DNA from: an uncultured Poribacteria bacterium | GTDB lineage: Bacteria > Poribacteria > WGA-4E > WGA-3G | Assembly: GCA_951812525.1 (NCBI GenBank) | Contig: OX638316.1 | Location: forward strand, 2,266,630 to 2,330,629 | Length of the DNA: 64,000 bases | Direction of reading: 5' to 3' | The notes under the pieces: generated by a model | What the model saw: only the letters and a program-made list of their open reading frames with translations | The model's database searches: none | What the model was told of the DNA's origin: nothing | Shown here: positions 1 to 64,000 of the stretch, piece by piece | How the letters are laid out: every line of letters starts with the position of its first letter | Position numbering within the stretch: position 1 is the first letter of the stretch | Position numbers and translations under genes: made by a program

Positions 1-986
1 ATTTTTTGGGTTTGCGCGGGCTGCGACTTTGGCTCAACGCCTTCTTCAATTTCGTCTGGTGTTAAGTCGTCCAGCTCTTGCGTAATCACGGTAATTGTCA
101 TGCCTTGGAAGGCTGCACCGACACCACCCTGTAGATTATCGCCGTGTAGGTTTTCGTCGTACCCAGAGAATTGCGTAACGATGTTGTGATTATCTTCAGG
201 CGAATCATCGCGGAAGACAACAGAAATACTTTCCGGAGGTGTATTTGCAACAGTACCCATCATTGGGTTTTCAACACGCTCTGGGTGTTCTTTATGAAGA
301 TTGACATAAGTGAACCCGACGCGGAAAATGTCTCCCAAAAGTCCTTGTGCCCGGAAACCGATGAGACGTGCGTTTTCAAGGTGCCGCACTCCAGCGTCCT
401 CATTCAGACCGTTTCGACGTCCAAGAGTTGGTGCGAGGTTTGCCGCCGCGTCTGTCAACTGAACAGGGTTCGAGATACGAGAGTTGATGAGTGTAAAGAG
501 ATGACGTTCCTGTGCAAAAGAAATATCCCAACGAAGTCCGTCAAACTCAGTTTTGTAGAGGATGTAACGGTTTGGGAACAATGTGGACGGCTTGAAACGC
601 ATGCTATCACCGATAGCAAACTCAGTATATCTGCCGCGGAAACTATCTTCAGTTAAAACGGTTCTATCCAACTGCGCCGAGAATCTTTCACTATCTAGCT
701 GTCCTGTCCAACCAACAAATAGTTCGCCGTTCTGGTCGAACTCTTTCTGTTCACGATAGTTGTAGACCTCGTTACCTTCAAGCAGCTCTTTACCAAATAG
801 GTCGTAGAAGAATTGGGGTTCTTCCTCCAACTGGAATCGAGCTGAGAATTTAGAACTCCCCTCAATTGTTGGTAATAGGGGTTCTTGTGGACCAAGGCTC
901 TGTGCACCACAACCGTAAAGCACAAAAGCACTCAGGATACAGGTCGCTACAAGTAAAACATCAATTGATTGTTTTAGCCTGTTCAT
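1..986 (-). CDS. Putative outer-surface lipoprotein, 3' end beyond window
   Basis: An uninterrupted minus-strand frame of about 328 codons runs from an ATG at 986 off the left edge. The N-terminus has a hydrophobic stretch ending in LYGC (Cys26), a typical lipobox, so the product should be a lipoprotein. A strong AAGGAGG ribosome binding site lies about a dozen bases upstream (near 1000-1005). The rest is rich in Phe, Arg, Asp and Glu, with regularly spaced segments such as RYILYKTEFDGLRWDIS and GFRAQGLLGDIFRVGFTYV, which suggests beta structure at the outer membrane. I do not recognise the family. The C-terminus is missing here, so length and full domain content are unknown. Lipoprotein status is fairly sure; function is not. 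Confidence 0.75.
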   Translation of the reverse strand, partial: MNRLKQSIDVLLVATCILSAFVLYGCGAQSLGPQEPLLPTIEGSSKFSARFQLEEEPQFFYDLFGKELLEGNEVYNYREQKEFDQNGELFVGWTGQLDSERFSAQLDRTVLTEDSFRGRYTEFAIGDSMRFKPSTLFPNRYILYKTEFDGLRWDISFAQERHLFTLINSRISNPVQLTDAAANLAPTLGRRNGLNEDAGVRHLENARLIGFRAQGLLGDIFRVGFTYVNLHKEHPERVENPMMGTVANTPPESISVVFRDDSPEDNHNIVTQFSGYDENLHGDNLQGGVGAAFQGMTITVITQELDDLTPDEIEEGVEPKSQPAQTQK

Positions 987-1823
987 TACTTTGTTTTTCC
1001 TCCTTGGAAATAATGAATCGGAAATTGGGGCAACAGGACAGCGATGTGAACATTACTTGTTTTTACGCTGCATCCACCCTGGTATCCGAACAAAAAACCT
1101 TAAAAATGGATGGAACCGCTTTTTATTTGTAAACGACGGAGTCAAAATGTCGTTAATGCAACTAACGGTGTTTCAATTTCGATCTCCGCGGTTATTGCTG
1201 CGAAGACACCTCAAAATTGCGAATACCGAGCGAAGCATATAAAAGCGAGTCTCCTTCCAACAAATTAAGGGTTAGTTTTGCAGGGATTCTCTCAGTAACG
1301 CGTGATGAAACACCTACAAAACTGTTCTTGGCTTTTAAAATAGCACTGATGCAAATTTCTGTCAAGTTTTTAACAGAAAAAATATATTCATTAGGATAGT
1401 TTCACATATCATACCGAAAATGTAATATATTTTCAAGTTTTAAATGTGTCAGTGCTATTGTCTTCGTTTTTTTAATCCACTTTTACAGCGGGAATCAATA
1501 TCGGGAAGCATTCCGGGAGGCTTACGCAATTGTGCCAGCGACGGTTGTTCAAGGACATGACTCGTAAACTCTGGATAGTTTCAATCGCTGCTGCTCTCCT
1601 GATGACAGCAGGAAACCGATAATGAAAACATCTTGTATCAAGGCACAGATCGAAAACATCAAAAAACTGAGGCATAGATTCATGAAAATTTTTGCTATGC
1701 CAAGGGCTTTATTGCGTCTCTGTGCATTGGATATATTATATATTATACCACATTTTCAGAAAAAATGACATTTTTTTTTCAAAATTCTGAAGCTAAAGCC
1801 ACAAATGCTGGCAAACACCTCAT
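987..1823. other. Intergenic stretch with possible decayed coding remnants
   Basis: This gap of about 840 bases lies between two minus-strand genes and has no convincing gene. On the plus strand around 1487-1676, three short runs in different frames look protein-like: NQYREAFREAYAIVPATVV, a leader-like MTRKLWIVSIAAALLMTAG from 1557, and QETDNENILYQGTDRKHQK. None connects in a single frame, so they could be the debris of a small secreted-protein gene or chance. The remainder is AT-rich, with TATATTATATATTATACC near 1730-1750. Confidence 0.3.
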
Positions 1824-3281
1824 TTAACTTTCTATACTTTCAGTAGTTTTGCTGAAATATTCGCTAAACAGGATAATCGTAATCCCAAGAACTGTGCCAG
1901 CGATCCCTGCGATCACAAAAATGAGTCTGAGTTGTGGACTGATAGGAATCTTCCTGGGTACAGCGCGATCAATGATTTCAATACCGCCTATCTGGTTGCG
2001 AGAGGTGGTTAGCTTGGATTCGGCATATAATATTTCGGCTTCAAGTGAACGTTTGGCGATTTCTTCAGCAAGCGCGTTGGTTTTCTGAATTTTGGCACCC
2101 ATTTGCGTGAGCATAATCTGGTTTTCGGGAATTTGTTCCAGCAATTGCATCAATTCCTTTTCTAACGTATCGCGTTCCTGTTTGAGGCGTTCAGTGGCGT
2201 TTTCATAACGCGAGAGATTTGGAACAAGCGTTATCAGTTGGTTCTTTATATAGGTATAATGGGTAGAAGGTCCGGAGGTGACAGTGGTGGACGTAGGAGA
2301 GATTTGCGTATTTTTTTCTTGGATGTCAGCGATTTGTGCGTCAAGACCTTTTAGTTCGGAGGCAGTCTTACCTACCTTTTCTTTGTCCGCAACACGCTGT
2401 GATTCGAGGGTAAAGAGTTTCTCTTGTTGAAAGAGCCAGACGGGATCATAAGAGGTGGTTTCGGATAGTTGCGTCTGTTCGGGTAGAAGTGTTAGTTGTT
2501 CCTGCAGATAAGCGATATGGACCCGCGTTGCGTAAAGTTGCTGTTGATTTGTCTCAATATCTTCTCGGACACGGGCATGACGTTCGAGCAGATTAGTCAG
2601 CGTCGGCACCCATGTCTCTGGACTGCCATTTTGACGGGCAAATTGGAGGAGGGCATCGAGGTCTGTCTCTATTTCGGTTTGGATTTCTCGTTGTTTATTT
2701 TCGAGAAATTCCATGCGCTTTCTGAGTTTTGTCTCTTCATCTCCACGCCGCAACGTTTTCATATCTTGGGCGAGTTGGTTAACAAGAAGTGCTGCATTAC
2801 GCTCTCCGCCTTCTGCCTCGGTCAAAGCAATTGACAAATTGATATAGTCGGAGTCTGGGTTGAGTTGCGCCTTCAGCATCCGTTTGAGTTTGCCAATCGA
2901 GGGTAGGAGAGCGACTGCGTCTATGTTGCCGCTCTCTTCAAGATTTTCGATTGCCGTTTTTAGCATTGACTCTGTGGAAAATCGAGCACTGATTGTCTCC
3001 ATTTCCCTGCGGTCAATACCACCGGAAAGGACGCTTTGAAAAAGGTTTGCTGAAGGAAGAGAAGGTGTTGCGCTGGGTTGGACGAGCAACATTAAAGTGG
3101 AAGCAGCATACGTTTTGGGTAAACGAAGCGAGATAACTAAGGCGGTTCCTAATACCAGCAAAATACTCAAACAGAATGTAAAGGCATGTTTTCGGATAAG
3201 TTGAAAATAATCTCGTAGGTGTGCCTCCTGTTGCGGCATGGATATACAGAATTTCTGCCCTGGATCTGGACTAGAAATCAC
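1824..3281 (-). CDS. Wzz/GumC-like polysaccharide chain-length determinant
   Basis: The protein has about 485 residues and the architecture of a polysaccharide co-polymerase. A transmembrane segment lies near residues 34-52, followed by a long periplasmic region rich in coiled coil (about 60-440) and a second transmembrane helix near 452-474, preceded by the Pro-rich PRKIPISPQLRL stretch typical of Wzz proteins. It would sit in the inner membrane and set the chain length of an exported polysaccharide. No tyrosine kinase domain is attached and no glycan biosynthesis genes lie next to it. The frame opens with GTG at 3281, but the AAGGAGG site lies only about 2 bases before it, so a downstream start (for example MPQQEAH, near 3239) is possible. 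It is last in an operon with the lipoprotein at 3299. Confidence 0.8.
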   Translation of the reverse strand: MISSPDPGQKFCISMPQQEAHLRDYFQLIRKHAFTFCLSILLVLGTALVISLRLPKTYAASTLMLLVQPSATPSLPSANLFQSVLSGGIDRREMETISARFSTESMLKTAIENLEESGNIDAVALLPSIGKLKRMLKAQLNPDSDYINLSIALTEAEGGERNAALLVNQLAQDMKTLRRGDEETKLRKRMEFLENKQREIQTEIETDLDALLQFARQNGSPETWVPTLTNLLERHARVREDIETNQQQLYATRVHIAYLQEQLTLLPEQTQLSETTSYDPVWLFQQEKLFTLESQRVADKEKVGKTASELKGLDAQIADIQEKNTQISPTSTTVTSGPSTHYTYIKNQLITLVPNLSRYENATERLKQERDTLEKELMQLLEQIPENQIMLTQMGAKIQKTNALAEEIAKRSLEAEILYAESKLTTSRNQIGGIEIIDRAVPRKIPISPQLRLIFVIAGIAGTVLGITIILFSEYFSKTTESIES

Positions 3282-3298
3282 CCCTCCTTCTCTTCCAC

Positions 3299-3859
3299 CT
3301 ATAGGTTATTAGCGATACGAATTTCTTCGTCATTAAAGGCTTCGTCATGCCACTCGGTTATACGCCATTCGTCATTTCTTTTTTCAAAGATAAAGAGGTT
3401 GTCCCCTTCGGCGAACCATCCGGTATATCCACCTTCAAGAGATTGACCATCTGCTACGAATCCTTGGATTCTATAGTGATTCCGAACTTCCGCTTGATTG
3501 CCGTCTTGATTCATGGAAATCTCTGGCGGCGCGGAGAGTTCTATCTCAATATCCTGAAACTGTTCGAATACCCGAGTTGCGGCATCACGTTCTTGTCGAA
3601 TGTCATCAAACTCCAAATCATCTGTCTTGTCCCCATCTGTTCCCATATCGGAAACGTACAGGAAACCCTCTTCCCAGAAGGTACCGATGTAGGAATTAAC
3701 ATCTTCGGTTTCATAACCTTCACGCCACCGGTCTAAGACTTTATTAATTTGAAGGAGTTCTTCAGGGGGGACCTGACCAACTTTTTCAGCATCCCCACAC
3801 CCCATAAAGCCTATGAGTAAGATGAGTATGCCCCCGATTTTTATAAAACTCCTGAACAT
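3299..3859 (-). CDS. Lipoprotein with SnoaL/NTF2-like fold
   Basis: This 186-residue protein starts with a lipoprotein signal peptide ending in GFMGC (Cys21). The body reads like an NTF2/SnoaL-type cone: a helix with INKVLDRWREGYETEDVNSY, then strands ending in GDNLFIFEKRNDEWRITEWH, the usual final strand of DUF4440/SnoaL-like proteins. The start is supported by an AGGAG site 10-11 bases upstream. It lies 17 bases before the Wzz-like gene and 25 bases after the DUF5683-like gene, so the three are probably cotranscribed. A role in envelope assembly or ligand binding is inferred only from location and fold. Confidence 0.7.
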   Translation of the reverse strand: MFRSFIKIGGILILLIGFMGCGDAEKVGQVPPEELLQINKVLDRWREGYETEDVNSYIGTFWEEGFLYVSDMGTDGDKTDDLEFDDIRQERDAATRVFEQFQDIEIELSAPPEISMNQDGNQAEVRNHYRIQGFVADGQSLEGGYTGWFAEGDNLFIFEKRNDEWRITEWHDEAFNDEEIRIANNL

Positions 3860-3884
3860 AGTTGAATATTCTCCTATTTAAATT

Positions 3885-4475
3885 TCAAAAGGTTTTAACA
3901 ATACCAAAATAAAGATGTGAAGGGGTTGCACCGACTTCAATCCCCAATTTTTCCATTTCTTGTGCGTCTTGTTGAATAGACTGAACTAAAGTAGTCGCGT
4001 TGTAGAAATTAGAACTCACATAGGAATCGATAAGGCTGTAAACCCAGATACCAATACCGGTATACATAAAAAACGTTCTGAGTTTATAGCGCTGATTTGA
4101 GAAGGCATATCTTTCTAGTACCCCTGCCTCATCATGAGGATTTAAACTGGCATACGTTGCATAATCGTTGTAACGGTTACTAAACGATCTCTGTGCCAGC
4201 AAGGCGCCGACAGCAGAGCCTCCTATTCCCAAAACAGTCAAACTACCTCGGAAGTAGCTGCGGCTATAAAACTGTCCCCACCCGGGAAAAACGGCAGAGC
4301 GAACCATTGCCCCGATTGGCGAGACGAGTCTAATCTGTTCCTCTGTTTCAGATGTTTCCTGTTCAGTGTTTGTGCTCTTTTCAGCTTCTTGTGCATAACT
4401 GGCATGGAAACTGAAAGACAGCAGTGAAATAATCAGCAAAACTTGCAAAAATCGCATCTGATATGTAGGCTTCAC
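3885..4475 (-). CDS. DUF5683-like membrane/envelope protein
   Basis: This 196-residue protein has a signal peptide (cleavage probably after SYAQ, about residue 29). It then shows the AVFPGWGQFYSRSYFRG motif that marks the DUF5683/PGWGQ family, two hydrophobic helices (GSLTVLGIGGSAVGALLA and FFMYTGIGIWVYSLIDSYV) and a short C-terminal tail. The family is common in the FCB group and is of unknown function, usually encoded near envelope genes. It sits 45 bases downstream of the Tyr/Ser-rich secreted protein in the same operon. Confidence 0.75.
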   Translation of the reverse strand: MKPTYQMRFLQVLLIISLLSFSFHASYAQEAEKSTNTEQETSETEEQIRLVSPIGAMVRSAVFPGWGQFYSRSYFRGSLTVLGIGGSAVGALLAQRSFSNRYNDYATYASLNPHDEAGVLERYAFSNQRYKLRTFFMYTGIGIWVYSLIDSYVSSNFYNATTLVQSIQQDAQEMEKLGIEVGATPSHLYFGIVKTF

Positions 4476-4520
4476 GTATCCAAAAGGTTACGCAAAGCCT
4501 ACCTTACTCCTATTGATGTC

Positions 4521-6170
4521 TTAGCGCCGCCGTTTCGTGCGTTCGGTTGTTTTACTCCGACTGCTGCTTCGACTGCTGCTGCTTCGCTTATTGTCGTCAT
4601 CGTTACTACTTGAACTGCTACGTGATACGCTGGAACTCGATGTCGTCGGGCGCGTCCGCGTCTTCGTAGAAGAAGAACGGCTAACGCTTGTTCTCTCACG
4701 CGACGTGCTTGTTGCTCTTGAACGACTAACACTTGTTCTCTCACGCGATGTGCTTGTTGTTCTTGAACGGCTGACGCTTGAGTTTGAGCGTGTACTGCTT
4801 GAACTTGAAGTTCTGCTGCCGTATTTCGGGAGCGTGCTACTATTTGTGCGGGAAGAGTACGACCGACTCGACGATGTGGTGGGCGAACGTCTATAAAGCG
4901 ACGTAGCCCGCTGTGTCTCTGCTGACCTGTTGTAGCGGTTCAGACTTTGTGTTGTGCCAGCAGGATAGCGCCGTTGTTTGCTAACCGTATCACCTGAAGC
5001 ATAAGTACTCTGTCTTATACCACTTTGTCGAAGTTCCGCGGCGGATGCGAGAGCACGCTGTTTTTGGGCGATAATTGATTGACGTGTTACTCGCTCTGTT
5101 GTCGCCGGGGTCTGTCTCCGATGGTTTTCGAGTGTGGTCCGTACACTTCTCCGTACTGCTGTACGGTCTGTTTGCCGACGGGTCGCCGCTAATCGACTCC
5201 GGCTGTACTGCCGCCGCGTCGCTTCATGTTGTGCACTCCATTTATTCAACCGAGTCCGTCGTTGATGGACTTTCGGTGTACCACGATAGTAGCCCTGGTA
5301 AGAGCCGTAGTATGGCGAGTAATAGCGGTAGTATGAGCTCGGGTGGTAACCACGATAGCGACCGAGATATCCTCCATAATATGAGCGGATGGAGAGGTAG
5401 TGATGATCGTACCTCGGATAGCTCCATCGGAGATAGTAATCATAGTCCGTTGCGTAATAGACCGGACCGTCGTAAAAGTAGAGGTAGGTGTAACGGTGCC
5501 ACGGACGCCAACTGTAAGTCGGGGTGTACCGTTGAATCACTTTAACTTTCGGCTGCCTACGATAGGTGGATACTTCAATGTGCTCTACATCAATCTGTTC
5601 GCCCCCTTCAGCAACGATATGTAGTTCCATCCATCCGTCTTTAACATGACCCACAGCAGGAATTTTAATGTGTTCGGAACGGTTTTTTGCACGCAAGACA
5701 AAAGTGTCGCCGTAGCGGGTCTCACTTGCATTTTCGTCGTGGTAACCGCGCCGTGTCGTCTCTCGCTTGGTGTTACGAATCCAAGCACGTCCCGCAATGG
5801 GTTCTTCATAGTCTTCGATTTCTAAATGATGCGGTTCTCCTCGGTATCGTACTAAAATCTCAATGTATTGTGTCCCACTTGGAATTTCAAAGAGATATAC
5901 CGCACTCGCAATCGCAAATTCGTAATCGTCGGCGTTCTGACCTGTGTTTGACCATGCGGTGAGTCTTACGCCATCCTCAAAGCGTGGACTTGCGGTAATC
6001 GTCGCGTTGCCACGTTCAATCCACTCGTCAACTTCATTTGCTACGCGATGCTCGCGGCTGAGCCGATCCGAATAGTAATCGTAGTCGGCAGCGACGGAAC
6101 TTAGCAACCCAACCATTAAAAAACAGCCGATCAAGCATACTGCACTAAAAACGGAAATCCGGGTTTTCAT
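4521..6170 (-). CDS. Secreted protein with Tyr-rich core and Ser/Arg-rich repeat tail
   Basis: This 549-residue protein has a cleavable signal peptide (MKTRISVFSAVCLIGCFLMV..., cleavage near Ala28). Residues of about 30-210 form an ordinary beta-rich domain containing AVYLFEIPSGTQYIEILVRY. The middle (about 215-300) is extremely Tyr-rich (YYRYYSPYYGSYQGYYRG). The last 200 residues are basic and Ser/Thr/Arg-rich, with near-identical 15-residue repeats around SVSRSRTTSTSRERT and a tail TTERTKRRR. The ribosome binding site AGGAG sits 7 bases before the ATG. Composition suggests an extracellular or cell-surface polymer-binding protein, possibly intrinsically disordered. It is first in the operon that ends with the Wzz-like gene. 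No enzyme domain is recognisable. Confidence 0.75.
   Translation of the reverse strand: MKTRISVFSAVCLIGCFLMVGLLSSVAADYDYYSDRLSREHRVANEVDEWIERGNATITASPRFEDGVRLTAWSNTGQNADDYEFAIASAVYLFEIPSGTQYIEILVRYRGEPHHLEIEDYEEPIAGRAWIRNTKRETTRRGYHDENASETRYGDTFVLRAKNRSEHIKIPAVGHVKDGWMELHIVAEGGEQIDVEHIEVSTYRRQPKVKVIQRYTPTYSWRPWHRYTYLYFYDGPVYYATDYDYYLRWSYPRYDHHYLSIRSYYGGYLGRYRGYHPSSYYRYYSPYYGSYQGYYRGTPKVHQRRTRLNKWSAQHEATRRQYSRSRLAATRRQTDRTAVRRSVRTTLENHRRQTPATTERVTRQSIIAQKQRALASAAELRQSGIRQSTYASGDTVSKQRRYPAGTTQSLNRYNRSAETQRATSLYRRSPTTSSSRSYSSRTNSSTLPKYGSRTSSSSSTRSNSSVSRSRTTSTSRERTSVSRSRATSTSRERTSVSRSSSTKTRTRPTTSSSSVSRSSSSSNDDDNKRSSSSRSSSRSKTTERTKRRR
4681..4790 (-). repeat. 45-bp in-gene tandem repeat (SVSRSR-TSTSRERT)
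   Basis: Two full 45-base units (4681-4725 and 4726-4770) and a partial third encode the repeated Ser/Arg peptide in the tail of the secreted protein at 4521-6170. The units differ at only a few bases, so copy number may vary between strains. Confidence 0.75.
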
Positions 6171-6290
6171 AAGAATTCTCCTATCTTCATCTCCTCATTT
6201 GGCATTGCTAATGGTTTTATACCCATTTCGTGTAGCACCGCGTGGATATAATTGAAAGTAAATCTTCTTAATCACGAAACTGTTGCAAAG

Positions 6291-6320
6291 ATGATACAAT
6301 TTCTTTATAAGAATTGTCAA
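6291..6320 (-). promoter_or_regulatory. Sigma-70-like promoter for the 6170-1824 operon
   Basis: On the minus strand TTGACA (6315-6320 complement) is followed after 18 bases by TATCAT (6291-6296 complement). This would give a leader of about 110 bases ahead of the secreted-protein gene starting at 6170. Confidence 0.55.
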
Positions 6321-6443
6321 GGAATAATCAGAGTTGTCTAACTCCCCAGCCCAATCTTCTGGTCTGAAGAAAACTTGTGCGACAGACACAAACTTCTGAT
6401 TGCAATGCCCTGTTTAAATCAAACTCCTTAATAACGGTTCTTT

Positions 6444-7184
6444 TCACTCCCAGCCTTTGGGAATCAGTTTAATTCCTCTTTTTTTTGCGTGTTCACGTGC
6501 GAGTGGCGTAATAATCGCGTGGTTTTCATAAATCAACTCTCGCACACTCGGATCCAGATTTGAAATAGTCGAGGCACTAATCAGAGGCTTTTCCGAAGTG
6601 GCATACGAACTGTCCGTTTGCTCCTTGATTGACTCGGCGATTTGTACCATCGGTACTAATTGAACGCCAAGTTCAGACAAAACGTTTACATAGTTTACCT
6701 CAATGGTACCAGTTTCTGTAGAAGTTCTGTCCTGATTAAGGGCATCGGAGGCGGCTATAACTTTCTTTCCCTGAGAGAGTGCTTCAAAAACGAGGTAGCT
6801 ACAAGGCGTATCCACTAACCTTAATGCAAGTTTCGCGACCATCGGATAAGAAAAGACAGGAAGCACAATCTGCTGATATGTATCCACGAAGGTCGGTATA
6901 TTGGTTAGCGCGTTTTCCTCCAGAATGTTATCTTGGCTAAATGCAGTATAAATCGGTTCGGGGTTTATTACTTTAGTCGCGAGTTCGGACAAAATTATTG
7001 TAATTTTCCATCCGTCTTGTTCGCAGATACGGAGCTGCTGAAGTGGCTCATCCAATTCAAGTTGTGTGGCACCAAAGATAGCGAGCAGTCTTTTTTCGTG
7101 TGCAACCGGCGTAGTAGCGGGTATCTGCTCTCGCAGGACTCTCTCCACGACTTTCCTAATCTGGTCAATCAGTTCCTGGTTCAT
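6444..7184 (-). CDS. BMC-associated flavoprotein-like protein
   Basis: This 246-residue protein is encoded 32 bases after PduL in the BMC locus. The core (about 30-165) resembles the flavoprotein / phosphopantothenoylcysteine decarboxylase-like fold: LLAIFGATQLEL near the start, then QIVLPVFSYPMVAKLALRL and KKVIAASDAL. A basic amphipathic N-terminal helix (MNQELIDQIRKVVERVLREQ) resembles encapsulation peptides. The C-terminus has ENHAIITPLAREHAKKRGIK, a helical motif resembling tails of several BMC-associated proteins. Flavoprotein genes are known in Planctomycete/Verrucomicrobia-type BMC loci; their exact reaction is not settled. No Shine-Dalgarno motif is obvious. Assignment rests on context plus a moderate fold match. 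Confidence 0.65.
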   Translation of the reverse strand: MNQELIDQIRKVVERVLREQIPATTPVAHEKRLLAIFGATQLELDEPLQQLRICEQDGWKITIILSELATKVINPEPIYTAFSQDNILEENALTNIPTFVDTYQQIVLPVFSYPMVAKLALRLVDTPCSYLVFEALSQGKKVIAASDALNQDRTSTETGTIEVNYVNVLSELGVQLVPMVQIAESIKEQTDSSYATSEKPLISASTISNLDPSVRELIYENHAIITPLAREHAKKRGIKLIPKGWE

Positions 7185-7216
7185 GTTGGCTCAAAAGTAT
7201 GGGAAATCTGCGGGTT

Positions 7217-7930
7217 TTAGTCCACATCGCGCACGATTTCGACAGGTTCGCCACCTTTCAAACCGGCGGCGTTGGAATCGTCGGTGTCTAAGTGCATCTG
7301 AAGTACATATCCTTCAGAAATTTTCGGACGGACGTTTTCAAATGTTAAAGCGCGTTCACCACGGAAGTGTACCTTTAGAAGTTCATTCTCGCGAATACCG
7401 AGTGCTTCAGCGTGGTTAGGAGTCATGTGAATGTGGCGTGCCGCGCAGATTGCACCCTCTTCCAAATAGACACTTCCTGCGGGTCCGATGAGAGTAATAG
7501 GTTCCGCACCGGCGAGGTCACCCGAGTCTCGAATAGGTGGATTTAATCCGAGTCGGATGGCTTCCGTTTGTGCTACTTCGACTTGAGAGTAATCGCGTAC
7601 GGGACCGAGGATGCGAACGGCTTCAATAGCGCGCATCCTTTTTCCGACGATAGTGACTGTCTCATTTGCCGCGAATGCGCCCGGTTGATAAAGTGGGGCG
7701 TAAACAGTGAGTTGGTGCCCAGCACCGTAGAGGATTTCGAGGTGCTCCTGCGTTACATGAGCATGCCGCGCTGAAACTCCAACAGGGATTTGCTGCTGCT
7801 GCGCAACGACATCACATGCACGGTTTCCTGCCTCGCAGGTTCGCAAAGCACAACCGCTACACGCCTGGTCCGTCGTCAGCCTGTTGACAACACGGCGGGT
7901 AATCAACTCAACAAGGGCTTGGTCTGGCAT
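7217..7930 (-). CDS. pduL: PduL-type phosphate propanoyl/acyltransferase
   Basis: PduL exchanges CoA and phosphate on acyl groups inside BMCs, so that CoA is recycled in the lumen. This 237-residue copy has both metal-binding His pairs (ARHAHV, His56/His58; RHIHM, His166/His168) and the C-terminal HLDTDDSNAAG motif (His213), all expected of an active two-barrel PduL. Residues 4-20 form an amphipathic helix like an encapsulation peptide. Unusual is a four-Cys stretch between that helix and the first barrel (Cys24, 27, 32, 39; CSGCALRTCEAGNRAC), which could bind a metal or Fe-S centre. The gene lies between the shell gene (75-base gap) and the flavoprotein gene. Confidence 0.93.
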   Translation of the reverse strand: MPDQALVELITRRVVNRLTTDQACSGCALRTCEAGNRACDVVAQQQQIPVGVSARHAHVTQEHLEILYGAGHQLTVYAPLYQPGAFAANETVTIVGKRMRAIEAVRILGPVRDYSQVEVAQTEAIRLGLNPPIRDSGDLAGAEPITLIGPAGSVYLEEGAICAARHIHMTPNHAEALGIRENELLKVHFRGERALTFENVRPKISEGYVLQMHLDTDDSNAAGLKGGEPVEIVRDVD

Positions 7931-8005
7931 CTATGATTCGCCTTTTTGGTTAAGATGTCCCGAACGTTATTCGGGAACGTGGGGTCAATCGACTTAACAG
8001 ACAGC

Positions 8006-8281
8006 TTACGCTTTGCTCAACATGGTATCAACTTCCGCGTGGGGACGTGGAATCACGTGAACAGAAACAACTTCACCGACGCGTGCGGCTGCTTCGGCGC
8101 CAGCATCTGTTGCTGCTTTCACTGCGCCAACATCACCGCGAACCATGACGGTTACATAACCCGCACCGATCTGCTCATAACCGATGAGTTGGACATTTGC
8201 TGCTTTCACCATTGCATCAGCAGCTTCAATACTTCCAACCAAACCTCTTGTTTCAACTAAACCCAATGCATCTCCGTTCAT
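8006..8281 (-). CDS. BMC-H hexameric microcompartment shell protein
   Basis: This 91-residue single-domain BMC protein of the EutM/PduA/CcmK type has the signature [20 protein letters not shown] at the start, the pore-side segment [22 protein letters not shown], and IPRPHAEVD at the end. Hexamers of such proteins tile the shell facets. An AGGAGG site lies about 13 bases upstream, a longish gap. This is the only shell gene in view: no pentamer (BMC-P), trimer, aldehyde dehydrogenase or signature enzyme is in the window, so the rest of the compartment must be encoded elsewhere if it is functional. Confidence 0.95.
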
Positions 8282-8420
8282 GTTATTTTTTTAGCCTCCT
8301 ATTGAAAATTCAATAATGAATATCTGAGTCGTTGTAGGGTATTGTGTGCCGGCGATAAGAACGATTCCCCGACATGAAAACAGGGGAAACCGAGCAAAAT
8401 ACTAAGCACCCCACCTTTAT

Positions 8421-8449
8421 AATATATCACATTTTTTCAACTTTTTCAA
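8421..8449 (-). promoter_or_regulatory. Possible promoter of the BMC operon
   Basis: TTGAAA and TATATT on the minus strand, 17 bases apart, overlap the 3' end of the TPR gene. They would start a transcript with a leader of about 130 bases before the BMC-H gene. The leader holds a TTCCCC...GGGGAA hairpin (about 8366-8389). Confidence 0.45.
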
Positions 8450-9314
8450 GAAAAAAACTGAAAACCTGTTCATTTGCTTCGCCGATTTCTTTTTTTGCTT
8501 TATCGACTTCGCCCAGTTTTTGGTAAGCAAAGGCACGCCAGTAGTGAACCTGTATGAGCGCATTAGCATCGCCTTGCCATGTCTGGATTGTTTCGGTAAG
8601 AAGTGCTAAGGCGTGCGTGTAGTCAGCGGTTGCTGATACTTGTTCTTTTATATGTTCGTAAATCAGTCCGCGGCTGATATAGGCGCGAGCGAAGCGCGTC
8701 TCCAAGGTGATGGCTTGATTCAGATCTGCCAGTGCGAGTTTTAGACGGTCTTCGTTGCTTTGAATGGAAAGTTGGAGGTAAGTGTTACCGCGGGCATAGT
8801 AAGCCACTGCACTCGGCTGCCGCTTAATCACAGTGTCATAGTCGGTGAGGGCATTTTGAACATTGCCTTGTTCAAGGTAGGTGTATGCACGTTTTCGCAT
8901 AACCGGTGCGTTCCACCTTTTCTTCAGCGCGGCGGTATAGTCGGCAATAGCAGGCTGCATGTCGTCCAAGGCGCGATATGCATCGCCACGACTTGCGTAT
9001 GCGTCTGCCTGATACCGTTTGAGTTCTAAAGTTCGGGTATAATCGGCTATCGCTGCTTTGTACTTTCCTGCCCGGTAGTAAGCGAGCCCGCGCTTCACGT
9101 AAGCTTCAGCATACCGCGGTTCAAGCGCAATTGCCTGCGTAAATGCTGCTATTGCCTGTGAAATTTTCCATGTTCTGAGCAATAGGGTTCCTTGTTGAAC
9201 GTATGTCTGTGCTTGGGGATTTTCACCCTTTATTGCATCCCATGTTACAAAACGAGCAGCGAGAATAATGGTGAGAATCAACACCGGAGTCATGATATAA
9301 ATAAGTGGTCGCAT
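8427..9314 (-). CDS. Membrane-anchored TPR protein
   Basis: This 295-residue protein has an N-terminal hydrophobic anchor (residues 4-24) followed by about six tetratricopeptide repeats. Typical helices are AEAYVKRGLAYYRAGKYKAA, AYASRGDAYRALDDMQPAIA and RAYISRGLIYEHIKEQVSAT. TPR arrays bind partner proteins; nothing identifies the partner. It is the last of four tightly spaced genes that start with msrP, 30 bases after the phosphoesterase gene. Confidence 0.85.
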   Translation of the reverse strand: MRPLIYIMTPVLILTIILAARFVTWDAIKGENPQAQTYVQQGTLLLRTWKISQAIAAFTQAIALEPRYAEAYVKRGLAYYRAGKYKAAIADYTRTLELKRYQADAYASRGDAYRALDDMQPAIADYTAALKKRWNAPVMRKRAYTYLEQGNVQNALTDYDTVIKRQPSAVAYYARGNTYLQLSIQSNEDRLKLALADLNQAITLETRFARAYISRGLIYEHIKEQVSATADYTHALALLTETIQTWQGDANALIQVHYWRAFAYQKLGEVDKAKKEIGEANEQVFSFFLEKVEKM

Positions 9315-9344
9315 GACGCGCGTCTTTCCTATGGGCGTGTGCCG

Positions 9345-10343
9345 CTAATGTCTCTTTGACTTTCCGGTGTCGTCGTAAAGGTGGTGGATATTCACGCCGA
9401 GTTTCAAGGCGTGTACAGAAGGATAGGTCTCTGCCAAGTCAATTTCAATATATGCTCGAACTCCCGGTGGACCGCTATAGCCGGTCGAAAAGATGAGTTG
9501 ATTTTCGCCGAATGTCGCTATACCATCTCTCACGTTTTTTCTTGGAAAATAACCAATCGGTGTATGTCCAACAATGAGGATATTTCCGTGGATGGCTTCG
9601 AGGAATTTTTCAATGTGAGATAAAGTGTACCCACTAGTGTATGCGATCTCTGGACGATACCAGAGGAGTTCCTCTAAAGTTTTAGGATTCGGATCAACGA
9701 GGTCGGCGAGTCTCATGACAAAACGTGCCGGTCCAGCATGAACGCCAACAAAGCCTTTCTTCCCGATCACAACTGTCGGCAGATTCATAAGGAATTCGTA
9801 GTGCTGGTCGGTCATTCTTTCAATGAAGTTGAACTGTTCATAATAAGCACCGGAGGGACTCTCGTATAATAGCCGAATCAAATCAGGTCGATTTTCTGAT
9901 GTCATCCCCATTTTTTTCAGCATTGCATAAGCGTCCGCCGTAGCGAATTCGTGGTTTCCACGGACATAGATAAGTCTTTTACCCTTATCGCCGAGTTGTC
10001 TGTGAAGTTCCATAACCCGGTCGATAATGCGTATGTCCCCATAAGGTGGGTGTCTCGGTTCGCCGGGCTTGTAGTCAACTGCATCACCGAGTATCAGTCC
10101 ATAAACGTCTTCGTCCGCTTGGATCCGTTCAATGAGGTTTGTGCGTTGCAACCATTGGTTAAAATCGTCCCAGTGCGCGTGCAGGTCGGAGACCATATAG
10201 ATGGTACCGTGGTCGGGTAGGACAACGATATGCCCGTCGCGTGTCAGTTGATTCGGATATTGTGCGAGTAATTTAGGCTGTGCCATCGTTATTGAAGCAA
10301 AGCAGCTGAAGCAGAGGATAGTATAAACCAGAGAGGCGTTCAT
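9345..10343 (-). CDS. Secreted calcineurin-like metallophosphoesterase
   Basis: This 332-residue protein has a signal peptide (cleavage near TMAQ, residue 22). All the metallophosphoesterase motifs are present in order: SDLHAHWDDF, GDAVDY, RGNHEFAT, VGVHAGPA and VGHTPIG. The arrangement resembles PP2A/ApaH-like serine-threonine phosphatases and diadenosine tetraphosphatases. With the signal peptide it should act in the periplasm or outside the cell; the substrate is unknown. It starts 5 bases after the stop of the peptidase-like gene, so translation may be coupled. Confidence 0.88.
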   Translation of the reverse strand: MNASLVYTILCFSCFASITMAQPKLLAQYPNQLTRDGHIVVLPDHGTIYMVSDLHAHWDDFNQWLQRTNLIERIQADEDVYGLILGDAVDYKPGEPRHPPYGDIRIIDRVMELHRQLGDKGKRLIYVRGNHEFATADAYAMLKKMGMTSENRPDLIRLLYESPSGAYYEQFNFIERMTDQHYEFLMNLPTVVIGKKGFVGVHAGPARFVMRLADLVDPNPKTLEELLWYRPEIAYTSGYTLSHIEKFLEAIHGNILIVGHTPIGYFPRKNVRDGIATFGENQLIFSTGYSGPPGVRAYIEIDLAETYPSVHALKLGVNIHHLYDDTGKSKRH

Positions 10344-10348
10344 TATTA

Positions 10349-11353
10349 TTATGTTTTGAAGAATGCGTCCACGGTATCTTCCTGTTGTGAGAGTTTATTA
10401 AGGTGGCGCCGTCTGCGGTTCCAACAGACGAGATAACCGAGAAGGGCAAGCCCGCCGAGTCCGCCCCACATCATGTAAGAGTTAGAAAAGAGGGATGCCC
10501 ACTGGTAACGTTCTGTCAGCGATTCACGCCAACGGGTATCGTAGGTGGCGAGATCCCATCCGACTGTATTTTCAAAGGCGGCGTTAAAATTACTACCAGC
10601 GTGGAGTTTCGTAATGATGTCAAATAACGCGTCTCTACCTTTGACTTCAACCAGCCAACGAAGCGCGTCTTGGCTTTGGGCGTACGCCAGATCTGCACCT
10701 GTTTGTGAACTTGGGAAACTTCGCGTTAACTCTTGAAGCGGTAGTATAGATTTCGAGAAAATATGTTTTAGTAGTGTTCCGTGTCGGCTTGGCACCCATT
10801 CATCAGCAAAATAGATGGCAACACCCTCCACGAACCACAGTGGTATCTCTTTGACGGCTTTGCGTGTGCACTGTCCAAAGAGAACATGGGCAATCTCGTG
10901 GCGAAGGACTTGCGCTAACTGCAGTTTCGCATGGGCGATATGCATCGGGTTTTGGATAACAATCCGTCGACTCAGTGGAAACGCGCATCCGACCGCCCAA
11001 TCATGAATGGGGGCGTGAACGGAAGCCTGAAACGCTTTCTGCGTATCACAGACCCAGATGTCAATTATCCCCGCTGGAATACGGCTTGTCAACTCTGGCA
11101 TTTCGGCGTAGAAATCCTCCGCAATCTGGAGAATTGACGCTGGATCTACCGTGCCTTCTCGATAATAGACCCGAAAATGTGGGCTTTCTGATGACTCCCA
11201 GGTTGCTGATGCTGAAACTATCGGCAGTAGCAGGATGATAAAAACAATGCTTGTAGTCCATAGTAAGGAAAGCTGTTTCAAATACGACGCAACGCTGTTT
11301 AAGTCAACAGTATATGTTCTGTCCATTTGCTCTCCATCGCGCGTAAAGTTCAC
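10349..11353 (-). CDS. Peptidase-MA-like zinc metallopeptidase, membrane anchored
   Basis: This 334-residue protein has an N-terminal transmembrane or signal segment (about 35-50). A gluzincin-like active site follows: LRHEIAHVLFGQ (HExxH), and about 20 residues later PLWFVEGVAIYFADEW, supplying the third Glu ligand. The C-terminus has a transmembrane helix (YMMWGGLGGLALLGYLVCW) and a basic tail. The catalytic domain should therefore face the periplasm. The arrangement matches the peptidase MA-like family seen in many Gram-negative genomes; substrates are unknown. It lies 11 bases after msrP. Confidence 0.82.
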   Translation of the reverse strand: MNFTRDGEQMDRTYTVDLNSVASYLKQLSLLWTTSIVFIILLLPIVSASATWESSESPHFRVYYREGTVDPASILQIAEDFYAEMPELTSRIPAGIIDIWVCDTQKAFQASVHAPIHDWAVGCAFPLSRRIVIQNPMHIAHAKLQLAQVLRHEIAHVLFGQCTRKAVKEIPLWFVEGVAIYFADEWVPSRHGTLLKHIFSKSILPLQELTRSFPSSQTGADLAYAQSQDALRWLVEVKGRDALFDIITKLHAGSNFNAAFENTVGWDLATYDTRWRESLTERYQWASLFSNSYMMWGGLGGLALLGYLVCWNRRRRHLNKLSQQEDTVDAFFKT

Positions 11354-11364
11354 AACGAAGCTTG

Positions 11365-12324
11365 CTAATAGAGGTGTGCGACTGAGCTTCCGTAACCGTT
11401 GTAAATCATTGTCGGTAGCCTCTCATTGGTTCCGATCATTCTTTCACTGGCTTGTGACCAGCGCGGGTGCGGCACGTTGGGATTGACGTTCGCTTCAAAG
11501 TCATACTCCCTCGGTACAAGCGTGTTCCAAAAAGTACGTGGTTTCTGATCGGTTAACTCGATACTGACAATGGATTTAATGCTTTTGAATCCATACTTCC
11601 AGGGTATGATGAGTCGGATAGGTGCCCCGTGCTGTGGTGGTAAAATATGCCCGTAAATGCCTACAGAGAGCAGAGTCAAGTCATTCATGGCTTCAGCAAG
11701 TGTGAGTCCTTCAAAATAGGGCCACGGTAGACGGGCGTTGTTCTGCTCGGGTGCCATATCCGGGTCCAAAAATGTGAGCATACGAACGTATTTGGCATCG
11801 GCTTTAGGTTGAACTTTTTCAAGCAGTGCCTTCATTGGGAAACCGATCCATGGGACCACCATCGCCCACGCTTCGACGCAACGGAATCGATAGATTCGCT
11901 CTTCAAGGGGCATCTGTTTGATTAGGTCATCCACGTCGAACGTCATCGGCTTTTCAACGAGTCCCGATATTTCGACTTCCCACGGACGTGCTTTAAATTT
12001 TTGCACTTTTTTCCAAACATTACTCTTGGAGGTCGTAAACTCATAGTAGTTGTTGTAGGTAGCAGCAACAGTTTCGTCAGTCATCTGCCTTTTTACGGTA
12101 AAGGCGGCGTTATTTTCAGCAGCAAGTTTTTGCGCGCGGTAGGGTACTAACTGCTTTTCAACCCCTCTCTCTTGGGCACAAGCATTTGAACCTGAAAATA
12201 GTAAGGTGCCTGCACCCGCCAAGCCCAAATTTTTGATGAATTTCCGACGATTGATATAATCTGACTCAGATGTTGCCTGGTTTTCAGGGATTTCCCATTC
12301 CTTTGGAATTTTAATATACGGCAT
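11365..12324 (-). CDS. msrP: MsrP-type periplasmic methionine sulfoxide reductase, catalytic subunit
   Basis: This 319-residue molybdopterin enzyme belongs to the sulfite-oxidase fold. The twin-arginine signal is NRRKFIKNLG (Arg26/Arg27), so it is exported folded by Tat. The cofactor-ligating Cys lies in YRFRCVEAWAMVVPWIGFP (about residue 149), and HGAPIRLIIPWKYGFKSIKS is the usual C-terminal cofactor-binding segment. The enzyme repairs oxidised methionines in periplasmic proteins. Its usual haem membrane partner MsrQ is not adjacent, so electrons must come from a protein encoded elsewhere. The GAGGAG ribosome binding site is well placed. It is the first gene of the four-gene operon. Confidence 0.9.
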   Translation of the reverse strand: MPYIKIPKEWEIPENQATSESDYINRRKFIKNLGLAGAGTLLFSGSNACAQERGVEKQLVPYRAQKLAAENNAAFTVKRQMTDETVAATYNNYYEFTTSKSNVWKKVQKFKARPWEVEISGLVEKPMTFDVDDLIKQMPLEERIYRFRCVEAWAMVVPWIGFPMKALLEKVQPKADAKYVRMLTFLDPDMAPEQNNARLPWPYFEGLTLAEAMNDLTLLSVGIYGHILPPQHGAPIRLIIPWKYGFKSIKSIVSIELTDQKPRTFWNTLVPREYDFEANVNPNVPHPRWSQASERMIGTNERLPTMIYNGYGSSVAHLY

Positions 12325-12442
12325 GAGATTCTCCTCATTTATGATTTAAACTACAGCGGTTTGATTCGGCTATCTCTTTTGTTTTCTATAGAAAATAGAG
12401 CGTGGCATTTCAGAATATCACAGACTTGGGTGCTTGTGGTAT

Positions 12443-12471
12443 AGTATATCTCATTTCTATCTGCAATGCAA
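12443..12471 (-). promoter_or_regulatory. Promoter of the msrP operon
   Basis: On the minus strand TTGCAT (complement of 12466-12471) and TATACT (complement of 12443-12448) are separated by 17 bases, about 120 bases ahead of the msrP start. Confidence 0.55.
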
Positions 12472-12687
12472 CTGGAATTCTAATTTTTAGTAGGTGTTTA
12501 GCCGCCACAGTCCTACGGAATTTCCGTAATATAGTAATCGCATAAGAAAACGATGTGCGTTCTTATGGGGTTGACCAATAAATCTGCTGTAGTTAAAAAG
12601 GCAAAAAATTAACGCCTTAGGCTGTTTATAGTGAATCATAAAAATACATAGACATCCTTTCCTCATGACCGAGGACCTACGTCTACA

Positions 12688-12731
12688 CCTGTAGGAGGGG
12701 TTTCTAACCCCGACACGCTACGATGTCTAGG
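12688..12731 (+). repeat. Dispersed hairpin repeat, copy A
   Basis: The sequence CCTGTAGGAGGGGTT-TCT-AACCCC followed by CGCTACGAT...TAGG contains a perfect 6-bp stem (12697-12702 with 12706-12711). It aligns with the copy at 13412-13458, which shares CCTGTAG at the start and CGCTACGAT plus TAGG at the end. It also matches other GTAGG-hairpin copies in this window. Confidence 0.65.
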
Positions 12732-12758
12732 TAATTCTAAAATCTTCCATAGTTTTTT

Positions 12759-12788
12759 TTGCAACTTTTTTTTATTTTGGTGTATAAT
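12759..12788 (+). promoter_or_regulatory. Promoter of the metal-efflux locus
   Basis: TTGCAA (12759-12764) and a perfect TATAAT (12783-12788) are 18 bases apart, with a T-rich spacer. The start of the Cys-rich protein is about 58 bases downstream of the -10. No MerR- or CopY-type regulator gene lies nearby, and the spacer is not the 19-20 bases typical of MerR promoters. Confidence 0.55.
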
Positions 12789-12846
12789 ACCCTAAAGCGT
12801 TTATTTCGTTCCCACTTTCTGAAGAAACAGCGGAGTTTATTGAGCA

Positions 12847-13281
12847 ATGTTGCAGAAACATCGACAAGTTATCATTGTACTTCTGGGGATCTTATATGTT
12901 TATTCGGTATGTCCGTTCCTCTGTGCAACTTTAGAGCAGAAGTTCTGTCACGATGTATCTCAAGAAGTCCTGAGTGGAAATACTGAAACTCACTCAATCT
13001 GCTGCCAAAGTCCTAAAACAAGCGCGGCAGGTGAAGCCGAAACTCCATCAGAAAGTGGTAAACCTTGTTGTTCAACTGATTTAGAACTTGTTTTTCCGGA
13101 CGACAGACACAACCCCTCCGAGTTCCGTGAATTGATCGGACAGTCTCTCGTCTCAATTCTTCCTATTTCGGCAACTTCACCCGTTGCCTTCCAGGGGTCG
13201 ATCCAGACGCTCCCTGTACCTTTAACATCCACGTTTTTCCCCGATCATTCTCTATCCCGTAGAGGCCCCCCGTTTATTTAG
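12847..13281 (+). CDS. Small secreted Cys-rich protein at head of metal locus
   Basis: This 144-residue protein has an N-terminal hydrophobic segment (QVIIVLLGILYVYSVCPFLC) that looks like a signal peptide or anchor. Clustered cysteines follow (KFCHD, SICCQSP, KPCCSTD). The end SLSRRGPPFI resembles the RGPP-type tails of short proteins found near copper-resistance genes. Its position at the start of an efflux locus, and its eight Cys, suggest metal binding in the periplasm; this is inference. The ribosome binding site is weak (GGAG, about 13 bases away). No known domain is certain. Confidence 0.65.
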   Translation: MLQKHRQVIIVLLGILYVYSVCPFLCATLEQKFCHDVSQEVLSGNTETHSICCQSPKTSAAGEAETPSESGKPCCSTDLELVFPDDRHNPSEFRELIGQSLVSILPISATSPVAFQGSIQTLPVPLTSTFFPDHSLSRRGPPFI

Positions 13282-13411
13282 TGCTGAGTGAGTTTCACAC
13301 AGAAACTCTTCAAGTGCTTATCTATCCTTTTTTCCCATACTTTTATATATTGTTTTATTGTTTTCCCAAGCTTTCTATGAATGAAAGTTTACACCGGGAA
13401 CTGCTATTAAA

Positions 13412-13458
13412 CCTGTAGCACGAGGTCTTATGCCTTGCCGCGCTACGATACTCTTAGG
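13412..13458 (+). repeat. Dispersed hairpin repeat, copy B
   Basis: This copy starts CCTGTAG and ends CGCTACGAT...TTAGG like copy A at 12688, in the same orientation, but its central stem (GAGG...CCT) is degraded. The two copies flank the small Cys-rich gene, and each lies just upstream of a gene of the metal locus. Confidence 0.5.
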
Positions 13459-13477
13459 ATGGTATAAATTACAAATT

Positions 13478-14527
13478 ATGAAAACGCGTCTACTTTTATG
13501 CGCTCTATTGTTGAATTGGATTTTTATCTCTGTCGGATTTGCTCAAGAAAGTTGTCCTGCTTGAAGTAATCCTGTCTTACCGCCCAGCGGTATGATGAAT
13601 GAAGTCAGTTTGGCTTCAAAAGAGATGGAACAATTTCGAGTAAATGTCAATATGTTGATGTCACCTGATGCCCGAGGTGGACACCTTGCGTCAACAGGAC
13701 TTTCACCGACAGGAAATCTGGTAGATGTTCCTTTGCATAGGCATCGTGTGGCGTTGAGTACTTATCGGGTTGATGTTGGATTACAATATCTGCTTAACGA
13801 TCAATGGACGTTGCAGGCAAACGTTCCATACGCCGTCAAAAACCAAGAGGCAAGTATTGAATGGCTTGATCCGGTAACTTCTGAAGATGAGCATGCCATT
13901 TTGCGGAGTAGGGATATTCATCATCGAGATGAAACCTACACTGGACTTGCGGATTTAGATTTATTTTTAGGCTATAAAATTCGAGGGCTCTTTAAAACTG
14001 GTGACATATTATTTACTCGGTTAGGCACGACGATTCCGACCGGCAGAACCGAGGAAAATCCGTGGACACTTGGAGATACAGGCATTGAACATCTCCATAT
14101 CCAGTTTGGGACCGGCACCTTTAATCCTATTGCTAATCTGCGGTACAGCGTGCCTCTTTACCGGGGTGGGATTATCACTGCGTCCGCTCGTGGGATGTTT
14201 CCGCTCTATGAAAATAATAAGACTTATCGGGGTCCAGTAGAGTTAAGCTATACGGCTGGCTTTACATATCGTCTTTTCGATTGGCTTTCGTTTAATGGAA
14301 ATTACCTCGGATTTTATCAATCCGCCGCCTCTTGGGCTGGCGAACGCGATATCAATACCGGGATGCGTTACAGTATGGCAGCACTAGGTATGTCCTTGGC
14401 AACGCTGGACGGTATTATCGTGTCTGCGAACGTCATGTTTCCACTGACGCAAGAGACGCTTTATGATGAAGGCGATGCTATTGAATTTGGGAATTTGGTT
14501 TCTTTGACCACATCCTATTCATTTTAA
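13478..14527 (+). CDS. Outer-membrane beta-barrel protein with in-frame TGA (candidate selenoprotein)
   Basis: Read from ATG 13478, the first 22 residues are an excellent signal peptide (MKTRLLLCALLLNWIFISVGFA). They are followed by QESCPA, an in-frame TGA at 13562-13564 (codon 29), then SNPVLPPSGMMNEVS and about 310 more open codons in the same frame. The stop thus falls in a C-P-A-X motif where a CxxC or CxxU is expected. The downstream part is a beta-barrel resembling the Phenol_MetA_deg/transporter-like family (repeats such as TRLGTTIPTGRTEENPW, GGIITASARGMFPLYENN; final Tyr-Ser-Phe). Starting at the internal ATG 13592 would remove the signal peptide and has no ribosome binding site. Explanations are Sec insertion at UGA (a hairpin follows), readthrough, a recent nonsense mutation or a sequencing error. 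The location in a metal locus would fit a redox or metal-binding CxxU motif. Confidence 0.7.
13573..13597 (+). promoter_or_regulatory. SECIS-like hairpin after the in-frame UGA
   Basis: Starting 8 bases after the TGA is a 10-pair stem with one U-U mismatch. The inner stem TACCGC-CCA-GCGGTA is perfect (13578-13592), and outer pairs involve 13573-13576 with 13594-13597 (two of them G-U). The apical loop begins 19 bases after the TGA, inside the 16-37 base window used for bacterial SECIS elements. The usual loop G is met only if the two inner pairs open. Confidence 0.4.
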
Positions 14528-14768
14528 TTTGGCGAGGATAACAACACAATCTAAGCATTTTACGTTTTTTCGGTTTTTCGTTCTCTCACAAAGTTTACCT
14601 ACCGATATTGCGTAGTGACAAGAACCGTTGGCATGCTATGTCAACTAATAGGTGTCCTTTGCGTTATGCTGCGTGGTGTGTTGTATTTCAGGACACTGCT
14701 CTGCCTGACCAGAAGACTTCATATATAATGCCGAACAACCCGTAAGGCAAAATAAAAAGGAGAAACGG

Positions 14769-15401
14769 ATGAAAACGAAATTGGCGCGACGCGTCGTCGC
14801 ATCTTTCTTAGCGATCACGGCTGTGTTAGTGTTCTCAATCTTTGCACTTAATGCTGAGGAAACGCATAAAGAGCATAGTGCTCATCAACACGGCGAGCAC
14901 ATGACAGCCGATGACGAAAAAGTGCGTTGTGCAGTTGATGGCATGATGATGAAACCTGCAGCGATGATCAAAGTCGATCAGGATGGAAAAGCCTACTATT
15001 TCTGCAACGAGATGCAAGCAGAGATGTTCAAGAAAAATCCAGATAAGTTCCTCCAAACAATTTCAGTGGGAAATTTGACTTTTGATCTCAATATGTTAAC
15101 CACAGATGCATACAAAATGATGATGTCTCACATGGGAATGGGAGGCATGATAAAAGCGGATGAGATTAAGGGGAAAACGCACTATTTCAGTGTGTATCCC
15201 ATACAGGATCACGGAGAAATTGCGTTAGGCGATGTTAAACTTGCCCTTCAGGTTACAAATACCGAAGGGGAGACAAAGATGGCATTGCTGAAATATAGCA
15301 AGATGACTCGCACCTATGAAGGGTTCATTGCTATGCCAAAAGGTGAAGAACATGCGGTTCGCATTCGTGTGACAAGTCCTGCTGTCAAGATTTCACTTTA
15401 G
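14769..15401 (+). CDS. Secreted YHS-domain metal-binding protein
   Basis: This 210-residue protein has a signal peptide (cleavage near ALNA, residue 29), then a His-rich stretch (HKEHSAHQHGEH). A YHS/TRASH-like domain follows (CAVDGMMMKPAAMIKVD, then AYYFCNEMQAEMFKKNPDKF) with paired Cys. The second half is Met-rich (MMMSHMGMGGM) and beta-structured. His, Met and paired Cys fit periplasmic binding of Cu, Ag or a similar metal and handover to the efflux pump. The start has an AAGGAG site 7-8 bases upstream. It follows the barrel gene by 240 bases with no visible promoter consensus. Confidence 0.82.
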   Translation: MKTKLARRVVASFLAITAVLVFSIFALNAEETHKEHSAHQHGEHMTADDEKVRCAVDGMMMKPAAMIKVDQDGKAYYFCNEMQAEMFKKNPDKFLQTISVGNLTFDLNMLTTDAYKMMMSHMGMGGMIKADEIKGKTHYFSVYPIQDHGEIALGDVKLALQVTNTEGETKMALLKYSKMTRTYEGFIAMPKGEEHAVRIRVTSPAVKISL

Positions 15402-15485
15402 TCTCATCCAGTCCAGTAGGAGCAAGTTCTGAACACAATACCTCCAGTGAGAGGTAATTCCGAACGTGCCTCCTCAAATAGGGTG

Positions 15486-15589
15486 TTCAGTTCTCAGTTT
15501 GCCTGTGTATTGTAGCTGGAATTTTCCAATCGCTATTCCGCTGTCGGAATGGACAGGGAGTGGTCGCTCACAAGAAGCTGAGAACTGAA
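15486..15589 (+). repeat. Long inverted repeat in leader of first TolC-like gene
   Basis: A 15-base arm (15486-15500, TTCAGTTCTCAGTTT) is repeated inverted with one change at 15575-15589, just before the ribosome binding site of the gene at 15616. Between them lies a second perfect hairpin ATTCCG-CTGT-CGGAAT (15535-15550). Together they could fold into a large leader structure. Confidence 0.55.
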
Positions 15590-15615
15590 TTGCCTTCCGT
15601 GCCAAGGAGACAATA

Positions 15616-16971
15616 ATGCGAGGAGTTAGTTTACTCTACCAGGTAATAGGAGTTGTTATCGGGAGCATGCTAATGTTGGATGCTCTGGCGCAAACGGAAC
15701 CATACGGAATAACGCAGACAACGTCAACTGTGGAACAAACTGATGTGACAACCCGGTTCGCTGAAACGCTTGAATTGCCGAGCTTAATTGAGGTTGCTGT
15801 TGCGCGGAATCCCAAAATTACAGCCGCAATGGCACGGTGGCAGGCGACAATTGAACAGTATCCACAAGTGACGGCGTTGCCCGATCCGATGTTTATGTAC
15901 GGCTACTACATGCGAAGCGTGGAGACGCGAGTCGGTCCTCAACGCCATCGGGTGAGTTTTTCACAAACATTTCCATATCCAGGGACGCTTGATGCGGCTG
16001 GGGAAGTTGTCAAAAAGGCGATTGAGATTGAGCGTGTGAAGCATGAACAGGTGATACGAGATCTCATTGTTGAACTGAAATTGAGTTACCACGAATTGGC
16101 ATATCTCCAACGGGCAGTCGAGTTGACACAACAAAATCACGACCTGATAGCCTCTATTCTCACGATTGCCACAGCGCGCTATGCTGAAGGGAAGGCAACG
16201 CTCAATGATGTGCTGAAGGCGCAAAGCCAACTCGCACAACTGGAGTACGATCTTATCCTGCTGAAGGAATTACAACTTGTTGAACATGCTAATATCAATG
16301 GGATCCTATCTATTCCTTCAACAACTCCGCTTGGTGCAACGGTTCCTGTTGTTTACGAACCGCTTGACGTAACATTATTGGATATAGAAAAACAGGCGTT
16401 ATCAAAACGACAGGAGTTGCGAATTGCGGAACTGGCTGTCGAGAAAGCTACCGAAGGCATAGCACTTGCAGAGCTTCGCATCAAGCCGATGCTTAAACTT
16501 GATTTAATGACAATAGAGACTGGTAAATCATTGATGTTAGACGCACCAGACAGTGGTAAAAATCCGTTTACTATTGGTTTTGGTGTGACAATTCCGTGGT
16601 CCGACCTCAAGAACAGTAGCAAGGTACGCGAGGCAGAAAAAAAACGTGAAGTCGTCACAGCAAACAAGCGCGTCTTAGAGGATCAAACGAGGGTTGCCCT
16701 CCAAAAGGTTTATTTTCGTCTTGAAAACGCGCGGCGGCTTATCGAACTCTATGAAACCACGCTTATTCCACAAGCGGGGGCCGCTATTGAAGCAGCTGAG
16801 ACGTGGCATCAGGAAGGTCCGAAGAGCATTATGGGTTTTCTTGAGACGCAGAGTGTTTGGTTAAATTTTAATCTCGCTCGCTTGCGTGCGATTACTGACT
16901 ATCAACAGAACATAGCCCGATTGGAGCAGCTTGTTGGGGGAAAGATCGATGATTCACATCCTGTACAGTAA
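15616..16971 (+). CDS. TolC/CusC-type outer-membrane efflux duct 1
   Basis: This 451-residue protein has a signal peptide (cleavage near DALA, about residue 25) and two outer-membrane-efflux-protein repeats. Telling parts are LPSLIEVAVARNPKITAAMARWQA at the start of repeat 1, the SFSQTFPYPGTLDAAGEVV segment, ATARYAEGKATLNDVLKAQSQLA, and the matching helix near the C-terminus. Such trimers form the duct from the adaptor to outside the cell. It has AAGGAG just upstream of the start, and its 3' end overlaps the start of the second duct gene by 23 bases, so the two are translationally linked. Confidence 0.88.
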   Translation: MRGVSLLYQVIGVVIGSMLMLDALAQTEPYGITQTTSTVEQTDVTTRFAETLELPSLIEVAVARNPKITAAMARWQATIEQYPQVTALPDPMFMYGYYMRSVETRVGPQRHRVSFSQTFPYPGTLDAAGEVVKKAIEIERVKHEQVIRDLIVELKLSYHELAYLQRAVELTQQNHDLIASILTIATARYAEGKATLNDVLKAQSQLAQLEYDLILLKELQLVEHANINGILSIPSTTPLGATVPVVYEPLDVTLLDIEKQALSKRQELRIAELAVEKATEGIALAELRIKPMLKLDLMTIETGKSLMLDAPDSGKNPFTIGFGVTIPWSDLKNSSKVREAEKKREVVTANKRVLEDQTRVALQKVYFRLENARRLIELYETTLIPQAGAAIEAAETWHQEGPKSIMGFLETQSVWLNFNLARLRAITDYQQNIARLEQLVGGKIDDSHPVQ

Positions 16972-18649
16972 AGGCAAATTGCAATATTTGTTCGTCCTTA
17001 TAGTTGTGCTTTTCAAGTGCGTCCGACGCTATTCTGTTTCAGGTATACTATATCGCCGCTGTATCCGCCATTGGAAGTCCAGTTTTACCGTATTCATTTG
17101 CCTTATAATGCTCACTGTTTTGGTAGGCGGGTGTGCCAATCATCGGCTGGAGACATACGAAGAATTGCGCAGCACTGAGATCCAACAACCTGCGTATTAC
17201 CATACAGAAGTAGAGAAAAGGGTTTCCAATACTGAAAGCGATCCGATCATAGCATCAGACCCGTTTCTCGATGAGGTTGAAGCGAAGGTGTTGAAATATC
17301 AGGAGCAGTGGCAAGTTCAATTAGAGAGTGAAACACCAATGCCAGATCTGTTTTACGATCTGTCAGGAGACACCGTGAAAGCCTATCGGCAATTGGCGGC
17401 TTCACCTGAAGAAGCAAAAACACGGCTTGCTCAGTCTATTGAGCTGGAACTCCTTATAGCACTCGGATATGAATGGAACCCGGGTCTGAAATCTGCTCGT
17501 GAAAAAATTCGGGCGGTACTGGAACAATACCCGCAAGCCGTCTACTTAGAGAATGTGTTGCGTCAGTATAATGCTTTCACGAAACAACTTGATACGAAGG
17601 CTGGACCGATGAGCCATAAAGAAATGATGGCAATGAAATTTCCGTTCCCGGGCACCTTGACACTGAAGGGTCAAATTGTTACTGAAGACGTACTTATCGC
17701 CCAAAAAGAATTTGAAATCGTTCTGCGAGATCTGGTGACCCAAATCCGGTTGGCTTACTACGATTATCTTTTTCTCATTGAGGCAACCCGCATTAACGAA
17801 GAAAATCAGGCGTTACTGCAGCAGATGATTGCTATCGCCCAAGCGAAGTTTCGTGTCGGACAGGGCAAATATTCAAACGTTATTATGGCACAAGTGGAGT
17901 TATCGAAATTAGCAGATACAATTATTACGCTTGAACAACAGCGGGAAACTATTATTGCGCGCCTTAATACGTTATTGAACGCTTCTACAGATTTGCCGTT
18001 AGGAGTCCCAGTGCCAATTGAAGAAGAACGCGTTATCCCTGCTTTGGCTGAGTTGTATGCGTTAGCAGTTCAGAAACGTCAGGAAATCCAAAAACAGAAG
18101 TTGGCAATCAGTAAGATGACCTTGGCTGTGGAAATGGCAAAGCAGATGACATATCCCGATCCGACGCTTGGTGCAAGTTACTTTGAAAACCGGAGCATGG
18201 GGAACTTAAAACACACACAAAAAATACCGGTGACTTTTATGACGCAACGCACATTAAATCCAGCAAATACAGCGTGGTTCGGACATCGAGATTCGTACAT
18301 CCATGAAATGGATGTGAAAATTGAAGCGATGGAGCACCGCATTGAGGAACTTGAAAGTAGTCTCCGCTTTGTTGTGAAAAAACATCATTTTGGAATGGAG
18401 ACAGCGAATCGGAGTATTCGCCTCTATCGGCATACCCTACTTCCGCAGGCGCGGCAAGCGTTGGATGCAGCGAATACAGCCTATCAGGCGGCACAAATTG
18501 ATTTTTTGAGTTTTCTTGATGCTCAACGCACTTTATTAAATTTGAGGATTGTAGAGCAGCGGGCATTGCGCGATTATCGTCAACATCTTGCACAGTTAGA
18601 ACAGGCTGTTGGCATGATATTGTCCAAACAACCCTTAACCCAGGAATAG
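16949..18649 (+). CDS. TolC/CusC-type outer-membrane efflux duct 2 (lipoprotein)
   Basis: This is a second outer-membrane-efflux protein. I place the start at ATG 16949, which is preceded by GGGGAAAG; an in-frame ATG at 16931 is possible. An unusually long N-terminus (about 50 residues) precedes a lipobox-like LVGGC, so lipidation is likely but the start is uncertain. Two OEP repeats follow with the family landmarks MKFPFPGTLTLKGQIVTED, IAQAKFRVGQGKYSNVIMAQ and AQIDFLSFLDAQRTLL. It overlaps duct 1 and is followed 24 bases later by the adaptor gene. It resembles duct 1 in layout but is clearly diverged, so the duplication is old. Confidence 0.85.
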   Translation: MIHILYSKGKLQYLFVLIVVLFKCVRRYSVSGILYRRCIRHWKSSFTVFICLIMLTVLVGGCANHRLETYEELRSTEIQQPAYYHTEVEKRVSNTESDPIIASDPFLDEVEAKVLKYQEQWQVQLESETPMPDLFYDLSGDTVKAYRQLAASPEEAKTRLAQSIELELLIALGYEWNPGLKSAREKIRAVLEQYPQAVYLENVLRQYNAFTKQLDTKAGPMSHKEMMAMKFPFPGTLTLKGQIVTEDVLIAQKEFEIVLRDLVTQIRLAYYDYLFLIEATRINEENQALLQQMIAIAQAKFRVGQGKYSNVIMAQVELSKLADTIITLEQQRETIIARLNTLLNASTDLPLGVPVPIEEERVIPALAELYALAVQKRQEIQKQKLAISKMTLAVEMAKQMTYPDPTLGASYFENRSMGNLKHTQKIPVTFMTQRTLNPANTAWFGHRDSYIHEMDVKIEAMEHRIEELESSLRFVVKKHHFGMETANRSIRLYRHTLLPQARQALDAANTAYQAAQIDFLSFLDAQRTLLNLRIVEQRALRDYRQHLAQLEQAVGMILSKQPLTQE

Positions 18650-18673
18650 CCTTTTTATAAAGGAGTTCACAAA

Positions 18674-20629
18674 ATGCTAAAAAATTTCTGTCTCGCAACT
18701 GCCCTGATCATTACTATTCTTTTTATATTCGGCTGTAGTCAACAAGAGCGTGTTGAAATGAAGCAGCATGTAAGTGAAGAACTTGAAACAAAATCGAAGG
18801 ATACGTCAGGCATGGATGAACACGCCGACCATGATTCAAGTGAAAAGCTTGAGATGGCAATGGATCAACACACCGATCATGCCTCAATGGCAGTATCCTC
18901 GAATGAAACAAAAACGATTCGGTATTGGACTTGTGTTATGCACCCCACAGTCAAGATGCCGGAACTTGGCAGCTGTCCGGTTTGTAAGATGGATCTAATT
19001 CCTATTTACGAAGGTTCAGGACTGGAACTAACTGAGCAGCAGAAGGAACTGATTCCAGTGCGGACTGAACCTGTGGCTTTCCGCGAGGTCTCGCGTGAAA
19101 TTCGAACCGTCGGTGTTCTGGATTATAACGAAACCCGTATGGCTTATGCCTCAACACGAATTTCTGGGTGGATTGAAGATTTGCACATTGATTTTACCGG
19201 TATTAAAGTGCGCAAGGGTGATGAACTCTTGTCTATCTACAGCCCGGAGTTGGTCACGGCACAAGAGGAATATTTAACAGCACTTAAAAGCATTGAGGAG
19301 CTTCGAAACACAGAGTACGCCGAACTTCGCAGATCGGTTGAACAGACCGTTACTGCTGCAAAATCCAAACTTGAATTGTATGGATTAACTTTAGCTCAGA
19401 TTGAGGATATTCGCAACCGCGGAGAAGTCAGTACGACGTTACCACTGTTTGCACCGATAGCTGGCACTGTGGTTCACATGAACGTTATGCAGGGTCAATA
19501 TGTGAACAAGGGTATGCATCTTTACCGTATTGCTGACCTCGATAGTTTATGGATTATGGCAGACGTTTATGAATATGAATTGCCGTGGATTTACATGGGG
19601 CAAGCGGTTGAGATTACTGCGCAATCGATGCCGGGATTGACATTTTCTGGCAAGGTTACATACATTTATCCATTCTTTGACGCGCAAACTCGAACCCAAA
19701 AGGTCCAGATAGAAGTTGCCAATCCGACTAAACGACTCCGTCCAGGGATGTACGTGACGCTTCAAATAAAACCGACACTCGCAGAAATTTATACCGATGG
19801 AGCGATCTCGAAAGCACCGTATGCATGTCCAATGCATCCATGGGTTACGTCTGAACATCCCGCTGAATGTGAGATCTGTGGTATGGATCTGGAACCGACA
19901 GATTCCAAGATCGTTGGGACTGAATCGGCATCTGGAACAGAGGGAAAGTGGGTATGCCCGATGCATCCAGAAGAGCAATCTGATGAGTTCGGTGAATGCT
20001 CTATCTGTGGCATGGATCTCGTTGAAAAAGTGGAGGTATCTACCCCTACAGAGACGACAGCATCTGTGTGGGCATGTCCGATGCATCCAGAAGAGCAGTC
20101 TGATGAGTTCGGCGAGTGCTCTATCTGTGGCATGGATCTCGTTGAAAAACAGCCAACAGCGGCGGGGACTGGTACCCATTTCCATGCACATCAACCTACA
20201 GTCCGTTCAGATCAGCCGCCGCTGATTTTCAAATACGTGTGTCCTGACCATCCCGATGAGTATGCAACCGTACCTGGACTATGTCCACGTGATGGGAAGC
20301 CTCTCCTCATGACAGGTGAGGTCTTAACGGTCCCCAAAAGTGCGGTGATTGACACCGGTTTACGGAAGATAGTCTTCGTGGATCGCGGCGAATCGGGTTA
20401 TGAACAGATTGAAATTGAAGTAGGTCCCGAAGCTTGGGGAATGTCGGAGGACTCAGAAACCAAGCGCCGATACTATCCCATTGTTAGCGGACTTGCACCT
20501 GATGATATGGTCGTCACCAATGGCAACTTCTTAATAGATTCGCAGACGCAATTAACAGGCTCCGCATCAGGTGCGTATGGTGGTGCACTCGGTGGTGAAG
20601 AATCAAAAGCCCCTGTCCATCAACATTAA
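18674..20629 (+). CDS. CusB-like adaptor with five heavy-metal-binding ribbons
   Basis: This 651-residue lipoprotein (lipobox FIFGC, Cys21) is a periplasmic adaptor of a metal RND pump. After a His/Met-rich leader comes a heavy-metal-binding ribbon at about 85-111 (YWTCVMHPTVKM...CPVCKMDLIP). The CusB/HlyD body (about 120-375) contains FAPIAGTVVHMNVMQGQYVN and RIADLDSLWIMADVYEYEL. Four more ribbons are inserted at about 382-412, 426-455, 466-495 and 521-548 (CPMHP...CEICGMDL, two copies of CPMHPEEQSDEFGECSICGM, CPDHP...CPRDGKPL). A C-terminal adaptor domain ends in KAPVHQH. Most adaptors carry none or one such ribbon. The ribosome binding site AAGGAG is well placed. Confidence 0.9.
   Translation: MLKNFCLATALIITILFIFGCSQQERVEMKQHVSEELETKSKDTSGMDEHADHDSSEKLEMAMDQHTDHASMAVSSNETKTIRYWTCVMHPTVKMPELGSCPVCKMDLIPIYEGSGLELTEQQKELIPVRTEPVAFREVSREIRTVGVLDYNETRMAYASTRISGWIEDLHIDFTGIKVRKGDELLSIYSPELVTAQEEYLTALKSIEELRNTEYAELRRSVEQTVTAAKSKLELYGLTLAQIEDIRNRGEVSTTLPLFAPIAGTVVHMNVMQGQYVNKGMHLYRIADLDSLWIMADVYEYELPWIYMGQAVEITAQSMPGLTFSGKVTYIYPFFDAQTRTQKVQIEVANPTKRLRPGMYVTLQIKPTLAEIYTDGAISKAPYACPMHPWVTSEHPAECEICGMDLEPTDSKIVGTESASGTEGKWVCPMHPEEQSDEFGECSICGMDLVEKVEVSTPTETTASVWACPMHPEEQSDEFGECSICGMDLVEKQPTAAGTGTHFHAHQPTVRSDQPPLIFKYVCPDHPDEYATVPGLCPRDGKPLLMTGEVLTVPKSAVIDTGLRKIVFVDRGESGYEQIEIEVGPEAWGMSEDSETKRRYYPIVSGLAPDDMVVTNGNFLIDSQTQLTGSASGAYGGALGGEESKAPVHQH
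19951..20150 (+). repeat. Recent tandem duplication of a metal-ribbon module
   Basis: The blocks from about 19951 and 20071 (roughly 80 bases each, 120 apart) are almost identical at DNA level and encode the same CPMHPEEQSDEFGECSICGM ribbon. Only a few synonymous differences separate them, so the duplication is recent. Confidence 0.85.
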
Positions 20630-20729
20630 GCTAAAAGTTCCTAAGTCTTGATCTGGAGTTGTGAGCATAGAATCGCCCGTAAGTGCAGATTGAGTTGGCA
20701 TAGCTCACCTACAAGAAGCGAGAAAAAAT

Positions 20730-23700
20730 ATGATTAACCGAATTATTGACATCTGTATGAAAAACCGCCTGTTGGTCTTGGTTATCTTTGTATTCGTAAC
20801 AATGGCGGGTTGGTGGGCACTGAACCAAACACCAATTGATGCGATGCCTGACATCGGTGAAAATCAAGTTATTGTCTTCGCCGATTGGCCCGGACGGAGT
20901 CCACGGGATATAGAAGATCAGGTTATCTATCCGTTGAGTATTACCATGCTTGGCATTCCCGATGTCAAAGATGTTCGCTCAACTGCAATGTTTAGCTTTG
21001 GCTACATTAACATTATCTTCAAAGATGATGTTGATTTCTATTGGGCTCGCACACGGGTACTGGAGCGAATGAATCTCGCCCAAAAAGACATGCCAGACGG
21101 TGTTGTGCCTATCCTCGGTCCCGATGCGACCGGAGTTGGACAGGTATTTTGGTATACCGTTGAAAATGGATACTATTGCCCTAAACATCCGACAGAGCGT
21201 TATGCTGCACCTGGTAGATGTCCAGAAGATGGAGAACCGCTCGTTGCCTCCAATTTGGAACTTCATGAACTTCGGACGCTCCAAGATTGGACGGTTCGTT
21301 ATTATCTCGCCTCCGCTGATGGCGTTTCAGAGGTCGCTTCAGTCGGTGGATACGTTAAACAGTATCAGATTGACATCGATCCGAACACTTTATTGGCGTA
21401 TAACGTGCCGTTGTCAGCGGTTTACAATGCTGTTCGTGGGAGCAACCTTGATGTCGGGGCAAAGGTTATTGAAGAAGGCGGAATGGAATTCCTGATTCGG
21501 GGCTTGGGCTTTATCAAAAGCATCACGGACATAGAAAACATCGTTGTCAAGGCGCATGACGGTGTTCCTATCTACGTCAAAAACCTTGGAACGGTCAGCG
21601 AGGGTCCCGATTTCCGGCGCGGTGCCTTGGACAAGGCTGGTATCCCCGCAACCGGTGGGGTCGTGCTAATGCGCTACGGTGATAATCCGTTGCGCGTCAT
21701 TGAGAACGTCAAGGCGAAAATAGCAGAACTCACTCCTGGGCTTCCTTCAGGTGTCCGAATTGTCCCGTTCTACGACCGAAGCCATCTTATTCACCGTGCG
21801 ACCGACACGCTGAAGGAAACGTTGACGGAGGAAATCATCGTTGCAGCAGTCGTTATTCTGCTATTCTTAGGACAAGTATCAAGTAGCCTGATAATAGCAC
21901 TGGTTTTACCGATGGGTGTTCTGCTTTCGTTTGTGGGTATGCGCATTATTGGTTTACCATCGAACATCATGTCGATGGGTGGTATCGCCATCGCGATTGG
22001 CGTTATGGTGGATGCTGGTATTATAATGACGGAGAATATCACGCGTCATTTACGGGAGCCACACGCAGGTGAAAGTAAGCTTCAAGTTGCAACCCGTGCT
22101 GCCAAAGAGGTGGGTCCACCTATCTTCTTTGCAATGCTCATTGTTATTGTTGCGTTCATACCTGTTTTTTCACTCACCGGTCAGGCTGGTAAACTTTTCA
22201 AACCGCTTGCCTATACGAAAACTTTCGCGATGCTCGGTGCAGCACTCTTAGCGATTAGTCTTGTGCCGGTTTTGGCATCATTTCTACTCACTGATCCGAC
22301 CCGTACCCCGACAGGTACGGTTTCCAAGTGGGCGGCACGACTGCTTTCACTATTAGGCTGGCCCCTGAGAAAGTTGGCGGATGGGATTACGTGGATACTC
22401 AGAACTGCCTATCGTCCGATTATTCGGTTGGCAGTAAAGAATATTTGGACTAAACTCGCCGTTGTTGCCTTGGCGTTACTGGTGTTTGTTGCAAGCATGC
22501 CGTTGACACCTTTCTACAAAAATATTGGACAAGAATTCATGCCGCCACTTAATGAGGGGGCGTTGCTGTTTATGCCGGTGCTGCTTCCCGGTGCTTCAAT
22601 TACGCAAGCACAAGATGTGATGGCGAAGCAGGATTTGATTATGAATCGATTTCCAGAGGTTTCACTTGTCGTGGGAAAATTGGGACGGGCAATGACAGCA
22701 ACCGATCCTGCTCCAATTGGGATGTTTGAAACTATTGTCAATATAAATGACCCAGTGGAGTGGCCCCGACGAGCGGTTAAACGCCGTGCAACAAGGGAAC
22801 TGGTGACCCACCTTGTCCAACGCTTAGGACAGGACGGGCTGATAAGCGCAGAGCACGCAAGTCATATTAATGCCAATTTTCTGGATGACATTGTTACAAA
22901 GACCGTAGAGCGATTTGATACCTTAGCGACAACGTATCACAATTCTTATCTGTCAGTTGCCGAGCGCGAGAAACTCTATCGCATCTGGTTATTACGAATC
23001 CTTTTAGAAGAACTTCTCGCTGAGAAGCGGGCAGAAGGAATGGGATTAGAACACGTTAAAATAGGGCAGACTGAGACTGAAGAGAAACTGCATCGAATCT
23101 CCGAGGAAATTGAACCTACCCTTAAGCATAAGGCTTACTTCCAGACCAAGAACCGCAACGAACTTATTACCGAACTGACAGAGGCTACCCGGATGCCAGG
23201 GGTTTCGCCTATTATGACACAACCTATACGTAATCGCGTCGATATGCTGGCAACGGGTATACAGACCCCAATCGGAATTAAAGTATTTGGTAAAGACCTC
23301 GCGAAGATTGAAGAAATTGCAGTCCGGATTGAGCAGGAGCTCCTTAAACTTGAGGGGGCGGTGGGTCCGTATGCCGAACGGATTGGAAATAAGCCCTACC
23401 TTGAATTTCACATTGACAGAGAGGAAGCGGCGCGCTACGGCATCCAAATCCGAACGGTACAACAGGTCATCATGACAGCAATCGGTGGCATGAATTTAAC
23501 CTATACCGTTGAAGGGCGAGAGCGATTTCCGATTCGTATCCGCTACATGAGAGAATTACGGGATAATATTGAGGCACTCAAGCGTGTACTCGTGCCAACC
23601 CCAAAAGGACTCCATATTCCACTTGAACAACTTGTAAAAATCGAAAGACGACCTGGTCCCGCGAAGATTGCAAGTGAAAACACACTCCTCTTTTCTCGCG

Positions 23701-24410
23701 TTTTTTGTGATGTGGATGTTGACACTATTGGACTGGTTGATTTCGTCGCATTAGCCCAAAAGGTGCTTGATGAAAAGATTAAACCGACTTTGCCGCAGGG
23801 CTATTTCTACGCTTTTAGTGGACAGTATGAAGCGGAATTGGAAGCCCGCGATCGATTGGCGATTGTTGTGCCGGTATGTATTGCTGTCATTTTCATGTTG
23901 TTATATCTCCAATTCAAATCGCCCTCTGCGATGTTTTCAATCTTCCTTGCGATTCCCTTTGCGTTTATCGGTGGTATGTGGATGCAATGGTTGATGGCAT
24001 ACGTGCCTGAGGCACTTGGCGGGGGTTACGCCATTAAATATAGTACGGCAGTGTGGGTGGGGTACATAGCCTTATTTGGCATAGCCGTTGAAGATGGGAT
24101 AGTCTTAATTGAATACTTACTGGGACGCGTCCGAGGTGGTGAGCCTATTGACGAAGCGGTGATCAATGCAGGCTTACTGCGCGTTCGTCCCATCATTATG
24201 ACAACAGCAACCACAGTCTTAGCACTGTTGCCGATCATGTTAGCGGAGATCAGTACTACCACCGGTGCGGAGTTGATGAAGCCCATCGCCGTACCTACCT
24301 TCGGTGGTATGGTCTCGGCAACGGTGGCGAACCTTATCTTAGCACCTGTGTTATTCTCTCTTTTTTATCCCGTTGAGTCTTGGATTCGACAGCGTAAGGG
24401 AGATGCATAA
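20730..24410 (+). CDS. cusA: CusA/CzcA-type heavy-metal RND efflux pump with insertions
   Basis: This is the inner-membrane proton-driven pump of the locus, 1226 residues against about 1040 for typical members. Family landmarks include TPIDAMPDIGENQVIVFADWPGRSP, PDATGVGQVFWYT, LRTLQDW, IAIGVMVDAGIIMTEN and LMKPIAVPTFGGMVSATVANL (quoted in parts). Two insertions explain the extra length. One is a metal ribbon at about 147-174 (YYCPKHPTERYAAPGRCPED), like those in the adaptor. The other is a Lys/Glu-rich helical block at about 680-800, in the periplasmic region before the MPGVSPIMTQPIRNRVDML segment. Cu or Ag export is inferred from the Cys/Met/His partners. The gene lies 100 bases after the adaptor and its ribosome binding site is weak. 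Confidence 0.92.
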   Translation: MINRIIDICMKNRLLVLVIFVFVTMAGWWALNQTPIDAMPDIGENQVIVFADWPGRSPRDIEDQVIYPLSITMLGIPDVKDVRSTAMFSFGYINIIFKDDVDFYWARTRVLERMNLAQKDMPDGVVPILGPDATGVGQVFWYTVENGYYCPKHPTERYAAPGRCPEDGEPLVASNLELHELRTLQDWTVRYYLASADGVSEVASVGGYVKQYQIDIDPNTLLAYNVPLSAVYNAVRGSNLDVGAKVIEEGGMEFLIRGLGFIKSITDIENIVVKAHDGVPIYVKNLGTVSEGPDFRRGALDKAGIPATGGVVLMRYGDNPLRVIENVKAKIAELTPGLPSGVRIVPFYDRSHLIHRATDTLKETLTEEIIVAAVVILLFLGQVSSSLIIALVLPMGVLLSFVGMRIIGLPSNIMSMGGIAIAIGVMVDAGIIMTENITRHLREPHAGESKLQVATRAAKEVGPPIFFAMLIVIVAFIPVFSLTGQAGKLFKPLAYTKTFAMLGAALLAISLVPVLASFLLTDPTRTPTGTVSKWAARLLSLLGWPLRKLADGITWILRTAYRPIIRLAVKNIWTKLAVVALALLVFVASMPLTPFYKNIGQEFMPPLNEGALLFMPVLLPGASITQAQDVMAKQDLIMNRFPEVSLVVGKLGRAMTATDPAPIGMFETIVNINDPVEWPRRAVKRRATRELVTHLVQRLGQDGLISAEHASHINANFLDDIVTKTVERFDTLATTYHNSYLSVAEREKLYRIWLLRILLEELLAEKRAEGMGLEHVKIGQTETEEKLHRISEEIEPTLKHKAYFQTKNRNELITELTEATRMPGVSPIMTQPIRNRVDMLATGIQTPIGIKVFGKDLAKIEEIAVRIEQELLKLEGAVGPYAERIGNKPYLEFHIDREEAARYGIQIRTVQQVIMTAIGGMNLTYTVEGRERFPIRIRYMRELRDNIEALKRVLVPTPKGLHIPLEQLVKIERRPGPAKIASENTLLFSRVFCDVDVDTIGLVDFVALAQKVLDEKIKPTLPQGYFYAFSGQYEAELEARDRLAIVVPVCIAVIFMLLYLQFKSPSAMFSIFLAIPFAFIGGMWMQWLMAYVPEALGGGYAIKYSTAVWVGYIALFGIAVEDGIVLIEYLLGRVRGGEPIDEAVINAGLLRVRPIIMTTATTVLALLPIMLAEISTTTGAELMKPIAVPTFGGMVSATVANLILAPVLFSLFYPVESWIRQRKGDA

Positions 24411-24430
24411 AGATGTTTTCTTTCGACAAT

Positions 24431-24464
24431 TGTAGGTGCGGATCAGTTTATCCGTTTTCCGTCT
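24431..24464 (+). terminator. Hairpin (dispersed repeat type) after the efflux pump
   Basis: GTAGGTG is followed by CGGAT (24439-24443), a 6-base loop and ATCCG (24450-24454), then TTTT. It has the GTAGG-plus-hairpin layout of the dispersed repeats and is placed as a terminator for the metal operon. Confidence 0.45.
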
Positions 24465-24603
24465 TAATATTTTTCTAAATCCACAGGATTCAAGCGTTGT
24501 TTATAATTTTTTGATTTTTCAATCGAAGTTTGAGGTAGGCTTTACAGTGTAGAGATGGGACCTGTACCCAAACCCGTTACTGAGAAATCAGATAGGAGGA
24601 ATC

Positions 24604-25218
24604 ATGAAACTTCTGATTGCATTCGGCATCTGTGTACTCGTTGGTCTTATAGGGTTACCGGCTGTCGGTACTGCTTTTGAATTTGAAAAGTACTTACATG
24701 TTGCAAAAGGTGGTGTAATAAGCACAGGTCGCGGGTTAACGATCACCAATGACGAACTGGAAACCGCTCGCACCGAAGAGTTCTCAGTAGGATTTCAATT
24801 GACCTCTGCCCTCCGGTTCTCAGTTCCATTTGGAAGTTACGTTGTGGATACCCGTGGAGGGAATGCAGATGTCCTGCCCTTTGGGATGTTGGGTGTTGAG
24901 ACTGTTGGTGTGATGCTGACGCTAAGTGGACGTGGGAAATGGGCACCATTTATTGGTCTTGGAACAAATTTCTATGCCTTTAGGGAACAATTCGCTGCAC
25001 CGGCGAATATTGAGAACACGTTTGGTGCCGAAGCATCTACTGGACTCAACGTAAGGCTTATTGACAGCATCTTTGGGGTGGCTCAGTTGAATGGATCAGT
25101 CGGCTATCAGTTCAGTTTTTTAAGACCGGGGATTAGTGTGCCTACCAGACCTGAAGTTGAAGTGTTGTCGTTGAACCGCCATAGCATCACCTTTCGGTTA
25201 GAAATTTTAGGGTTATAA
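24604..25218 (+). CDS. Outer-membrane beta-barrel protein
   Basis: This 204-residue protein has a signal peptide (cleavage near GTAFEF, about residue 23). Alternating strands are typical of an eight-stranded barrel such as OmpW/OmpA: ALRFSVPFGSYVV, VGVMLTLSGRGKWAPFIGLGTNFY, SVGYQFSFL and a C-terminal HSITFRLEIL. AGGAGG lies directly upstream of the ATG at 24604. The gene follows the pump by about 190 bases and could be the end of the locus or separate. No substrate can be inferred. Confidence 0.72.
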   Translation: MKLLIAFGICVLVGLIGLPAVGTAFEFEKYLHVAKGGVISTGRGLTITNDELETARTEEFSVGFQLTSALRFSVPFGSYVVDTRGGNADVLPFGMLGVETVGVMLTLSGRGKWAPFIGLGTNFYAFREQFAAPANIENTFGAEASTGLNVRLIDSIFGVAQLNGSVGYQFSFLRPGISVPTRPEVEVLSLNRHSITFRLEILGL

Positions 25219-25365
25219 ATGGGTAAATAGAAATCTAACAAAAATCTTTGTAAAAATAGGTATTTCTGGTAGACTTACGGGGATATGAAAAAAGACTCGT
25301 ATGGAACTAACTAACAACACATAGCACCAAATTTTTGTAAAAAATCGCGGATAAGGAGATTACAA

Positions 25366-26343
25366 ATGGGTTTTCAAATCTACCGCCAGTTTCGTGTAAA
25401 CATCTTATTAGCACTTGTCTTTTTCATAGTAAGTGTGCCACTGCTCGGTAACGCTGATGAAACGGAATTGCCGAATCAAAAACTGATGGCTATCTTTCCA
25501 GAAGCGAAGAAATTTGTTCTGAGAAGTCCTATGCTTACGCCGAACCAAATTGCTGTAATTGAGAAAGAACTTAGTGCTAGACTTCTGGCAGAAGATCAGA
25601 AACCGATTTTCTATATTCCGATTAGTGTCAGGCAAAAGCCTATGGGCTTGGTGTTGTTTGCGAATGCCGAGGGACCGAGCGGTGTTATTGAAGGTGCTGT
25701 CGGGCTGGATATGGGGGGAAAGGTCGTGAAAGTGGTTGTCTATGAACACAAGGAATCAGAGGCGATTGCTGGCGATGAATTTCTCAAGCAGTTCGTCGGT
25801 ATGGGTATAGACAACGCTTTCAAAGTTGGCGAGGATGTTGCAGCTGCTGATGGAAATGAGACTGCTTCAAATGCAGTTGCTCTGATCCCCAAAAAGACTT
25901 TGGTGATGAGTTATGCCCTCTTTCTGAAAAAGGAGCCGAAACCAGAAGCAGAGAAAGCACCAGAATCTGATATGCCAACGGAAGAGATGCCTGATGTCGA
26001 AGACCTTAAAGCACTGATGATGTTGATGATAGACGACTATTTCGTTGTTGTTGACTACTTTGATGACAAAGAGAGCAAAGCGAATGCTATTGTGGCAGCG
26101 AAGCGACTCGCCGGATATGCAAGGAGTATCGCAAATTTTGAACCACCGAAGAACGCCGATCAGACCGAAGAGTATGTCTACTTGCAAGACAAGTTTAGCG
26201 AAACCGTCCTTGGATTTGCTGAAGTGCTTGAGAAAGAAGGTATTTCTGACAAAACACGCGAGCAGTGGGATGCTATTGTTACCTTAGTCAATCAAGCACA
26301 CCTCCGATTCAGTGAGGAGGAGATTGATCTGGACACATATTAG
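25366..26343 (+). CDS. Secreted FMN-binding-domain-like protein
   Basis: This 325-residue protein has a signal peptide (cleavage near GNADE, about residue 30). Residues of about 75-170 resemble the FMN_bind fold of NosR/RnfG: IEGAVGLDMGGKVVKVVVYEHKESEA followed by FLKQFVGMGIDNAF. The Thr of the flavinylation motif is not clear, so a covalent flavin is uncertain. After an acidic Pro/Glu linker (about 200-222), the C-terminal half is an all-helical bundle of about 100 residues resembling cytochrome c'-like or DUF-type bundles, but without CxxCH. The ribosome binding site AAGGAG is clear. A redox role in the periplasm is inference. Confidence 0.65.
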   Translation: MGFQIYRQFRVNILLALVFFIVSVPLLGNADETELPNQKLMAIFPEAKKFVLRSPMLTPNQIAVIEKELSARLLAEDQKPIFYIPISVRQKPMGLVLFANAEGPSGVIEGAVGLDMGGKVVKVVVYEHKESEAIAGDEFLKQFVGMGIDNAFKVGEDVAAADGNETASNAVALIPKKTLVMSYALFLKKEPKPEAEKAPESDMPTEEMPDVEDLKALMMLMIDDYFVVVDYFDDKESKANAIVAAKRLAGYARSIANFEPPKNADQTEEYVYLQDKFSETVLGFAEVLEKEGISDKTREQWDAIVTLVNQAHLRFSEEEIDLDTY

Positions 26344-26521
26344 ACCATCGGACAGCAAACAGGGAAGGCTATTACTTGTACGCCCGAATTCCCTTGACAG
26401 AGACGGTGGATGTTCGGTTAAAATATAATATATGGAACTCAGATACGAAGAAATATAACGCATTTATGGTAAAACCTACAAATAAATGGACATCTTTGTA
26501 GCATAAACTGTTAGTTTCTGC

Positions 26522-26554
26522 CAGTGTGAATGCTCATTAGTGGCATTTACACTG
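26522..26554 (+). promoter_or_regulatory. Strong hairpin upstream of the double-VWA gene
   Basis: CAGTGTGAATGC (26522-26533) pairs with GCATTTACACTG (26543-26554), a 12-bp stem with one G-U pair and a 9-base loop. It lies about 65 bases before the VWA start. There is no T-run, so a leader structure or operator is more likely than a terminator. Confidence 0.5.
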
Positions 26555-26617
26555 TTTAAGAATGTCCAATTAATTCTAATATCTACCATAATTTCATGAA
26601 TTTTGATTGGAGACAGC

Positions 26618-27994
26618 ATGCGAAAGTGGATATATTGCTTGTGTATAGTTGGTATATTGGTAGGAACACTGCAAGCAACAGCGCAGATTCGCCCGCCTCG
26701 GCGAAGGCACAGAATAATGGTAGATCCGAGCGCGAAGGAAAAAAAAGATGTGCTAAAAGCAGATATAGGTGCCAGCCTTAAAGATATTGCACAACGGACA
26801 ACACAACACGTCCAAAATCCGAAAGTAGACATTGTATTTGTCGTTGACGGTAGCAAGCGGATGGCTCCACATCTCATTGATCTTGAAAAGAAAATCGTCG
26901 ATATGCTCGCCGTTATAGAAGCAAAAACACTTGACTACAGATTCGCGCTGGTGGGTTTCCATTCAATGCAAGGTGAACCGCGTGCCACACTCTACCAATG
27001 GACATTTGACTATATCGGTATTACCAACGCCCTGCAGGATATGCGGATTGAATCCGGAAATAACATTGCATCTGGGTATGGACTCGATGCGGTCATGAAA
27101 GGGCTGAGCGAATTGGAATTCCGAGACGAGGTTACGACCCAGTTTGTTGTGGTTACCAACTCGCGTATGCGTACCTCATGGACAGACGCAAAAGCCAAAA
27201 ACAGGATTAGTGAACAAATTATTGATGTCTCTCGTCGAAACGATGTTCAGCTCAATTTCATCGGTCTTAGCGAAAGGGTCCAAGCGGAACTTACAGATGA
27301 AACGAATGGAAAATGGTATCCGATTGATTCAAAGCAGCGGCGGATGGATGGACAGCGGATTCAGAGTGGTGAAACAATTGCGGATAAGGCACTACTTCGA
27401 GTGGATGGGTTATTCAAACGGATCGCGGAAAACCTTGTCGCGAGTCTTCCGGGAAAAGTGGATGTCGTGTTTATTTTTGATTACAGCAAGAGCATGGAAA
27501 CCAAAACGGACGCTGCCTGTGAAGGCTTAGATATGATGGTTTCTGTGTTTAAGTCGGCAGGTTTGGATTATCGGTTTGGGATTATCCGGTTTTGGGCGGC
27601 AGTTGGTGGTGGCGAAAGCACTATTGTTGTGACCAACCCACCGTTAGAACATGAGCAGGTGAAATCGCTGTTTCGCCTTCCAAAATTGGGGGATGAACAT
27701 CTGTTAGATGCTGTTATTGAAGGTGTGCCGAAACTTCGGATAGATTCAGAGCGTGAGCTTGTTCTTATCATTGTCACAGATGAATCGACGAGCAAACGGA
27801 CTGAAAAAAGGTATTCCGTGGGACAAGCGATTTCGATTTGTCGAGGGGCACACGCGAAGGTGTATGTTATCGGTGGTGTTACCTCTATGCGAAGCAGCTC
27901 CATTTCGGATAACTTCCAGCGTCAGGTTGCTCAGTTAACCAAGGGTGAACACTACATCATGCCGGGGTCTATTATCGCTGACGAGAGCCGGTAA
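26618..27994 (+). CDS. Secreted protein with two VWA domains
   Basis: The product has about 458 residues from ATG 26618 (GGAG four bases upstream). A signal peptide ends near ATAQ. Two von Willebrand A domains follow. The first (about 70-235) begins VDIVFVVDGSKRM, where the metal site reads DxSxR instead of DxSxS, and carries FVVVTNS. The second (about 285-445) begins VDVVFIFDYSKSM with an intact DxSxS motif and carries LVLIIVTDEST. The first domain may have lost metal binding. Secreted VWA pairs often mediate protein contacts at the surface. The gene converges with the squalene-cyclase-like gene, only 4 bases between the stops. Confidence 0.82.
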   Translation: MRKWIYCLCIVGILVGTLQATAQIRPPRRRHRIMVDPSAKEKKDVLKADIGASLKDIAQRTTQHVQNPKVDIVFVVDGSKRMAPHLIDLEKKIVDMLAVIEAKTLDYRFALVGFHSMQGEPRATLYQWTFDYIGITNALQDMRIESGNNIASGYGLDAVMKGLSELEFRDEVTTQFVVVTNSRMRTSWTDAKAKNRISEQIIDVSRRNDVQLNFIGLSERVQAELTDETNGKWYPIDSKQRRMDGQRIQSGETIADKALLRVDGLFKRIAENLVASLPGKVDVVFIFDYSKSMETKTDAACEGLDMMVSVFKSAGLDYRFGIIRFWAAVGGGESTIVVTNPPLEHEQVKSLFRLPKLGDEHLLDAVIEGVPKLRIDSERELVLIIVTDESTSKRTEKRYSVGQAISICRGAHAKVYVIGGVTSMRSSSISDNFQRQVAQLTKGEHYIMPGSIIADESR

Positions 27995-27998
27995 CCTA

Positions 27999-29009
27999 TT
28001 ATTCCAGGGCAAGCTCATCTGCTGTTTTGGCGTGGATGGCGATGAGGACAAAACAGGTTGACTGCAAGTTAGCAACCGGTTTCGTCAATTCCATTGGTGT
28101 ATTGCTAACGAAGCTGCCGTCTTCTTGTCTGGTAGTTGTCAAGTAGTTGATGGCAACGCGGCGGGTATTGAGTGGATCGTTTCCGGCAGCGAGAGCCATA
28201 ATAGCGACAGCAGTAACTTCTGGATCACTGGGACTATTTTTGTATTTACCGAACCCACCATCGTCATTCTGTAACTGCTTTAGCCATGCGATTTGTGCGT
28301 CTATGTCGTAGACGGGTTCTAAGGCTTGTATCACCCAAGATGTGACAAAAATATCGGACTGACTTCCGCGTTGTAGTGCCCAACCGCTGTCGAAGTTGAT
28401 ACCTTCCGCGAGCCAATCGGCACCTTTGGAGATAGGTTCAAAGTTCTGTTTGAAACCGAGTCGTCTGAAACCTGCTAAAACGGCACCGGTGTAGAGCACA
28501 TTGTCAGGAGCACGTTCTTTTTTTCCCCAAGCTCCACTCGGATTCTGCGCTTTTCTCAGCCAGCGGAGCCCTTTAAAACGGACTTCGGGATCGGTTTCCG
28601 CTGTTGCTAAAGCGACAAGGGCAAAGGTGGTGTGGGCGGTGTTGTTGTTCCAACTTCCATTATCCCACTGTGTATTTCTGAGATACATAACGCCGCTTCG
28701 GATTACCTGAGATCCGGTCCCCCATCCTGTGTCGATTAAAGCCCAAATCGCGAACGCCGTGCTTTCGACATTACTATCGCCACCAGGAATCAGGGGCCAA
28801 CCACCGTCTCGGTTTTGATGCTCCACAATATAGGCTTTCGCACTTTCTATGGTTTTATAAAGGGGCGGTTCCTCCGATGCCTCATAGGAAGGGATATCTG
28901 TGACAGGAAGTACTTCGTTCTGAGCAATAGCGTCCCCTTTAATCCCTATTAAGAAATTCAGCAGCATGTAGCAGAATATCAGTATGTGCATACTTCTGTA
29001 GTTCTTCAT
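27999..29009 (-). CDS. Secreted terpenoid-cyclase-fold repeat protein
   Basis: This 336-residue protein has a signal peptide (cleavage near DAIAQ, about residue 30) and five to six alpha-alpha repeats of the squalene-hopene cyclase/prenyltransferase type. The repeats begin with QNRDGGWPL, QWDNGSWNN, QNPSGAWGK, QNDDGGFGK and QEDGSFVSN. No DxDD catalytic motif of true cyclases is visible, so it is probably a binding or structural member rather than a hopanoid cyclase. The stop almost abuts that of the opposing VWA gene. Confidence 0.8.
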   Translation of the reverse strand: MKNYRSMHILIFCYMLLNFLIGIKGDAIAQNEVLPVTDIPSYEASEEPPLYKTIESAKAYIVEHQNRDGGWPLIPGGDSNVESTAFAIWALIDTGWGTGSQVIRSGVMYLRNTQWDNGSWNNNTAHTTFALVALATAETDPEVRFKGLRWLRKAQNPSGAWGKKERAPDNVLYTGAVLAGFRRLGFKQNFEPISKGADWLAEGINFDSGWALQRGSQSDIFVTSWVIQALEPVYDIDAQIAWLKQLQNDDGGFGKYKNSPSDPEVTAVAIMALAAGNDPLNTRRVAINYLTTTRQEDGSFVSNTPMELTKPVANLQSTCFVLIAIHAKTADELALE

Positions 29010-29090
29010 GTTTTATCCCACCTATGGTTTGTTTGCAATTTAGTGATAACTTTAGTGCGTATGGAAAGCACTAATCTGTTCCTTTTTCCA

Positions 29091-30215
29091 CTACAATTGC
29101 GGTTCAATCACAACCTTATAAACACCTTCTTGTCCAAGCATGTCAATGCCTTTTTCCAATTGATACAGTGGCAAGTGGTGTGTTATCAATTCACTCAAGG
29201 GTGCGCGCGTTATTTGAAGGAAATCCAGTGCCGTTTGAAATTGAATCTGTGGGTATGCCCACACACCGCAGACATCGAGGTCCTTATTACAAATTTGGTG
29301 CGGACGTACTTGGGTATCCCCGGAATCGGTGTAGTGTCCGACTTCAATAACCTTCCCACCGCGTCGCACAACGTCCAATGCTTCGGAGAAAACCATCGGC
29401 AATCCTGCACACTCAATCGCTATGTCCACACCGACCCCACTTGTGAGGTCTTGGATTTGTTCAACCCGTTCTTCAGGTGTTGTTTCTCCGACATTGATGA
29501 CCACATCTGCCCCCATCTGCTTAGCCATGTCTAATCGGCTATCGACGAGGTCGGTGGCGATGATAGTGCCAGCACCGCTATCGCGCAGTACTGCGATGAC
29601 AAGCAGCCCAATCGGTCCACATCCAAGGACTGCAACCCGATTCCCGATGCTGTATCCATCACCGACTTGTGGCACTCCAGGGGCGCAAGCGCGTTCAACG
29701 GCACGCGTCGCTACGGCTACTGGTTCTGTTAACACCTGAATCTCTTCCGGGATACTTTCTGGCATCTTATAAACCCAAGAATTCCCGTGAATGTAGGTAT
29801 ACTCAGAAAATTCGCCGTTCAGATAGGGTGGCGTTTCGCTATTGCTGAATCCGTAGATGGTTCGTCCAGAACACAGGGTCGGACGGCCGGGTACATGCAG
29901 ACAGTAATAGCATCTACCACAGTTTTTTGATCCCGGCACCACGGTTACGCGATCGCCTGCTTTGATCGGACCGCCTATCACATTCATAACCTGATTTGCA
30001 TCTTTGCCGATCTCAGCAACTGTACCGACGACTTCGTGCCCTGGAATGACCGGAAATTTTAGGGCGGTGTGTCCGAGATACATGTGCTTATCACTTCCAC
30101 ATATACCGACTCGGTCGACATGTAACAGGAGGGCATCGTCTGCAGGGGTCGGTTTATCGAATTCGCGGATTTCTATCTGCCCCGGTTGGAGCATCACTGC
30201 CGCTTGAACTTGCAT
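29091..30215 (-). CDS. Zinc-dependent medium-chain alcohol/polyol dehydrogenase
   Basis: This 374-residue MDR-superfamily enzyme has the catalytic zinc ligands in GICGSDKHMY and GHEVVGTV. The structural zinc site is NCGRCYYCLHVPGRPTLC, and the Rossmann motif is VAVLGCGPIGLL followed by GAGTIIATDLVDSRLD, so it uses NAD(P). It resembles sorbitol, threonine or galactitol dehydrogenases; the substrate cannot be fixed. A GAGGA site precedes the ATG. It stands alone between the repeat protein and the CoxE-like gene. Confidence 0.88.
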   Translation of the reverse strand: MQVQAAVMLQPGQIEIREFDKPTPADDALLLHVDRVGICGSDKHMYLGHTALKFPVIPGHEVVGTVAEIGKDANQVMNVIGGPIKAGDRVTVVPGSKNCGRCYYCLHVPGRPTLCSGRTIYGFSNSETPPYLNGEFSEYTYIHGNSWVYKMPESIPEEIQVLTEPVAVATRAVERACAPGVPQVGDGYSIGNRVAVLGCGPIGLLVIAVLRDSGAGTIIATDLVDSRLDMAKQMGADVVINVGETTPEERVEQIQDLTSGVGVDIAIECAGLPMVFSEALDVVRRGGKVIEVGHYTDSGDTQVRPHQICNKDLDVCGVWAYPQIQFQTALDFLQITRAPLSELITHHLPLYQLEKGIDMLGQEGVYKVVIEPQL

Positions 30216-30266
30216 AGTTAACTTTCCTCATTTTCTTAATATAAAATTAGCTTGCTATTCTTTATT

Positions 30267-31424
30267 TTATTTCGCCCAAAGCGGGATTAATATCTTGGTC
30301 AATTCCGCCAAACTTTCTAAATTGTGTGCTGGAAGGAAATAATCGACATAGGGTAACGCTGTGCGGATACCTCGACAAATTGGTTGATAGCCGTCGCTAC
30401 CCAGCAACGGATTGAGCCAAATCAACCGATAGGCGTGCCGATGCAACATCTCCATTGAATAACGAAGCACTTCTACATCGCCTCGATCCCAACCGTCGCT
30501 GATGAGAATAACCACCGTACGGTATGCCGAGAAAGAGGGTGCGAACTGCCGATAGAATTCCAGCAGGCTTTCACCAATCTTTGTCCCACCCGACCAATCC
30601 GGCACAACATCCGCTACTTCATTCAAGCCCTCTGCCAGTCCTTTTCGTCTTAGGAGTCCAGTAATGTCGGTCAGATGGGTGCTGAAGACTGCAACTTCCA
30701 CTTCCTTTATTTCTTTTTGCATGCCGTATATAAATTGGATGAGGAATTTGGCGTAGCAGTCCATTGATCCGCTGACATCACAGAGAAGCAGGATCTTCGT
30801 CTTTTTAATTTTTTGCTGTTTCCGAAATAATTCGAGCGGTTCGCCGCCGTGTACAAGACTCTTTCGCCAACTCCGTCGGAAGTCGATAGTTTTGCCTTTT
30901 TTACCAACAACCTTTCTACGGCTCAATCTTGTAGCCAAGAGTGCGGCTAATTTCGCAACGATCTCTCGTGCTCTCTCCATGTCCTCTGTCGTGAATTCGC
31001 TAAAATCTTTTCGGCTCAAGACCTCTTCTACGCTATAAGCAGTTGAATCGTCTTCCTCTCCTTCTGCATCCTCTTCTGTCTCGGAATCCAACCACTGCTC
31101 CAGTATGTCCTGTTCATCGGTTGTATCGGAGAGATCTTGGAGGCTGGATGCTTCGGGTGTTTCGCCTTCTGCTTCCATGGCTTGGAATTCGGTGCGCGGG
31201 TATCGCCAAAACAGGTTGAAGGCGATGTCAAACGTCTCCCTATCAGTGTCTTTAGAGATGAGATTTGTCCGCGCCGTATGATAAAAGGCATCTCGTTCAC
31301 CAATATCAATTAGCTGAACGCTCCTGCACCAACTGAGTTGGTTGGTTGTTGTTACGTTAACACCCATTTGTCGGAGCAGGGAGCAGAAGTCTGTGATTTG
31401 TTGGAGTAGCGTTTGTTCAGTCAT
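30267..31424 (-). CDS. CoxE-like VWA-domain protein
   Basis: This 385-residue cytoplasmic protein has an N-terminal helical region (LLRQMGVNVTTTNQLSWCRS), an acidic linker (about 100-135) and a VWA domain of the CoxE type. The metal site is LLCDVSGSMDCYAKFLIQF, with TGLLRR, DWSGGTKIGESL and VVILISDGWDRGD. CoxE-like proteins usually work with a MoxR AAA-ATPase as a metal-insertion or remodelling chaperone, but no MoxR gene is adjacent here. No ribosome binding site is evident. Confidence 0.85.
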   Translation of the reverse strand: MTEQTLLQQITDFCSLLRQMGVNVTTTNQLSWCRSVQLIDIGERDAFYHTARTNLISKDTDRETFDIAFNLFWRYPRTEFQAMEAEGETPEASSLQDLSDTTDEQDILEQWLDSETEEDAEGEEDDSTAYSVEEVLSRKDFSEFTTEDMERAREIVAKLAALLATRLSRRKVVGKKGKTIDFRRSWRKSLVHGGEPLELFRKQQKIKKTKILLLCDVSGSMDCYAKFLIQFIYGMQKEIKEVEVAVFSTHLTDITGLLRRKGLAEGLNEVADVVPDWSGGTKIGESLLEFYRQFAPSFSAYRTVVILISDGWDRGDVEVLRYSMEMLHRHAYRLIWLNPLLGSDGYQPICRGIRTALPYVDYFLPAHNLESLAELTKILIPLWAK

Positions 31425-31483
31425 TTTTTAAAGAAAAAATAGATTAATAGGTATACCAGAATTTGTGTAGCACTATGATTTTC

Positions 31484-31852
31484 CTATGGTACGCTCTCAA
31501 TTGTTACCGAGCCATCTGTTACTACATCTAGGGTCAGACGGCTTCCGTAGAGGAGAGACATACCCACTAACGGTTTACCATCTGTACGGAGCACCTGCAC
31601 AATGCGTTCCTCGCCCTGCCATGATACTATTCCAAGATATAAACCTACATCGGTCTCGTTTCCATCGCCGAGAGTTATAGGGAGTTCGCCAATTCGTGGC
31701 AATCCGAGACGGTCAATTAAATTGCCTGGTAGTGTTAGTTCTCCAGTGAAACCTGTGTCAATGATTGCTTCAACTTTCTGTGTATGATTTATACCAGTAA
31801 ATTCCAGTTCAATGATTGCTTCTTGATTGTCAACTATTTTTCCTGTTATCAT
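31484..31852 (-). CDS. Clan AA (retropepsin-like) aspartic protease
   Basis: This 122-residue single-domain protein has the retroviral-type active site EAIIDTGFTGELTLP (Asp32-Thr-Gly), followed by a hydrophobic strand and LVGMSLLYGSRLTLDV, where dimer-forming elements are expected. It matches the small bacterial/archaeal aspartyl-protease family (AF_0612-like). The start codon overlaps the stop of the upstream gene as ATGA, so the two are translated together. The target is unknown; recurrent pairing with a small partner suggests a regulated unit. Confidence 0.82.
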   Translation of the reverse strand: MITGKIVDNQEAIIELEFTGINHTQKVEAIIDTGFTGELTLPGNLIDRLGLPRIGELPITLGDGNETDVGLYLGIVSWQGEERIVQVLRTDGKPLVGMSLLYGSRLTLDVVTDGSVTIESVP

Positions 31853-32151
31853 TGCAGCAGTTTGGTATTTGTTTTGGATTTATTTGTTAGGGTGCCGTAC
31901 GCGCCCCTAAAACCGATTCGATACGCGGTCCGATGTCCAATCCGGAGCAGATAAATCACGGCATCCGGGTGCTTTGAAAGAAGACGGTTCACGGCTACTG
32001 TGCCCTGAGCATCAATTTCATAATTTTCTGTTTCAATGTCAATCACCAAGAATTTTCCATTGTGGTCGGGTTCAACAACGTCTCGGAGTCGCTGATATAT
32101 TACTTTTCCACGGTCGGCAATGGCTTTGGCTGTGTAATCTGAATATGACAT
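31849..32151 (-). CDS. Hypothetical partner of the aspartic protease
   Basis: This 100-residue protein contains KFLVIDIETENYEIDAQGTV and AVIYLLRIGHRTAYRIGFRG. It overlaps the protease gene by 4 bases. Proteins with this layout are often annotated as hypothetical and sit next to small aspartic proteases or TA-like genes. It has no catalytic motif that I recognise. Confidence 0.7.
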   Translation of the reverse strand: MSYSDYTAKAIADRGKVIYQRLRDVVEPDHNGKFLVIDIETENYEIDAQGTVAVNRLLSKHPDAVIYLLRIGHRTAYRIGFRGAYGTLTNKSKTNTKLLQ

Positions 32152-32189
32152 TGTGGTTCTCCCAAAGTTTATTTTAAAGTTGGATCTGT

Positions 32190-33086
32190 TCAGTCATTTT
32201 CTTGCTTCTTTAGATAAGCGATAAAGGTGTCTAATTCTTTGGAAAGACGGTTAAACAATTCACCAACTTGCTTTGCATTTCTTTCCGTTTGTTCGTAGAC
32301 TAATTCTTCTCCATAGATGTTATTGAAGACATGGCGAGATTCTAAAAGTTCCTCCAAAACCTGAAAGGTTTCTTGGGAAATCACAGGTTGCCGTTCCGCT
32401 TGTGGTTCTGTCATTTGTGTTAGTAATTCCTTATGCCATCTACTTCCATCAGGCATGCGTAAATCAACGTCAAGGGCAACCCGCCTAAAAATGTTCTCCA
32501 TCCCTCTATAGCAGTCAACAAGGTTTTTGGCAATCGTCGTTTCTATTTCTTCTCTGTATTCAGCAGGAGCCGTTTTAATTTTTTCTAACCTTTCCGCGAT
32601 TTTTCCTATAGTTTCCTCTATTTTATTTCGTTCATCAGAGATACGTCGAATTAGCGCGTTTCTGTCCACCTTATAGATCGTTCCTTTTTCGATGGGGATC
32701 AATTGGCTCTGAATTTTCTCGCGAAACAGCTCTTTGCAATTTTCAAAATCGATCAAGTCAATCTTAAACAACCGGCTGATGTTCATGCTCTCTGATACTG
32801 CGCGGAAATATTTGTCATTCGGAATACCCCAGATAGCAATATCGATATCCGACCATTTTGAGAATGATTCTGGTTCAGCAAGCGAACCAAAAACAGCGAC
32901 CCGCGTCGCACCAAAGTCCTCATAAAGCATTGTGGCAACCCGATGTGCGGTGTGCCAGGCGCGTTGCAGCAACGCCTCATCCACTTTCCGATTTTGGAAA
33001 TGCTGATCCAGCCGTTTGTGGTATTGTGCCAACTCTTGAGGCGATAAATCTTTAGTTGTGCGATGGGTGTCCGTGGGTCGATGCAT
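32190..33086 (-). CDS. MNT nucleotidyltransferase fused to HepT-like HEPN domain
   Basis: From ATG 33086 (AAGGAG 7 bases upstream; a longer in-frame start at 33149 lacks a site) the product has 298 residues. The N-terminal half is a minimal nucleotidyltransferase with VAVFGSLAEPESFSKWSDID (Gly-Ser near 67-68, then Asp-x-Asp at 80/82). The C-terminal half matches HepT-like HEPN domains: YRGMENIFRRVALDVD, RWHKELLTQM and ESRHVFNNIYGEEL. MNT-HEPN pairs are toxin-antitoxin systems in which MNT AMPylates and silences the HEPN RNase. Here both are one polypeptide, and the catalytic R-x4-6-H site appears altered (Asn where His is usual). A fused, possibly inactive or autoregulated form is inferred. 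Confidence 0.78.
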   Translation of the reverse strand: MHRPTDTHRTTKDLSPQELAQYHKRLDQHFQNRKVDEALLQRAWHTAHRVATMLYEDFGATRVAVFGSLAEPESFSKWSDIDIAIWGIPNDKYFRAVSESMNISRLFKIDLIDFENCKELFREKIQSQLIPIEKGTIYKVDRNALIRRISDERNKIEETIGKIAERLEKIKTAPAEYREEIETTIAKNLVDCYRGMENIFRRVALDVDLRMPDGSRWHKELLTQMTEPQAERQPVISQETFQVLEELLESRHVFNNIYGEELVYEQTERNAKQVGELFNRLSKELDTFIAYLKKQEND

Positions 33087-33246
33087 ATCGTATCTCCTTA
33101 GAGAATAGGATAGCATAAAATGGCTTGGTGTGCAATAGAAAGGAAACAAGACTACCTTTGCGGTTTTCTTTTTTCAAAGTATGAGTTAATGAACTAATGA
33201 AGACAATAACCACGCGGGTTAAATTTTCGTTTTCACTCATTCTTGG

Positions 33247-33759
33247 CTACGGTATTATTCCTTTGTACTTTCTTAAACTATGGATATGTGTTTTATATCG
33301 CGAAAGTGAATCCGTTGAAAAGTACTCATCAACTAACATTATTTTAGCATTTGGGAACACATTTTTTCGGTGGACAAATGAGGATTTCTCTAAGTACAGG
33401 ACTATTAGCTGTTTACATTGATGGGCATATTTGAATGTTTTCTTGTGAGCTTCTTGTTCATTTAATGTAACTTCAAGCCAAATGTCATTTTTTATCAAGA
33501 AATCAATTATGTATTGATTTTTTCTTGTCTTAAGATTTTCACCGTGGTTTCTGGCTATTTCAATGAATTTCGTTGGTATTGGCTTAGGTTTAAAAGAAAC
33601 TTCTGACTCAAAAGGGATATTGTCGTAAATCAGTAGTAGTTTGACAAGGTTTGCGAAAATTCTCCCTCTTAATCCATATCTTCCGTTATTGATGCATAAT
33701 TGATATTGGTAGTTTAAGAACGCATCAATAAGTGTAGACCATTCTGTTTTTTTAGCCAT
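33247..33759 (-). CDS. Small protein with PD-(D/E)XK nuclease-like pattern
   Basis: This 170-residue basic protein has the order helix, FESEVSFKP, YIIDFLIKNDIWLEVT, then KTFKYAHQCKQLIVLYLE. This is the pattern of restriction-endonuclease-like folds, with candidate catalytic Glu near 51-53, Asp86 and Glu96 in E-x-T instead of E-x-K. Composition (high Lys, Ile, Asn) is more AT-rich than the surrounding metabolic genes. It is encoded 28 bases after the TPR gene in the same direction, so it probably forms a unit with that gene. The nuclease assignment is a pattern match only. Confidence 0.5.
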   Translation of the reverse strand: MAKKTEWSTLIDAFLNYQYQLCINNGRYGLRGRIFANLVKLLLIYDNIPFESEVSFKPKPIPTKFIEIARNHGENLKTRKNQYIIDFLIKNDIWLEVTLNEQEAHKKTFKYAHQCKQLIVLYLEKSSFVHRKNVFPNAKIMLVDEYFSTDSLSRYKTHIHSLRKYKGIIP

Positions 33760-33787
33760 TGTCCATTTCCGATGGCATTACATGGAC

Positions 33788-35386
33788 TTATGTCTCGCTT
33801 TGTTGCCATTTCCGTATACGTTCACTGATTGAAATTCTGTTTGGGTTAAGTCTTTTTGCCTCCTCAAGGAATTTCAGTGCCTCAGGCATGTCTGCGGATC
33901 TATACGCTACAAATGCTTTTGCTATGAGAAGGGAGTCAACATTCCTTCTTCCTACTCGGGAGGCTTCTTGATGGGCAAGATCAAATTGCTTTTGAGCATC
34001 TTCAATGTGATTTTCCTCAAGATGGGTACATCCTATCAGGAAATGTGTTAACCAGATATACGTATTTCCTCTGGATTTTGTCGCACTATCTAAAATTTTC
34101 TGAGATACCCCAATTCGTCCAGATTTCAATAGTGCCAGGGCACAGGTGTGAAGAACATAAGGATCGGCGTACTCCAACCTCAAATTTTGAGTATTTTCTT
34201 CGATTATGGAGATTGCTTTGTTGTAATCCCCTTTGCTGATGAAAATACGAGCAAGACGTTCAGCGATGAACAATTTATGTTGACTCGTATTTTGAGGGGA
34301 CCATTGGCATTTTAAAGCTGCCTGTAGGTAACGTTCCGCAATCTCACGTGCTTCAATGGCATCAATGGTTTCTTTTAAACCGTAACCACTAAGTATCCAA
34401 TATTTCGCGAGAAAGAACTTGCCAATTGAATACAATTTGTAAGTTCCTTCCTCGATACCGTTATATGACGCTAGCTTTTCCAAATTTTGTTGCTTTTCTT
34501 TGACCCTTCGTCGTAATTCGGGTAGGCAGTCAGTCTCACAACATTCTTGGATCGTCTGTATTGCTTGATTGATGTTTTTCTCGTCATTTTGATTGATAAC
34601 AATTTGTTGGTCAGGCAAGACATCATCGCGTAGATTCAAAGTGAATACAGATTCATCCCAATCTTGGTTGACTTTATTGTAGTGAGCTTGACTGAGTACG
34701 TACAGTGATCTAATATACGCCTTCCTGTGTTTATCGCGCAGCGACTTATCCTTCAAGTTTTCCCATAGTTTTTTCGCAGCAAATAAAGTTCGGATACCTT
34801 CTTCTGTTAGTTCATTGGCTCTTTTTGATTTCGCCACGAAATCACCGTAGTGTTCGTATGACTTACTGAATAGTATTTGGTTCGGCAGGATATCCGTCAA
34901 GATCCGTCCCTTACGGTACAAGTCTTGAACGCGATTTGGTTGAAGATTAAGGGCTTCATCAACAGTTTCCAGAAAATTCTCAATTTCTTTTTTTAAATTT
35001 CCGTCTCGTCTACCGCGTGGTTGAGTCAGTTCATTAATATTCTGGTAGTACGTGTAGGCGAGATTTGATCGGTATCCTGCATTCCTCGGGGCGAGTTTAA
35101 TACAACGTTTTCTAGTTAGCATTGCATATTTACGGTATTCCGCCTGTTGTTTTAAAAAGTTATCCCTATGGTTTTGATCCCTGACTGCTAATATTTCGTT
35201 CGATCCTGTTTCTGCCAATTTTGCACATGCAAACCCAATGTCACTTAAAATCTTGGAATTATTCCAGATTAAATCATTCTGAGGTAGTTCTGTTATCGGT
35301 TGAAATTGCCTATAGATTCCTAACCAATCATTTTTCGATCTTAGCCTCTTTAGTTGTTCTATCAAAGTTTGAATTGTCTGGACCAT
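33788..35386 (-). CDS. Large cytoplasmic TPR-like helical repeat protein
   Basis: This 532-residue protein without signal peptide is composed of helical repeats. Examples are AGYRSNLAYTYYQNINELTQ, RIFISKGDYNKAISIIEEN, YVLHTCALALLKSGRIGVSQ and AFVAYRSADMPEALKFLEEA near the C-terminus, the last a good TPR. It starts immediately after the stop of the short upstream gene (TAG then ATG) and ends 28 bases before the nuclease-like gene. Such TPR proteins often serve as sensors or scaffolds, including in defence modules; here that is only suggested by the neighbours. Confidence 0.72.
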   Translation of the reverse strand: MVQTIQTLIEQLKRLRSKNDWLGIYRQFQPITELPQNDLIWNNSKILSDIGFACAKLAETGSNEILAVRDQNHRDNFLKQQAEYRKYAMLTRKRCIKLAPRNAGYRSNLAYTYYQNINELTQPRGRRDGNLKKEIENFLETVDEALNLQPNRVQDLYRKGRILTDILPNQILFSKSYEHYGDFVAKSKRANELTEEGIRTLFAAKKLWENLKDKSLRDKHRKAYIRSLYVLSQAHYNKVNQDWDESVFTLNLRDDVLPDQQIVINQNDEKNINQAIQTIQECCETDCLPELRRRVKEKQQNLEKLASYNGIEEGTYKLYSIGKFFLAKYWILSGYGLKETIDAIEAREIAERYLQAALKCQWSPQNTSQHKLFIAERLARIFISKGDYNKAISIIEENTQNLRLEYADPYVLHTCALALLKSGRIGVSQKILDSATKSRGNTYIWLTHFLIGCTHLEENHIEDAQKQFDLAHQEASRVGRRNVDSLLIAKAFVAYRSADMPEALKFLEEAKRLNPNRISISERIRKWQQSET

Positions 35387-35689
35387 CTATTTCTCCATTT
35401 CGTTATTGGTGTTTTGATCTTCTATGTTACGTAGGACGGACAACGGACAGTAGTCTTTTTCAATGGACGTACGCAATTTGAATGAAGTAGAAGTAATTGG
35501 TTGTATAAGTATAATTTTGCTACTTTCATTTATAACGCGAGTATAGTGGAGAATCGCTGCTTTATCATCTGAGGTGACACGATGCCCTTTCACTACTTCA
35601 AAATAGGTTACATAGCTATCTTGAGACGTAGGCGAAATTATAAAATTAATTCTTTTTTTGTGTCCATCGCTTATAAAGGATTGTAGCAT
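35387..35689 (-). CDS. Short hypothetical protein, probably 5'-truncated
   Basis: This frame of 100 residues (VTYFEVVKGHRVTSDDKAAI, TRVINESSKIILIQP) directly abuts the TPR gene. There is no ribosome binding site before the ATG. The same frame stays protein-like for about 12 codons further upstream (DVFTWQIVKNMLQSF) without any start codon before it hits a stop. This suggests a larger gene that lost its 5' part, perhaps when the repeats and IS element next to it arrived. No domain is recognised. Confidence 0.45.
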   Translation of the reverse strand: MLQSFISDGHKKRINFIISPTSQDSYVTYFEVVKGHRVTSDDKAAILHYTRVINESSKIILIQPITSTSFKLRTSIEKDYCPLSVLRNIEDQNTNNEMEK

Positions 35690-35993
35690 ATTTTTAACAA
35701 TTTGCCAAGTGAAAACGTCGGAAAATCATAGTTGTTTGACTTTCTGTGTTTCTTTCGATAAGTCGGGATTCGGAGATCCCTCCTACAAGGAAGAGTACCT
35801 GAACAGAAAACCGGCGAGGTTGGGAAGCCTCACCTACCTATTAAACGGAATGGGTGGGCTATCGGATCTTACCAATGGCTGCTGAAAAGAATTGATTTCA
35901 GGGATACCTCGCGATATAATTCGTTTGCATATAAGGTTTCACACACATGGAACTGCGAATCATAACAGATACGCAATAGAAGGGACATAATAA
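35690..35993. other. Gene-free junction carrying hairpin repeats
   Basis: This region of about 300 bases between the truncated gene and the IS element holds two hairpin repeat copies (listed separately) and no convincing gene. Its right end, CAATAGAAGGGACATAATAA, looks like the ribosome binding site of the broken zinc-finger gene that continues after the IS element. Confidence 0.55.
35762..35840 (-). repeat. Two dispersed hairpin repeats side by side
   Basis: On the minus strand, GTAGGAG-GGAT-CTCCGA-ATCCCGAC (complement of about 35763-35786) and GTAGGTGAGGCT-TCCC-AACCTCGCC (complement of about 35814-35837) share the GTAGG head and a short stem with different bases. They align with copy A at 12688. 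Confidence 0.65.
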
Positions 35994-36978
35994 ACGTGAG
36001 TTTGAAAAAAGTTTTAGGCATTAAAAGACCTAGGTAAATCTTTTACGTCCTGAAGTTTTCGCAGTTTCAGTGTCGGCTTCTTCAACAGATACGTGTAAGC
36101 AACCAAGGCAGCAATCGCATTGACTTGGAAGTTTCGCAGACTTCTATGCCGAGTGTGTTCGAGTTGCGTCTGGGTCTTGAGTTCTTTGATAACCGATTCA
36201 ATGATAACACGTTTTTTCAATATCACCTCATCGGAAACTGATAAAGGCAGCGGTTTCATGTTCTTGCGAACTTTGTAAATCAAGTTGATCCCTTGCTTGC
36301 TGAGTATTTGGCGTAGGTCTTTTGAGATATAGCCTCTATCTGCGTAGAGATTGCCAGATACGCCTGCGGAGCGCAGCTTCGGCAGGGGCTGCCGGTCATC
36401 AGTATTCGCTGGTGTGAAAACAAACCACAGAAGTTCACCGGCATCGTTGATGACGATATGGAGTTTAAACCCATAGAACCATCCCAAAAAACACGATGCT
36501 TTGAGATACGTCGGTTATCGCAGACGCGTAGTGGCGTCGAATCCACGAAGGAGATGCCGCTGCATGTTCCCAAGCGGGTATAAAGATAAAGCGTCAAAAG
36601 GGGCAAGACTTCTTGTTGAAGCTGCACGAACCGAGCGTAGCTGACGAGGTTTGGGAACTCCGAGCACCAGTAAAGGCAAACATGTTTTTCATAAAAGTGT
36701 TTCAACGTCCGATAGTTGCTTTGATGGAAGGCGACGAGAAGCGTCATCACTTCGCTGGCGTGTAGACTTCGTCGACGTTCGCGTCTTTCAGATGGTGTCT
36801 GACTTGGAAGGCAATGTGTTGATAGATGTGTTTCATACATCATAAAAAAATCGTGTATTTGGCAGAAAAGTGATACAATACTCATTGGAGAACTCCTGTG
36901 GTTGAGGATGCGATACTTCATTATACCAAAGAGGTTCTCGTTATACAAAAATCTATGATTTATTTATCAAACTCACGT
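35994..36978 (-). mobile_element. IS982-family insertion sequence with target duplication
   Basis: This 985-base element is bounded by inverted ends: ACGTGAGTTTGA is perfect at both ends and is followed by an A-rich stretch matching at several further positions. It is flanked by a direct repeat TAATAA (35988-35993 and 36979-36984), as expected of a target duplication. Length and gene content fit IS982. Its transposase gene is frameshifted. The insertion falls between a likely ribosome binding site and the ATG of a YgiT-type gene, of which only a decayed form remains. Confidence 0.88.
36014..36885 (-). pseudogene. IS982-family transposase, frameshifted
   Basis: The start is ATG 36885 with AGGAG 7 bases upstream. 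The first part reads MSIVSLFCQIHDFF... to FVDSTPLRVCDNRRISKHRVF, with the first catalytic Asp in VDST. At a run of six A/T (36486-36491) the frame must change to continue as GWFYGFKLHIVINDAGE, LYADRGYISK (second Asp) and KKRVIIESVIKELK (Glu), ending RHRSLRNFQVNAIAALVAY. One missing T in the run would explain the break. A minus-one slip on the T-run cannot be excluded, but IS982 transposases are normally a single frame, so an inactivating indel is more likely. Confidence 0.85.
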
Positions 36979-36983
36979 TAATA

Positions 36984-37217
36984 ATGAAAGCACACAATGT
37001 GAATATTGCAGTGGTGGCATTCACCAGAAAAAGGTTACTGTAGATCATTGGTATGAGGGCAAGTTAGTAATCATTAAGGATGTAGCAGTAGGATCTGCCA
37101 AGAGTGTGATCAGGATATTATGCAGCTGCAACGTTAGATCGACTTGATACTATGGCACAGAATAGTGATACCGCGCCGGAAAGAATATCTGTCCCTGTTA
37201 TGGTAATCGGGCTCTAA
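36984..37217 (+). pseudogene. Decayed YgiT/MqsA-type zinc-finger antitoxin gene
   Basis: Three frames joined in order rebuild a YgiT-type protein. First CEYCSGGIHQKKVTVDHWYE and GKLVIIKDVAVG, then CQECDQ, then GYYAAATLDRLDTMAQNSD, TAPERISVPV and MVIGL with a TAA at 37215. The two CxxC zinc motifs are intact but lie in different frames, and the ATG at 36984 is out of frame with the first motif. At least three indels are needed, so the gene is dead. Such proteins are usually antitoxin-like partners of small DUF4258 or MqsR-type toxins; no partner is visible. Confidence 0.7.
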
Positions 37218-37242
37218 TTATAGGTAAAAGATCGTGCTCTCC

Positions 37243-39174
37243 TTAGGGCCAGAAATTATACATCGGTTGCTGTGTCACAACACTGACAAGACTCCAGATA
37301 CCGCCGACAGTAAAATCACCTAACATCAATCCAATCGCGAACATCACTAACTGCTGGGATGCGCGCGGTCCCCCAATCTTCAAGACACTCCACTTGATAA
37401 TCGAACTCACCAACATACAGCTCCACAAATACCGCATGCCCCAGTCGCTGGAAACAACAAACCCAATCGGATGAAAGGGCCACCAGAAGAAACGTGCCCG
37501 CATAAACATTAGAAGGGTCGAAAAAAGTAAGCCGAACACAATACCACCGGTCGCATAGAAATTCGGCTCTGTCGGGTAATAGAGCCACCGTTGGAGTCCG
37601 TTGAAGACACGCCCCCCGAAACCGGTTGACCAACCGCTGCCACCGCTCATGTTCAAAGCACCATAGGTATAGAAGATGTAGGCGATAACCGCGAATACCA
37701 TGACAGCAGCGAACGCTGAAACGCCTAAAAGCGCGAAGAATAACCGTCTCGGCGCAATGCTCGAACGCTCCGAGAGTTTGAAACCCTCTAACTGGTGCGG
37801 CATCGGGTTGCTTGTATAACTCCGGTTAAACCAACGATAAAGCGTCAGCGCAACGAGATTGTTCGTGCCTAACTGCCGTGTACCGAAGCCGTCAACGAGG
37901 ATATGGTGGTTCGGCATATTTTCCATCGCATGCACAGGGAAACCCTGCTCGGCGCGCATCCGTGTGAGTACCAAAACGATGATAAAATAGATTGCGAAAA
38001 ACAACGGAATTAACCAAAGCGACATACCGATGCGTTTGGAAAAAATAAAAAGTATTGCGAGTCCACCAACGATACCCCACAACGCGAATCTATATGGAAT
38101 TGGCTCATCGGCATCTTCACCGGTGCGGTGTCTCGCGATGCGGAGGACACCGCGAAGGTGGCGCAGGTTCAACACCAATACGGAGATGAAAATCCCGATG
38201 GCGGCACCGAAACACTGCCTATCAATGTATGGAAATCCGGGTAGGCTGGATAGTCCGACAGCACTCGTCAGTACCAACTGTGCCTTGTAGAAAATGAAGA
38301 AGAACCAACTCGAGAACGAGAGATCTAACGGCATCAGAAGTCCGAGTCCTATGACGAATGGGTAGTAGGACATACTGATACCGCCGATGGCACTCCACGG
38401 TTTTTCTGTAAAAAGGTGCCCAAACCCGCGCCAGCCACCGATACGCTTAATTGGTAAGGTGGGGAGAGTCGGATACAGGAAACTGAAGCCGTTGAGGATG
38501 GCAATAGATGCTGCAATCCCGAAACCGAGCCATGTGATACGGTGTGAAAACAGTGATTTGGTGTTGTGAGTGACATGAAACGCGATCTGTGTGATGGGGT
38601 AGGCGAGGCGTTCGCGTTCTACCCACTGTTTTCGCAGGATGACGTTGATGCACAACATCACAAGCACGAGAACTGTCATGAATCCCGCCCAAGATAGTGT
38701 TGGCACTAACCACGCGCCGATGATATCCAACGTGGAGAGGTTGGATTCACCAACATAGTAGCCCGCCAGCACTTTTGGATCATCGACAAGGAGCCATTTG
38801 GGAAGGTAATCCCAGAAAAGCTGCTTCCACTCGTTTTCAGGGGTTGCAAACCAGAAGGCGTGTCCGACGGTCGTGACGAGGATCGTCATTAGTGTAATAG
38901 ATGGGAAAGCGCATGCAGTGCTGAGTAGGATGTATATCGTGAGAAGTTCAGCATCTGTAAATAAACGGCGGTGAACGGTGAAATTGAGGAGAGTAAAAGC
39001 AAATACAACGAAGACGACGTTGTAAAAGGGAACCGCATACGTGTTCAAGGCATAACCGACGAGTCCGACTTCGCCCGCGATGATCCAGTAGAAATTAAAC
39101 GGAATCAGCACGAGCGTAATGGCAATAGATTTCCATGTCACACCGTGCGATTTCGGGCGTTCGTCTTCTCTCAT
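37243..39174 (-). CDS. DUF6784/DUF6785-type multi-pass membrane protein
   Basis: This 643-residue integral membrane protein has about 12-14 hydrophobic segments. Recognisable parts are PFNFYWIIAGEVGLVGYALN near the N-terminus, ERLAYPITQIAFHV after the fifth helix, RMRAEQGFPVHAMENMPNHH in the middle and a C-terminal LMLGDFTVGGIWSLV. Family members are common in Planctomycetes, Verrucomicrobia and Poribacteria and are of unknown function, with some resemblance to oligopeptide-type transporters. The start has AAGG 5-6 bases upstream. It follows the E1 alpha gene but is separated by a terminator-like hairpin. Confidence 0.82.
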   Translation of the reverse strand: MREDERPKSHGVTWKSIAITLVLIPFNFYWIIAGEVGLVGYALNTYAVPFYNVVFVVFAFTLLNFTVHRRLFTDAELLTIYILLSTACAFPSITLMTILVTTVGHAFWFATPENEWKQLFWDYLPKWLLVDDPKVLAGYYVGESNLSTLDIIGAWLVPTLSWAGFMTVLVLVMLCINVILRKQWVERERLAYPITQIAFHVTHNTKSLFSHRITWLGFGIAASIAILNGFSFLYPTLPTLPIKRIGGWRGFGHLFTEKPWSAIGGISMSYYPFVIGLGLLMPLDLSFSSWFFFIFYKAQLVLTSAVGLSSLPGFPYIDRQCFGAAIGIFISVLVLNLRHLRGVLRIARHRTGEDADEPIPYRFALWGIVGGLAILFIFSKRIGMSLWLIPLFFAIYFIIVLVLTRMRAEQGFPVHAMENMPNHHILVDGFGTRQLGTNNLVALTLYRWFNRSYTSNPMPHQLEGFKLSERSSIAPRRLFFALLGVSAFAAVMVFAVIAYIFYTYGALNMSGGSGWSTGFGGRVFNGLQRWLYYPTEPNFYATGGIVFGLLFSTLLMFMRARFFWWPFHPIGFVVSSDWGMRYLWSCMLVSSIIKWSVLKIGGPRASQQLVMFAIGLMLGDFTVGGIWSLVSVVTQQPMYNFWP

Positions 39175-39193
39175 GGATGCCTTAGGTTTTGGT

Positions 39194-39221
39194 TAAAAAA
39201 GGCGAGGTTACAAACCTCGCC
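39194..39221 (-). terminator. Hairpin terminator after E1 alpha gene (dispersed repeat type)
   Basis: The perfect inverted repeat GGCGAGGTT-ACA-AACCTCGCC (39201-39221), read on the minus strand, is followed by TTTTTTAACC. It should end the E1 alpha transcript, and it belongs to the same hairpin family as 35814 and 51611. Confidence 0.75.
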
Positions 39222-39257
39222 AGCAGATGTGAACTATTAATTGTCGATTTGCTATAA

Positions 39258-40244
39258 TCAGGGCTGAATAGAACCTGCATAGAGATCATTCAGAGCATCT
39301 TCGGGGAGCGGTTCAGGGCTGTTCTTGGCAAACTCGAGTGCGGCGTCAAGTTCATTTGAAAGCTGTTCTTCAAGTGCCGAAAGTTCTTCTTGGCTCACGC
39401 CTTTTTCTTCGATGAGGACCTGAGCGAGTCTCCGAATGGGATCGCGTTGCCGTTCCTGCTCTTGTACCTCTTCGCGGTCGCGATAGGAGGTTCCTGGATC
39501 ACCGATATGATGCCCTCGGAATCTATAGGTATCGCAGTTAAGGAGCGTCGGTCCGGCACCGTCGCGTGCACGTGTAACAGCTTCACCTGCTGCAGCATAA
39601 ACCTTGAGTACATCGTTCCCATCAACCGTGACACCGGGTATATCGTAGGCAGGCGCACGGACAGCAGCGATATCCTCTACACGTTGATGTTCCCGTTGCG
39701 GTGTTCCCATGCCAAATCGATTGTTTTCGCAAACAAAGATGACAGGTAGGTCCCATACGGCGGCGAGGTTAAGCGTCTCATGGAAGACACCTTGGTTCGT
39801 GGCACCATCACCAAAGAAAGATACGGCAACCTGCCGCGTGCCGCGAAGTTTAGCGGAAAGCGCGGCACCCGCTGCGAGCGGAATCCCGGCACCGACGACA
39901 CCATTGGCACCCAGAATACCGGTCTCTTTATCGGCGATGTGCATCGAACCACCTTTGCCTTTACAGTAGCCGGTCGTGCGAGCGAACAATTCCGCCATCA
40001 TCCGATCACGTTTACCGCCCTTGGCAATGAGATGACCGTGACCACGATGTGTACTCGTGATATAATCAGCGTCTTGCAAGTGGGCGCAAACACCAACTGC
40101 TGTGGCTTCTTCACCAATATAGAGGTGGAGGAAACCGGGGAGTTGACCGCTTTGATAAAGCGTTCCAGCGGCTTCTTCAAATTGACGGATCTCTACCATC
40201 TTGCGATACATAAAGAGCATCTGATCTTTGCTCGGTTTTGACAT
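39258..40244 (-). CDS. pdhA: Thiamin-dependent 2-oxoacid (pyruvate/acetoin) dehydrogenase E1, alpha subunit
   Basis: From ATG 40244 (GGGAAAAG upstream) the protein has 328 residues. The E1 alpha landmarks are RKMVEIRQFEEAAGTLY, TSTHRGHGHLIAKG, GKGGSMHIADKETGILGANG and the TPP motif FFGDGATNQGVFHETLNLAA, with YRFRGHHIGDPG late in the chain. It decarboxylates pyruvate, or another 2-oxoacid, together with E1 beta. No beta subunit, E2 or E3 gene is adjacent, so those parts are elsewhere. It lies 77 bases downstream of the SRAP gene. Confidence 0.9.
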   Translation of the reverse strand: MSKPSKDQMLFMYRKMVEIRQFEEAAGTLYQSGQLPGFLHLYIGEEATAVGVCAHLQDADYITSTHRGHGHLIAKGGKRDRMMAELFARTTGYCKGKGGSMHIADKETGILGANGVVGAGIPLAAGAALSAKLRGTRQVAVSFFGDGATNQGVFHETLNLAAVWDLPVIFVCENNRFGMGTPQREHQRVEDIAAVRAPAYDIPGVTVDGNDVLKVYAAAGEAVTRARDGAGPTLLNCDTYRFRGHHIGDPGTSYRDREEVQEQERQRDPIRRLAQVLIEEKGVSQEELSALEEQLSNELDAALEFAKNSPEPLPEDALNDLYAGSIQP

Positions 40245-40321
40245 AGTTCTTTTCCCATTTTTGTAGTGTTCAGTTGTTTGACGGTTTCCCAAATCGCTTG
40301 ATTACGACGCATCGTAAAAAT

Positions 40322-41017
40322 CTAAAACAGACGAGGATCATTAGCCTCAAATGGGGCAATACATTCTGGAGAATCATTCATAGGACGATTGACAAACCGT
40401 GATACTGGATATGCCTCTATCTCTTCGTCACGGTAGGGGATAAGAAGCGATTGAAGCACATCTGCTGATCGTTCATCTGGTGCAAGCCACTCCGCATAAG
40501 TATCTTGCGGCAGAATCACAGGCATCCTATGATGGATTTCCGCTAACAACGTGTTAGGTGGACACGTAATAATGGTACAAGAGCGAAGTGGCTCATCCAT
40601 CTCTTCTGTTTGCCATGTCTCCCAGAGTCCTGCAAGCGCGAACGGCTCCTGAGATTTGAGACGGATGTAGACGGGTTGTTTGAGCCTTTCTCCGGGAATC
40701 TTTTGCCATTCGTAGTAACCATCCGACAAGATGAGACATCGCCTGCGTTTGTAGGCATTCCGGAAAGAAGGTTTTTCGGCAAGCGTTTCTGAACGGGCGT
40801 TAATCATTCTATTTCCGATCCCTGGGTCTTTTGCCCAATACGGAATAAGTCCCCAGTGAAAGAACTCTATTTGTCCACCCTCTGTATTCGCAATGACAGC
40901 GACATCTTGGGTCGGTGAGATGTTGTAGCGAGGAGACAAGTTCATTGGCACCTCAAAGTCAAAGAAAACTTGCTGCAACATTTCGGTGTCGCTTGCAAGG
41001 GTAAATCGTCCACACAT
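40322..41017 (-). CDS. yedK: SRAP-domain abasic-site processing protein (YedK/HMCES)
   Basis: This 231-residue SRAP protein forms a covalent link to abasic sites in single-stranded DNA. The conserved residues are visible: Cys2 (MCGRFTL), the NMRINARSET-like stretch (here NRMINARSET), catalytic Glu in SDGYYEW, and His in EIHHRMPVIL. Length is typical. Cys2 is the nucleophile after removal of Met1. The gene has a GAGG site upstream and no DNA-repair neighbours. Confidence 0.93.
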   Translation of the reverse strand: MCGRFTLASDTEMLQQVFFDFEVPMNLSPRYNISPTQDVAVIANTEGGQIEFFHWGLIPYWAKDPGIGNRMINARSETLAEKPSFRNAYKRRRCLILSDGYYEWQKIPGERLKQPVYIRLKSQEPFALAGLWETWQTEEMDEPLRSCTIITCPPNTLLAEIHHRMPVILPQDTYAEWLAPDERSADVLQSLLIPYRDEEIEAYPVSRFVNRPMNDSPECIAPFEANDPRLF

Positions 41018-41207
41018 TTTTTGTCCTCAAGACTTACGAGCGTTTTTTCTTTACAGGTAGGATTTGTAAAACGTATTCTTTGTAAAGAGATAAATTTACA
41101 GAACGCGCCTGTTGAAATTTGGAGCATCGCACCTGTGTTAAACGTATCACGAAATCCCAAATCCGTCAAATTGAAAACGTTTAAAACGCGCCGATGTTTT
41201 ATGTTTA

Positions 41208-42047
41208 CTAGGCATCCTTTTTCGACTGAGGCACGAGAATATCGTCTCTCCAGCGGAGACGGAAAGATGGACGCACAAGTGCCTCTGGCGATTGAAGCGT
41301 CAAACCACCGTCCGCAGTCAACACGATACCGGTAACAAAGTCTGCCTCATCCGATGCTAAAAAGAGTGCGGCATTGGCAATATCTTCAGGTTTCCCATAG
41401 CGTCCGACAGGATAGCAGTCGCGAGAGGCTTGTTCTTCCAGCGCATCTTCTGCGAGAGAGACTTCTCCGCGTTCCCCAACAATCTGTCCGGGGGCAATGG
41501 CATTGGCACGAATGCCTTCCCTGCCATAGTCAAGTGCAATACTCCGCGTCAAGGCGTTCAAGCCGCCTTTTCCTGCGCCATAAAGCCCGAATCCCGGATT
41601 TGTAATCGTTGCGTTAACCGTAGAGATAAATACTAAGGTGCCGCCGCCATTATGAATCATTTCGGGGATACAATACTTCGCACCGAGCCACGGACCCCCG
41701 AGAGTCACGCCGAGGCTTTCATTCCATTCTTCGCGTGTGAATTCAATAGCTTTTTTGGTGTAAGAGTGTGCCGCATTATGGACGAGTGTTGTTATTTTAC
41801 CGTAGTTCGACAAAGCGGTTCCAACGAGTTTTTGCCAAGTCGTTTCATCGGCAACGTCACCCATAACTGCGACTGCTTCTCCACCGGCATCTTGAATGCG
41901 ATGGACGGTTTCTGCGAGTTTTTCTTCTCGGCGACGCGTGTTGACGACCACTTTTGCGCCTTCACAAGCAAACCTATAAGCAGTCGCCGCGCCAATACCG
42001 CCCCAAGCAGCGCCCGCAACGATCGCAACTTTTCCTTCCAATCTCAT
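41208..42047 (-). CDS. SDR-family oxidoreductase
   Basis: This 279-residue short-chain dehydrogenase has an unusual cofactor motif VAGAAWGGIGAAT (TGxxxGxG variant with an inserted residue). It also has the DVAD acidic region, HNAA, the catalytic Ser in FISTVNA, Tyr and Lys in LYGAGKGGLNAL, and ADGG near the C-terminus. NAD(P)-dependent; substrate unknown. An AGGAGAAGGG site precedes the start. It resembles the SDR at 51673 in layout but they are not close copies. Confidence 0.87.
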   Translation of the reverse strand: MRLEGKVAIVAGAAWGGIGAATAYRFACEGAKVVVNTRRREEKLAETVHRIQDAGGEAVAVMGDVADETTWQKLVGTALSNYGKITTLVHNAAHSYTKKAIEFTREEWNESLGVTLGGPWLGAKYCIPEMIHNGGGTLVFISTVNATITNPGFGLYGAGKGGLNALTRSIALDYGREGIRANAIAPGQIVGERGEVSLAEDALEEQASRDCYPVGRYGKPEDIANAALFLASDEADFVTGIVLTADGGLTLQSPEALVRPSFRLRWRDDILVPQSKKDA

Positions 42048-42153
42048 AATAAAAATCCCTTCTCCTGTATGATTCTAGAGATTACCAACTATTATACCAT
42101 ATTTTTCGTTTTTGTGCTACAATGATAACAACCGAATTAAGGGGGAAACTTAG

Positions 42154-42513
42154 GTGAAACCAGCGATAGAAGAATGGCTTGATAACTGTATCAAAAAACT
42201 CAACGCAGGCGAGTTGACCGAAGTTGACCTACGCCGTGTAACAACTGCCCTGAATTCTCAGAAGCAGCTGCTCCTCTACCTCTATTCCAAATCAACAAGT
42301 TTACGCTCACCGCTTGGAGGGTGGGCGTTGTACGACGCAACTGCACCGGATGAACCAGTCCTGCCCTCGCAGGATGTCCCTTATACATCCGTACTTGATG
42401 CGGTTCGTGATGGGTGGCGAATTGTCCAATTTCCGCGTCCGGAACTCTATAACTTTACAGATGTTGACAACGCCTATCTCGGTTATGAGTTTATTTTAGA
42501 GAAATTTGTGTAA
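42154..42513 (+). CDS. Hypothetical protein, translated with PhyH gene
   Basis: This 119-residue protein starts at GTG 42154 with AAGGGGG about 9 bases upstream. It contains a short helical N-terminal half (AIEEWLDNCIKKLNAGELTE), then WALYDATAPDEPVLPSQ and a C-terminal YNFTDVDNAYLGYEFILEK. No family is recognised. It ends 10 bases before the start of the dioxygenase gene, so the two form an operon. Confidence 0.72.
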   Translation: MKPAIEEWLDNCIKKLNAGELTEVDLRRVTTALNSQKQLLLYLYSKSTSLRSPLGGWALYDATAPDEPVLPSQDVPYTSVLDAVRDGWRIVQFPRPELYNFTDVDNAYLGYEFILEKFV

Positions 42514-42523
42514 AGGAACTGCC

Positions 42524-43318
42524 ATGATTAACGTTGAACCAACCCTAAATGACCACCAAGTCATGCAATTTATCCATAACGGTTATATCACACTGGAGAG
42601 TATCGTTGATGCAGACTTCAATCGGGCATGTGAATCTATGCCTGGCGGACGTCTCACCGATTTTGTTCTCACAGACGAATTTCGCCGAAATGTGTTGCTA
42701 CATCCAGAAGTTGCTGGTGTCGTCCGCTCGTTGTTAGGCGATAATTTCCTCGTGCCGACGAGCGCACACCATCATCTGTTTGAAGCGGCGCACCGCGGGC
42801 AGACGTGGCATTCCGATGGACTCACAGAGTACGGATACGGTATCACACATCTTCAATGCTACTATTACCCGAAGGCAGTGAAGATTGAGGATGGACCGAC
42901 GATGATATTGCCCGGTTCTCACCATCGACTTGTGGATAGGGAGGCGATCGCGCATTACGGCGATATTCTCGGACAACTTTCCCTCACTGTTCCCGCAGGT
43001 ACTGTCGCAATGACGCGTTACGGGATCTGGCATAAGGCGGGTCCAAAACTGAATGCTCATAGGCGCGGGATGATTAAGTTCTCCTATTTCCGAACAGCGA
43101 TGCCTAAACGGGATTGGGTCCGCGATGCCGATGAAATTCCGCTGTATCAACACGCCGGTAGACATCCTTATGTCACGGAAGTAGAGTCCTATCGCGACCG
43201 ACGTAGAGGCGAACTCACGTGGCGGTGGTTGTGCGGATTGACAGAAGTGGAAGAACCGCTCCCACCAGTGCAGATGTTTAACAGTGGAATCCCTTTATCA
43301 GAGGTCCGGCCTCAGTAG
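42524..43318 (+). CDS. Phytanoyl-CoA dioxygenase (PhyH) family protein
   Basis: From ATG 42524 (AAAGGA 6 bases before) the protein has 264 residues. It is an Fe(II)/2-oxoglutarate oxygenase: the iron triad is HSD in TWHSDGLTEYGYG and a distal His in GIWHKAGPKLNAHRRGMIK, whose Arg would bind 2-oxoglutarate. DGPTMILPGSHH is the usual mid-domain segment. PhyH proteins are greatly expanded in Poribacteria and similar genomes and hydroxylate diverse small molecules; the substrate is unknown. The neighbouring isomerase and Gfo/Idh genes suggest catabolism of a sugar or polyol. Confidence 0.9.
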   Translation: MINVEPTLNDHQVMQFIHNGYITLESIVDADFNRACESMPGGRLTDFVLTDEFRRNVLLHPEVAGVVRSLLGDNFLVPTSAHHHLFEAAHRGQTWHSDGLTEYGYGITHLQCYYYPKAVKIEDGPTMILPGSHHRLVDREAIAHYGDILGQLSLTVPAGTVAMTRYGIWHKAGPKLNAHRRGMIKFSYFRTAMPKRDWVRDADEIPLYQHAGRHPYVTEVESYRDRRRGELTWRWLCGLTEVEEPLPPVQMFNSGIPLSEVRPQ

Positions 43319-43336
43319 GAGCGGTTTGTGTTTTGG

Positions 43337-44134
43337 TTACCGTGCCCCGCACGCTTGCAAACATGCCTGCATGTGACCGCGCGACTCTGCTGCAATCGTG
43401 CAACACTGCTCTAAACTGTACTCTTTCGCCCCGATGACTTCGAGGTTCAGCGGACCGGTATAACCGTTTTCATGCAAGACACGAATATAGCCAACAAGGT
43501 CGACATCACCACGACCATTCGCCTGCAATTCAGGGTCGCCGGGACCGCGCTGTGTTCCTTTGCAATCTCGGATATGCACATGTTTTACGCGTGAAACTAC
43601 GGCGGCGATTGCCTCAACGGGATTTTCATCTGCGCGATGGATATGAGATGGATCCATATCGATACCAAACGCAGGCGATGAAATCTCTTCCATTGCCCGA
43701 AGCGTTGTTGGTGTATTATAGATGCTTGCGCCGACGTGTGCTTTGACACATAGCGTTACGCCGTAGTGTTCTGCACGTGCCGAGAGGCTGCCCAATGAAT
43801 CGATGAGCTCGGGCCAGGCAGACGCATCGTTCGATTTGCCACCAGGACCGCAGTTAATAATCGGGATGCCTATCTCAACTGCCGATTGGAAGGCAAGCTC
43901 CATTCGCTCTGGGTCGCGTGAGGGTTGCTCCATTGCCAGTAGTTCGATTTCATAATCTTTCGCGAGGCGTTTGATCTCGCCAGCCAGTGCTTGCCAATTT
44001 GTGAGGACGAGGTGCTGGCTCATCCCGTCAATCGCTGAGAGTTCAATGCCGTCATAACCAGCCATGGCGATGTACTTGAAAGCGGTTTCCATATCGTAAC
44101 CGCCGAAAAGCACTGAATTTGCTCCTAATTTCAA
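43337..44134 (-). CDS. Sugar phosphate isomerase/epimerase (xylose-isomerase-like TIM barrel)
   Basis: This 265-residue protein starts at TTG 44134 (AAGGAG 8-9 bases upstream). The TIM-barrel landmarks are the start FKYIAMAGYDGIELSAIDG, the metal-binding HIHRADENPVEAI after FGIDMDPS, VKHVHIRDCKG and a late Glu in LNLEVIG. It belongs to the AP-endonuclease-2-like isomerase family, usually acting on keto-sugars. It runs opposite to the PhyH gene and is followed upstream by a Gfo/Idh gene in the same direction (50-base gap), a common pairing for sugar or inositol catabolism. Confidence 0.88.
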   Translation of the reverse strand: MKLGANSVLFGGYDMETAFKYIAMAGYDGIELSAIDGMSQHLVLTNWQALAGEIKRLAKDYEIELLAMEQPSRDPERMELAFQSAVEIGIPIINCGPGGKSNDASAWPELIDSLGSLSARAEHYGVTLCVKAHVGASIYNTPTTLRAMEEISSPAFGIDMDPSHIHRADENPVEAIAAVVSRVKHVHIRDCKGTQRGPGDPELQANGRGDVDLVGYIRVLHENGYTGPLNLEVIGAKEYSLEQCCTIAAESRGHMQACLQACGAR

Positions 44135-44184
44135 ATGTAATTTCTCCTTCTATAGGGGTGGATATTACCCTATCTGTTCTGCAA

Positions 44185-45267
44185 TTACCCTTTTAGCGAG
44201 GGGAGTGGGTGTGGACGTACCAAGATACCGCCCTGCTCATAGGATTCCATCGCTGCCCAAGTGTATTCAAGTGCTGCAAGTGCATCTCTGCCGGAAGCAC
44301 GGAGTTGCTCTTTCGGTACACCGTTTGTAATGTCCTCTAAAAACGCGTGAATCCGCAGCGGGAACGTCTGACTGAAGTCGCTGATACCGGATTCGGTGAC
44401 AATGGGTTCTGTATCAGGGAAGTCGGGTGCGCCTGGGGAGGGCCAATAGGTTACTTTCTCGATGCAATTTTCGATGCAGAACGTGCCGCGCGTGCCAGCA
44501 AGTTCGACGCTCCACCAACCACCGAGACCGAATGTCGCATCGCCGCGTTGGCTCAACAGATAACCGATACACCCGTTCTCAAATCGGAGATGGATACTGT
44601 TAATGGAGACCATCAGATCTCCTGTGTTACGCCTGAAATGCGGACGCTCCATAAAGGCTTGCACGTGTGTCACATCGCCGCAGAAATGGCGCATTACGCT
44701 GAATGGATGCGATAGGAAAGCTTTCACGTGAAAATAGGGAAATCCATCAGAACGTGGAGCTTTTGAGTAGCTATAGTTGAATTCACCACCAGGAAATCCC
44801 ATTTTGTGAAGACAGAAGACCATTTCCCCGATGTGTCCATCCTCAATGTATTTTTTCGCTTGCTCTGCGGGCGGTGTGAAATAGTGGTTCAGATTACAGC
44901 CGAGATAGAGGTCTTCTTCCGTGGCTTTCGCGACCATGTCTCGTGCTTGTCCAATGTCGTTGGAAATCGGTTTCTCGACGAGTACATGCTTTCCTTTTTC
45001 CAATGCTTCCATTGTCGGTTCGTAGTGCCAACTGCCGTTCTCATTTCCGCCGGTACCAACATCGACGATGTCGAGGTCTGGCTCGCCATCAATCATATCA
45101 GCCAGGTTATAGTACGCCTTGACACCGAGACGTTCTGCCGCGCTGTCCGCTCGCTCTTTCACAATGTCGCACACCGCAACAAGGTCTGCTAAGTCATCAT
45201 TCGCGTGACAATTCGCGTGATTATTCCCGATGCCGCTCATGCCGACAACGCCAACTTTTAATGCCAT
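44185..45267 (-). CDS. Gfo/Idh/MocA-family oxidoreductase
   Basis: This 360-residue enzyme has an N-terminal Rossmann fold (VGVVGMSGIGNNHANCHAND), the conserved KHVLVEKPISND (catalytic Lys of the EKP motif) and a C-terminal alpha/beta domain. It oxidises or reduces sugars and cyclitols with NAD(P). AAGGA lies about 9 bases before the ATG. A consensus promoter at 45375-45402 serves it, back to back with the promoter of the second Gfo/Idh gene. Confidence 0.9.
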   Translation of the reverse strand: MALKVGVVGMSGIGNNHANCHANDDLADLVAVCDIVKERADSAAERLGVKAYYNLADMIDGEPDLDIVDVGTGGNENGSWHYEPTMEALEKGKHVLVEKPISNDIGQARDMVAKATEEDLYLGCNLNHYFTPPAEQAKKYIEDGHIGEMVFCLHKMGFPGGEFNYSYSKAPRSDGFPYFHVKAFLSHPFSVMRHFCGDVTHVQAFMERPHFRRNTGDLMVSINSIHLRFENGCIGYLLSQRGDATFGLGGWWSVELAGTRGTFCIENCIEKVTYWPSPGAPDFPDTEPIVTESGISDFSQTFPLRIHAFLEDITNGVPKEQLRASGRDALAALEYTWAAMESYEQGGILVRPHPLPSLKG

Positions 45268-45374
45268 TTATTTATTCCTTCCAATAGATGCAGTTTGATC
45301 TCGCCTGTAGCGGAAAATTCGCACTCTGAACATACTTTTGCCAGTAGTGTGCTACAGCAGATTTTATACTTAAC

Positions 45375-45402
45375 ATTATAAACGGGTTGGCAGTTTTGTC
45401 AA
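45375..45402 (-). promoter_or_regulatory. Promoter for the isomerase/Gfo-Idh operon
   Basis: Perfect TTGACA and TATAAT (minus strand, complements of 45397-45402 and 45375-45380), 16 bases apart. Confidence 0.72.
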
Positions 45403-45423
45403 TAAATATCTTTGGAAATATGC

Positions 45424-45452
45424 TTGACAGTATTCTCGATACATGCTATTTT
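45424..45452 (+). promoter_or_regulatory. Divergent promoter for second Gfo/Idh gene
   Basis: Perfect TTGACA (45424-45429) and TATTTT (45447-45452), 17 bases apart. The two -35 boxes of the divergent pair are only about 20 bases apart, so one regulator could control both. Confidence 0.62.
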
Positions 45453-45485
45453 CTCACCTAAAGAGTGCTGAAGGAGGAAAGACGG

Positions 45486-46580
45486 ATGGGTATTGGTGTC
45501 GGTATGGTAGGCTTAGGGATGTTCGGGCCATCGTTTATCCAATCGTATAAGGCGCATCCAGATGTGCATCGGCTTGCACTGTGCGATTTGCGGTCTGATA
45601 GGTTGTCGAAGTACGCTGAGCAGTTTGAGATTTCTGAAACATATTCAAGTCTTGATGAGATCTGCAAATCGGATTTAGACGCACTTGTGATTATCACTCA
45701 GCATTGGATGCACGCCCCGCAGGCGATTCAGGCGATGGAATCGGGAAAGCACGTTTATACTGCTGTCCCCGCCGCTGCATCCTTAGATGAGTGTGAGGCG
45801 CTTGTCAGAACTGTTGAACGGACAGGGATGATCTATATGAATGGGGAGACGAGTTATTTCCGTCCAGAAACGGTCTTTTGTCGTCAGAAAGCGGCAGAAG
45901 GGGCATTTGGGGAGTTCGTTCACTGCCGGGCTGAGTATTTTCACGACATGAGCCATGGGCTCTACGACGTGGCGAAAAACCGCTGGGGAGCACAGTGGGG
46001 TCGAGACAAGATGGGTGGAATTCCGATGCACTATCCCACACATTCGACCTGTTTTCCGATCTCGGTTATGAAAGCACACGCTACATCGGTTTCGGCACAA
46101 GGGTACGTCTACCCAAACGACGATTGGTTTCGGGAGGATACCATCCACAAAAATCGGTTTTCCAATGAGGTTGGGCTTTTCACAATGAGCAATGGGGCAA
46201 CAATGCAAATCTGTGAATTCCGACGCGTTGGACACCCCGGTTCCGAACGTGTCAGCGGTATTTATGGAACGGTAGGTAGTTACGAGCAGAGTCTGGCGGG
46301 TAGTGTCTGGGCAGATAAACGTGGACGGGAGGACATCCAACCCCCAAGATTGCACGGGGATCTACCTGAAGCACTCGCTGCGGATCTCGGTGGACATGGC
46401 GGTTCGCACGCGTATCTTGTACACGAATTTGTTGATGCTGTCAATCGTCAGCGATTACCGGGTGTCAACGTTTGGGAAGCGGTTCGATACTGTGCCCCCG
46501 GATTTGTCGCACACCAATCGGCTCTACGGGATGGGGAGTTACTTCCAGTTCCGGATTGGGGTGATGCGCCGGAAAGTTAA
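45486..46580 (+). CDS. Gfo/Idh/MocA-family oxidoreductase
   Basis: From ATG 45486 (AGGAGG 8 bases upstream, which decides this start over one at 45465) the protein has 364 residues. The N-terminus MGIGVGMVGLGMFGPSFIQ is a Rossmann nucleotide-binding fold. The EKP motif is replaced by GKHVYTAVPAA, so the usual catalytic Lys is missing at that place; DKMGGIPMHYPTHS follows in the C-terminal domain. This variant is found in some Gfo/Idh subfamilies and may change or abolish the redox step. Divergent from the Gfo/Idh at 44185. Confidence 0.86.
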   Translation: MGIGVGMVGLGMFGPSFIQSYKAHPDVHRLALCDLRSDRLSKYAEQFEISETYSSLDEICKSDLDALVIITQHWMHAPQAIQAMESGKHVYTAVPAAASLDECEALVRTVERTGMIYMNGETSYFRPETVFCRQKAAEGAFGEFVHCRAEYFHDMSHGLYDVAKNRWGAQWGRDKMGGIPMHYPTHSTCFPISVMKAHATSVSAQGYVYPNDDWFREDTIHKNRFSNEVGLFTMSNGATMQICEFRRVGHPGSERVSGIYGTVGSYEQSLAGSVWADKRGREDIQPPRLHGDLPEALAADLGGHGGSHAYLVHEFVDAVNRQRLPGVNVWEAVRYCAPGFVAHQSALRDGELLPVPDWGDAPES

Positions 46581-46595
46581 AATAGAAAATAGGGC

Positions 46596-46631
46596 TTGCT
46601 TTTTATTGCAATTTATAGTATACTGTACTAT
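46596..46631 (+). promoter_or_regulatory. Promoter with overlapping dyad, sulfite reductase gene
   Basis: TTGCTT (46596-46601) and TATACT (46619-46624) are 17 bases apart. The dyad ATAGTA-TACTG-TACTAT (46615-46631) covers the -10 region and could be an operator. Confidence 0.5.
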
Positions 46632-46752
46632 TTAAAAGGTTTCTGGTAGGGGATACTATGCAATATCGGCTTGCAAGCTTCGCCTAATAGAAAGCAATCG
46701 GACGTGAATTAACGCACACTATGAACCTGAGGTTATTACTAAGGAGTGTAGA

Positions 46753-49200
46753 ATGGCTATTGAATACGCGGGTCCCTACGATGCATCTGCAATTCCGCCA
46801 GATGAAGCCCGCGCCATTGAAATTTATGAGATTCAACTCGGTCGGGTGCAGGCGGGTCAAGTGGAAGAGACCCTTTTTACCGAGTTTAGACTTCGGCACG
46901 GGGTTTACGGACAGCGCGACGACCGGTCGCAAATGATCCGTGTCAAAATTCCGTTCGGCGGACTCACAGCGGCACAACTCGAAATGTTAGCGGATGTTGC
47001 CGAAGAATTTTCCGACAACATCATTCATATTACCACTCGTCAAGACGTGCAATACCACTATGTGGACATCAACAACACGCCAGAACTGATGCGCCGCCTC
47101 GCGAGTGTGGACATTACCACAAAAGAAGCGTGTGGTAATGTCGTGCGAAACGTCACCGCATGCCCTCTCAGCGGTGTGTGCCAAGATGAAACGTTTGATG
47201 TAACTCCCTACTCTAAGGCGTTGTCAGCATTCCTTTTGGGACACCCGGACGCTCAAGATTTTGGACGTAAGTTCAAAATTGCGTTCTCTGGCTGTGAAGA
47301 ACACGCTTGCGGTTTGGCAAATATGCACGACATCGGTGCCGTTGCTGCGGTCAAAGAGGTGGATGGGGAAGTCAAACGTGGCTTTAGGCTCTATGTCGGT
47401 GGCGGTCTCGGTGCTGTTCCACATCAAGCGAAAGTCTTTGATGATTTCGTTTCGGCAGAGGAACTCCTCCCTATTTCACAGTCAATTTGCAGAGTCTTTA
47501 CGCGTTTGGGTGAACGCAGAAATCGGAATAAGGCACGACTGAAGTTCGTCATCGCCAAGTACGGCATTGAAGAATTCAAAAGACAGGTGGTTGAGGATCG
47601 GGCTACCCTACGGCAGGATCCAGCGTGGACAGCTTACCTTGACAACCTCGACGAATATAAGGAAAGTCCGCTCAAGGCACCGACGCAGCTCAACGGTACC
47701 GCAAAACCTGAGGGGTTTGAGGAGTGGTATCAATCCAACGTACAGTTACAGAGTCAACCCGGCTACGCTTTCGTGACGATTACGCTACCTCTTGGGGATA
47801 TTACCGCAGATCAGACGCGTGCTTTAGCGGACATTTCCCGGAAATATGTTAAAGACACTATCCGCGCCACGGTTGAGCAAAACATCGTTCTTCGTTGGGT
47901 AACAATGACAGATCTACCGGCACTCTATCGTGAACTGAAAGAGGTCGGTCTCGGCGACCCAGGGGCAGAATCTATGGTTGATATTACCGCTTGCCCAGGT
48001 ACCGATTCTTGTAAACTCGGTGTTTCTTCTTCACGTGGATTGGCAGCACACCTACGAAGCCATTTCATTGAAAGCGGTGTGCAGAATGAAATCAAAGACT
48101 TTCGGATTAAGATTAGTGGATGCCCCAATTCCTGCGGACAGCATCACGTCGCGAATATAGGCTTCTTCGGTTCCTCGCGCCGGATGGGTGAGCATATTGC
48201 TCCTTACTATCAGGTGCTACTCGGTGGACACATGGTGGAAAACGCCAGTTCCTATGGACTTGCTACTGGAAAGATCCACGGCAAATATATTCCAACGTTT
48301 ATTGAAGAGTTAACCGGTAAGTACACGGCGGAACGAAATGACGAAGAGTCTTTCACCGACTACGTCGCACGGCTTGGTAAGGCGGAAATCAAGAAGATCT
48401 TGTCCAAGTACGATAAGATTCCTACCTATGAGGAAGCACCGGAATTCTATGTAGACACTGGCGATACGAAGGATTACCAACTCAAAACAGGTGTCGGTGA
48501 GTGTGCAGGAGAGGTAGTGGCACTTGTCTCCATGAAGTTAGAAGAAGCAGATCGACTGATCTATGAATCTGGCTTGAACTTGGAGAAGGGTGAATATGAG
48601 GATTCCGCAGGGTTGGCTTTTAATGCAATGATAAGAGCCGCAGACGGACTCTTGACGACAGTAGGGTTGCAATATATTGACAACGCGACGACTGTCAACG
48701 AATTCCGCACTCACTTCTTTGAACCTGGTAACTTTTTCCCGGGTTACGGTGCGCATATCTTTAAGGCAACGGAAGAGGATATCTCTACGTTTGACCACGA
48801 ATTGGCACACCGTCGGGTTGAAGAAGCCACCCTCTTTGTAGAAGAATCGCATAATGTGTATAATCGTATGCGTATCAAGCAAGAGGAAGAAGAGGAGAGT
48901 CGAAAGAAAGCGCGTCGCTCGCGTCGTGCGGCACGGAAGCCGAGGGTTGTCAGAAAGGCGAAACCCGTTGAGAAGATCGTTGATAATCTTGATCTCAAAG
49001 GTGTCGCTTGCCCGTTCAACTATGTCCAAGCAAAAATCCGTTTAGAAACTATGCAACTCGGTCAACTTCTTGAGGTCACCATTGATGATGGTGAACCGAT
49101 TGAGAACGTACCGGTGAGCCTCACTAACGACGGTCATGAGATTGTTGACACTAAGAAGGTTGGAGAGCATTACCGACTTACTGTTCGGAAGGGTGAGTAA
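46753..49200 (+). CDS. Sulfite/nitrite reductase fused to helical and TusA domains
   Basis: This 815-residue cytoplasmic protein is longer than ordinary sulfite/ferredoxin-nitrite reductases (about 560). Residues 1-540 are the two-fold siroheme/[4Fe-4S] reductase: TACPLSGVC and SGCEEHAC in the first half, TACPGTDSCKLG (Cys near 412-418) and SGCPNSCGQHH (near 455) in the second. The second-half motifs match the cluster-binding set C-x5-C...C-x3-C. A helical region (about 580-700) with GVGECAGEVVAL and a charged linker (EEEESRKKARRSRRAARKP) follows. The last 70 residues form a TusA/SirA sulfur-carrier domain with its Cys in LKGVACPFNYVQAK (about 752). Reduction of sulfite and direct passing of sulfur to the carrier is plausible; the fusion makes sulfite more likely than nitrite. 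Start AAGGAG is well placed. Confidence 0.88.
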   Translation: MAIEYAGPYDASAIPPDEARAIEIYEIQLGRVQAGQVEETLFTEFRLRHGVYGQRDDRSQMIRVKIPFGGLTAAQLEMLADVAEEFSDNIIHITTRQDVQYHYVDINNTPELMRRLASVDITTKEACGNVVRNVTACPLSGVCQDETFDVTPYSKALSAFLLGHPDAQDFGRKFKIAFSGCEEHACGLANMHDIGAVAAVKEVDGEVKRGFRLYVGGGLGAVPHQAKVFDDFVSAEELLPISQSICRVFTRLGERRNRNKARLKFVIAKYGIEEFKRQVVEDRATLRQDPAWTAYLDNLDEYKESPLKAPTQLNGTAKPEGFEEWYQSNVQLQSQPGYAFVTITLPLGDITADQTRALADISRKYVKDTIRATVEQNIVLRWVTMTDLPALYRELKEVGLGDPGAESMVDITACPGTDSCKLGVSSSRGLAAHLRSHFIESGVQNEIKDFRIKISGCPNSCGQHHVANIGFFGSSRRMGEHIAPYYQVLLGGHMVENASSYGLATGKIHGKYIPTFIEELTGKYTAERNDEESFTDYVARLGKAEIKKILSKYDKIPTYEEAPEFYVDTGDTKDYQLKTGVGECAGEVVALVSMKLEEADRLIYESGLNLEKGEYEDSAGLAFNAMIRAADGLLTTVGLQYIDNATTVNEFRTHFFEPGNFFPGYGAHIFKATEEDISTFDHELAHRRVEEATLFVEESHNVYNRMRIKQEEEEESRKKARRSRRAARKPRVVRKAKPVEKIVDNLDLKGVACPFNYVQAKIRLETMQLGQLLEVTIDDGEPIENVPVSLTNDGHEIVDTKKVGEHYRLTVRKGE

Positions 49201-49238
49201 CCTCTAAGATTGTAGTTATCTGAGCTGAGTTTTACACA

Positions 49239-49287
49239 GGCGATTGCCGCCCGCGCCCAAACGGGCGGACTGGCAATCGCCTTTTTA
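49239..49287 (+). terminator. Rho-independent terminator after the sulfite reductase gene
   Basis: GGCGATTGCC (49239-49248) pairs with GGCAATCGCC (49272-49281), and an inner stem CCGCCCG/CGGGCGG encloses the loop. The hairpin is followed by TTTTTA. It separates the reductase from the toxin-antitoxin pair. Confidence 0.88.
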
Positions 49288-49318
49288 TACGCTGAGTGGT
49301 TATAAGGAGACTCACATT

Positions 49319-49555
49319 ATGAATTCCAAAGAAATGTTTGAAGTGTGGAATCGCGTGAAAGCTTGGGAACCGGAAATGCGAATAGATCTTGCACGTCGGA
49401 TTTTGGAAACTGTGGTTCCCTCGAAAAACCCACCTCCGCCACAAGCTATGTCGTTAGGTGAGGTGATCGGTGTTGCGAAAACAGATGCCCCGCCGCCTAC
49501 TGACGAGGAATGCAAGAAAATCCTTGAAGAGGAGCGCATAAAAAAATACGGATGA
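49319..49555 (+). CDS. Antitoxin-like protein of a PIN toxin pair
   Basis: From ATG 49319 (AAGGAG 9 bases upstream) the product has 78 residues: MNSKEMFEVWNRVKAW at the start, RIDLARRILETVV, a Pro-rich centre and DEECKKILEEERIKKYG at the end. It ends ATGA with the PIN gene, the tight coupling expected of a VapBC-type module. A DNA-binding domain is not obvious; the C-terminal helix could wrap the toxin. Antitoxin role is inferred from position and size. Confidence 0.75.
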   Translation: MNSKEMFEVWNRVKAWEPEMRIDLARRILETVVPSKNPPPPQAMSLGEVIGVAKTDAPPPTDEECKKILEEERIKKYG

Positions 49556-49992
49556 TTCACGCGTTGTTGGATACAAATGTGATTCTGGATGCTTTGCTTG
49601 AACGCCCACCTTGGAATACTGATGCTACAACCCTCTGGCAAGCTAAACTTGATATGCAGTTTGTTGCTTACGTCACGGCAACTTCGATAACTGATATTTT
49701 TTATATAATTCGTCGCTACGCAGGGCACGAGAAAGCGTGGCAAGCGGTGTATTCTAGTTTAGACCAATTGACCGCTGTCCCGGTTGGAATTGATGAACTA
49801 CGTTTGGCAACAACCTTAGAAGGGGACGATTTTGAGGATAATCTGCAAATTGCCTGTGCAATAAGTGGACAACTTGATTTGATTGTCACACGTAATCTTG
49901 CAGGGTTTTCGGGTAATAACATACCAATTCTCACTCCACAAGAGATGTTGTTGAGATTGCCCGCGGACAATTGGAGTGACGCGAAAACATAG
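49552..49992 (+). CDS. VapC-like PIN-domain ribonuclease toxin
   Basis: This 146-residue PIN domain has the acidic residues in order: HALLDTNVILDALLER (first Asp), TSITDIFYIIRR, and FEDNLQIACAISGQLDLIVTRN (later Asp/Glu), which should bind Mg or Mn at the RNase site. It overlaps the antitoxin gene by 4 bases. VapC toxins cut specific RNAs when freed from the antitoxin. Target not predictable. Confidence 0.87.
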   Translation: MIHALLDTNVILDALLERPPWNTDATTLWQAKLDMQFVAYVTATSITDIFYIIRRYAGHEKAWQAVYSSLDQLTAVPVGIDELRLATTLEGDDFEDNLQIACAISGQLDLIVTRNLAGFSGNNIPILTPQEMLLRLPADNWSDAKT

Positions 49993-50006
49993 CGAATATC
50001 CTCAAA

Positions 50007-50035
50007 TTGACTTTTCTGCCAATTTGCGGTATAAT
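50007..50035 (+). promoter_or_regulatory. Promoter for the 50203-moeB operon
   Basis: TTGACT (50007-50012) and a perfect TATAAT (50030-50035) with 17 bases between. The leader to the first gene is about 160 bases. Confidence 0.75.
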
Positions 50036-50202
50036 TGAGGAAGCAGATTGTGATGAATTCAGCGGTGACAAGTAATGCGAATCCCACAAAATTTACTCAG
50101 TTAGGCTGTGAGGGAATACACCTCTGGAGAAAATAGATGGCAATGTAGAAGGGATTTCTGCCTAACCGTCTTGTTACCCACGAAAGGAACTTTTTTAGCA
50201 GA

Positions 50203-50781
50203 ATGGATCTACAACAGATTAACGTTAAGGTTTTTACGACCGAAGAGAGCGAAATCAACTACACCAACTTCATCAAGGTCTTCAACCGCTGGATGGAGGA
50301 AGCTGATTCAGATGACTATCTGAACTACGCCGACTATTCACACGTTGATGCAGGACCGGGCGTACTGTTGATTTTGAAGCAAGCCAATTACAGCATTGAC
50401 AGTGCTTACCATCAGCCGGGTTTCCTCTACAATCGGAAGCACGCAGTCGAAGCGGATAACGCTGAAACGATCCGCCAAGCCCTCGCAGAGGTGCTCTCTA
50501 AATGCGAATTGCTTGAAGCATCGGCGGAATTGGAAGATGCTGTCCATTTTAATGGGGCAGACCTCCTGTTTATGATAAACAACCGGCATATTGCACCGAA
50601 TACACCGGAAATCGCAGCCTCCATTCAGGCAGAACTAACCCCTATCCTTGAACAGATGTATGGCGGAGACGACTTCACGGTGGAGCGTATCTCCGAAGAT
50701 CCACGCGAACGCTTTGCAGTGAGGATCTCAGCAAATTCAGACAAACCGATTTCGGAACTTCTCGCCAATCTGGGAGGCTAA
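50203..50781 (+). CDS. Conserved-looking hypothetical protein upstream of moeB
   Basis: This 192-residue soluble acidic protein starts MDLQQINVKVFTTEESEINY. The centre contains HVDAGPGVLLILKQANYSID, the later part GADLLFMINNRHIAPNTPEI, and the end FTVERISEDPRERFAVRIS. No known domain is recognised. It ends 5 bases before moeB, whose AGG-type site lies inside this gene, so the two are clearly coexpressed. A role in sulfur or cofactor transfer is suggested by context only. Confidence 0.7.
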   Translation: MDLQQINVKVFTTEESEINYTNFIKVFNRWMEEADSDDYLNYADYSHVDAGPGVLLILKQANYSIDSAYHQPGFLYNRKHAVEADNAETIRQALAEVLSKCELLEASAELEDAVHFNGADLLFMINNRHIAPNTPEIAASIQAELTPILEQMYGGDDFTVERISEDPRERFAVRISANSDKPISELLANLGG

Positions 50782-50786
50782 GATAG

Positions 50787-51593
50787 ATGTTTAACTTCAG
50801 CAATGAACAGATTGAACGCTACAGTCGACATATCATCCTCAAAGAGGTCGGCGGGATGGGGCAGACGCAGCTTCTTGAATCGAAAGTACTGCTCATCGGG
50901 GCAGGGGGACTCGGTTCTCCTGTAGGTGTCTACCTCGCCGCTGCAGGGGTCGGCACACTTGGCATTATTGATGATGACGTGGTTGACCTCAGCAACTTGC
51001 AACGCCAAATTTTGCACGGCACCAGCGACATCGGCATTCCGAAGACGAAGTCGGCAGAAGCGACTATTACGGAGATGAACCCTGATGTCAAGGTGATCCC
51101 CTACAACGAGCGTATCACTTCGGAAAACGCCTTCCAAATTCTGGAGCAATACGACCTGATTGTGGATGGATGTGATAATCTACCGACGCGCTATCTCCTC
51201 AACGACGCATCCGTTATGTTAGGCAAACCGATTGTGCATGGAAGCATCTTCCAGTTTGAAGGACAGGTCACCGTCCTTTATCCCGGTAAGGGACCGTGCT
51301 ATCGATGCCTCTATCCAGAACCACCACCACCCGGAATGGTGCCAAGCTGCCAAGAAGCCGGTGTGTTTGGTGTGTTACCCGGTATTATCGGAACGATTCA
51401 AGCCGTTGAAGCGATTAAAATCTTGCTAGACATCGGTGAACCCTTGATCGGAAGCCTTCTACTTTTCAATGCGCTGACGATGGATTTCAAGCGCTTGAAA
51501 CTCCGTCAGGATGACGGTTGCCCGATGTGTGGTGAAAATCCCACGATCCACGAACTGATTGATTACGAAGAGTTCTGCCAAGTGCGGTGGTAA
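50787..51593 (+). CDS. moeB: MoeB/ThiF-type sulfur-carrier adenylyltransferase
   Basis: This 268-residue E1-like enzyme activates the C-terminal Gly-Gly of small sulfur-carrier proteins (MoaD, ThiS) by adenylation. Visible are the nucleotide loop VLLIGAGGLGSPVGVYLAAA, DDDVVDLSNLQRQILH, DGCDNLPTRYLLND, the zinc Cys pairs in CYRCLY and CPMCGE, and PSCQEAGVFGVLPGIIGTIQ. No rhodanese domain is fused. The AGG site GGAGG sits 9 bases before ATG. With the reductase-TusA gene nearby it suggests a sulfur-transfer set. Confidence 0.92.
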   Translation: MFNFSNEQIERYSRHIILKEVGGMGQTQLLESKVLLIGAGGLGSPVGVYLAAAGVGTLGIIDDDVVDLSNLQRQILHGTSDIGIPKTKSAEATITEMNPDVKVIPYNERITSENAFQILEQYDLIVDGCDNLPTRYLLNDASVMLGKPIVHGSIFQFEGQVTVLYPGKGPCYRCLYPEPPPPGMVPSCQEAGVFGVLPGIIGTIQAVEAIKILLDIGEPLIGSLLLFNALTMDFKRLKLRQDDGCPMCGENPTIHELIDYEEFCQVRW

Positions 51594-51610
51594 TCCAACG
51601 AATTTTGCTG

Positions 51611-51634
51611 TGGCGAGGTCTCAGGACCTCGCCA
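51611..51634. repeat. Dispersed hairpin repeat, perfect palindrome
   Basis: TGGCGAGGTC-TCAG-GACCTCGCCA, with 10-base arms, is located between convergent genes (moeB and the SDR). No T-run on either side, so the termination role is uncertain; it resembles the hairpin at 39201-39221. Confidence 0.75.
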
Positions 51635-51672
51635 CTGTCTGTTCGTATCACAATCTTTTCGACTTAATCCTA

Positions 51673-52434
51673 CTACGCTAAAAACGCTCGCCGAACTGGC
51701 GAATCGATGAACAGCGAATCGCCACCATCAATTGTCAATTCCAAACCAGTAACCCACGCCGCTTCGTCTGAGCATAACCACAGTGCCGCGTAAGCTACAT
51801 CAATCGGGTTGCCGAGTCGTTCCAATTGTGCTGCGACTGGGGCGATTTGACCCTCTGGCAATGGATCCCAAATGATTCCTGGCGATAGCGCGTGGACGCG
51901 AATGTTTTTATCGTACAATTCCTTGGCGAGATTCTTCGCCGCCGCTACCATCCCCGCTTTCGCGACGGCGTAAGCACTATTTGCATCTTGTCGGACCCGC
52001 TCACCTGCGGAGATCGTGATAAGGCATCCACCGCCACGTGCTTCTAAAATTGGAACAAGCCGACGTACAGGATTGAACAGTGTTTGCAGGTTGTTTTGTA
52101 ATGCACCATCCCAATACGCCGGTTCCATATTCACAATATCGTGTTCTGTTGAGAAGTACCCACCCGCAGCGTGAATGAGGGAATCAATACCGCCGAATTC
52201 TGCAACGGCAGCATCAACAAGCGTATCTATCTGTGCTGGATCTGTCAAGTCGGTCTGATGTGTTAGCACGCGCCCACCATTATCACGGATCCGTTCCGCT
52301 GTCTCTTCCATCTTCTCTGTTGTACGGGCAGCGAGTACGATCTTCGCACCTTCTTGAGCAAAAAGCAGGGCAGTCGCACGACTCATATTTGAGCCTGCGC
52401 CGCCTATTAACACAACTTTGTCCTTCAATCGCAT
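51673..52434 (-). CDS. SDR-family oxidoreductase
   Basis: From ATG 52434 (AAGGA about 8 bases upstream) the protein has 253 residues. SDR motifs: KVVLIGGAGSNMSRATALLF (cofactor loop, GGxGSxxS variant), DLTD, HAAGGYF, catalytic Ser in LITISAGERV, AYAVAKAGMVAA (Tyr and Lys) and TIDGGDSLF. The enzyme uses NAD(P); the substrate is unknown. It is the end gene of the cluster 55523-51673. Confidence 0.87.
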   Translation of the reverse strand: MRLKDKVVLIGGAGSNMSRATALLFAQEGAKIVLAARTTEKMEETAERIRDNGGRVLTHQTDLTDPAQIDTLVDAAVAEFGGIDSLIHAAGGYFSTEHDIVNMEPAYWDGALQNNLQTLFNPVRRLVPILEARGGGCLITISAGERVRQDANSAYAVAKAGMVAAAKNLAKELYDKNIRVHALSPGIIWDPLPEGQIAPVAAQLERLGNPIDVAYAALWLCSDEAAWVTGLELTIDGGDSLFIDSPVRRAFLA

Positions 52435-52485
52435 TTTCGATTTCCTTTTTGGTGATTTTGTCGGGGATACGTTATGCAAACGCGC

Positions 52486-53838
52486 CTATTGAAGATTAAG
52501 AGTTTTCGTATTTTTGCTATAGGTTATCGCAGATTTCATGAGTTCCAATGCGGTGTGAATCTGAGGAAGCTCTTCAAATCCGTAGGATATACGGAACTGT
52601 CGCTTGCCAACTTCGACCATCTCACCACTTGGATGAATGCAGTATTCACCCGGAATGTAAATCACTTTTGAATGTTGGGCGTGTGAAGGTCCATCAACAT
52701 CTTCTTGTCCAGTCGTTCGCGTCAAAAACCTGAAGAAATCGGAGGTTGAGCCGGTTAGGGTCTGCTTCAGCGTCAGGTAATAGTAGAATCCAGCACTGCC
52801 ACCTCGGCACTCTTGGACGTTGTCGCCCAGTAATTCCGTTATCCAGTTTTTGACCGCTTTTGCCTTATGGTGGTATCCTTTGTTAACCATCTCAATTTGC
52901 GCTTCAATACCGTGATCGAGCAGGTAACTCGCAATTTCCTGATTAATTAACGGCGCGCTGAAGCCGATGTCGCTTGTCCGCTGGACTATGCTGTTTAGGA
53001 AAGGACCCTTGGGTCCGATGAGGTAACCGATGCGTAATCCCGGAGCAAGAATTTTTGACAACGTGCCAATTTCATAGACGATACCGAGTTCATCATAGCA
53101 TTGCGCCGATTCCAGAAGTTCAACGGTACTGTCATGCACGAGATCGCTATAGGCGTTGTCGAAAAAGATTGGGATTTTCCGTCCAACTTTGTACGAGAGT
53201 TGTGTAACAATATCGACCAGTTCTCGCTTACGGTTATTGGACAGAATAGTGCAAGTTGGGTTGTTAACCGTCACGACGTAGAAGAAACGAATGGCGTTCT
53301 GTTCATCACCGAGTGCCGCGAGTCTTGACTTGAGAATTTCGGTGTCAAGTCCTTCGATGTCTTCAGGTATTGCTATAACGGTAAAGCCCTTCCGCTCCAG
53401 GTCGTTGCAGTAGATATAGTACATCGGGTCTGCAGTGAGCATAATACCAGCGGGAAGGAGATGCGTGATGCTTTCCAACAGACTCGTCGCGCCGTTTGCG
53501 CCGATAACGATGTCCCGGTTCTCCAAAGTTTGTTCAGTGATACCACCGATCCGGTTTTCGATATAGAACCTTCTGAGGGACTCAATCAGGTTTGTCGAAC
53601 CCTGCGCGCCGCCGTAATTGAGTGAGGCGCGATACTTTTCGCGGTGGGCAAGAACTTTTTCGCAGGCAAGTTGGATCTGTTGACGCGGAATTGTCTGTTC
53701 ATTAACATATCCGACACCAAGATTGACATCACGTCCGTCTCGAAAATCGACAGCGAAGTCGGTCATCAGTCGATTAACCGGGGACGGAACACTTGATGCT
53801 TTTCCGTACGCAGAAAGCAGAACATCGCGAATCTTCAT
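52486..53838 (-). CDS. PLP-dependent class I/II aminotransferase
   Basis: This 450-residue fold-type I enzyme has the PLP Lys in GTLSKILAPGLRIGYLIGPK. It also has FFDNAYSDLV (Asp and Tyr of the cofactor site), VVTVNNPTCTILSNNRKREL and a C-terminal ISYGFEE (substrate Arg just before). It resembles valine-pyruvate or 2-aminoadipate-type aminotransferases. No helix-turn-helix is fused. No ribosome binding site is obvious upstream. Confidence 0.86.
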   Translation of the reverse strand: MKIRDVLLSAYGKASSVPSPVNRLMTDFAVDFRDGRDVNLGVGYVNEQTIPRQQIQLACEKVLAHREKYRASLNYGGAQGSTNLIESLRRFYIENRIGGITEQTLENRDIVIGANGATSLLESITHLLPAGIMLTADPMYYIYCNDLERKGFTVIAIPEDIEGLDTEILKSRLAALGDEQNAIRFFYVVTVNNPTCTILSNNRKRELVDIVTQLSYKVGRKIPIFFDNAYSDLVHDSTVELLESAQCYDELGIVYEIGTLSKILAPGLRIGYLIGPKGPFLNSIVQRTSDIGFSAPLINQEIASYLLDHGIEAQIEMVNKGYHHKAKAVKNWITELLGDNVQECRGGSAGFYYYLTLKQTLTGSTSDFFRFLTRTTGQEDVDGPSHAQHSKVIYIPGEYCIHPSGEMVEVGKRQFRISYGFEELPQIHTALELMKSAITYSKNTKTLNLQ

Positions 53839-53865
53839 ATCTGTTAGTTTGTTGAGATAGACTAC

Positions 53866-54774
53866 TTATAGCAGAGCGTTAAGAGCAGACTCAAGCGTCC
53901 GATAGTAAAATTCGTAACCGCTTGCCTCGGTTCTCTCTGGGATAACATTTTGGCTCAGCACAATGAAGTCCGCAAATTCACCCATCATTAGTTTTAACCC
54001 GAAAACAGGGACTGGAAAGAGTGTGGGTCGTTTTAGCACTGCGCCAAGTGTTTTCGTGAATTCTGTGTTCCTGACTGGCGTGGGAGCGGTTGCGTTCAGG
54101 GCACCATGAATTTGAGTGCTGTCCATGGCGTGCAGCACAATACCTACAACGTCGTCAATATGGATCCAAGACATCCATTGCTTGCCGTTACCGAGTATGC
54201 CACCGACCCCCATCTTGAAAGGTGGTAGGACCTGTTGCAAAAGACCGCCGCCTAACCCAAGCACGAGTCCAATTCGCACCATAACAACGCGGATACCAAG
54301 CTCACTCGCTTTTTGGGCTTCTGTTTCCCACTCTTCGCAGACTTCAGCGAGGAAATCCGTGCCAGTGGGAGATGCTTCTGTAAGACTTTCGCTGTCGTTA
54401 CCGCCGTAATATCCGATTGCTGACGCGCAGACAAGCGTATCAGGCTTCGTATCTGTATCGGCGAGAGAAGCGACGAGGTTTCGTGTGGAGAGAATCCGAC
54501 TGTCCCGTATTTTTCGTTTCTTTTCGGCATTCCATCTACCAGCAATAGTTTCACCTGCCAGATGAATGACTGCATTTATATTTGATGTAGCCTCTGTGGG
54601 CAGTTTTTCGGTTTCTGGGTTCCAACCGTAGACTGTTTTTGATGAACCTATTTTATTTTCGGCACGTGCCGGATTGCGAGATGATACGTAGACCGTATCG
54701 CCTTTTTGGTGGAGAGCATCACAGACTCGACTTCCGATAAAGCCAGTACCGCCGGTGACCAATACATTTGCCAT
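53866..54774 (-). CDS. TIGR01777-type NAD(P)-dependent epimerase-like protein
   Basis: From ATG 54774 (GGAGG 5 bases upstream) the protein has 302 residues: NVLVTGGTGFIGSRVCDALH (Rossmann), VIHLAGETIAGRWNAEKKRK, SAIGYYGGNDSESLTE, RIGLVLGLGGGLLQQVLPPF and a C-terminal GFEFYYRTLESAL-like end (here SGYEFYYRTLESAL). These mark the YfcH/SDR39U1 group, whose substrate is unknown. It begins 20 bases after the HAD gene. Confidence 0.9.
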   Translation of the reverse strand: MANVLVTGGTGFIGSRVCDALHQKGDTVYVSSRNPARAENKIGSSKTVYGWNPETEKLPTEATSNINAVIHLAGETIAGRWNAEKKRKIRDSRILSTRNLVASLADTDTKPDTLVCASAIGYYGGNDSESLTEASPTGTDFLAEVCEEWETEAQKASELGIRVVMVRIGLVLGLGGGLLQQVLPPFKMGVGGILGNGKQWMSWIHIDDVVGIVLHAMDSTQIHGALNATAPTPVRNTEFTKTLGAVLKRPTLFPVPVFGLKLMMGEFADFIVLSQNVIPERTEASGYEFYYRTLESALNALL

Positions 54775-54794
54775 TTTTTCCTCCACGATGTCTG

Positions 54795-55523
54795 TTATTT
54801 TGAAAGTTCAGCGATAGCAGTTTCCAGTTGACGATAGTCGTCAACGACAGCATCGCTAAGTGTATCATTTGTTTCTGTTTTATTAAACCCTGTGAAGCGA
54901 ATTGCCTTCATCCCGGCGTTTTTCGCACCGACAATATCCGTTCGGAAAATGTCACCGATATGCACCGCTTCCTCTGGTTCGGCGTTCAGTTGTGCTAAGG
55001 TTGAATGGAACTGGGGTACTTGAGGTTTTGTATACTCGGTTTCGTCCGAGAAGGTGAATGCCGTAAAAAATTGTAGGATACCGTGTTGATCCATCAATTG
55101 CCGCGCGAAACTTCCCGGTGTTAGTGCTGAGTCTGATATAATTCCAAGTGGATAGTTTTCGCTCAATCGCGAAACGACAGGTTTGACGTTTGCAATCATA
55201 ATTGGTGGTGTTTCTAAGAAAGCAGCACCCAGGCAGGCAACTAAATGATCCAAATCCGTCTCTTCGAGTTGAATCTGCAGTGCCTCTGCAAACCGTATCA
55301 TGCATCGCTTTACGGATACGCCTCGGTGTTGGTGCCATAAGGTATTTACTAAGTTGTATGCTTCATCAAGTCCGAAGCCTATATCATCTAACCTGCAAGC
55401 ATAACCACGACTTTCTAAGTAAGCGTGGCACTTTTTCGTGCGTATTGCTTGGCGGTTGTGCCAGTTTTTTTCGGAATCCGCATAAAGGGTTTGCCAAAAA
55501 TCGAAAGTAATCGCTTTAAGCAT
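54795..55523 (-). CDS. HAD-superfamily hydrolase
   Basis: From ATG 55523 (AAGGA 7 bases upstream; a TTG at 55526 is less likely) the protein has 242 residues. HAD motifs: AITFDFWQTLYADSEK, where the second Asp is replaced by Gln (DFWQT), then GIISDSALTPG, TKPQVPQF and HIGDIFRTDIVGAKNAGMKA. The DxWxT variant is typical of several phosphatases of the haloacid dehalogenase/phosphoglycolate type that keep the nucleophile Asp. Substrate unknown. Confidence 0.85.
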   Translation of the reverse strand: MLKAITFDFWQTLYADSEKNWHNRQAIRTKKCHAYLESRGYACRLDDIGFGLDEAYNLVNTLWHQHRGVSVKRCMIRFAEALQIQLEETDLDHLVACLGAAFLETPPIMIANVKPVVSRLSENYPLGIISDSALTPGSFARQLMDQHGILQFFTAFTFSDETEYTKPQVPQFHSTLAQLNAEPEEAVHIGDIFRTDIVGAKNAGMKAIRFTGFNKTETNDTLSDAVVDDYRQLETAIAELSK

Positions 55524-55526
55524 CAA

Positions 55527-55862
55527 GTATTCCTTTAGGTTGTATTTTTCTTAAGTTCACTTTATATCCGGGATGATGTGCGGTAATGTGCCTGTGTCCA
55601 TCCGTGGTGCTTTCTTTAGACACGACGGCAAATATAGGCACTGTGTTCTGCAATCTTAAAATTCTATCTTACGAAATTTATTGAAAAAAGTCAATTGATA
55701 TATTGTTTTGTTGGAACAGAATTGTATAAGTAGAAACGATACCAGTTAGGTAACAGAACATCTTGCAAATAGAAATTGTTAAAGAGAATTTTGACCCAAG
55801 AACGCTCGAAAATTGAAATAGGCTTGCAATTTCCTCTCAAAAGTGATACCATTAATATGTAG
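55527..55862. other. Divergent intergenic region before the PorY-like gene
   Basis: No gene is seen in these 336 bases. The right side holds the likely promoter of the histidine kinase (55824-55852); the rest is AT-rich with no other clear signal. Confidence 0.6.
55824..55852 (+). promoter_or_regulatory. Possible promoter for the two-component pair
   Basis: TTGCAA (55824-55829) and TACCAT (55847-55852) are 17 bases apart, about 45 bases before the start of the kinase. Confidence 0.45.
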
Positions 55863-55898
55863 ATGTGTTGCGTCCGATGTATGCGGAGGAATACGAAA

Positions 55899-57395
55899 GT
55901 GCGACTGAATCGTCGAATTATTCCAGGGTATACAACCACCCGTCTAATATTAGTCTATTTCATCGTTGGGCTCGGCATGCTAATTTTTGGGTTCGTTTAC
56001 TACACCCAGCAAATTTCGCAGCTGAACACGGATATAGATGCACAGATAGACATCTTCGCTGATCTTGCAGCGGAACTCCCCGGCGTTGAAGACCGGGAGT
56101 TTCAGCTGAAATTGATTGAGATTGTCAAGAAATCATTCGCCGGAGAAAGAGCACGCGCATTTTCATTTATCATCACGGATGCACAAGGGAACGTTTTAAT
56201 CTCGCGGGGAGTTGACCTAAAATTAGACGCGAAGATCGACAGTTTGGATATACAGGTCAACCAAAATCAGGAGATTTCGTTAACAGAAAATGAAAACGCC
56301 TTGTTGCGGTCAACATTGGCACGGATGCAGGAAAAGAATACGCCACGTGAGATACCGATGCTCCTCGAAGATAGGCAGTTAAAAGGGTATATTTACTATG
56401 GGGACGCTGCACCCAGCGAAATGGAGCACCTGCCTTTTGTGATAACGGATACCACTCGCGCTCCACAGAAATGGCAAATATGGGGCGATGTTATTACTGC
56501 TGATAAGGCAACTACGCAGCAACGCGAACGAGCGGAAATCTTCGTTCAGAATGCACAGGCATCTTCCGTGATTGAAACAACACCCGAATGGCACGACGGC
56601 TACTTCTATTATGAGAGTAAGCCGTACTATGGGTTGATAGTACCCTTCATAGTTCCAGTAGTGCTATTAGCATTCGGGGTCGTCTGTTTCCTCGTCTATC
56701 AACGAATAAAGTCTTACGAACATTCGGCAATTTGGGGAGGCTTAGCTAAAGAGACAGCGCATCAACTCGGCACACCAATTTCGTCATTGTTAGCGTGGAC
56801 AGAACTCTTACGTGAACGCAGCAAAGAGACAACCGATTCGACGCTTACAGAGCTAGCCGAAAGTATGCAAAACGATCTTGAGCGTTTGCAGAAAACAACT
56901 GCACGCTTCGGTATGATCGGCACTCAACCCCCTCGAACCGAAGTTAATTTGGATGATATTTTTCAGGAAGTTCAGATATATTTTGAAAAACGGCTACCGC
57001 ATATTAGTCGTCGTGTTGAAATTCAGCTGATACCGCACAAAATACCTTCTATCCTCGCGAATGCACAACTGTTGCACTGGGTGTTTGAAAACCTAATTCG
57101 CAACTCGCTGGATGCCATGGATAAAGCAGACGGATGGATTCAGATTGAAGCAACACACGATCAACGCTCCAGCGATATTGTTATACGGTACGCCGATAAT
57201 GGAAGCGGCATAGCCCGCGAGAATCAACGAAAGATCTTTGAACCGGGGATGTCTACTAAGGCACACGGTTGGGGACTCGGATTAACAGTTGTCCAACGCA
57301 TTATACGTGAGTATCATCACGGAAGTATCCGTATCGTTAAAACGAGTCCTGAAGGAACGACTTTTGAAATTCGGTTGCCCGTAGCAAAGTGTTAA
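55899..57395 (+). CDS. Sensor histidine kinase (PorY-like)
   Basis: The preferred start is GTG 55899, with GGAGG about 9 bases upstream (498 residues); the upstream ATG 55863 has no site. There are two transmembrane helices (LILVYFIVGLGMLIFGFVYY and GLIVPFIVPVVLLAFGVVCF). They enclose a periplasmic sensor region of about 230 residues, with a PAS-like AFSFIITDAQGNVLIS. The kinase core has the His box AKETAHQLGTPISSLLAWTE, the N box ENLIRNSLDAMDKADG, DNGSGIARENQRKIFEP and GWGLGLTVVQRI. It sits 102 bases upstream of the PorX-like regulator, matching the PorY-PorX pair of Bacteroidota. Confidence 0.88.
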   Translation: MRLNRRIIPGYTTTRLILVYFIVGLGMLIFGFVYYTQQISQLNTDIDAQIDIFADLAAELPGVEDREFQLKLIEIVKKSFAGERARAFSFIITDAQGNVLISRGVDLKLDAKIDSLDIQVNQNQEISLTENENALLRSTLARMQEKNTPREIPMLLEDRQLKGYIYYGDAAPSEMEHLPFVITDTTRAPQKWQIWGDVITADKATTQQRERAEIFVQNAQASSVIETTPEWHDGYFYYESKPYYGLIVPFIVPVVLLAFGVVCFLVYQRIKSYEHSAIWGGLAKETAHQLGTPISSLLAWTELLRERSKETTDSTLTELAESMQNDLERLQKTTARFGMIGTQPPRTEVNLDDIFQEVQIYFEKRLPHISRRVEIQLIPHKIPSILANAQLLHWVFENLIRNSLDAMDKADGWIQIEATHDQRSSDIVIRYADNGSGIARENQRKIFEPGMSTKAHGWGLGLTVVQRIIREYHHGSIRIVKTSPEGTTFEIRLPVAKC

Positions 57396-57497
57396 TTAAC
57401 CAGGGTTGTTAGTTAAGCAGGAATATCCCGTCTGCTTGGCTTCCTTGGGAAGAAATTTGGCAATTGCTGCGACTGGGCAGGTTGTATAAACTTAAGT

Positions 57498-59066
57498 ATG
57501 TCACAAGCACACCAAATCTTATGGATTGATGATGAAATAGAAGCGTTGCAACCGCATATTCACGTGCTACGCGAACGAGGTTATACCGTCACACCCGCCA
57601 CGAACGGTGAAGATGGGATCGCGCTTTTAATGAATGGCGATACACAGTACAGTGCTGTCCTTCTCGACCAGGTCATGCCCGGTAAAGATGGGATGGCGAC
57701 CCTTGATGCCATCCGTGCTATTGACGGTCAGATCCCCGTCGTTCTCGTCACGCAATCCAGCGATGAACAGTTTGTCGAGGTAGCCCTCGGTAAACAGGTG
57801 ACCGACTTTTTAGTAAAGCCGATTGGCGTAGCCCAGATCGCCTCAACGTTAAAACGTATTCTCGATCAGCCACAGATAGTCGTAGATCAAATACCCAACC
57901 GGTACACCGCCGACTTCAATGCTATACGCACGCTCAAAGATTCGGCACCCGACTGGAAAGACTGGGTTGATATCTATGTGAAACTATTACAATGGGATTT
58001 GGTCTCCGAACGGTTAGCTGAAGGCGGACTGGAAGAGACCCAGCTTGCACAGAAAAAGGAGTGCAATGCTGAATTCTCCGATTTTGTCGAGTCGCATTAT
58101 CCCGACTGGGTCGCAGGCAGCCCAGACGCACCACCCCTCTCAGTAAATGTCTTGGACCGGTATGTCATACCCCAACTTCAAGCAGGAAACCCCGTCTATT
58201 TTATCGTCGTTGACTGCTTTCGCTTAGATCATTGGCTGGCAGTGGAACCGCTGCTGTACCCCTATTTTTCCATCGATCGCCAATATAGCTTTTCAATCCT
58301 ACCGAGTGCAACAATGTATTCGCGAAATGCGTTGTTTAGTGGATTGTTTCCAGCAGAGGTGGCGGAGCACTATCCGCAATATTGGCAAGAGGAATCTGAT
58401 GGGAGTACCAGTACAAATCGATTTGAGCGGCAGCTCCTTGAAGCACACCTGGCGCGCAGAGGCATCAAGTTGAAACCAGGACTTCAATACTTCAAGATTT
58501 TCGACGCGCGTGGTGGAAATACCTATAAGAAACGGGTCGCGGCGACGAAGCGCACCAGTCTTTCAGCTTTAGTAATCAACTTCATTGATATCTTGACGCA
58601 TCAGCGTTCACAATCGGATGTCCTACAGCAGCTTGCTCCCGATGAAGCGGCATTCCGTACCTTGGCACATTCGTGGTTTTCACATTCCGTACTTTTTGAT
58701 ATTTTGCGCATCATTGCATCACAAAAAGCCACTGTCGTACTCACAAGCGACCACGGCTCCGTCTTCTGCAATCGCGCAACGCCTGCTTTTGGAAATCGCG
58801 AGACGACCACCAGTCTACGGTTTAAAATCGGTGCTAATTTAGGGTGTGAAGAGGGCAATGCGGTCTATCTCCGCAACCCACGGGATTATCGGCTACCTGC
58901 AGAGACGGCAAGCAAGGACTATATTCTCGCAAAAGACGATTATTATTTCGTCTATCCGAACGATTTTTATAAATATAAACGGCAGTTTCAAGGAGGGTTT
59001 CAGCACGGCGGCATTTCGATGGGTGAACTGATAACGCCTGTCGTGACGCTGACCCCGCGGCTGTAG
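57498..59066 (+). CDS. porX: PorX-type response regulator with PglZ domain
   Basis: This 522-residue protein has an N-terminal receiver domain (1-120): ILWIDDEIEAL acid pair, phospho-Asp in AVLLDQVMPGKDG, Lys in FLVKPIG. A PglZ/alkaline-phosphatase-like domain follows (about 200-522) with VDCFRLDHWL, SFSILPSATMYSRNALFSGL, LTSDHGSVFCN and a final HGGISMGELITP. In Bacteroidota PorX regulates the type IX secretion system and has phosphodiesterase activity on oligonucleotides. Domain order and length match PorX well. The neighbouring kinase is the expected partner. No T9SS structural genes are in this window. Confidence 0.92.
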   Translation: MSQAHQILWIDDEIEALQPHIHVLRERGYTVTPATNGEDGIALLMNGDTQYSAVLLDQVMPGKDGMATLDAIRAIDGQIPVVLVTQSSDEQFVEVALGKQVTDFLVKPIGVAQIASTLKRILDQPQIVVDQIPNRYTADFNAIRTLKDSAPDWKDWVDIYVKLLQWDLVSERLAEGGLEETQLAQKKECNAEFSDFVESHYPDWVAGSPDAPPLSVNVLDRYVIPQLQAGNPVYFIVVDCFRLDHWLAVEPLLYPYFSIDRQYSFSILPSATMYSRNALFSGLFPAEVAEHYPQYWQEESDGSTSTNRFERQLLEAHLARRGIKLKPGLQYFKIFDARGGNTYKKRVAATKRTSLSALVINFIDILTHQRSQSDVLQQLAPDEAAFRTLAHSWFSHSVLFDILRIIASQKATVVLTSDHGSVFCNRATPAFGNRETTTSLRFKIGANLGCEEGNAVYLRNPRDYRLPAETASKDYILAKDDYYFVYPNDFYKYKRQFQGGFQHGGISMGELITPVVTLTPRL

Positions 59067-59314
59067 GGCGCAGTTTACAAGCCCGTATTCGGTAAATAGA
59101 TAGTATGCCTCTTATAAGTCACTCCCATTAGAGGCAACCGCACGCTTGCTAATGTTGCTGAAGCGTTCGACCTGACAGTACATGCCTCACTACTGTCAGC
59201 CGAAACGCAGCATGCAATTTTTTAATGCCCTTGATACTTTTTGCGACGCTGCCGATTTTTGACATGATAATTAACCGAGGTGCCTCTTAGAAACAGGCAC
59301 GATAGGAGGTAATA

Positions 59315-60886
59315 ATGGAAAAGGAGATACTTATTTCTGATGATGAGTATGAAACACGCTGTGCGGTGCTTGAACAAGGAGTGGTGACGGAAATTTATAT
59401 TGAGCGGAAAGCTGCTACGCAAACGTTGGGGAATCTCTACAAAGGGCGGGTTGAGAATGTCTTACCTGGCATGCAGGTAGCCTTCGTCGATATCGGATTG
59501 GATAGGCATGCGTTTCTGCATATTTCGGATCTCAAATACGAGAGTGTTAACGAAGGCGAGATCGAAAATGGGAATGGAAAGTCCTCAAGGAACGCCGCTA
59601 TAGTGGATTTAAAGGCTAAACACCCCAGGCAGCAATCTCGGGGTGGACGCGGTTTTCCATTTTTGATAAGTGACCTTATCTCGAAAAGGCAGGAACTACT
59701 TGTACAGGTTGGCAAAGAACCCATAGGCACAAAAGGGGCGCGCGTCACAAGTAACATCACGCTTCCTGGGCGTTATGTCGTTTATATGCCAAACTCCTCA
59801 AATATTGGGGTGTCACGTCGGATTGAGTCACCCGCTGAACGCGATAGGCTGCGTGATATGGCGAAGGCGATTAAAGCCGATGTTGAAGGCGGTTTTATCA
59901 TACGAACTGCCGCTGAGGGCTTGAATGAAACTGAATTCGCCGCTGAAATCCGATATCTCATTGATCAGTGGAAACAGACTTGTAACCGTGCCAAACGTAA
60001 ATCCGCGCCCAGTCTCGTCAGCGGAGATCTTAGCTTTACCAACAGAATTGTTCGCGATATGCTTACCAAGGAGGTCAAGCAACTCCTGATTGATTCAAAA
60101 TCCGGCTACGAGGAAGGTATGGATTATGTGTCTTCTGTTATGCCTGACTTACAGTCGCGGGTGTCGCTCTATCAAGACAATACGACGCTCTTTGATGCCT
60201 ATGGTGTAGAACGTGCACTCAAGGATGCGCTCAGTGAGAAAATTTGGCTCAAGTGCGGTGGACATATTATTATTCAACAGACCGAGGCTATGGTTTCCAT
60301 TGATGTGAACACTGGAAGATTCGTCGGGAAATCCGATCCGGATAACACAATTCTTAGTGCTAACCTTGAGGCTGTTGAAGAGGTCGTCCGCCAGATTCAA
60401 TTACGAGACTTAGGCGGTATTATCGTCGTCGATTTTATTGACATGGAGGAGGCATCGCACCGCAAACAGGTCTTTAAAATGCTCCAAGAAGCACTGCGTA
60501 AGGACCGGGCGCGTACGAACATCCTACACTTCTCCGATTTAGGACTCGTCGAGATGACGCGCCAACGCACGAGACCGAGTCTCGCTACCTTATTAATGGA
60601 AGATTGCCCGTACTGCGATGGGCACGGTACGGTCTTGTCGATTGAGACTGTGGTTATCCAGCTGCTCCGCGCAGTAAAATTGGCACATCAGCAAACCCAA
60701 CAGGCGGAATTGCGCGTCATGGCTAATGATTATGTCGTTTCGCATATAAAGTCGGAGATGGGAAATAAATTGCGTGACCTCAGGCATTCCTTGAAATTAA
60801 ATCTGACGCTCGAATCTGATGCTGACCTGCACCTCGAAGATTACCGAATCTTTGTCGGCAGAGATAAGGAATTATTTCTGGATTAA
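59315..60886 (+). CDS. rng: Ribonuclease G
   Basis: This 523-residue member of the RNase E/G family lacks the long C-terminal tail of RNase E. Landmarks: N-terminal S1 domain (LGNLYKGRVENVLPGMQVAF VDIG, given in two parts) with an extra charged loop (about 90-115), GARVTSNITLPGRYVVYMP, SGGHIIIQ-like CGGHIIIQQTEAM, the catalytic DVNTG and IIVVDFIDMEE, and the zinc link CPYCDGHG. It trims rRNA and mRNA 5' regions. AGGAGG precedes the ATG. The neighbouring L21-L27 genes are the frequent bacterial arrangement. Confidence 0.93.
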   Translation: MEKEILISDDEYETRCAVLEQGVVTEIYIERKAATQTLGNLYKGRVENVLPGMQVAFVDIGLDRHAFLHISDLKYESVNEGEIENGNGKSSRNAAIVDLKAKHPRQQSRGGRGFPFLISDLISKRQELLVQVGKEPIGTKGARVTSNITLPGRYVVYMPNSSNIGVSRRIESPAERDRLRDMAKAIKADVEGGFIIRTAAEGLNETEFAAEIRYLIDQWKQTCNRAKRKSAPSLVSGDLSFTNRIVRDMLTKEVKQLLIDSKSGYEEGMDYVSSVMPDLQSRVSLYQDNTTLFDAYGVERALKDALSEKIWLKCGGHIIIQQTEAMVSIDVNTGRFVGKSDPDNTILSANLEAVEEVVRQIQLRDLGGIIVVDFIDMEEASHRKQVFKMLQEALRKDRARTNILHFSDLGLVEMTRQRTRPSLATLLMEDCPYCDGHGTVLSIETVVIQLLRAVKLAHQQTQQAELRVMANDYVVSHIKSEMGNKLRDLRHSLKLNLTLESDADLHLEDYRIFVGRDKELFLD

Positions 60887-60908
60887 CGCTAATCCTCTGC
60901 GTGTACCT

Positions 60909-60959
60909 TGAGCCTTGCCAGTGTTTACGTGAAATCTAAATTGACATTGGCAGGTTTTT
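60909..60959 (+). terminator. Terminator-like hairpin after rng
   Basis: CCTTGCCAGTG and CATTGGCAGG pair (with one bulge and a G-U) around a loop of about 22 bases, then TTTTTA. It overlaps the -35 box of the rplU promoter. Confidence 0.5.
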
Positions 60960-60969
60960 AGGGTATAAT
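60941..60969 (+). promoter_or_regulatory. Consensus promoter of rplU-rpmA
   Basis: Perfect TTGACA (60941-60946), 17-base spacer, perfect TATAAT (60964-60969), about 36 bases before the rplU start. A full sigma-70 consensus fits a highly expressed ribosomal operon. Confidence 0.88.
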
Positions 60970-61005
60970 TTTAAGCAGAAAGCACGAAAGGAGTGATTTT
61001 CAAAA

Positions 61006-61347
61006 ATGTATGCAGTCTTTGCAAGCGGCGGGAAACAGCATCGGGTAGAGATTGGAAGTCTTATTGATGTTGAAAAACTGGATGCTGATGTCGGCGAAAG
61101 TGTCACATTCCCATCCGTCTTGGCTGTTCTTAATGAGGACGGCAATTTGCAAGCCGGTGCGCCGTACGTTGAAAACACGGCAGTTACTGGTGAAGTTATT
61201 CAGCAAGAGCGCGCGAAAAAGGTAATTGTGTTCAAATCGAAGCGCCGCAAAGGGTACAAACGGAAGTTAGGACACCGTCAGTCATTTACACGCGTGAAAA
61301 TTACCGCAATTGGTGCGGTGGAGGGAGAGGCATCCGATGGCACATAA
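61006..61347 (+). CDS. rplU: Ribosomal protein L21
   Basis: This 113-residue large-subunit protein shows the L21 landmarks [40 protein letters not shown] and FTRVKITAI at the end. AAGGAG sits 11 bases before ATG. The usual order L21-L27 holds; the stop overlaps the L27 start by 11 bases. Confidence 0.97.
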
Positions 61348-61603
61348 AAAAGGTGGTGGAAGCACCCGTAACGGACGCGATAGCATCGGAAAACGACTTG
61401 GTGTTAAAAGGTTTTCCGGAAATTACGTCACTGCGGGGAGCATCCTCGCTCGGCAGCGTGGAACGCACATTCACGCCGGCAACAACGTCGGTCTTGGAAG
61501 GGATTATACACTCTACTCGAAAATCGATGGATATGTATGGTTCGAGCGAAAAGACAAATATCGCCGGAAGGTGAGTGTCTATACAGAACGTCCTGAATTT
61601 TAG
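61337..61603 (+). CDS. rpmA: Ribosomal protein L27
   Basis: From ATG 61337 the protein has 88 residues: [55 protein letters not shown] and a basic end. It begins with MAHKKG directly, so it lacks the cleavable N-terminal extension of Firmicutes L27. Translation is coupled to rplU by the overlap. Confidence 0.97.
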
Positions 61604-61635
61604 CGAATATTCCGGCGTCAGGAACAAACGACGAG

Positions 61636-61687
61636 AAGCCTCGCCTGAGGGAGGTGCATTGACGCACCACCTGAGCGGGGCTTTTTT
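61636..61687 (+). terminator. Rho-independent terminator of rplU-rpmA
   Basis: AAGCCTCGCC.TGAGGGAGGTGC pairs with GCACCACCTGAG.CGGGGCTT around ATTGAC, followed by TTTTTT. The stem is about 20 pairs with a few mismatches. Confidence 0.88.
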
Positions 61688-61738
61688 AATCCAACATGTA
61701 GTCGTATAATCCTTGCAGAACAGACGTGAGAAATAACA

Positions 61739-62143
61739 ATGAAATCGGTAATTTGCCTTATCATTCTCATGATGCTCACCGGCTGCGGTGGGCAATTACA
61801 GCAGCTCGCTGTAGAGACTATGGAAAACGCCCAAGTCGCACTCACTTCCGCAAACGCGATGGGGGCACAGGAGACCGCAGTAACACCGCTGCGTACTGCT
61901 GAAGAGATGCTTACCAATGCTCAGAATGCAATCGACGCCGGTGATGCCGAGCAGGCGTATCGGTTGGCACTACGGGCGTACCTCCATGCGCGTATTGCAA
62001 CTGAGACCGCCATCGCTATTCGCGAGGAAGCACACGTTCAGGAAGCGGAAGACCAGCTTACAACCAGCGAAGCGAACGTCGCTGAAGCACTTCAAAGACT
62101 TGAGGCTATAAAAGCAGAACTTGACGTATTGCGGAAGTTGTGA
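61739..62143 (+). CDS. DUF4398-type lipoprotein
   Basis: This 134-residue lipoprotein has the lipobox MLTGC (Cys16) followed by GGQLQQLAVETMENAQVALT. The remainder is helical, with AEQAYRLALRAYLHARIATE and an EAEDQLTTSEANVAEALQRL end. Ala-rich heptads suggest a coiled coil. It matches DUF4398 proteins that usually precede OmpA-type genes, as here (10-base gap). Probably attaches to the outer membrane and contacts peptidoglycan partners. Confidence 0.82.
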   Translation: MKSVICLIILMMLTGCGGQLQQLAVETMENAQVALTSANAMGAQETAVTPLRTAEEMLTNAQNAIDAGDAEQAYRLALRAYLHARIATETAIAIREEAHVQEAEDQLTTSEANVAEALQRLEAIKAELDVLRKL

Positions 62144-62153
62144 GGAAAGCCGA

Positions 62154-63800
62154 ATGAGATTTTACGGTTGCTTATTTTTATTCACATACCTTGCTGTCTT
62201 AGGATGCACTGTGCCAGAGATTGATGAAGTCATGCTGGCGACGCAACTTCAGGACGCACAGCAGGCGATTAATAACGCCACCGAATTGAAAGCTGAGCCT
62301 TTGGTGCCAGAAGAGTTCGGGCGAGCTGTAAAGCTTCTGAACTTCGCACGCAATTCGCAGCAAGAAGGCAACATCCCCCAGAGTGTCGAGTTTGCGTATC
62401 AGGCGGAATTAGTCGCCCAGGTTGCAATCGCGAAGGCACGGCAACATCACGCACGGCAACAAGTTATTGCTATTCGAGAAAAGATATACCAACAAATTAT
62501 AAAAGCACAGGAGCATGAGCGCGAAATCGCGAACGTCCGCCAAGTAATTACGGAAGAACAGCTGACTCGTGCTTTGAGTTCGCACGATAAAGTCCAACAG
62601 GTCAGGGAGCAGCTTTTAGCCGAAATTGCTGATTTAAAGACCGCACTGCGTCAAGCCGAACTTCGTTTACCGGTCACAAACTTGGATTCACTGATCGGTA
62701 TGACTACATACATATATCCAGCGATTAAAACAACTGCTGATTACGAACGAACCCAAGCAGCAATCGCATCGATCGTTAATCTCGTTGAACGTGGGGAGTT
62801 TGCTGAAGCCGAGAAGGCTATTGATAAAGCACAGACGGCGATAAACAGTCTTTACGAATTAGCAATACAGAGACAGAAATTGGAGGCGGAAGCGAAACTC
62901 AAGGCGCAAATCTCAATTACTCGGGTTGAAGCAATTATTGAGCGCGCTCAAATTTTTAATGCCAGTGAACATACACCGGAGCTATTCCAAGACGCAAGTG
63001 CACAACTGAGACGCGCCAAGCAGGCATTGACAAACGGTCGCTATGAGCAGGCGAATCAATTCGCACAGCAGGCACAGCGGGTGGCAGACGAGACAGTCAC
63101 AACCGCAGGCGTAAAGGAATTTCAACGGCGCGCAAAGGAAGAGTTGAATCGGATAATATCGCAAGCGGAACGAGAAGTGCGTACGTTGAATGAAAAGATT
63201 AAGGCACAGTCGGAAACACAAGTGCCACGAATGGAGACGCGACTGTATGAACTCGCAAATTCCGCTTATGCAGGGGCTAAATCGGCACTGGCGGCTAAAG
63301 AATATCAGACCGCAATCGAAGCAGCAGCGGAGGGCAACGATTACTTAGAACGTGCCATCGCCAACACGCAACAGGTGACCTCTATCAAATCGGAATTGAT
63401 GGAGGCAGCAAGACAGATTCCTAAGGTTTCGGACATCATAGAGGCACAAAATAGCGTATTAGTTCGTATTAACGGAGATGCATTTGCCTCCGGAAGTGCA
63501 TCCCTCCAAGAAAGTTTTGCTCCTACGTTTGTGCAACTCGCAGAGGTCCTACAGAGAAGTGATTTTCGCGACTATCCTGTCCGAGTTGAATCGCATACAA
63601 GTTCCTTGGGGAATGCCAGCGTTAATCGCAAACTCAGTATGGCGCGCGCCGACGCAGTGAAGAATAAGCTTGTTAATAGTGGCATTGATGTCAGACGACT
63701 CACCGCCGCTGGCTTAGGCGAAACTAAACCAATTGCTACAGAGGGTCCGAGCAAAGAAGCGCGAAACCTCAGAATCGATGTAATTATTACAACAAATTGA
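62154..63800 (+). CDS. OmpA-family lipoprotein with helical DUF4398-like region
   Basis: From ATG 62154 (GAGGAAA before it) the protein has 548 residues. It has a lipobox AVLGC (Cys17), a long helical, partly coiled region (about 30-420) with repeated segments such as AIASIVNLVERGEFAEAEKA and QLRRAKQALTNGRYEQANQF, and a C-terminal OmpA domain (about 430-548). The OmpA domain contains YPVRVESHTSSLGNASVNRK, SMARADAVKNKLVNSGIDVR and RRLTAAGLGETKPIATEG, the peptidoglycan-binding residues. It would link outer membrane and cell wall. The helical part resembles that of the preceding lipoprotein. Confidence 0.88.
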   Translation: MRFYGCLFLFTYLAVLGCTVPEIDEVMLATQLQDAQQAINNATELKAEPLVPEEFGRAVKLLNFARNSQQEGNIPQSVEFAYQAELVAQVAIAKARQHHARQQVIAIREKIYQQIIKAQEHEREIANVRQVITEEQLTRALSSHDKVQQVREQLLAEIADLKTALRQAELRLPVTNLDSLIGMTTYIYPAIKTTADYERTQAAIASIVNLVERGEFAEAEKAIDKAQTAINSLYELAIQRQKLEAEAKLKAQISITRVEAIIERAQIFNASEHTPELFQDASAQLRRAKQALTNGRYEQANQFAQQAQRVADETVTTAGVKEFQRRAKEELNRIISQAEREVRTLNEKIKAQSETQVPRMETRLYELANSAYAGAKSALAAKEYQTAIEAAAEGNDYLERAIANTQQVTSIKSELMEAARQIPKVSDIIEAQNSVLVRINGDAFASGSASLQESFAPTFVQLAEVLQRSDFRDYPVRVESHTSSLGNASVNRKLSMARADAVKNKLVNSGIDVRRLTAAGLGETKPIATEGPSKEARNLRIDVIITTN

Positions 63801-63806
63801 AGACCT

Positions 63807-64000
63807 GTGCCACACAAACAACCTTATGTCATCCATCAGATTGCGCTCAACCTGTTTGGCGACAGATATGTCATCATTTATGACAATACAATTCAGTTCC
63901 ACAACCACTGCTACTATGTGAGACGTATTGATGTATCTGAACATCTATATCATGGATGCTACTACCTACAAGACGCGAACACGGGCTTGGCGATGTGGAG
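63807..64000 (+). CDS. Hypothetical protein, 3' end beyond window
   Basis: An open frame of 64 codons runs off the right edge from a GTG at 63807, 6 bases after the OmpA stop. It reads PHKQPYVIHQIALNLFGDRY, VIIYDNTIQFHNHCYYVRRI and DVSEHLYHGCYYLQD, which looks like coding sequence. No ribosome binding site is evident, and the true start may be different. No family is recognised. Confidence 0.45.
   Translation, partial: MPHKQPYVIHQIALNLFGDRYVIIYDNTIQFHNHCYYVRRIDVSEHLYHGCYYLQDANTGLAMW

Follow-up and report, generated by a model that had tools for sequence, protein, structure and literature searches.

An apparently new selenoprotein family of predicted outer-membrane beta-barrels in Poribacteria

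Outer-membrane barrels with selenocysteine (Sec) are in themselves already known, since both MtrB/PioB-like and TonB-dependent receptor families are included in a 2026 review of selenoproteins (PMC13188914). That review lists GSU2204, of the MtrB-PioB family (NF041027), as an outer-membrane beta-barrel selenoprotein, and a TonB-dependent receptor of the FCYXU type (NF049945) as an outer-membrane selenoprotein carrying a CxxU motif. For the COG4313/PF13557 channels we found no record of Sec; one of them, 4RL8, has its first 14 residues folded into the barrel, entering from the periplasm (PMC4493636). We also considered ExtI, a Geobacter porin encoded beside a selenoprotein cytochrome, and set it aside: it is phosphate-porin-like and, in the part of its description available to us, is not itself reported to contain Sec.

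The gene described here lies on the forward strand at 13478-14527 of the window, by which we mean the whole 64,000-nucleotide stretch that was analysed, taken from a single-contig Poribacteria genome of 5.06 Mb. Its frame runs from an ATG at 13478 to a TAA at 14525-14527 and is interrupted at codon 29 by a TGA (13562-13564), beyond which 320 codons follow. Read with TGA as Sec, it encodes a 349-residue protein, predicted to be an outer-membrane beta-barrel of COG4313/FapF fold. Codons 1-22 (13478-13543) resemble a signal peptide on inspection of the sequence, with the cleavage site at ...GFA|Q, and are followed by a CPAU motif at 13553-13564, made up of Cys26 (TGT, 13553-13555), Pro27, Ala28 and Sec29 (TGA). 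The first-pass annotation of this DNA had pointed to the same elements, a signal peptide, C26-P-A, the TGA at 13562 and about 320 further codons in frame, and all of them are present. Its proposal that UGA is read as Sec in a barrel protein of a metal locus is supported by the homologs, the sel genes, the hairpin and the gene context set out below, and we consider it almost certain that the gene encodes a selenoprotein with Sec at 13562-13564.

A single in-frame TGA in a long reading frame often means a nonsense mutation, a pseudogene or a sequencing error, and the first of these, or an error, had been raised as a caveat for this position. We therefore consider this possibility first against the family as a whole, for which we assembled 85 rows, comprising 82 from Poribacteria (80 of them distinct) and 3 from Bacteroidota. 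Codon 29 is TGA in 82/82 poribacterial rows, never TAA, TAG or a sense codon, and dozens of independent assemblies agree on it. TGA occupies the second motif position in 82 of all 85 rows, the other 3 having a Cys codon there, while the first position is TGA in 52 and TGT or TGC in 33. The terminal stops of the same genes are TAA, TAG and TGA in 37, 31 and 17 rows, respectively, and since family genes thus end in any of the three codons, a genuine stop would not have stayed frozen as TGA. Among 85 genomes of the phylum, the family occurs in 67, mostly as two copies each in the genus of the window, and every copy that is complete through the motif has kept one or two TGA codons; copies lacking TGA are partial matches without the motif, located at a contig end (G004) or consisting of pieces (G046, G049, G063 and G082). 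The median Ka/Ks is 0.11 for the whole gene and 0.024 for codons 23-40 around the motif, a substitution pattern which indicates that purifying selection acts on both sides of the TGA and that the motif codons are the most constrained. With the same codon conserved across independent assemblies and under such constraint, the caveat is rejected, and we regard the probability of a mutation, pseudogene or error at 13562 as negligible.

UGA reassignment occurs in other phyla, and a reading of the codon as an ordinary amino acid in the window genome would also leave the frame open. It is contradicted by UGA serving as terminator of the window genes at 3885, 6444 and 8427 and of 17/85 family genes, by the fact that in-frame TGA codons in the family stand at Sec/Cys positions, apart from one case in a single row, and by a complete Sec machinery in the genome, so that reassignment, too, has a vanishingly small probability. 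This machinery comprises selA (594 bits), selB (336 bits), selD (358 bits) and a selC with a score of 78 bits, a UCA anticodon and a CUUCAAA anticodon loop, located 40 nt from selB; all four genes whose presence had been suggested as a check are thus found in the same genome. The selD gene (G000:C1:3914052-3914975, L081) is itself a selenoprotein gene, with an in-frame TGA in a KCAGUASK site.

The third way of accounting for the TGA without recoding is that a short leader peptide ends there and that the barrel restarts at ATG 13592. Two adjacent ATG codons are indeed found at 13592-13597, and the table-11 open reading frame begins there. The signal peptide, however, belongs to the upstream part, and the S-N-P directly after the TGA never varies and aligns with a Cys form whose frame has no interruption. 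Downstream starts are moreover not conserved: 13/85 rows lack one within the following 20 codons, and a CPAU subclade with GIGEVS lacks the ATG. Finally, the stop of a leader could be TAA or TAG, and never is. We consider a leader with internal restart very improbable, and, on the evidence of conservation, start codons and stop codons, it was rejected together with a pseudogene and code reassignment. One practical consequence of recoding is that table-11 annotation cuts the barrel protein short in these Poribacteria genomes.

The uninterrupted form is found in four Bacteroidota homologs, a Saprospiraceae protein with 41% identity from a genome scan (L163) and three from two further searches (L167, L168 and L171), all of which have CPACSNP in the same register and no internal stop, with motif columns that coincide with those of Poribacteria in the alignment. 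Together with the 82 poribacterial rows this answers the question of whether homologs carry Cys or TGA at codon 29, and, as judged from the alignment, TGA in Poribacteria against Cys in Bacteroidota is a classic Sec/Cys pair. No selA match was found in the four Bacteroidota genomes with CPAC, although their completeness is not stated and this absence weighs less than a presence would. Three Bacteroidota genomes gave candidate tRNA-Sec matches of 45-48 bits, which we take to be other tRNAs, since the best poribacterial tRNA-Sec genes score 70-79 bits and ordinary tRNAs there about 42-45.

Downstream of the TGA, a bSECIS-like hairpin occupies 13573-13597 on the forward strand, with 10 pairs, including two G-U, and an apical loop CCA at 13584-13586. 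It is present as first described, 8 bases after the TGA and with its loop at 19. The bSECIS model places the loop 16-37 nt after the UGA and asks for a minimum free energy of -7.5 kcal/mol or lower (PMC13188914); at 19 nt and -10.5 kcal/mol (45 nt from the TGA) the hairpin lies within both limits, and scoring against this model, which the first-pass annotation had proposed, is favourable on these two counts. The CCA loop departs from the rule of the model that a G is found in the first two loop positions, and the earlier remark that none stands there unless inner pairs open is accurate, the number of such pairs being two. A CGA loop is found in 9/19 distinct CPAU hairpins, and most loops of the double-Sec UGAU form begin with G. 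Across 21 distinct CPAU sequences, the fold of the 42 nt from the TGA is 5.3 kcal/mol more stable than in synonymous-codon shuffles (mean z -2.3), unlike control windows along the gene, where the mean z lies between +0.4 and -0.8, which argues that the CPAU hairpin is not due to chance. For the UGAU hairpins the gain over synonymous shuffles is modest (mean z -1.0).

The hairpin also covaries. With 64 distinct sequences compared in a single register, 80% of the cells of an 8-pair helix are paired, and the covariation score is 0.269 as compared to 0.120 after shuffling, a value reached by 0/500 shuffles; the shuffle test may be inflated by related sequences, and the firmer control is that of slid registers, which score at most 0.088. 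Double changes occur in three pairs in which both partners are third codon positions, namely columns 15-33 (CG, GC, AU, UA), 18-30 (UG, CG, AU) and 21-27 (GC, AU, UA). Directed by this hairpin 8 nt downstream, SelB and tRNA-Sec would almost certainly decode UGA 13562 as Sec, a step that is strongly supported, and from which we infer Sec insertion at this UGA itself. In the double-Sec form, the loop lies 28 nt after the first UGA (6+3+19) and 19 nt after the second, and as both distances fall within the range of 16-37 nt, one bSECIS could serve both codons. A single hairpin would then recode two UGAs, for which the double-UGA copies offer a test case. Rfam had no match anywhere in the 64-kb window.

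The orthologs of the window gene form a clade with QESCPAUSNP and one TGA, while a paralog clade has QESUGAUSNP and two; the UGAU paralog of the same genome (G000:C1:3955660-3956739; L048 7498-8580, minus strand) is 57% identical. In the family tree, for which a midpoint root was used that splits Bacteroidota from Poribacteria, CPAU is a single clade (100/100) nested inside UGAU rows, and a CSAU form (L160) is the sister of a UGAU copy from the same genome, implying at least two Sec/Cys changes at the first position within Poribacteria. Judged on the sequences, the direction of change would most simply have been from Sec to Cys. The second position is unchanged throughout the phylum, and the ancestral poribacterial form would probably have had Sec at both positions, the window clade having swapped the first for Cys. 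Since Sec/Sec, Cys/Sec and Cys/Cys all occur within a single tree, the family constitutes a natural experiment on the purpose of each Sec. As a separate observation, a conserved Trp codon is replaced in one UGAU paralog (L127/L066, G029:C5) by a third in-frame TGA, which may be a mutation, an error or the mark of a decaying copy.

An AlphaFold2 model predicts a beta-barrel (pLDDT 76, pTM 0.74) spanning residues 53-348 (13634-14521, forward strand), with the motif in an N-terminal stretch of pLDDT below 50. The best Foldseek matches of the predicted barrel are FapF 5O67 (E 2e-13) and the COG4313 channel 4RL8 (E 1e-10), and there is a weak Pfam match to PF13557 (Phenol_MetA_deg; E 8.7e-4, 19.8 bits against a cut-off of 22); the PDB contains no sequence relative. 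The protein is thus predicted to be a COG4313/FapF-type barrel, presumably in the outer membrane, and its invariant histidines occur as GGH, HRH, HHR and HLH. Once the signal peptide has been cleaved off, the mature protein would start with QESCPAUSNP..., ahead of the first barrel strand, and this segment would probably plug the barrel from the periplasmic side; that the CxxU sits on a plug segment is suggested by the N-terminus of 4RL8, which folds into its own barrel. The COG4313/PF13557 channels are characterised by 12 strands and by an N-terminal segment lying in the lumen; the window protein matches 4RL8 and FapF in fold and has an N-terminal segment, which the model places with low confidence.

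The metal-locus context noted at the outset is right. All on the forward strand, the barrel gene is preceded by a gene for an exported-looking, Cys-rich protein of 144 residues with CC motifs (12847-13281), which is the upstream neighbour in 26/26 CPAU loci compared, and is followed by genes for an exported-looking YHS-domain protein (14769-15401; Pfam score 29.9, just below the cut-off of 30.3), a TolC-like outer membrane efflux protein (OEP; 15616-16971), a second protein, a conserved neighbour, that is TolC-like by reading only (16931-18649), a CusB-like adaptor with four HMBD heavy-metal-binding domains (18674-20629) and a CusA/CzcA-type RND heavy-metal pump (20730-24410). The YHS, two TolC-like, CusB-like and CusA-like genes follow the CPAU gene in most of the 26 loci, and this downstream set is missing in several, e.g. 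L085, L095, L097 and L100. Some details of the window stand apart from the barrel gene. The TolC-like genes at 15616-18649 are in tandem and, provided that the TTG start at 16931 is correct, share 41 bases; the CusA-like pump is 1226 residues long, with an inserted YYCPKHPTERYAAPGRCPEDGEPL segment similar to the HMBD domains in the adjacent CusB and, farther along, a long insertion; and 6444-8281 reads, by eye only, like a bacterial microcompartment cluster (BMC shell-like 8006-8281, PduL-like 7217-7930).

The double-Sec form occurs in an equivalent locus, since in L134 a UGAU barrel lies between homologs of the window genes at 12847 and 25366. In 4/4 Bacteroidota loci, the gene immediately before the barrel encodes an HMA-thioredoxin fusion, and the surroundings include CsoR-like repressors, MerT-HMA, P-type metal ATPases or a multicopper oxidase; parallel to this, a UGAU barrel is preceded by a YHS-thioredoxin fusion, a BlaI-type repressor and a BlaR1-type peptidase (L161 3859-5998). 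The association with metal-binding thioredoxins and metal resistance is thus repeated, not universal. The UGAU paralog of the window's genus lies between an aldo/keto reductase gene and SBP_bac_5/ABC permease genes (a peptide-type ABC transporter), an arrangement conserved across the genus, which means that a role in metal handling may not extend to every member of the family. Around several other UGAU copies, too, no metal genes are in view. Plasmid records gave no match.

We infer the role of Sec in this metal-locus barrel from its motif and its neighbours. The most likely reading, to which we give about an even chance, is that the Cys/Sec pair and the conserved histidines would act as a soft-metal ligand and/or a thiol-selenol redox site of a metal-handling outer-membrane channel beside a CusABC-type pump. 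It is also quite conceivable, if short of an even chance, that the selenoprotein stands and the pair, instead of being a metal site, has a general role in periplasmic redox chemistry or peroxide protection, or forms a structural bridge within the plug: both CxxU and UxxU count as classical redox motifs, the barrel has thioredoxin fusions next to it in L161 and in each of the four Bacteroidota loci, and the genus paralog lacks metal neighbours. The neighbouring thioredoxins are, however, fused to metal-binding HMA or YHS domains, and the CPAU and Cys forms are located in metal-resistance loci. One could further speculate, as an unlikely but specific idea, that the barrel is a selenium-gated channel, in which soft-metal binding or a redox change at the Cys-Sec (ancestrally Sec-Sec) pair of the plug opens or closes the barrel, coupling the periplasmic metal or redox load to outer-membrane permeability, with the double-Sec form using one hairpin for two UGAs three codons apart.

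The family is not among the 119 selenoprotein families of the 2026 review (PMC13188914), and NCBIfam release 20.0 yields nothing for the window protein at a threshold of E 0.01. Literature combining selenoproteins or selenocysteine with Poribacteria or sponge symbionts yielded nothing relevant by title and abstract, a partial coverage that leaves room for prior notice elsewhere. Several metal-linked selenoproteins, those of the MerT type (C/SxxU), the SO_0444 Cu/Zn efflux protein (UxC) and the NF041115 metal-binding proteins (UxxU), are likewise metal resistance proteins with Sec placed in CxxU, UxxU or related motifs, but they are not outer-membrane barrels, and no NCBIfam homology of the window protein was detected. 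With NF049945 it shares CxxU and, by prediction, the outer-membrane location, but that family is a TonB receptor, and the GSU2204/MtrB-PioB family (NF041027) is a different, CXXCH-containing one for which no Sec motif is given. In predicted structure the barrel is alike to the COG4313/Phenol_MetA_deg (PF13557) channels, e.g. Pput2725 (4RL8), and to FapF (5O67), while it differs from COG4313/PF13557 by an invariant C/U-x-A-U/C-S-N-P motif, invariant histidines and a sequence score below the Pfam cut-off. It thus adds an apparently new selenoprotein family to the COG4313/FapF-like channel fold class, found in 67/85 genomes of an uncultured, sponge-associated phylum.
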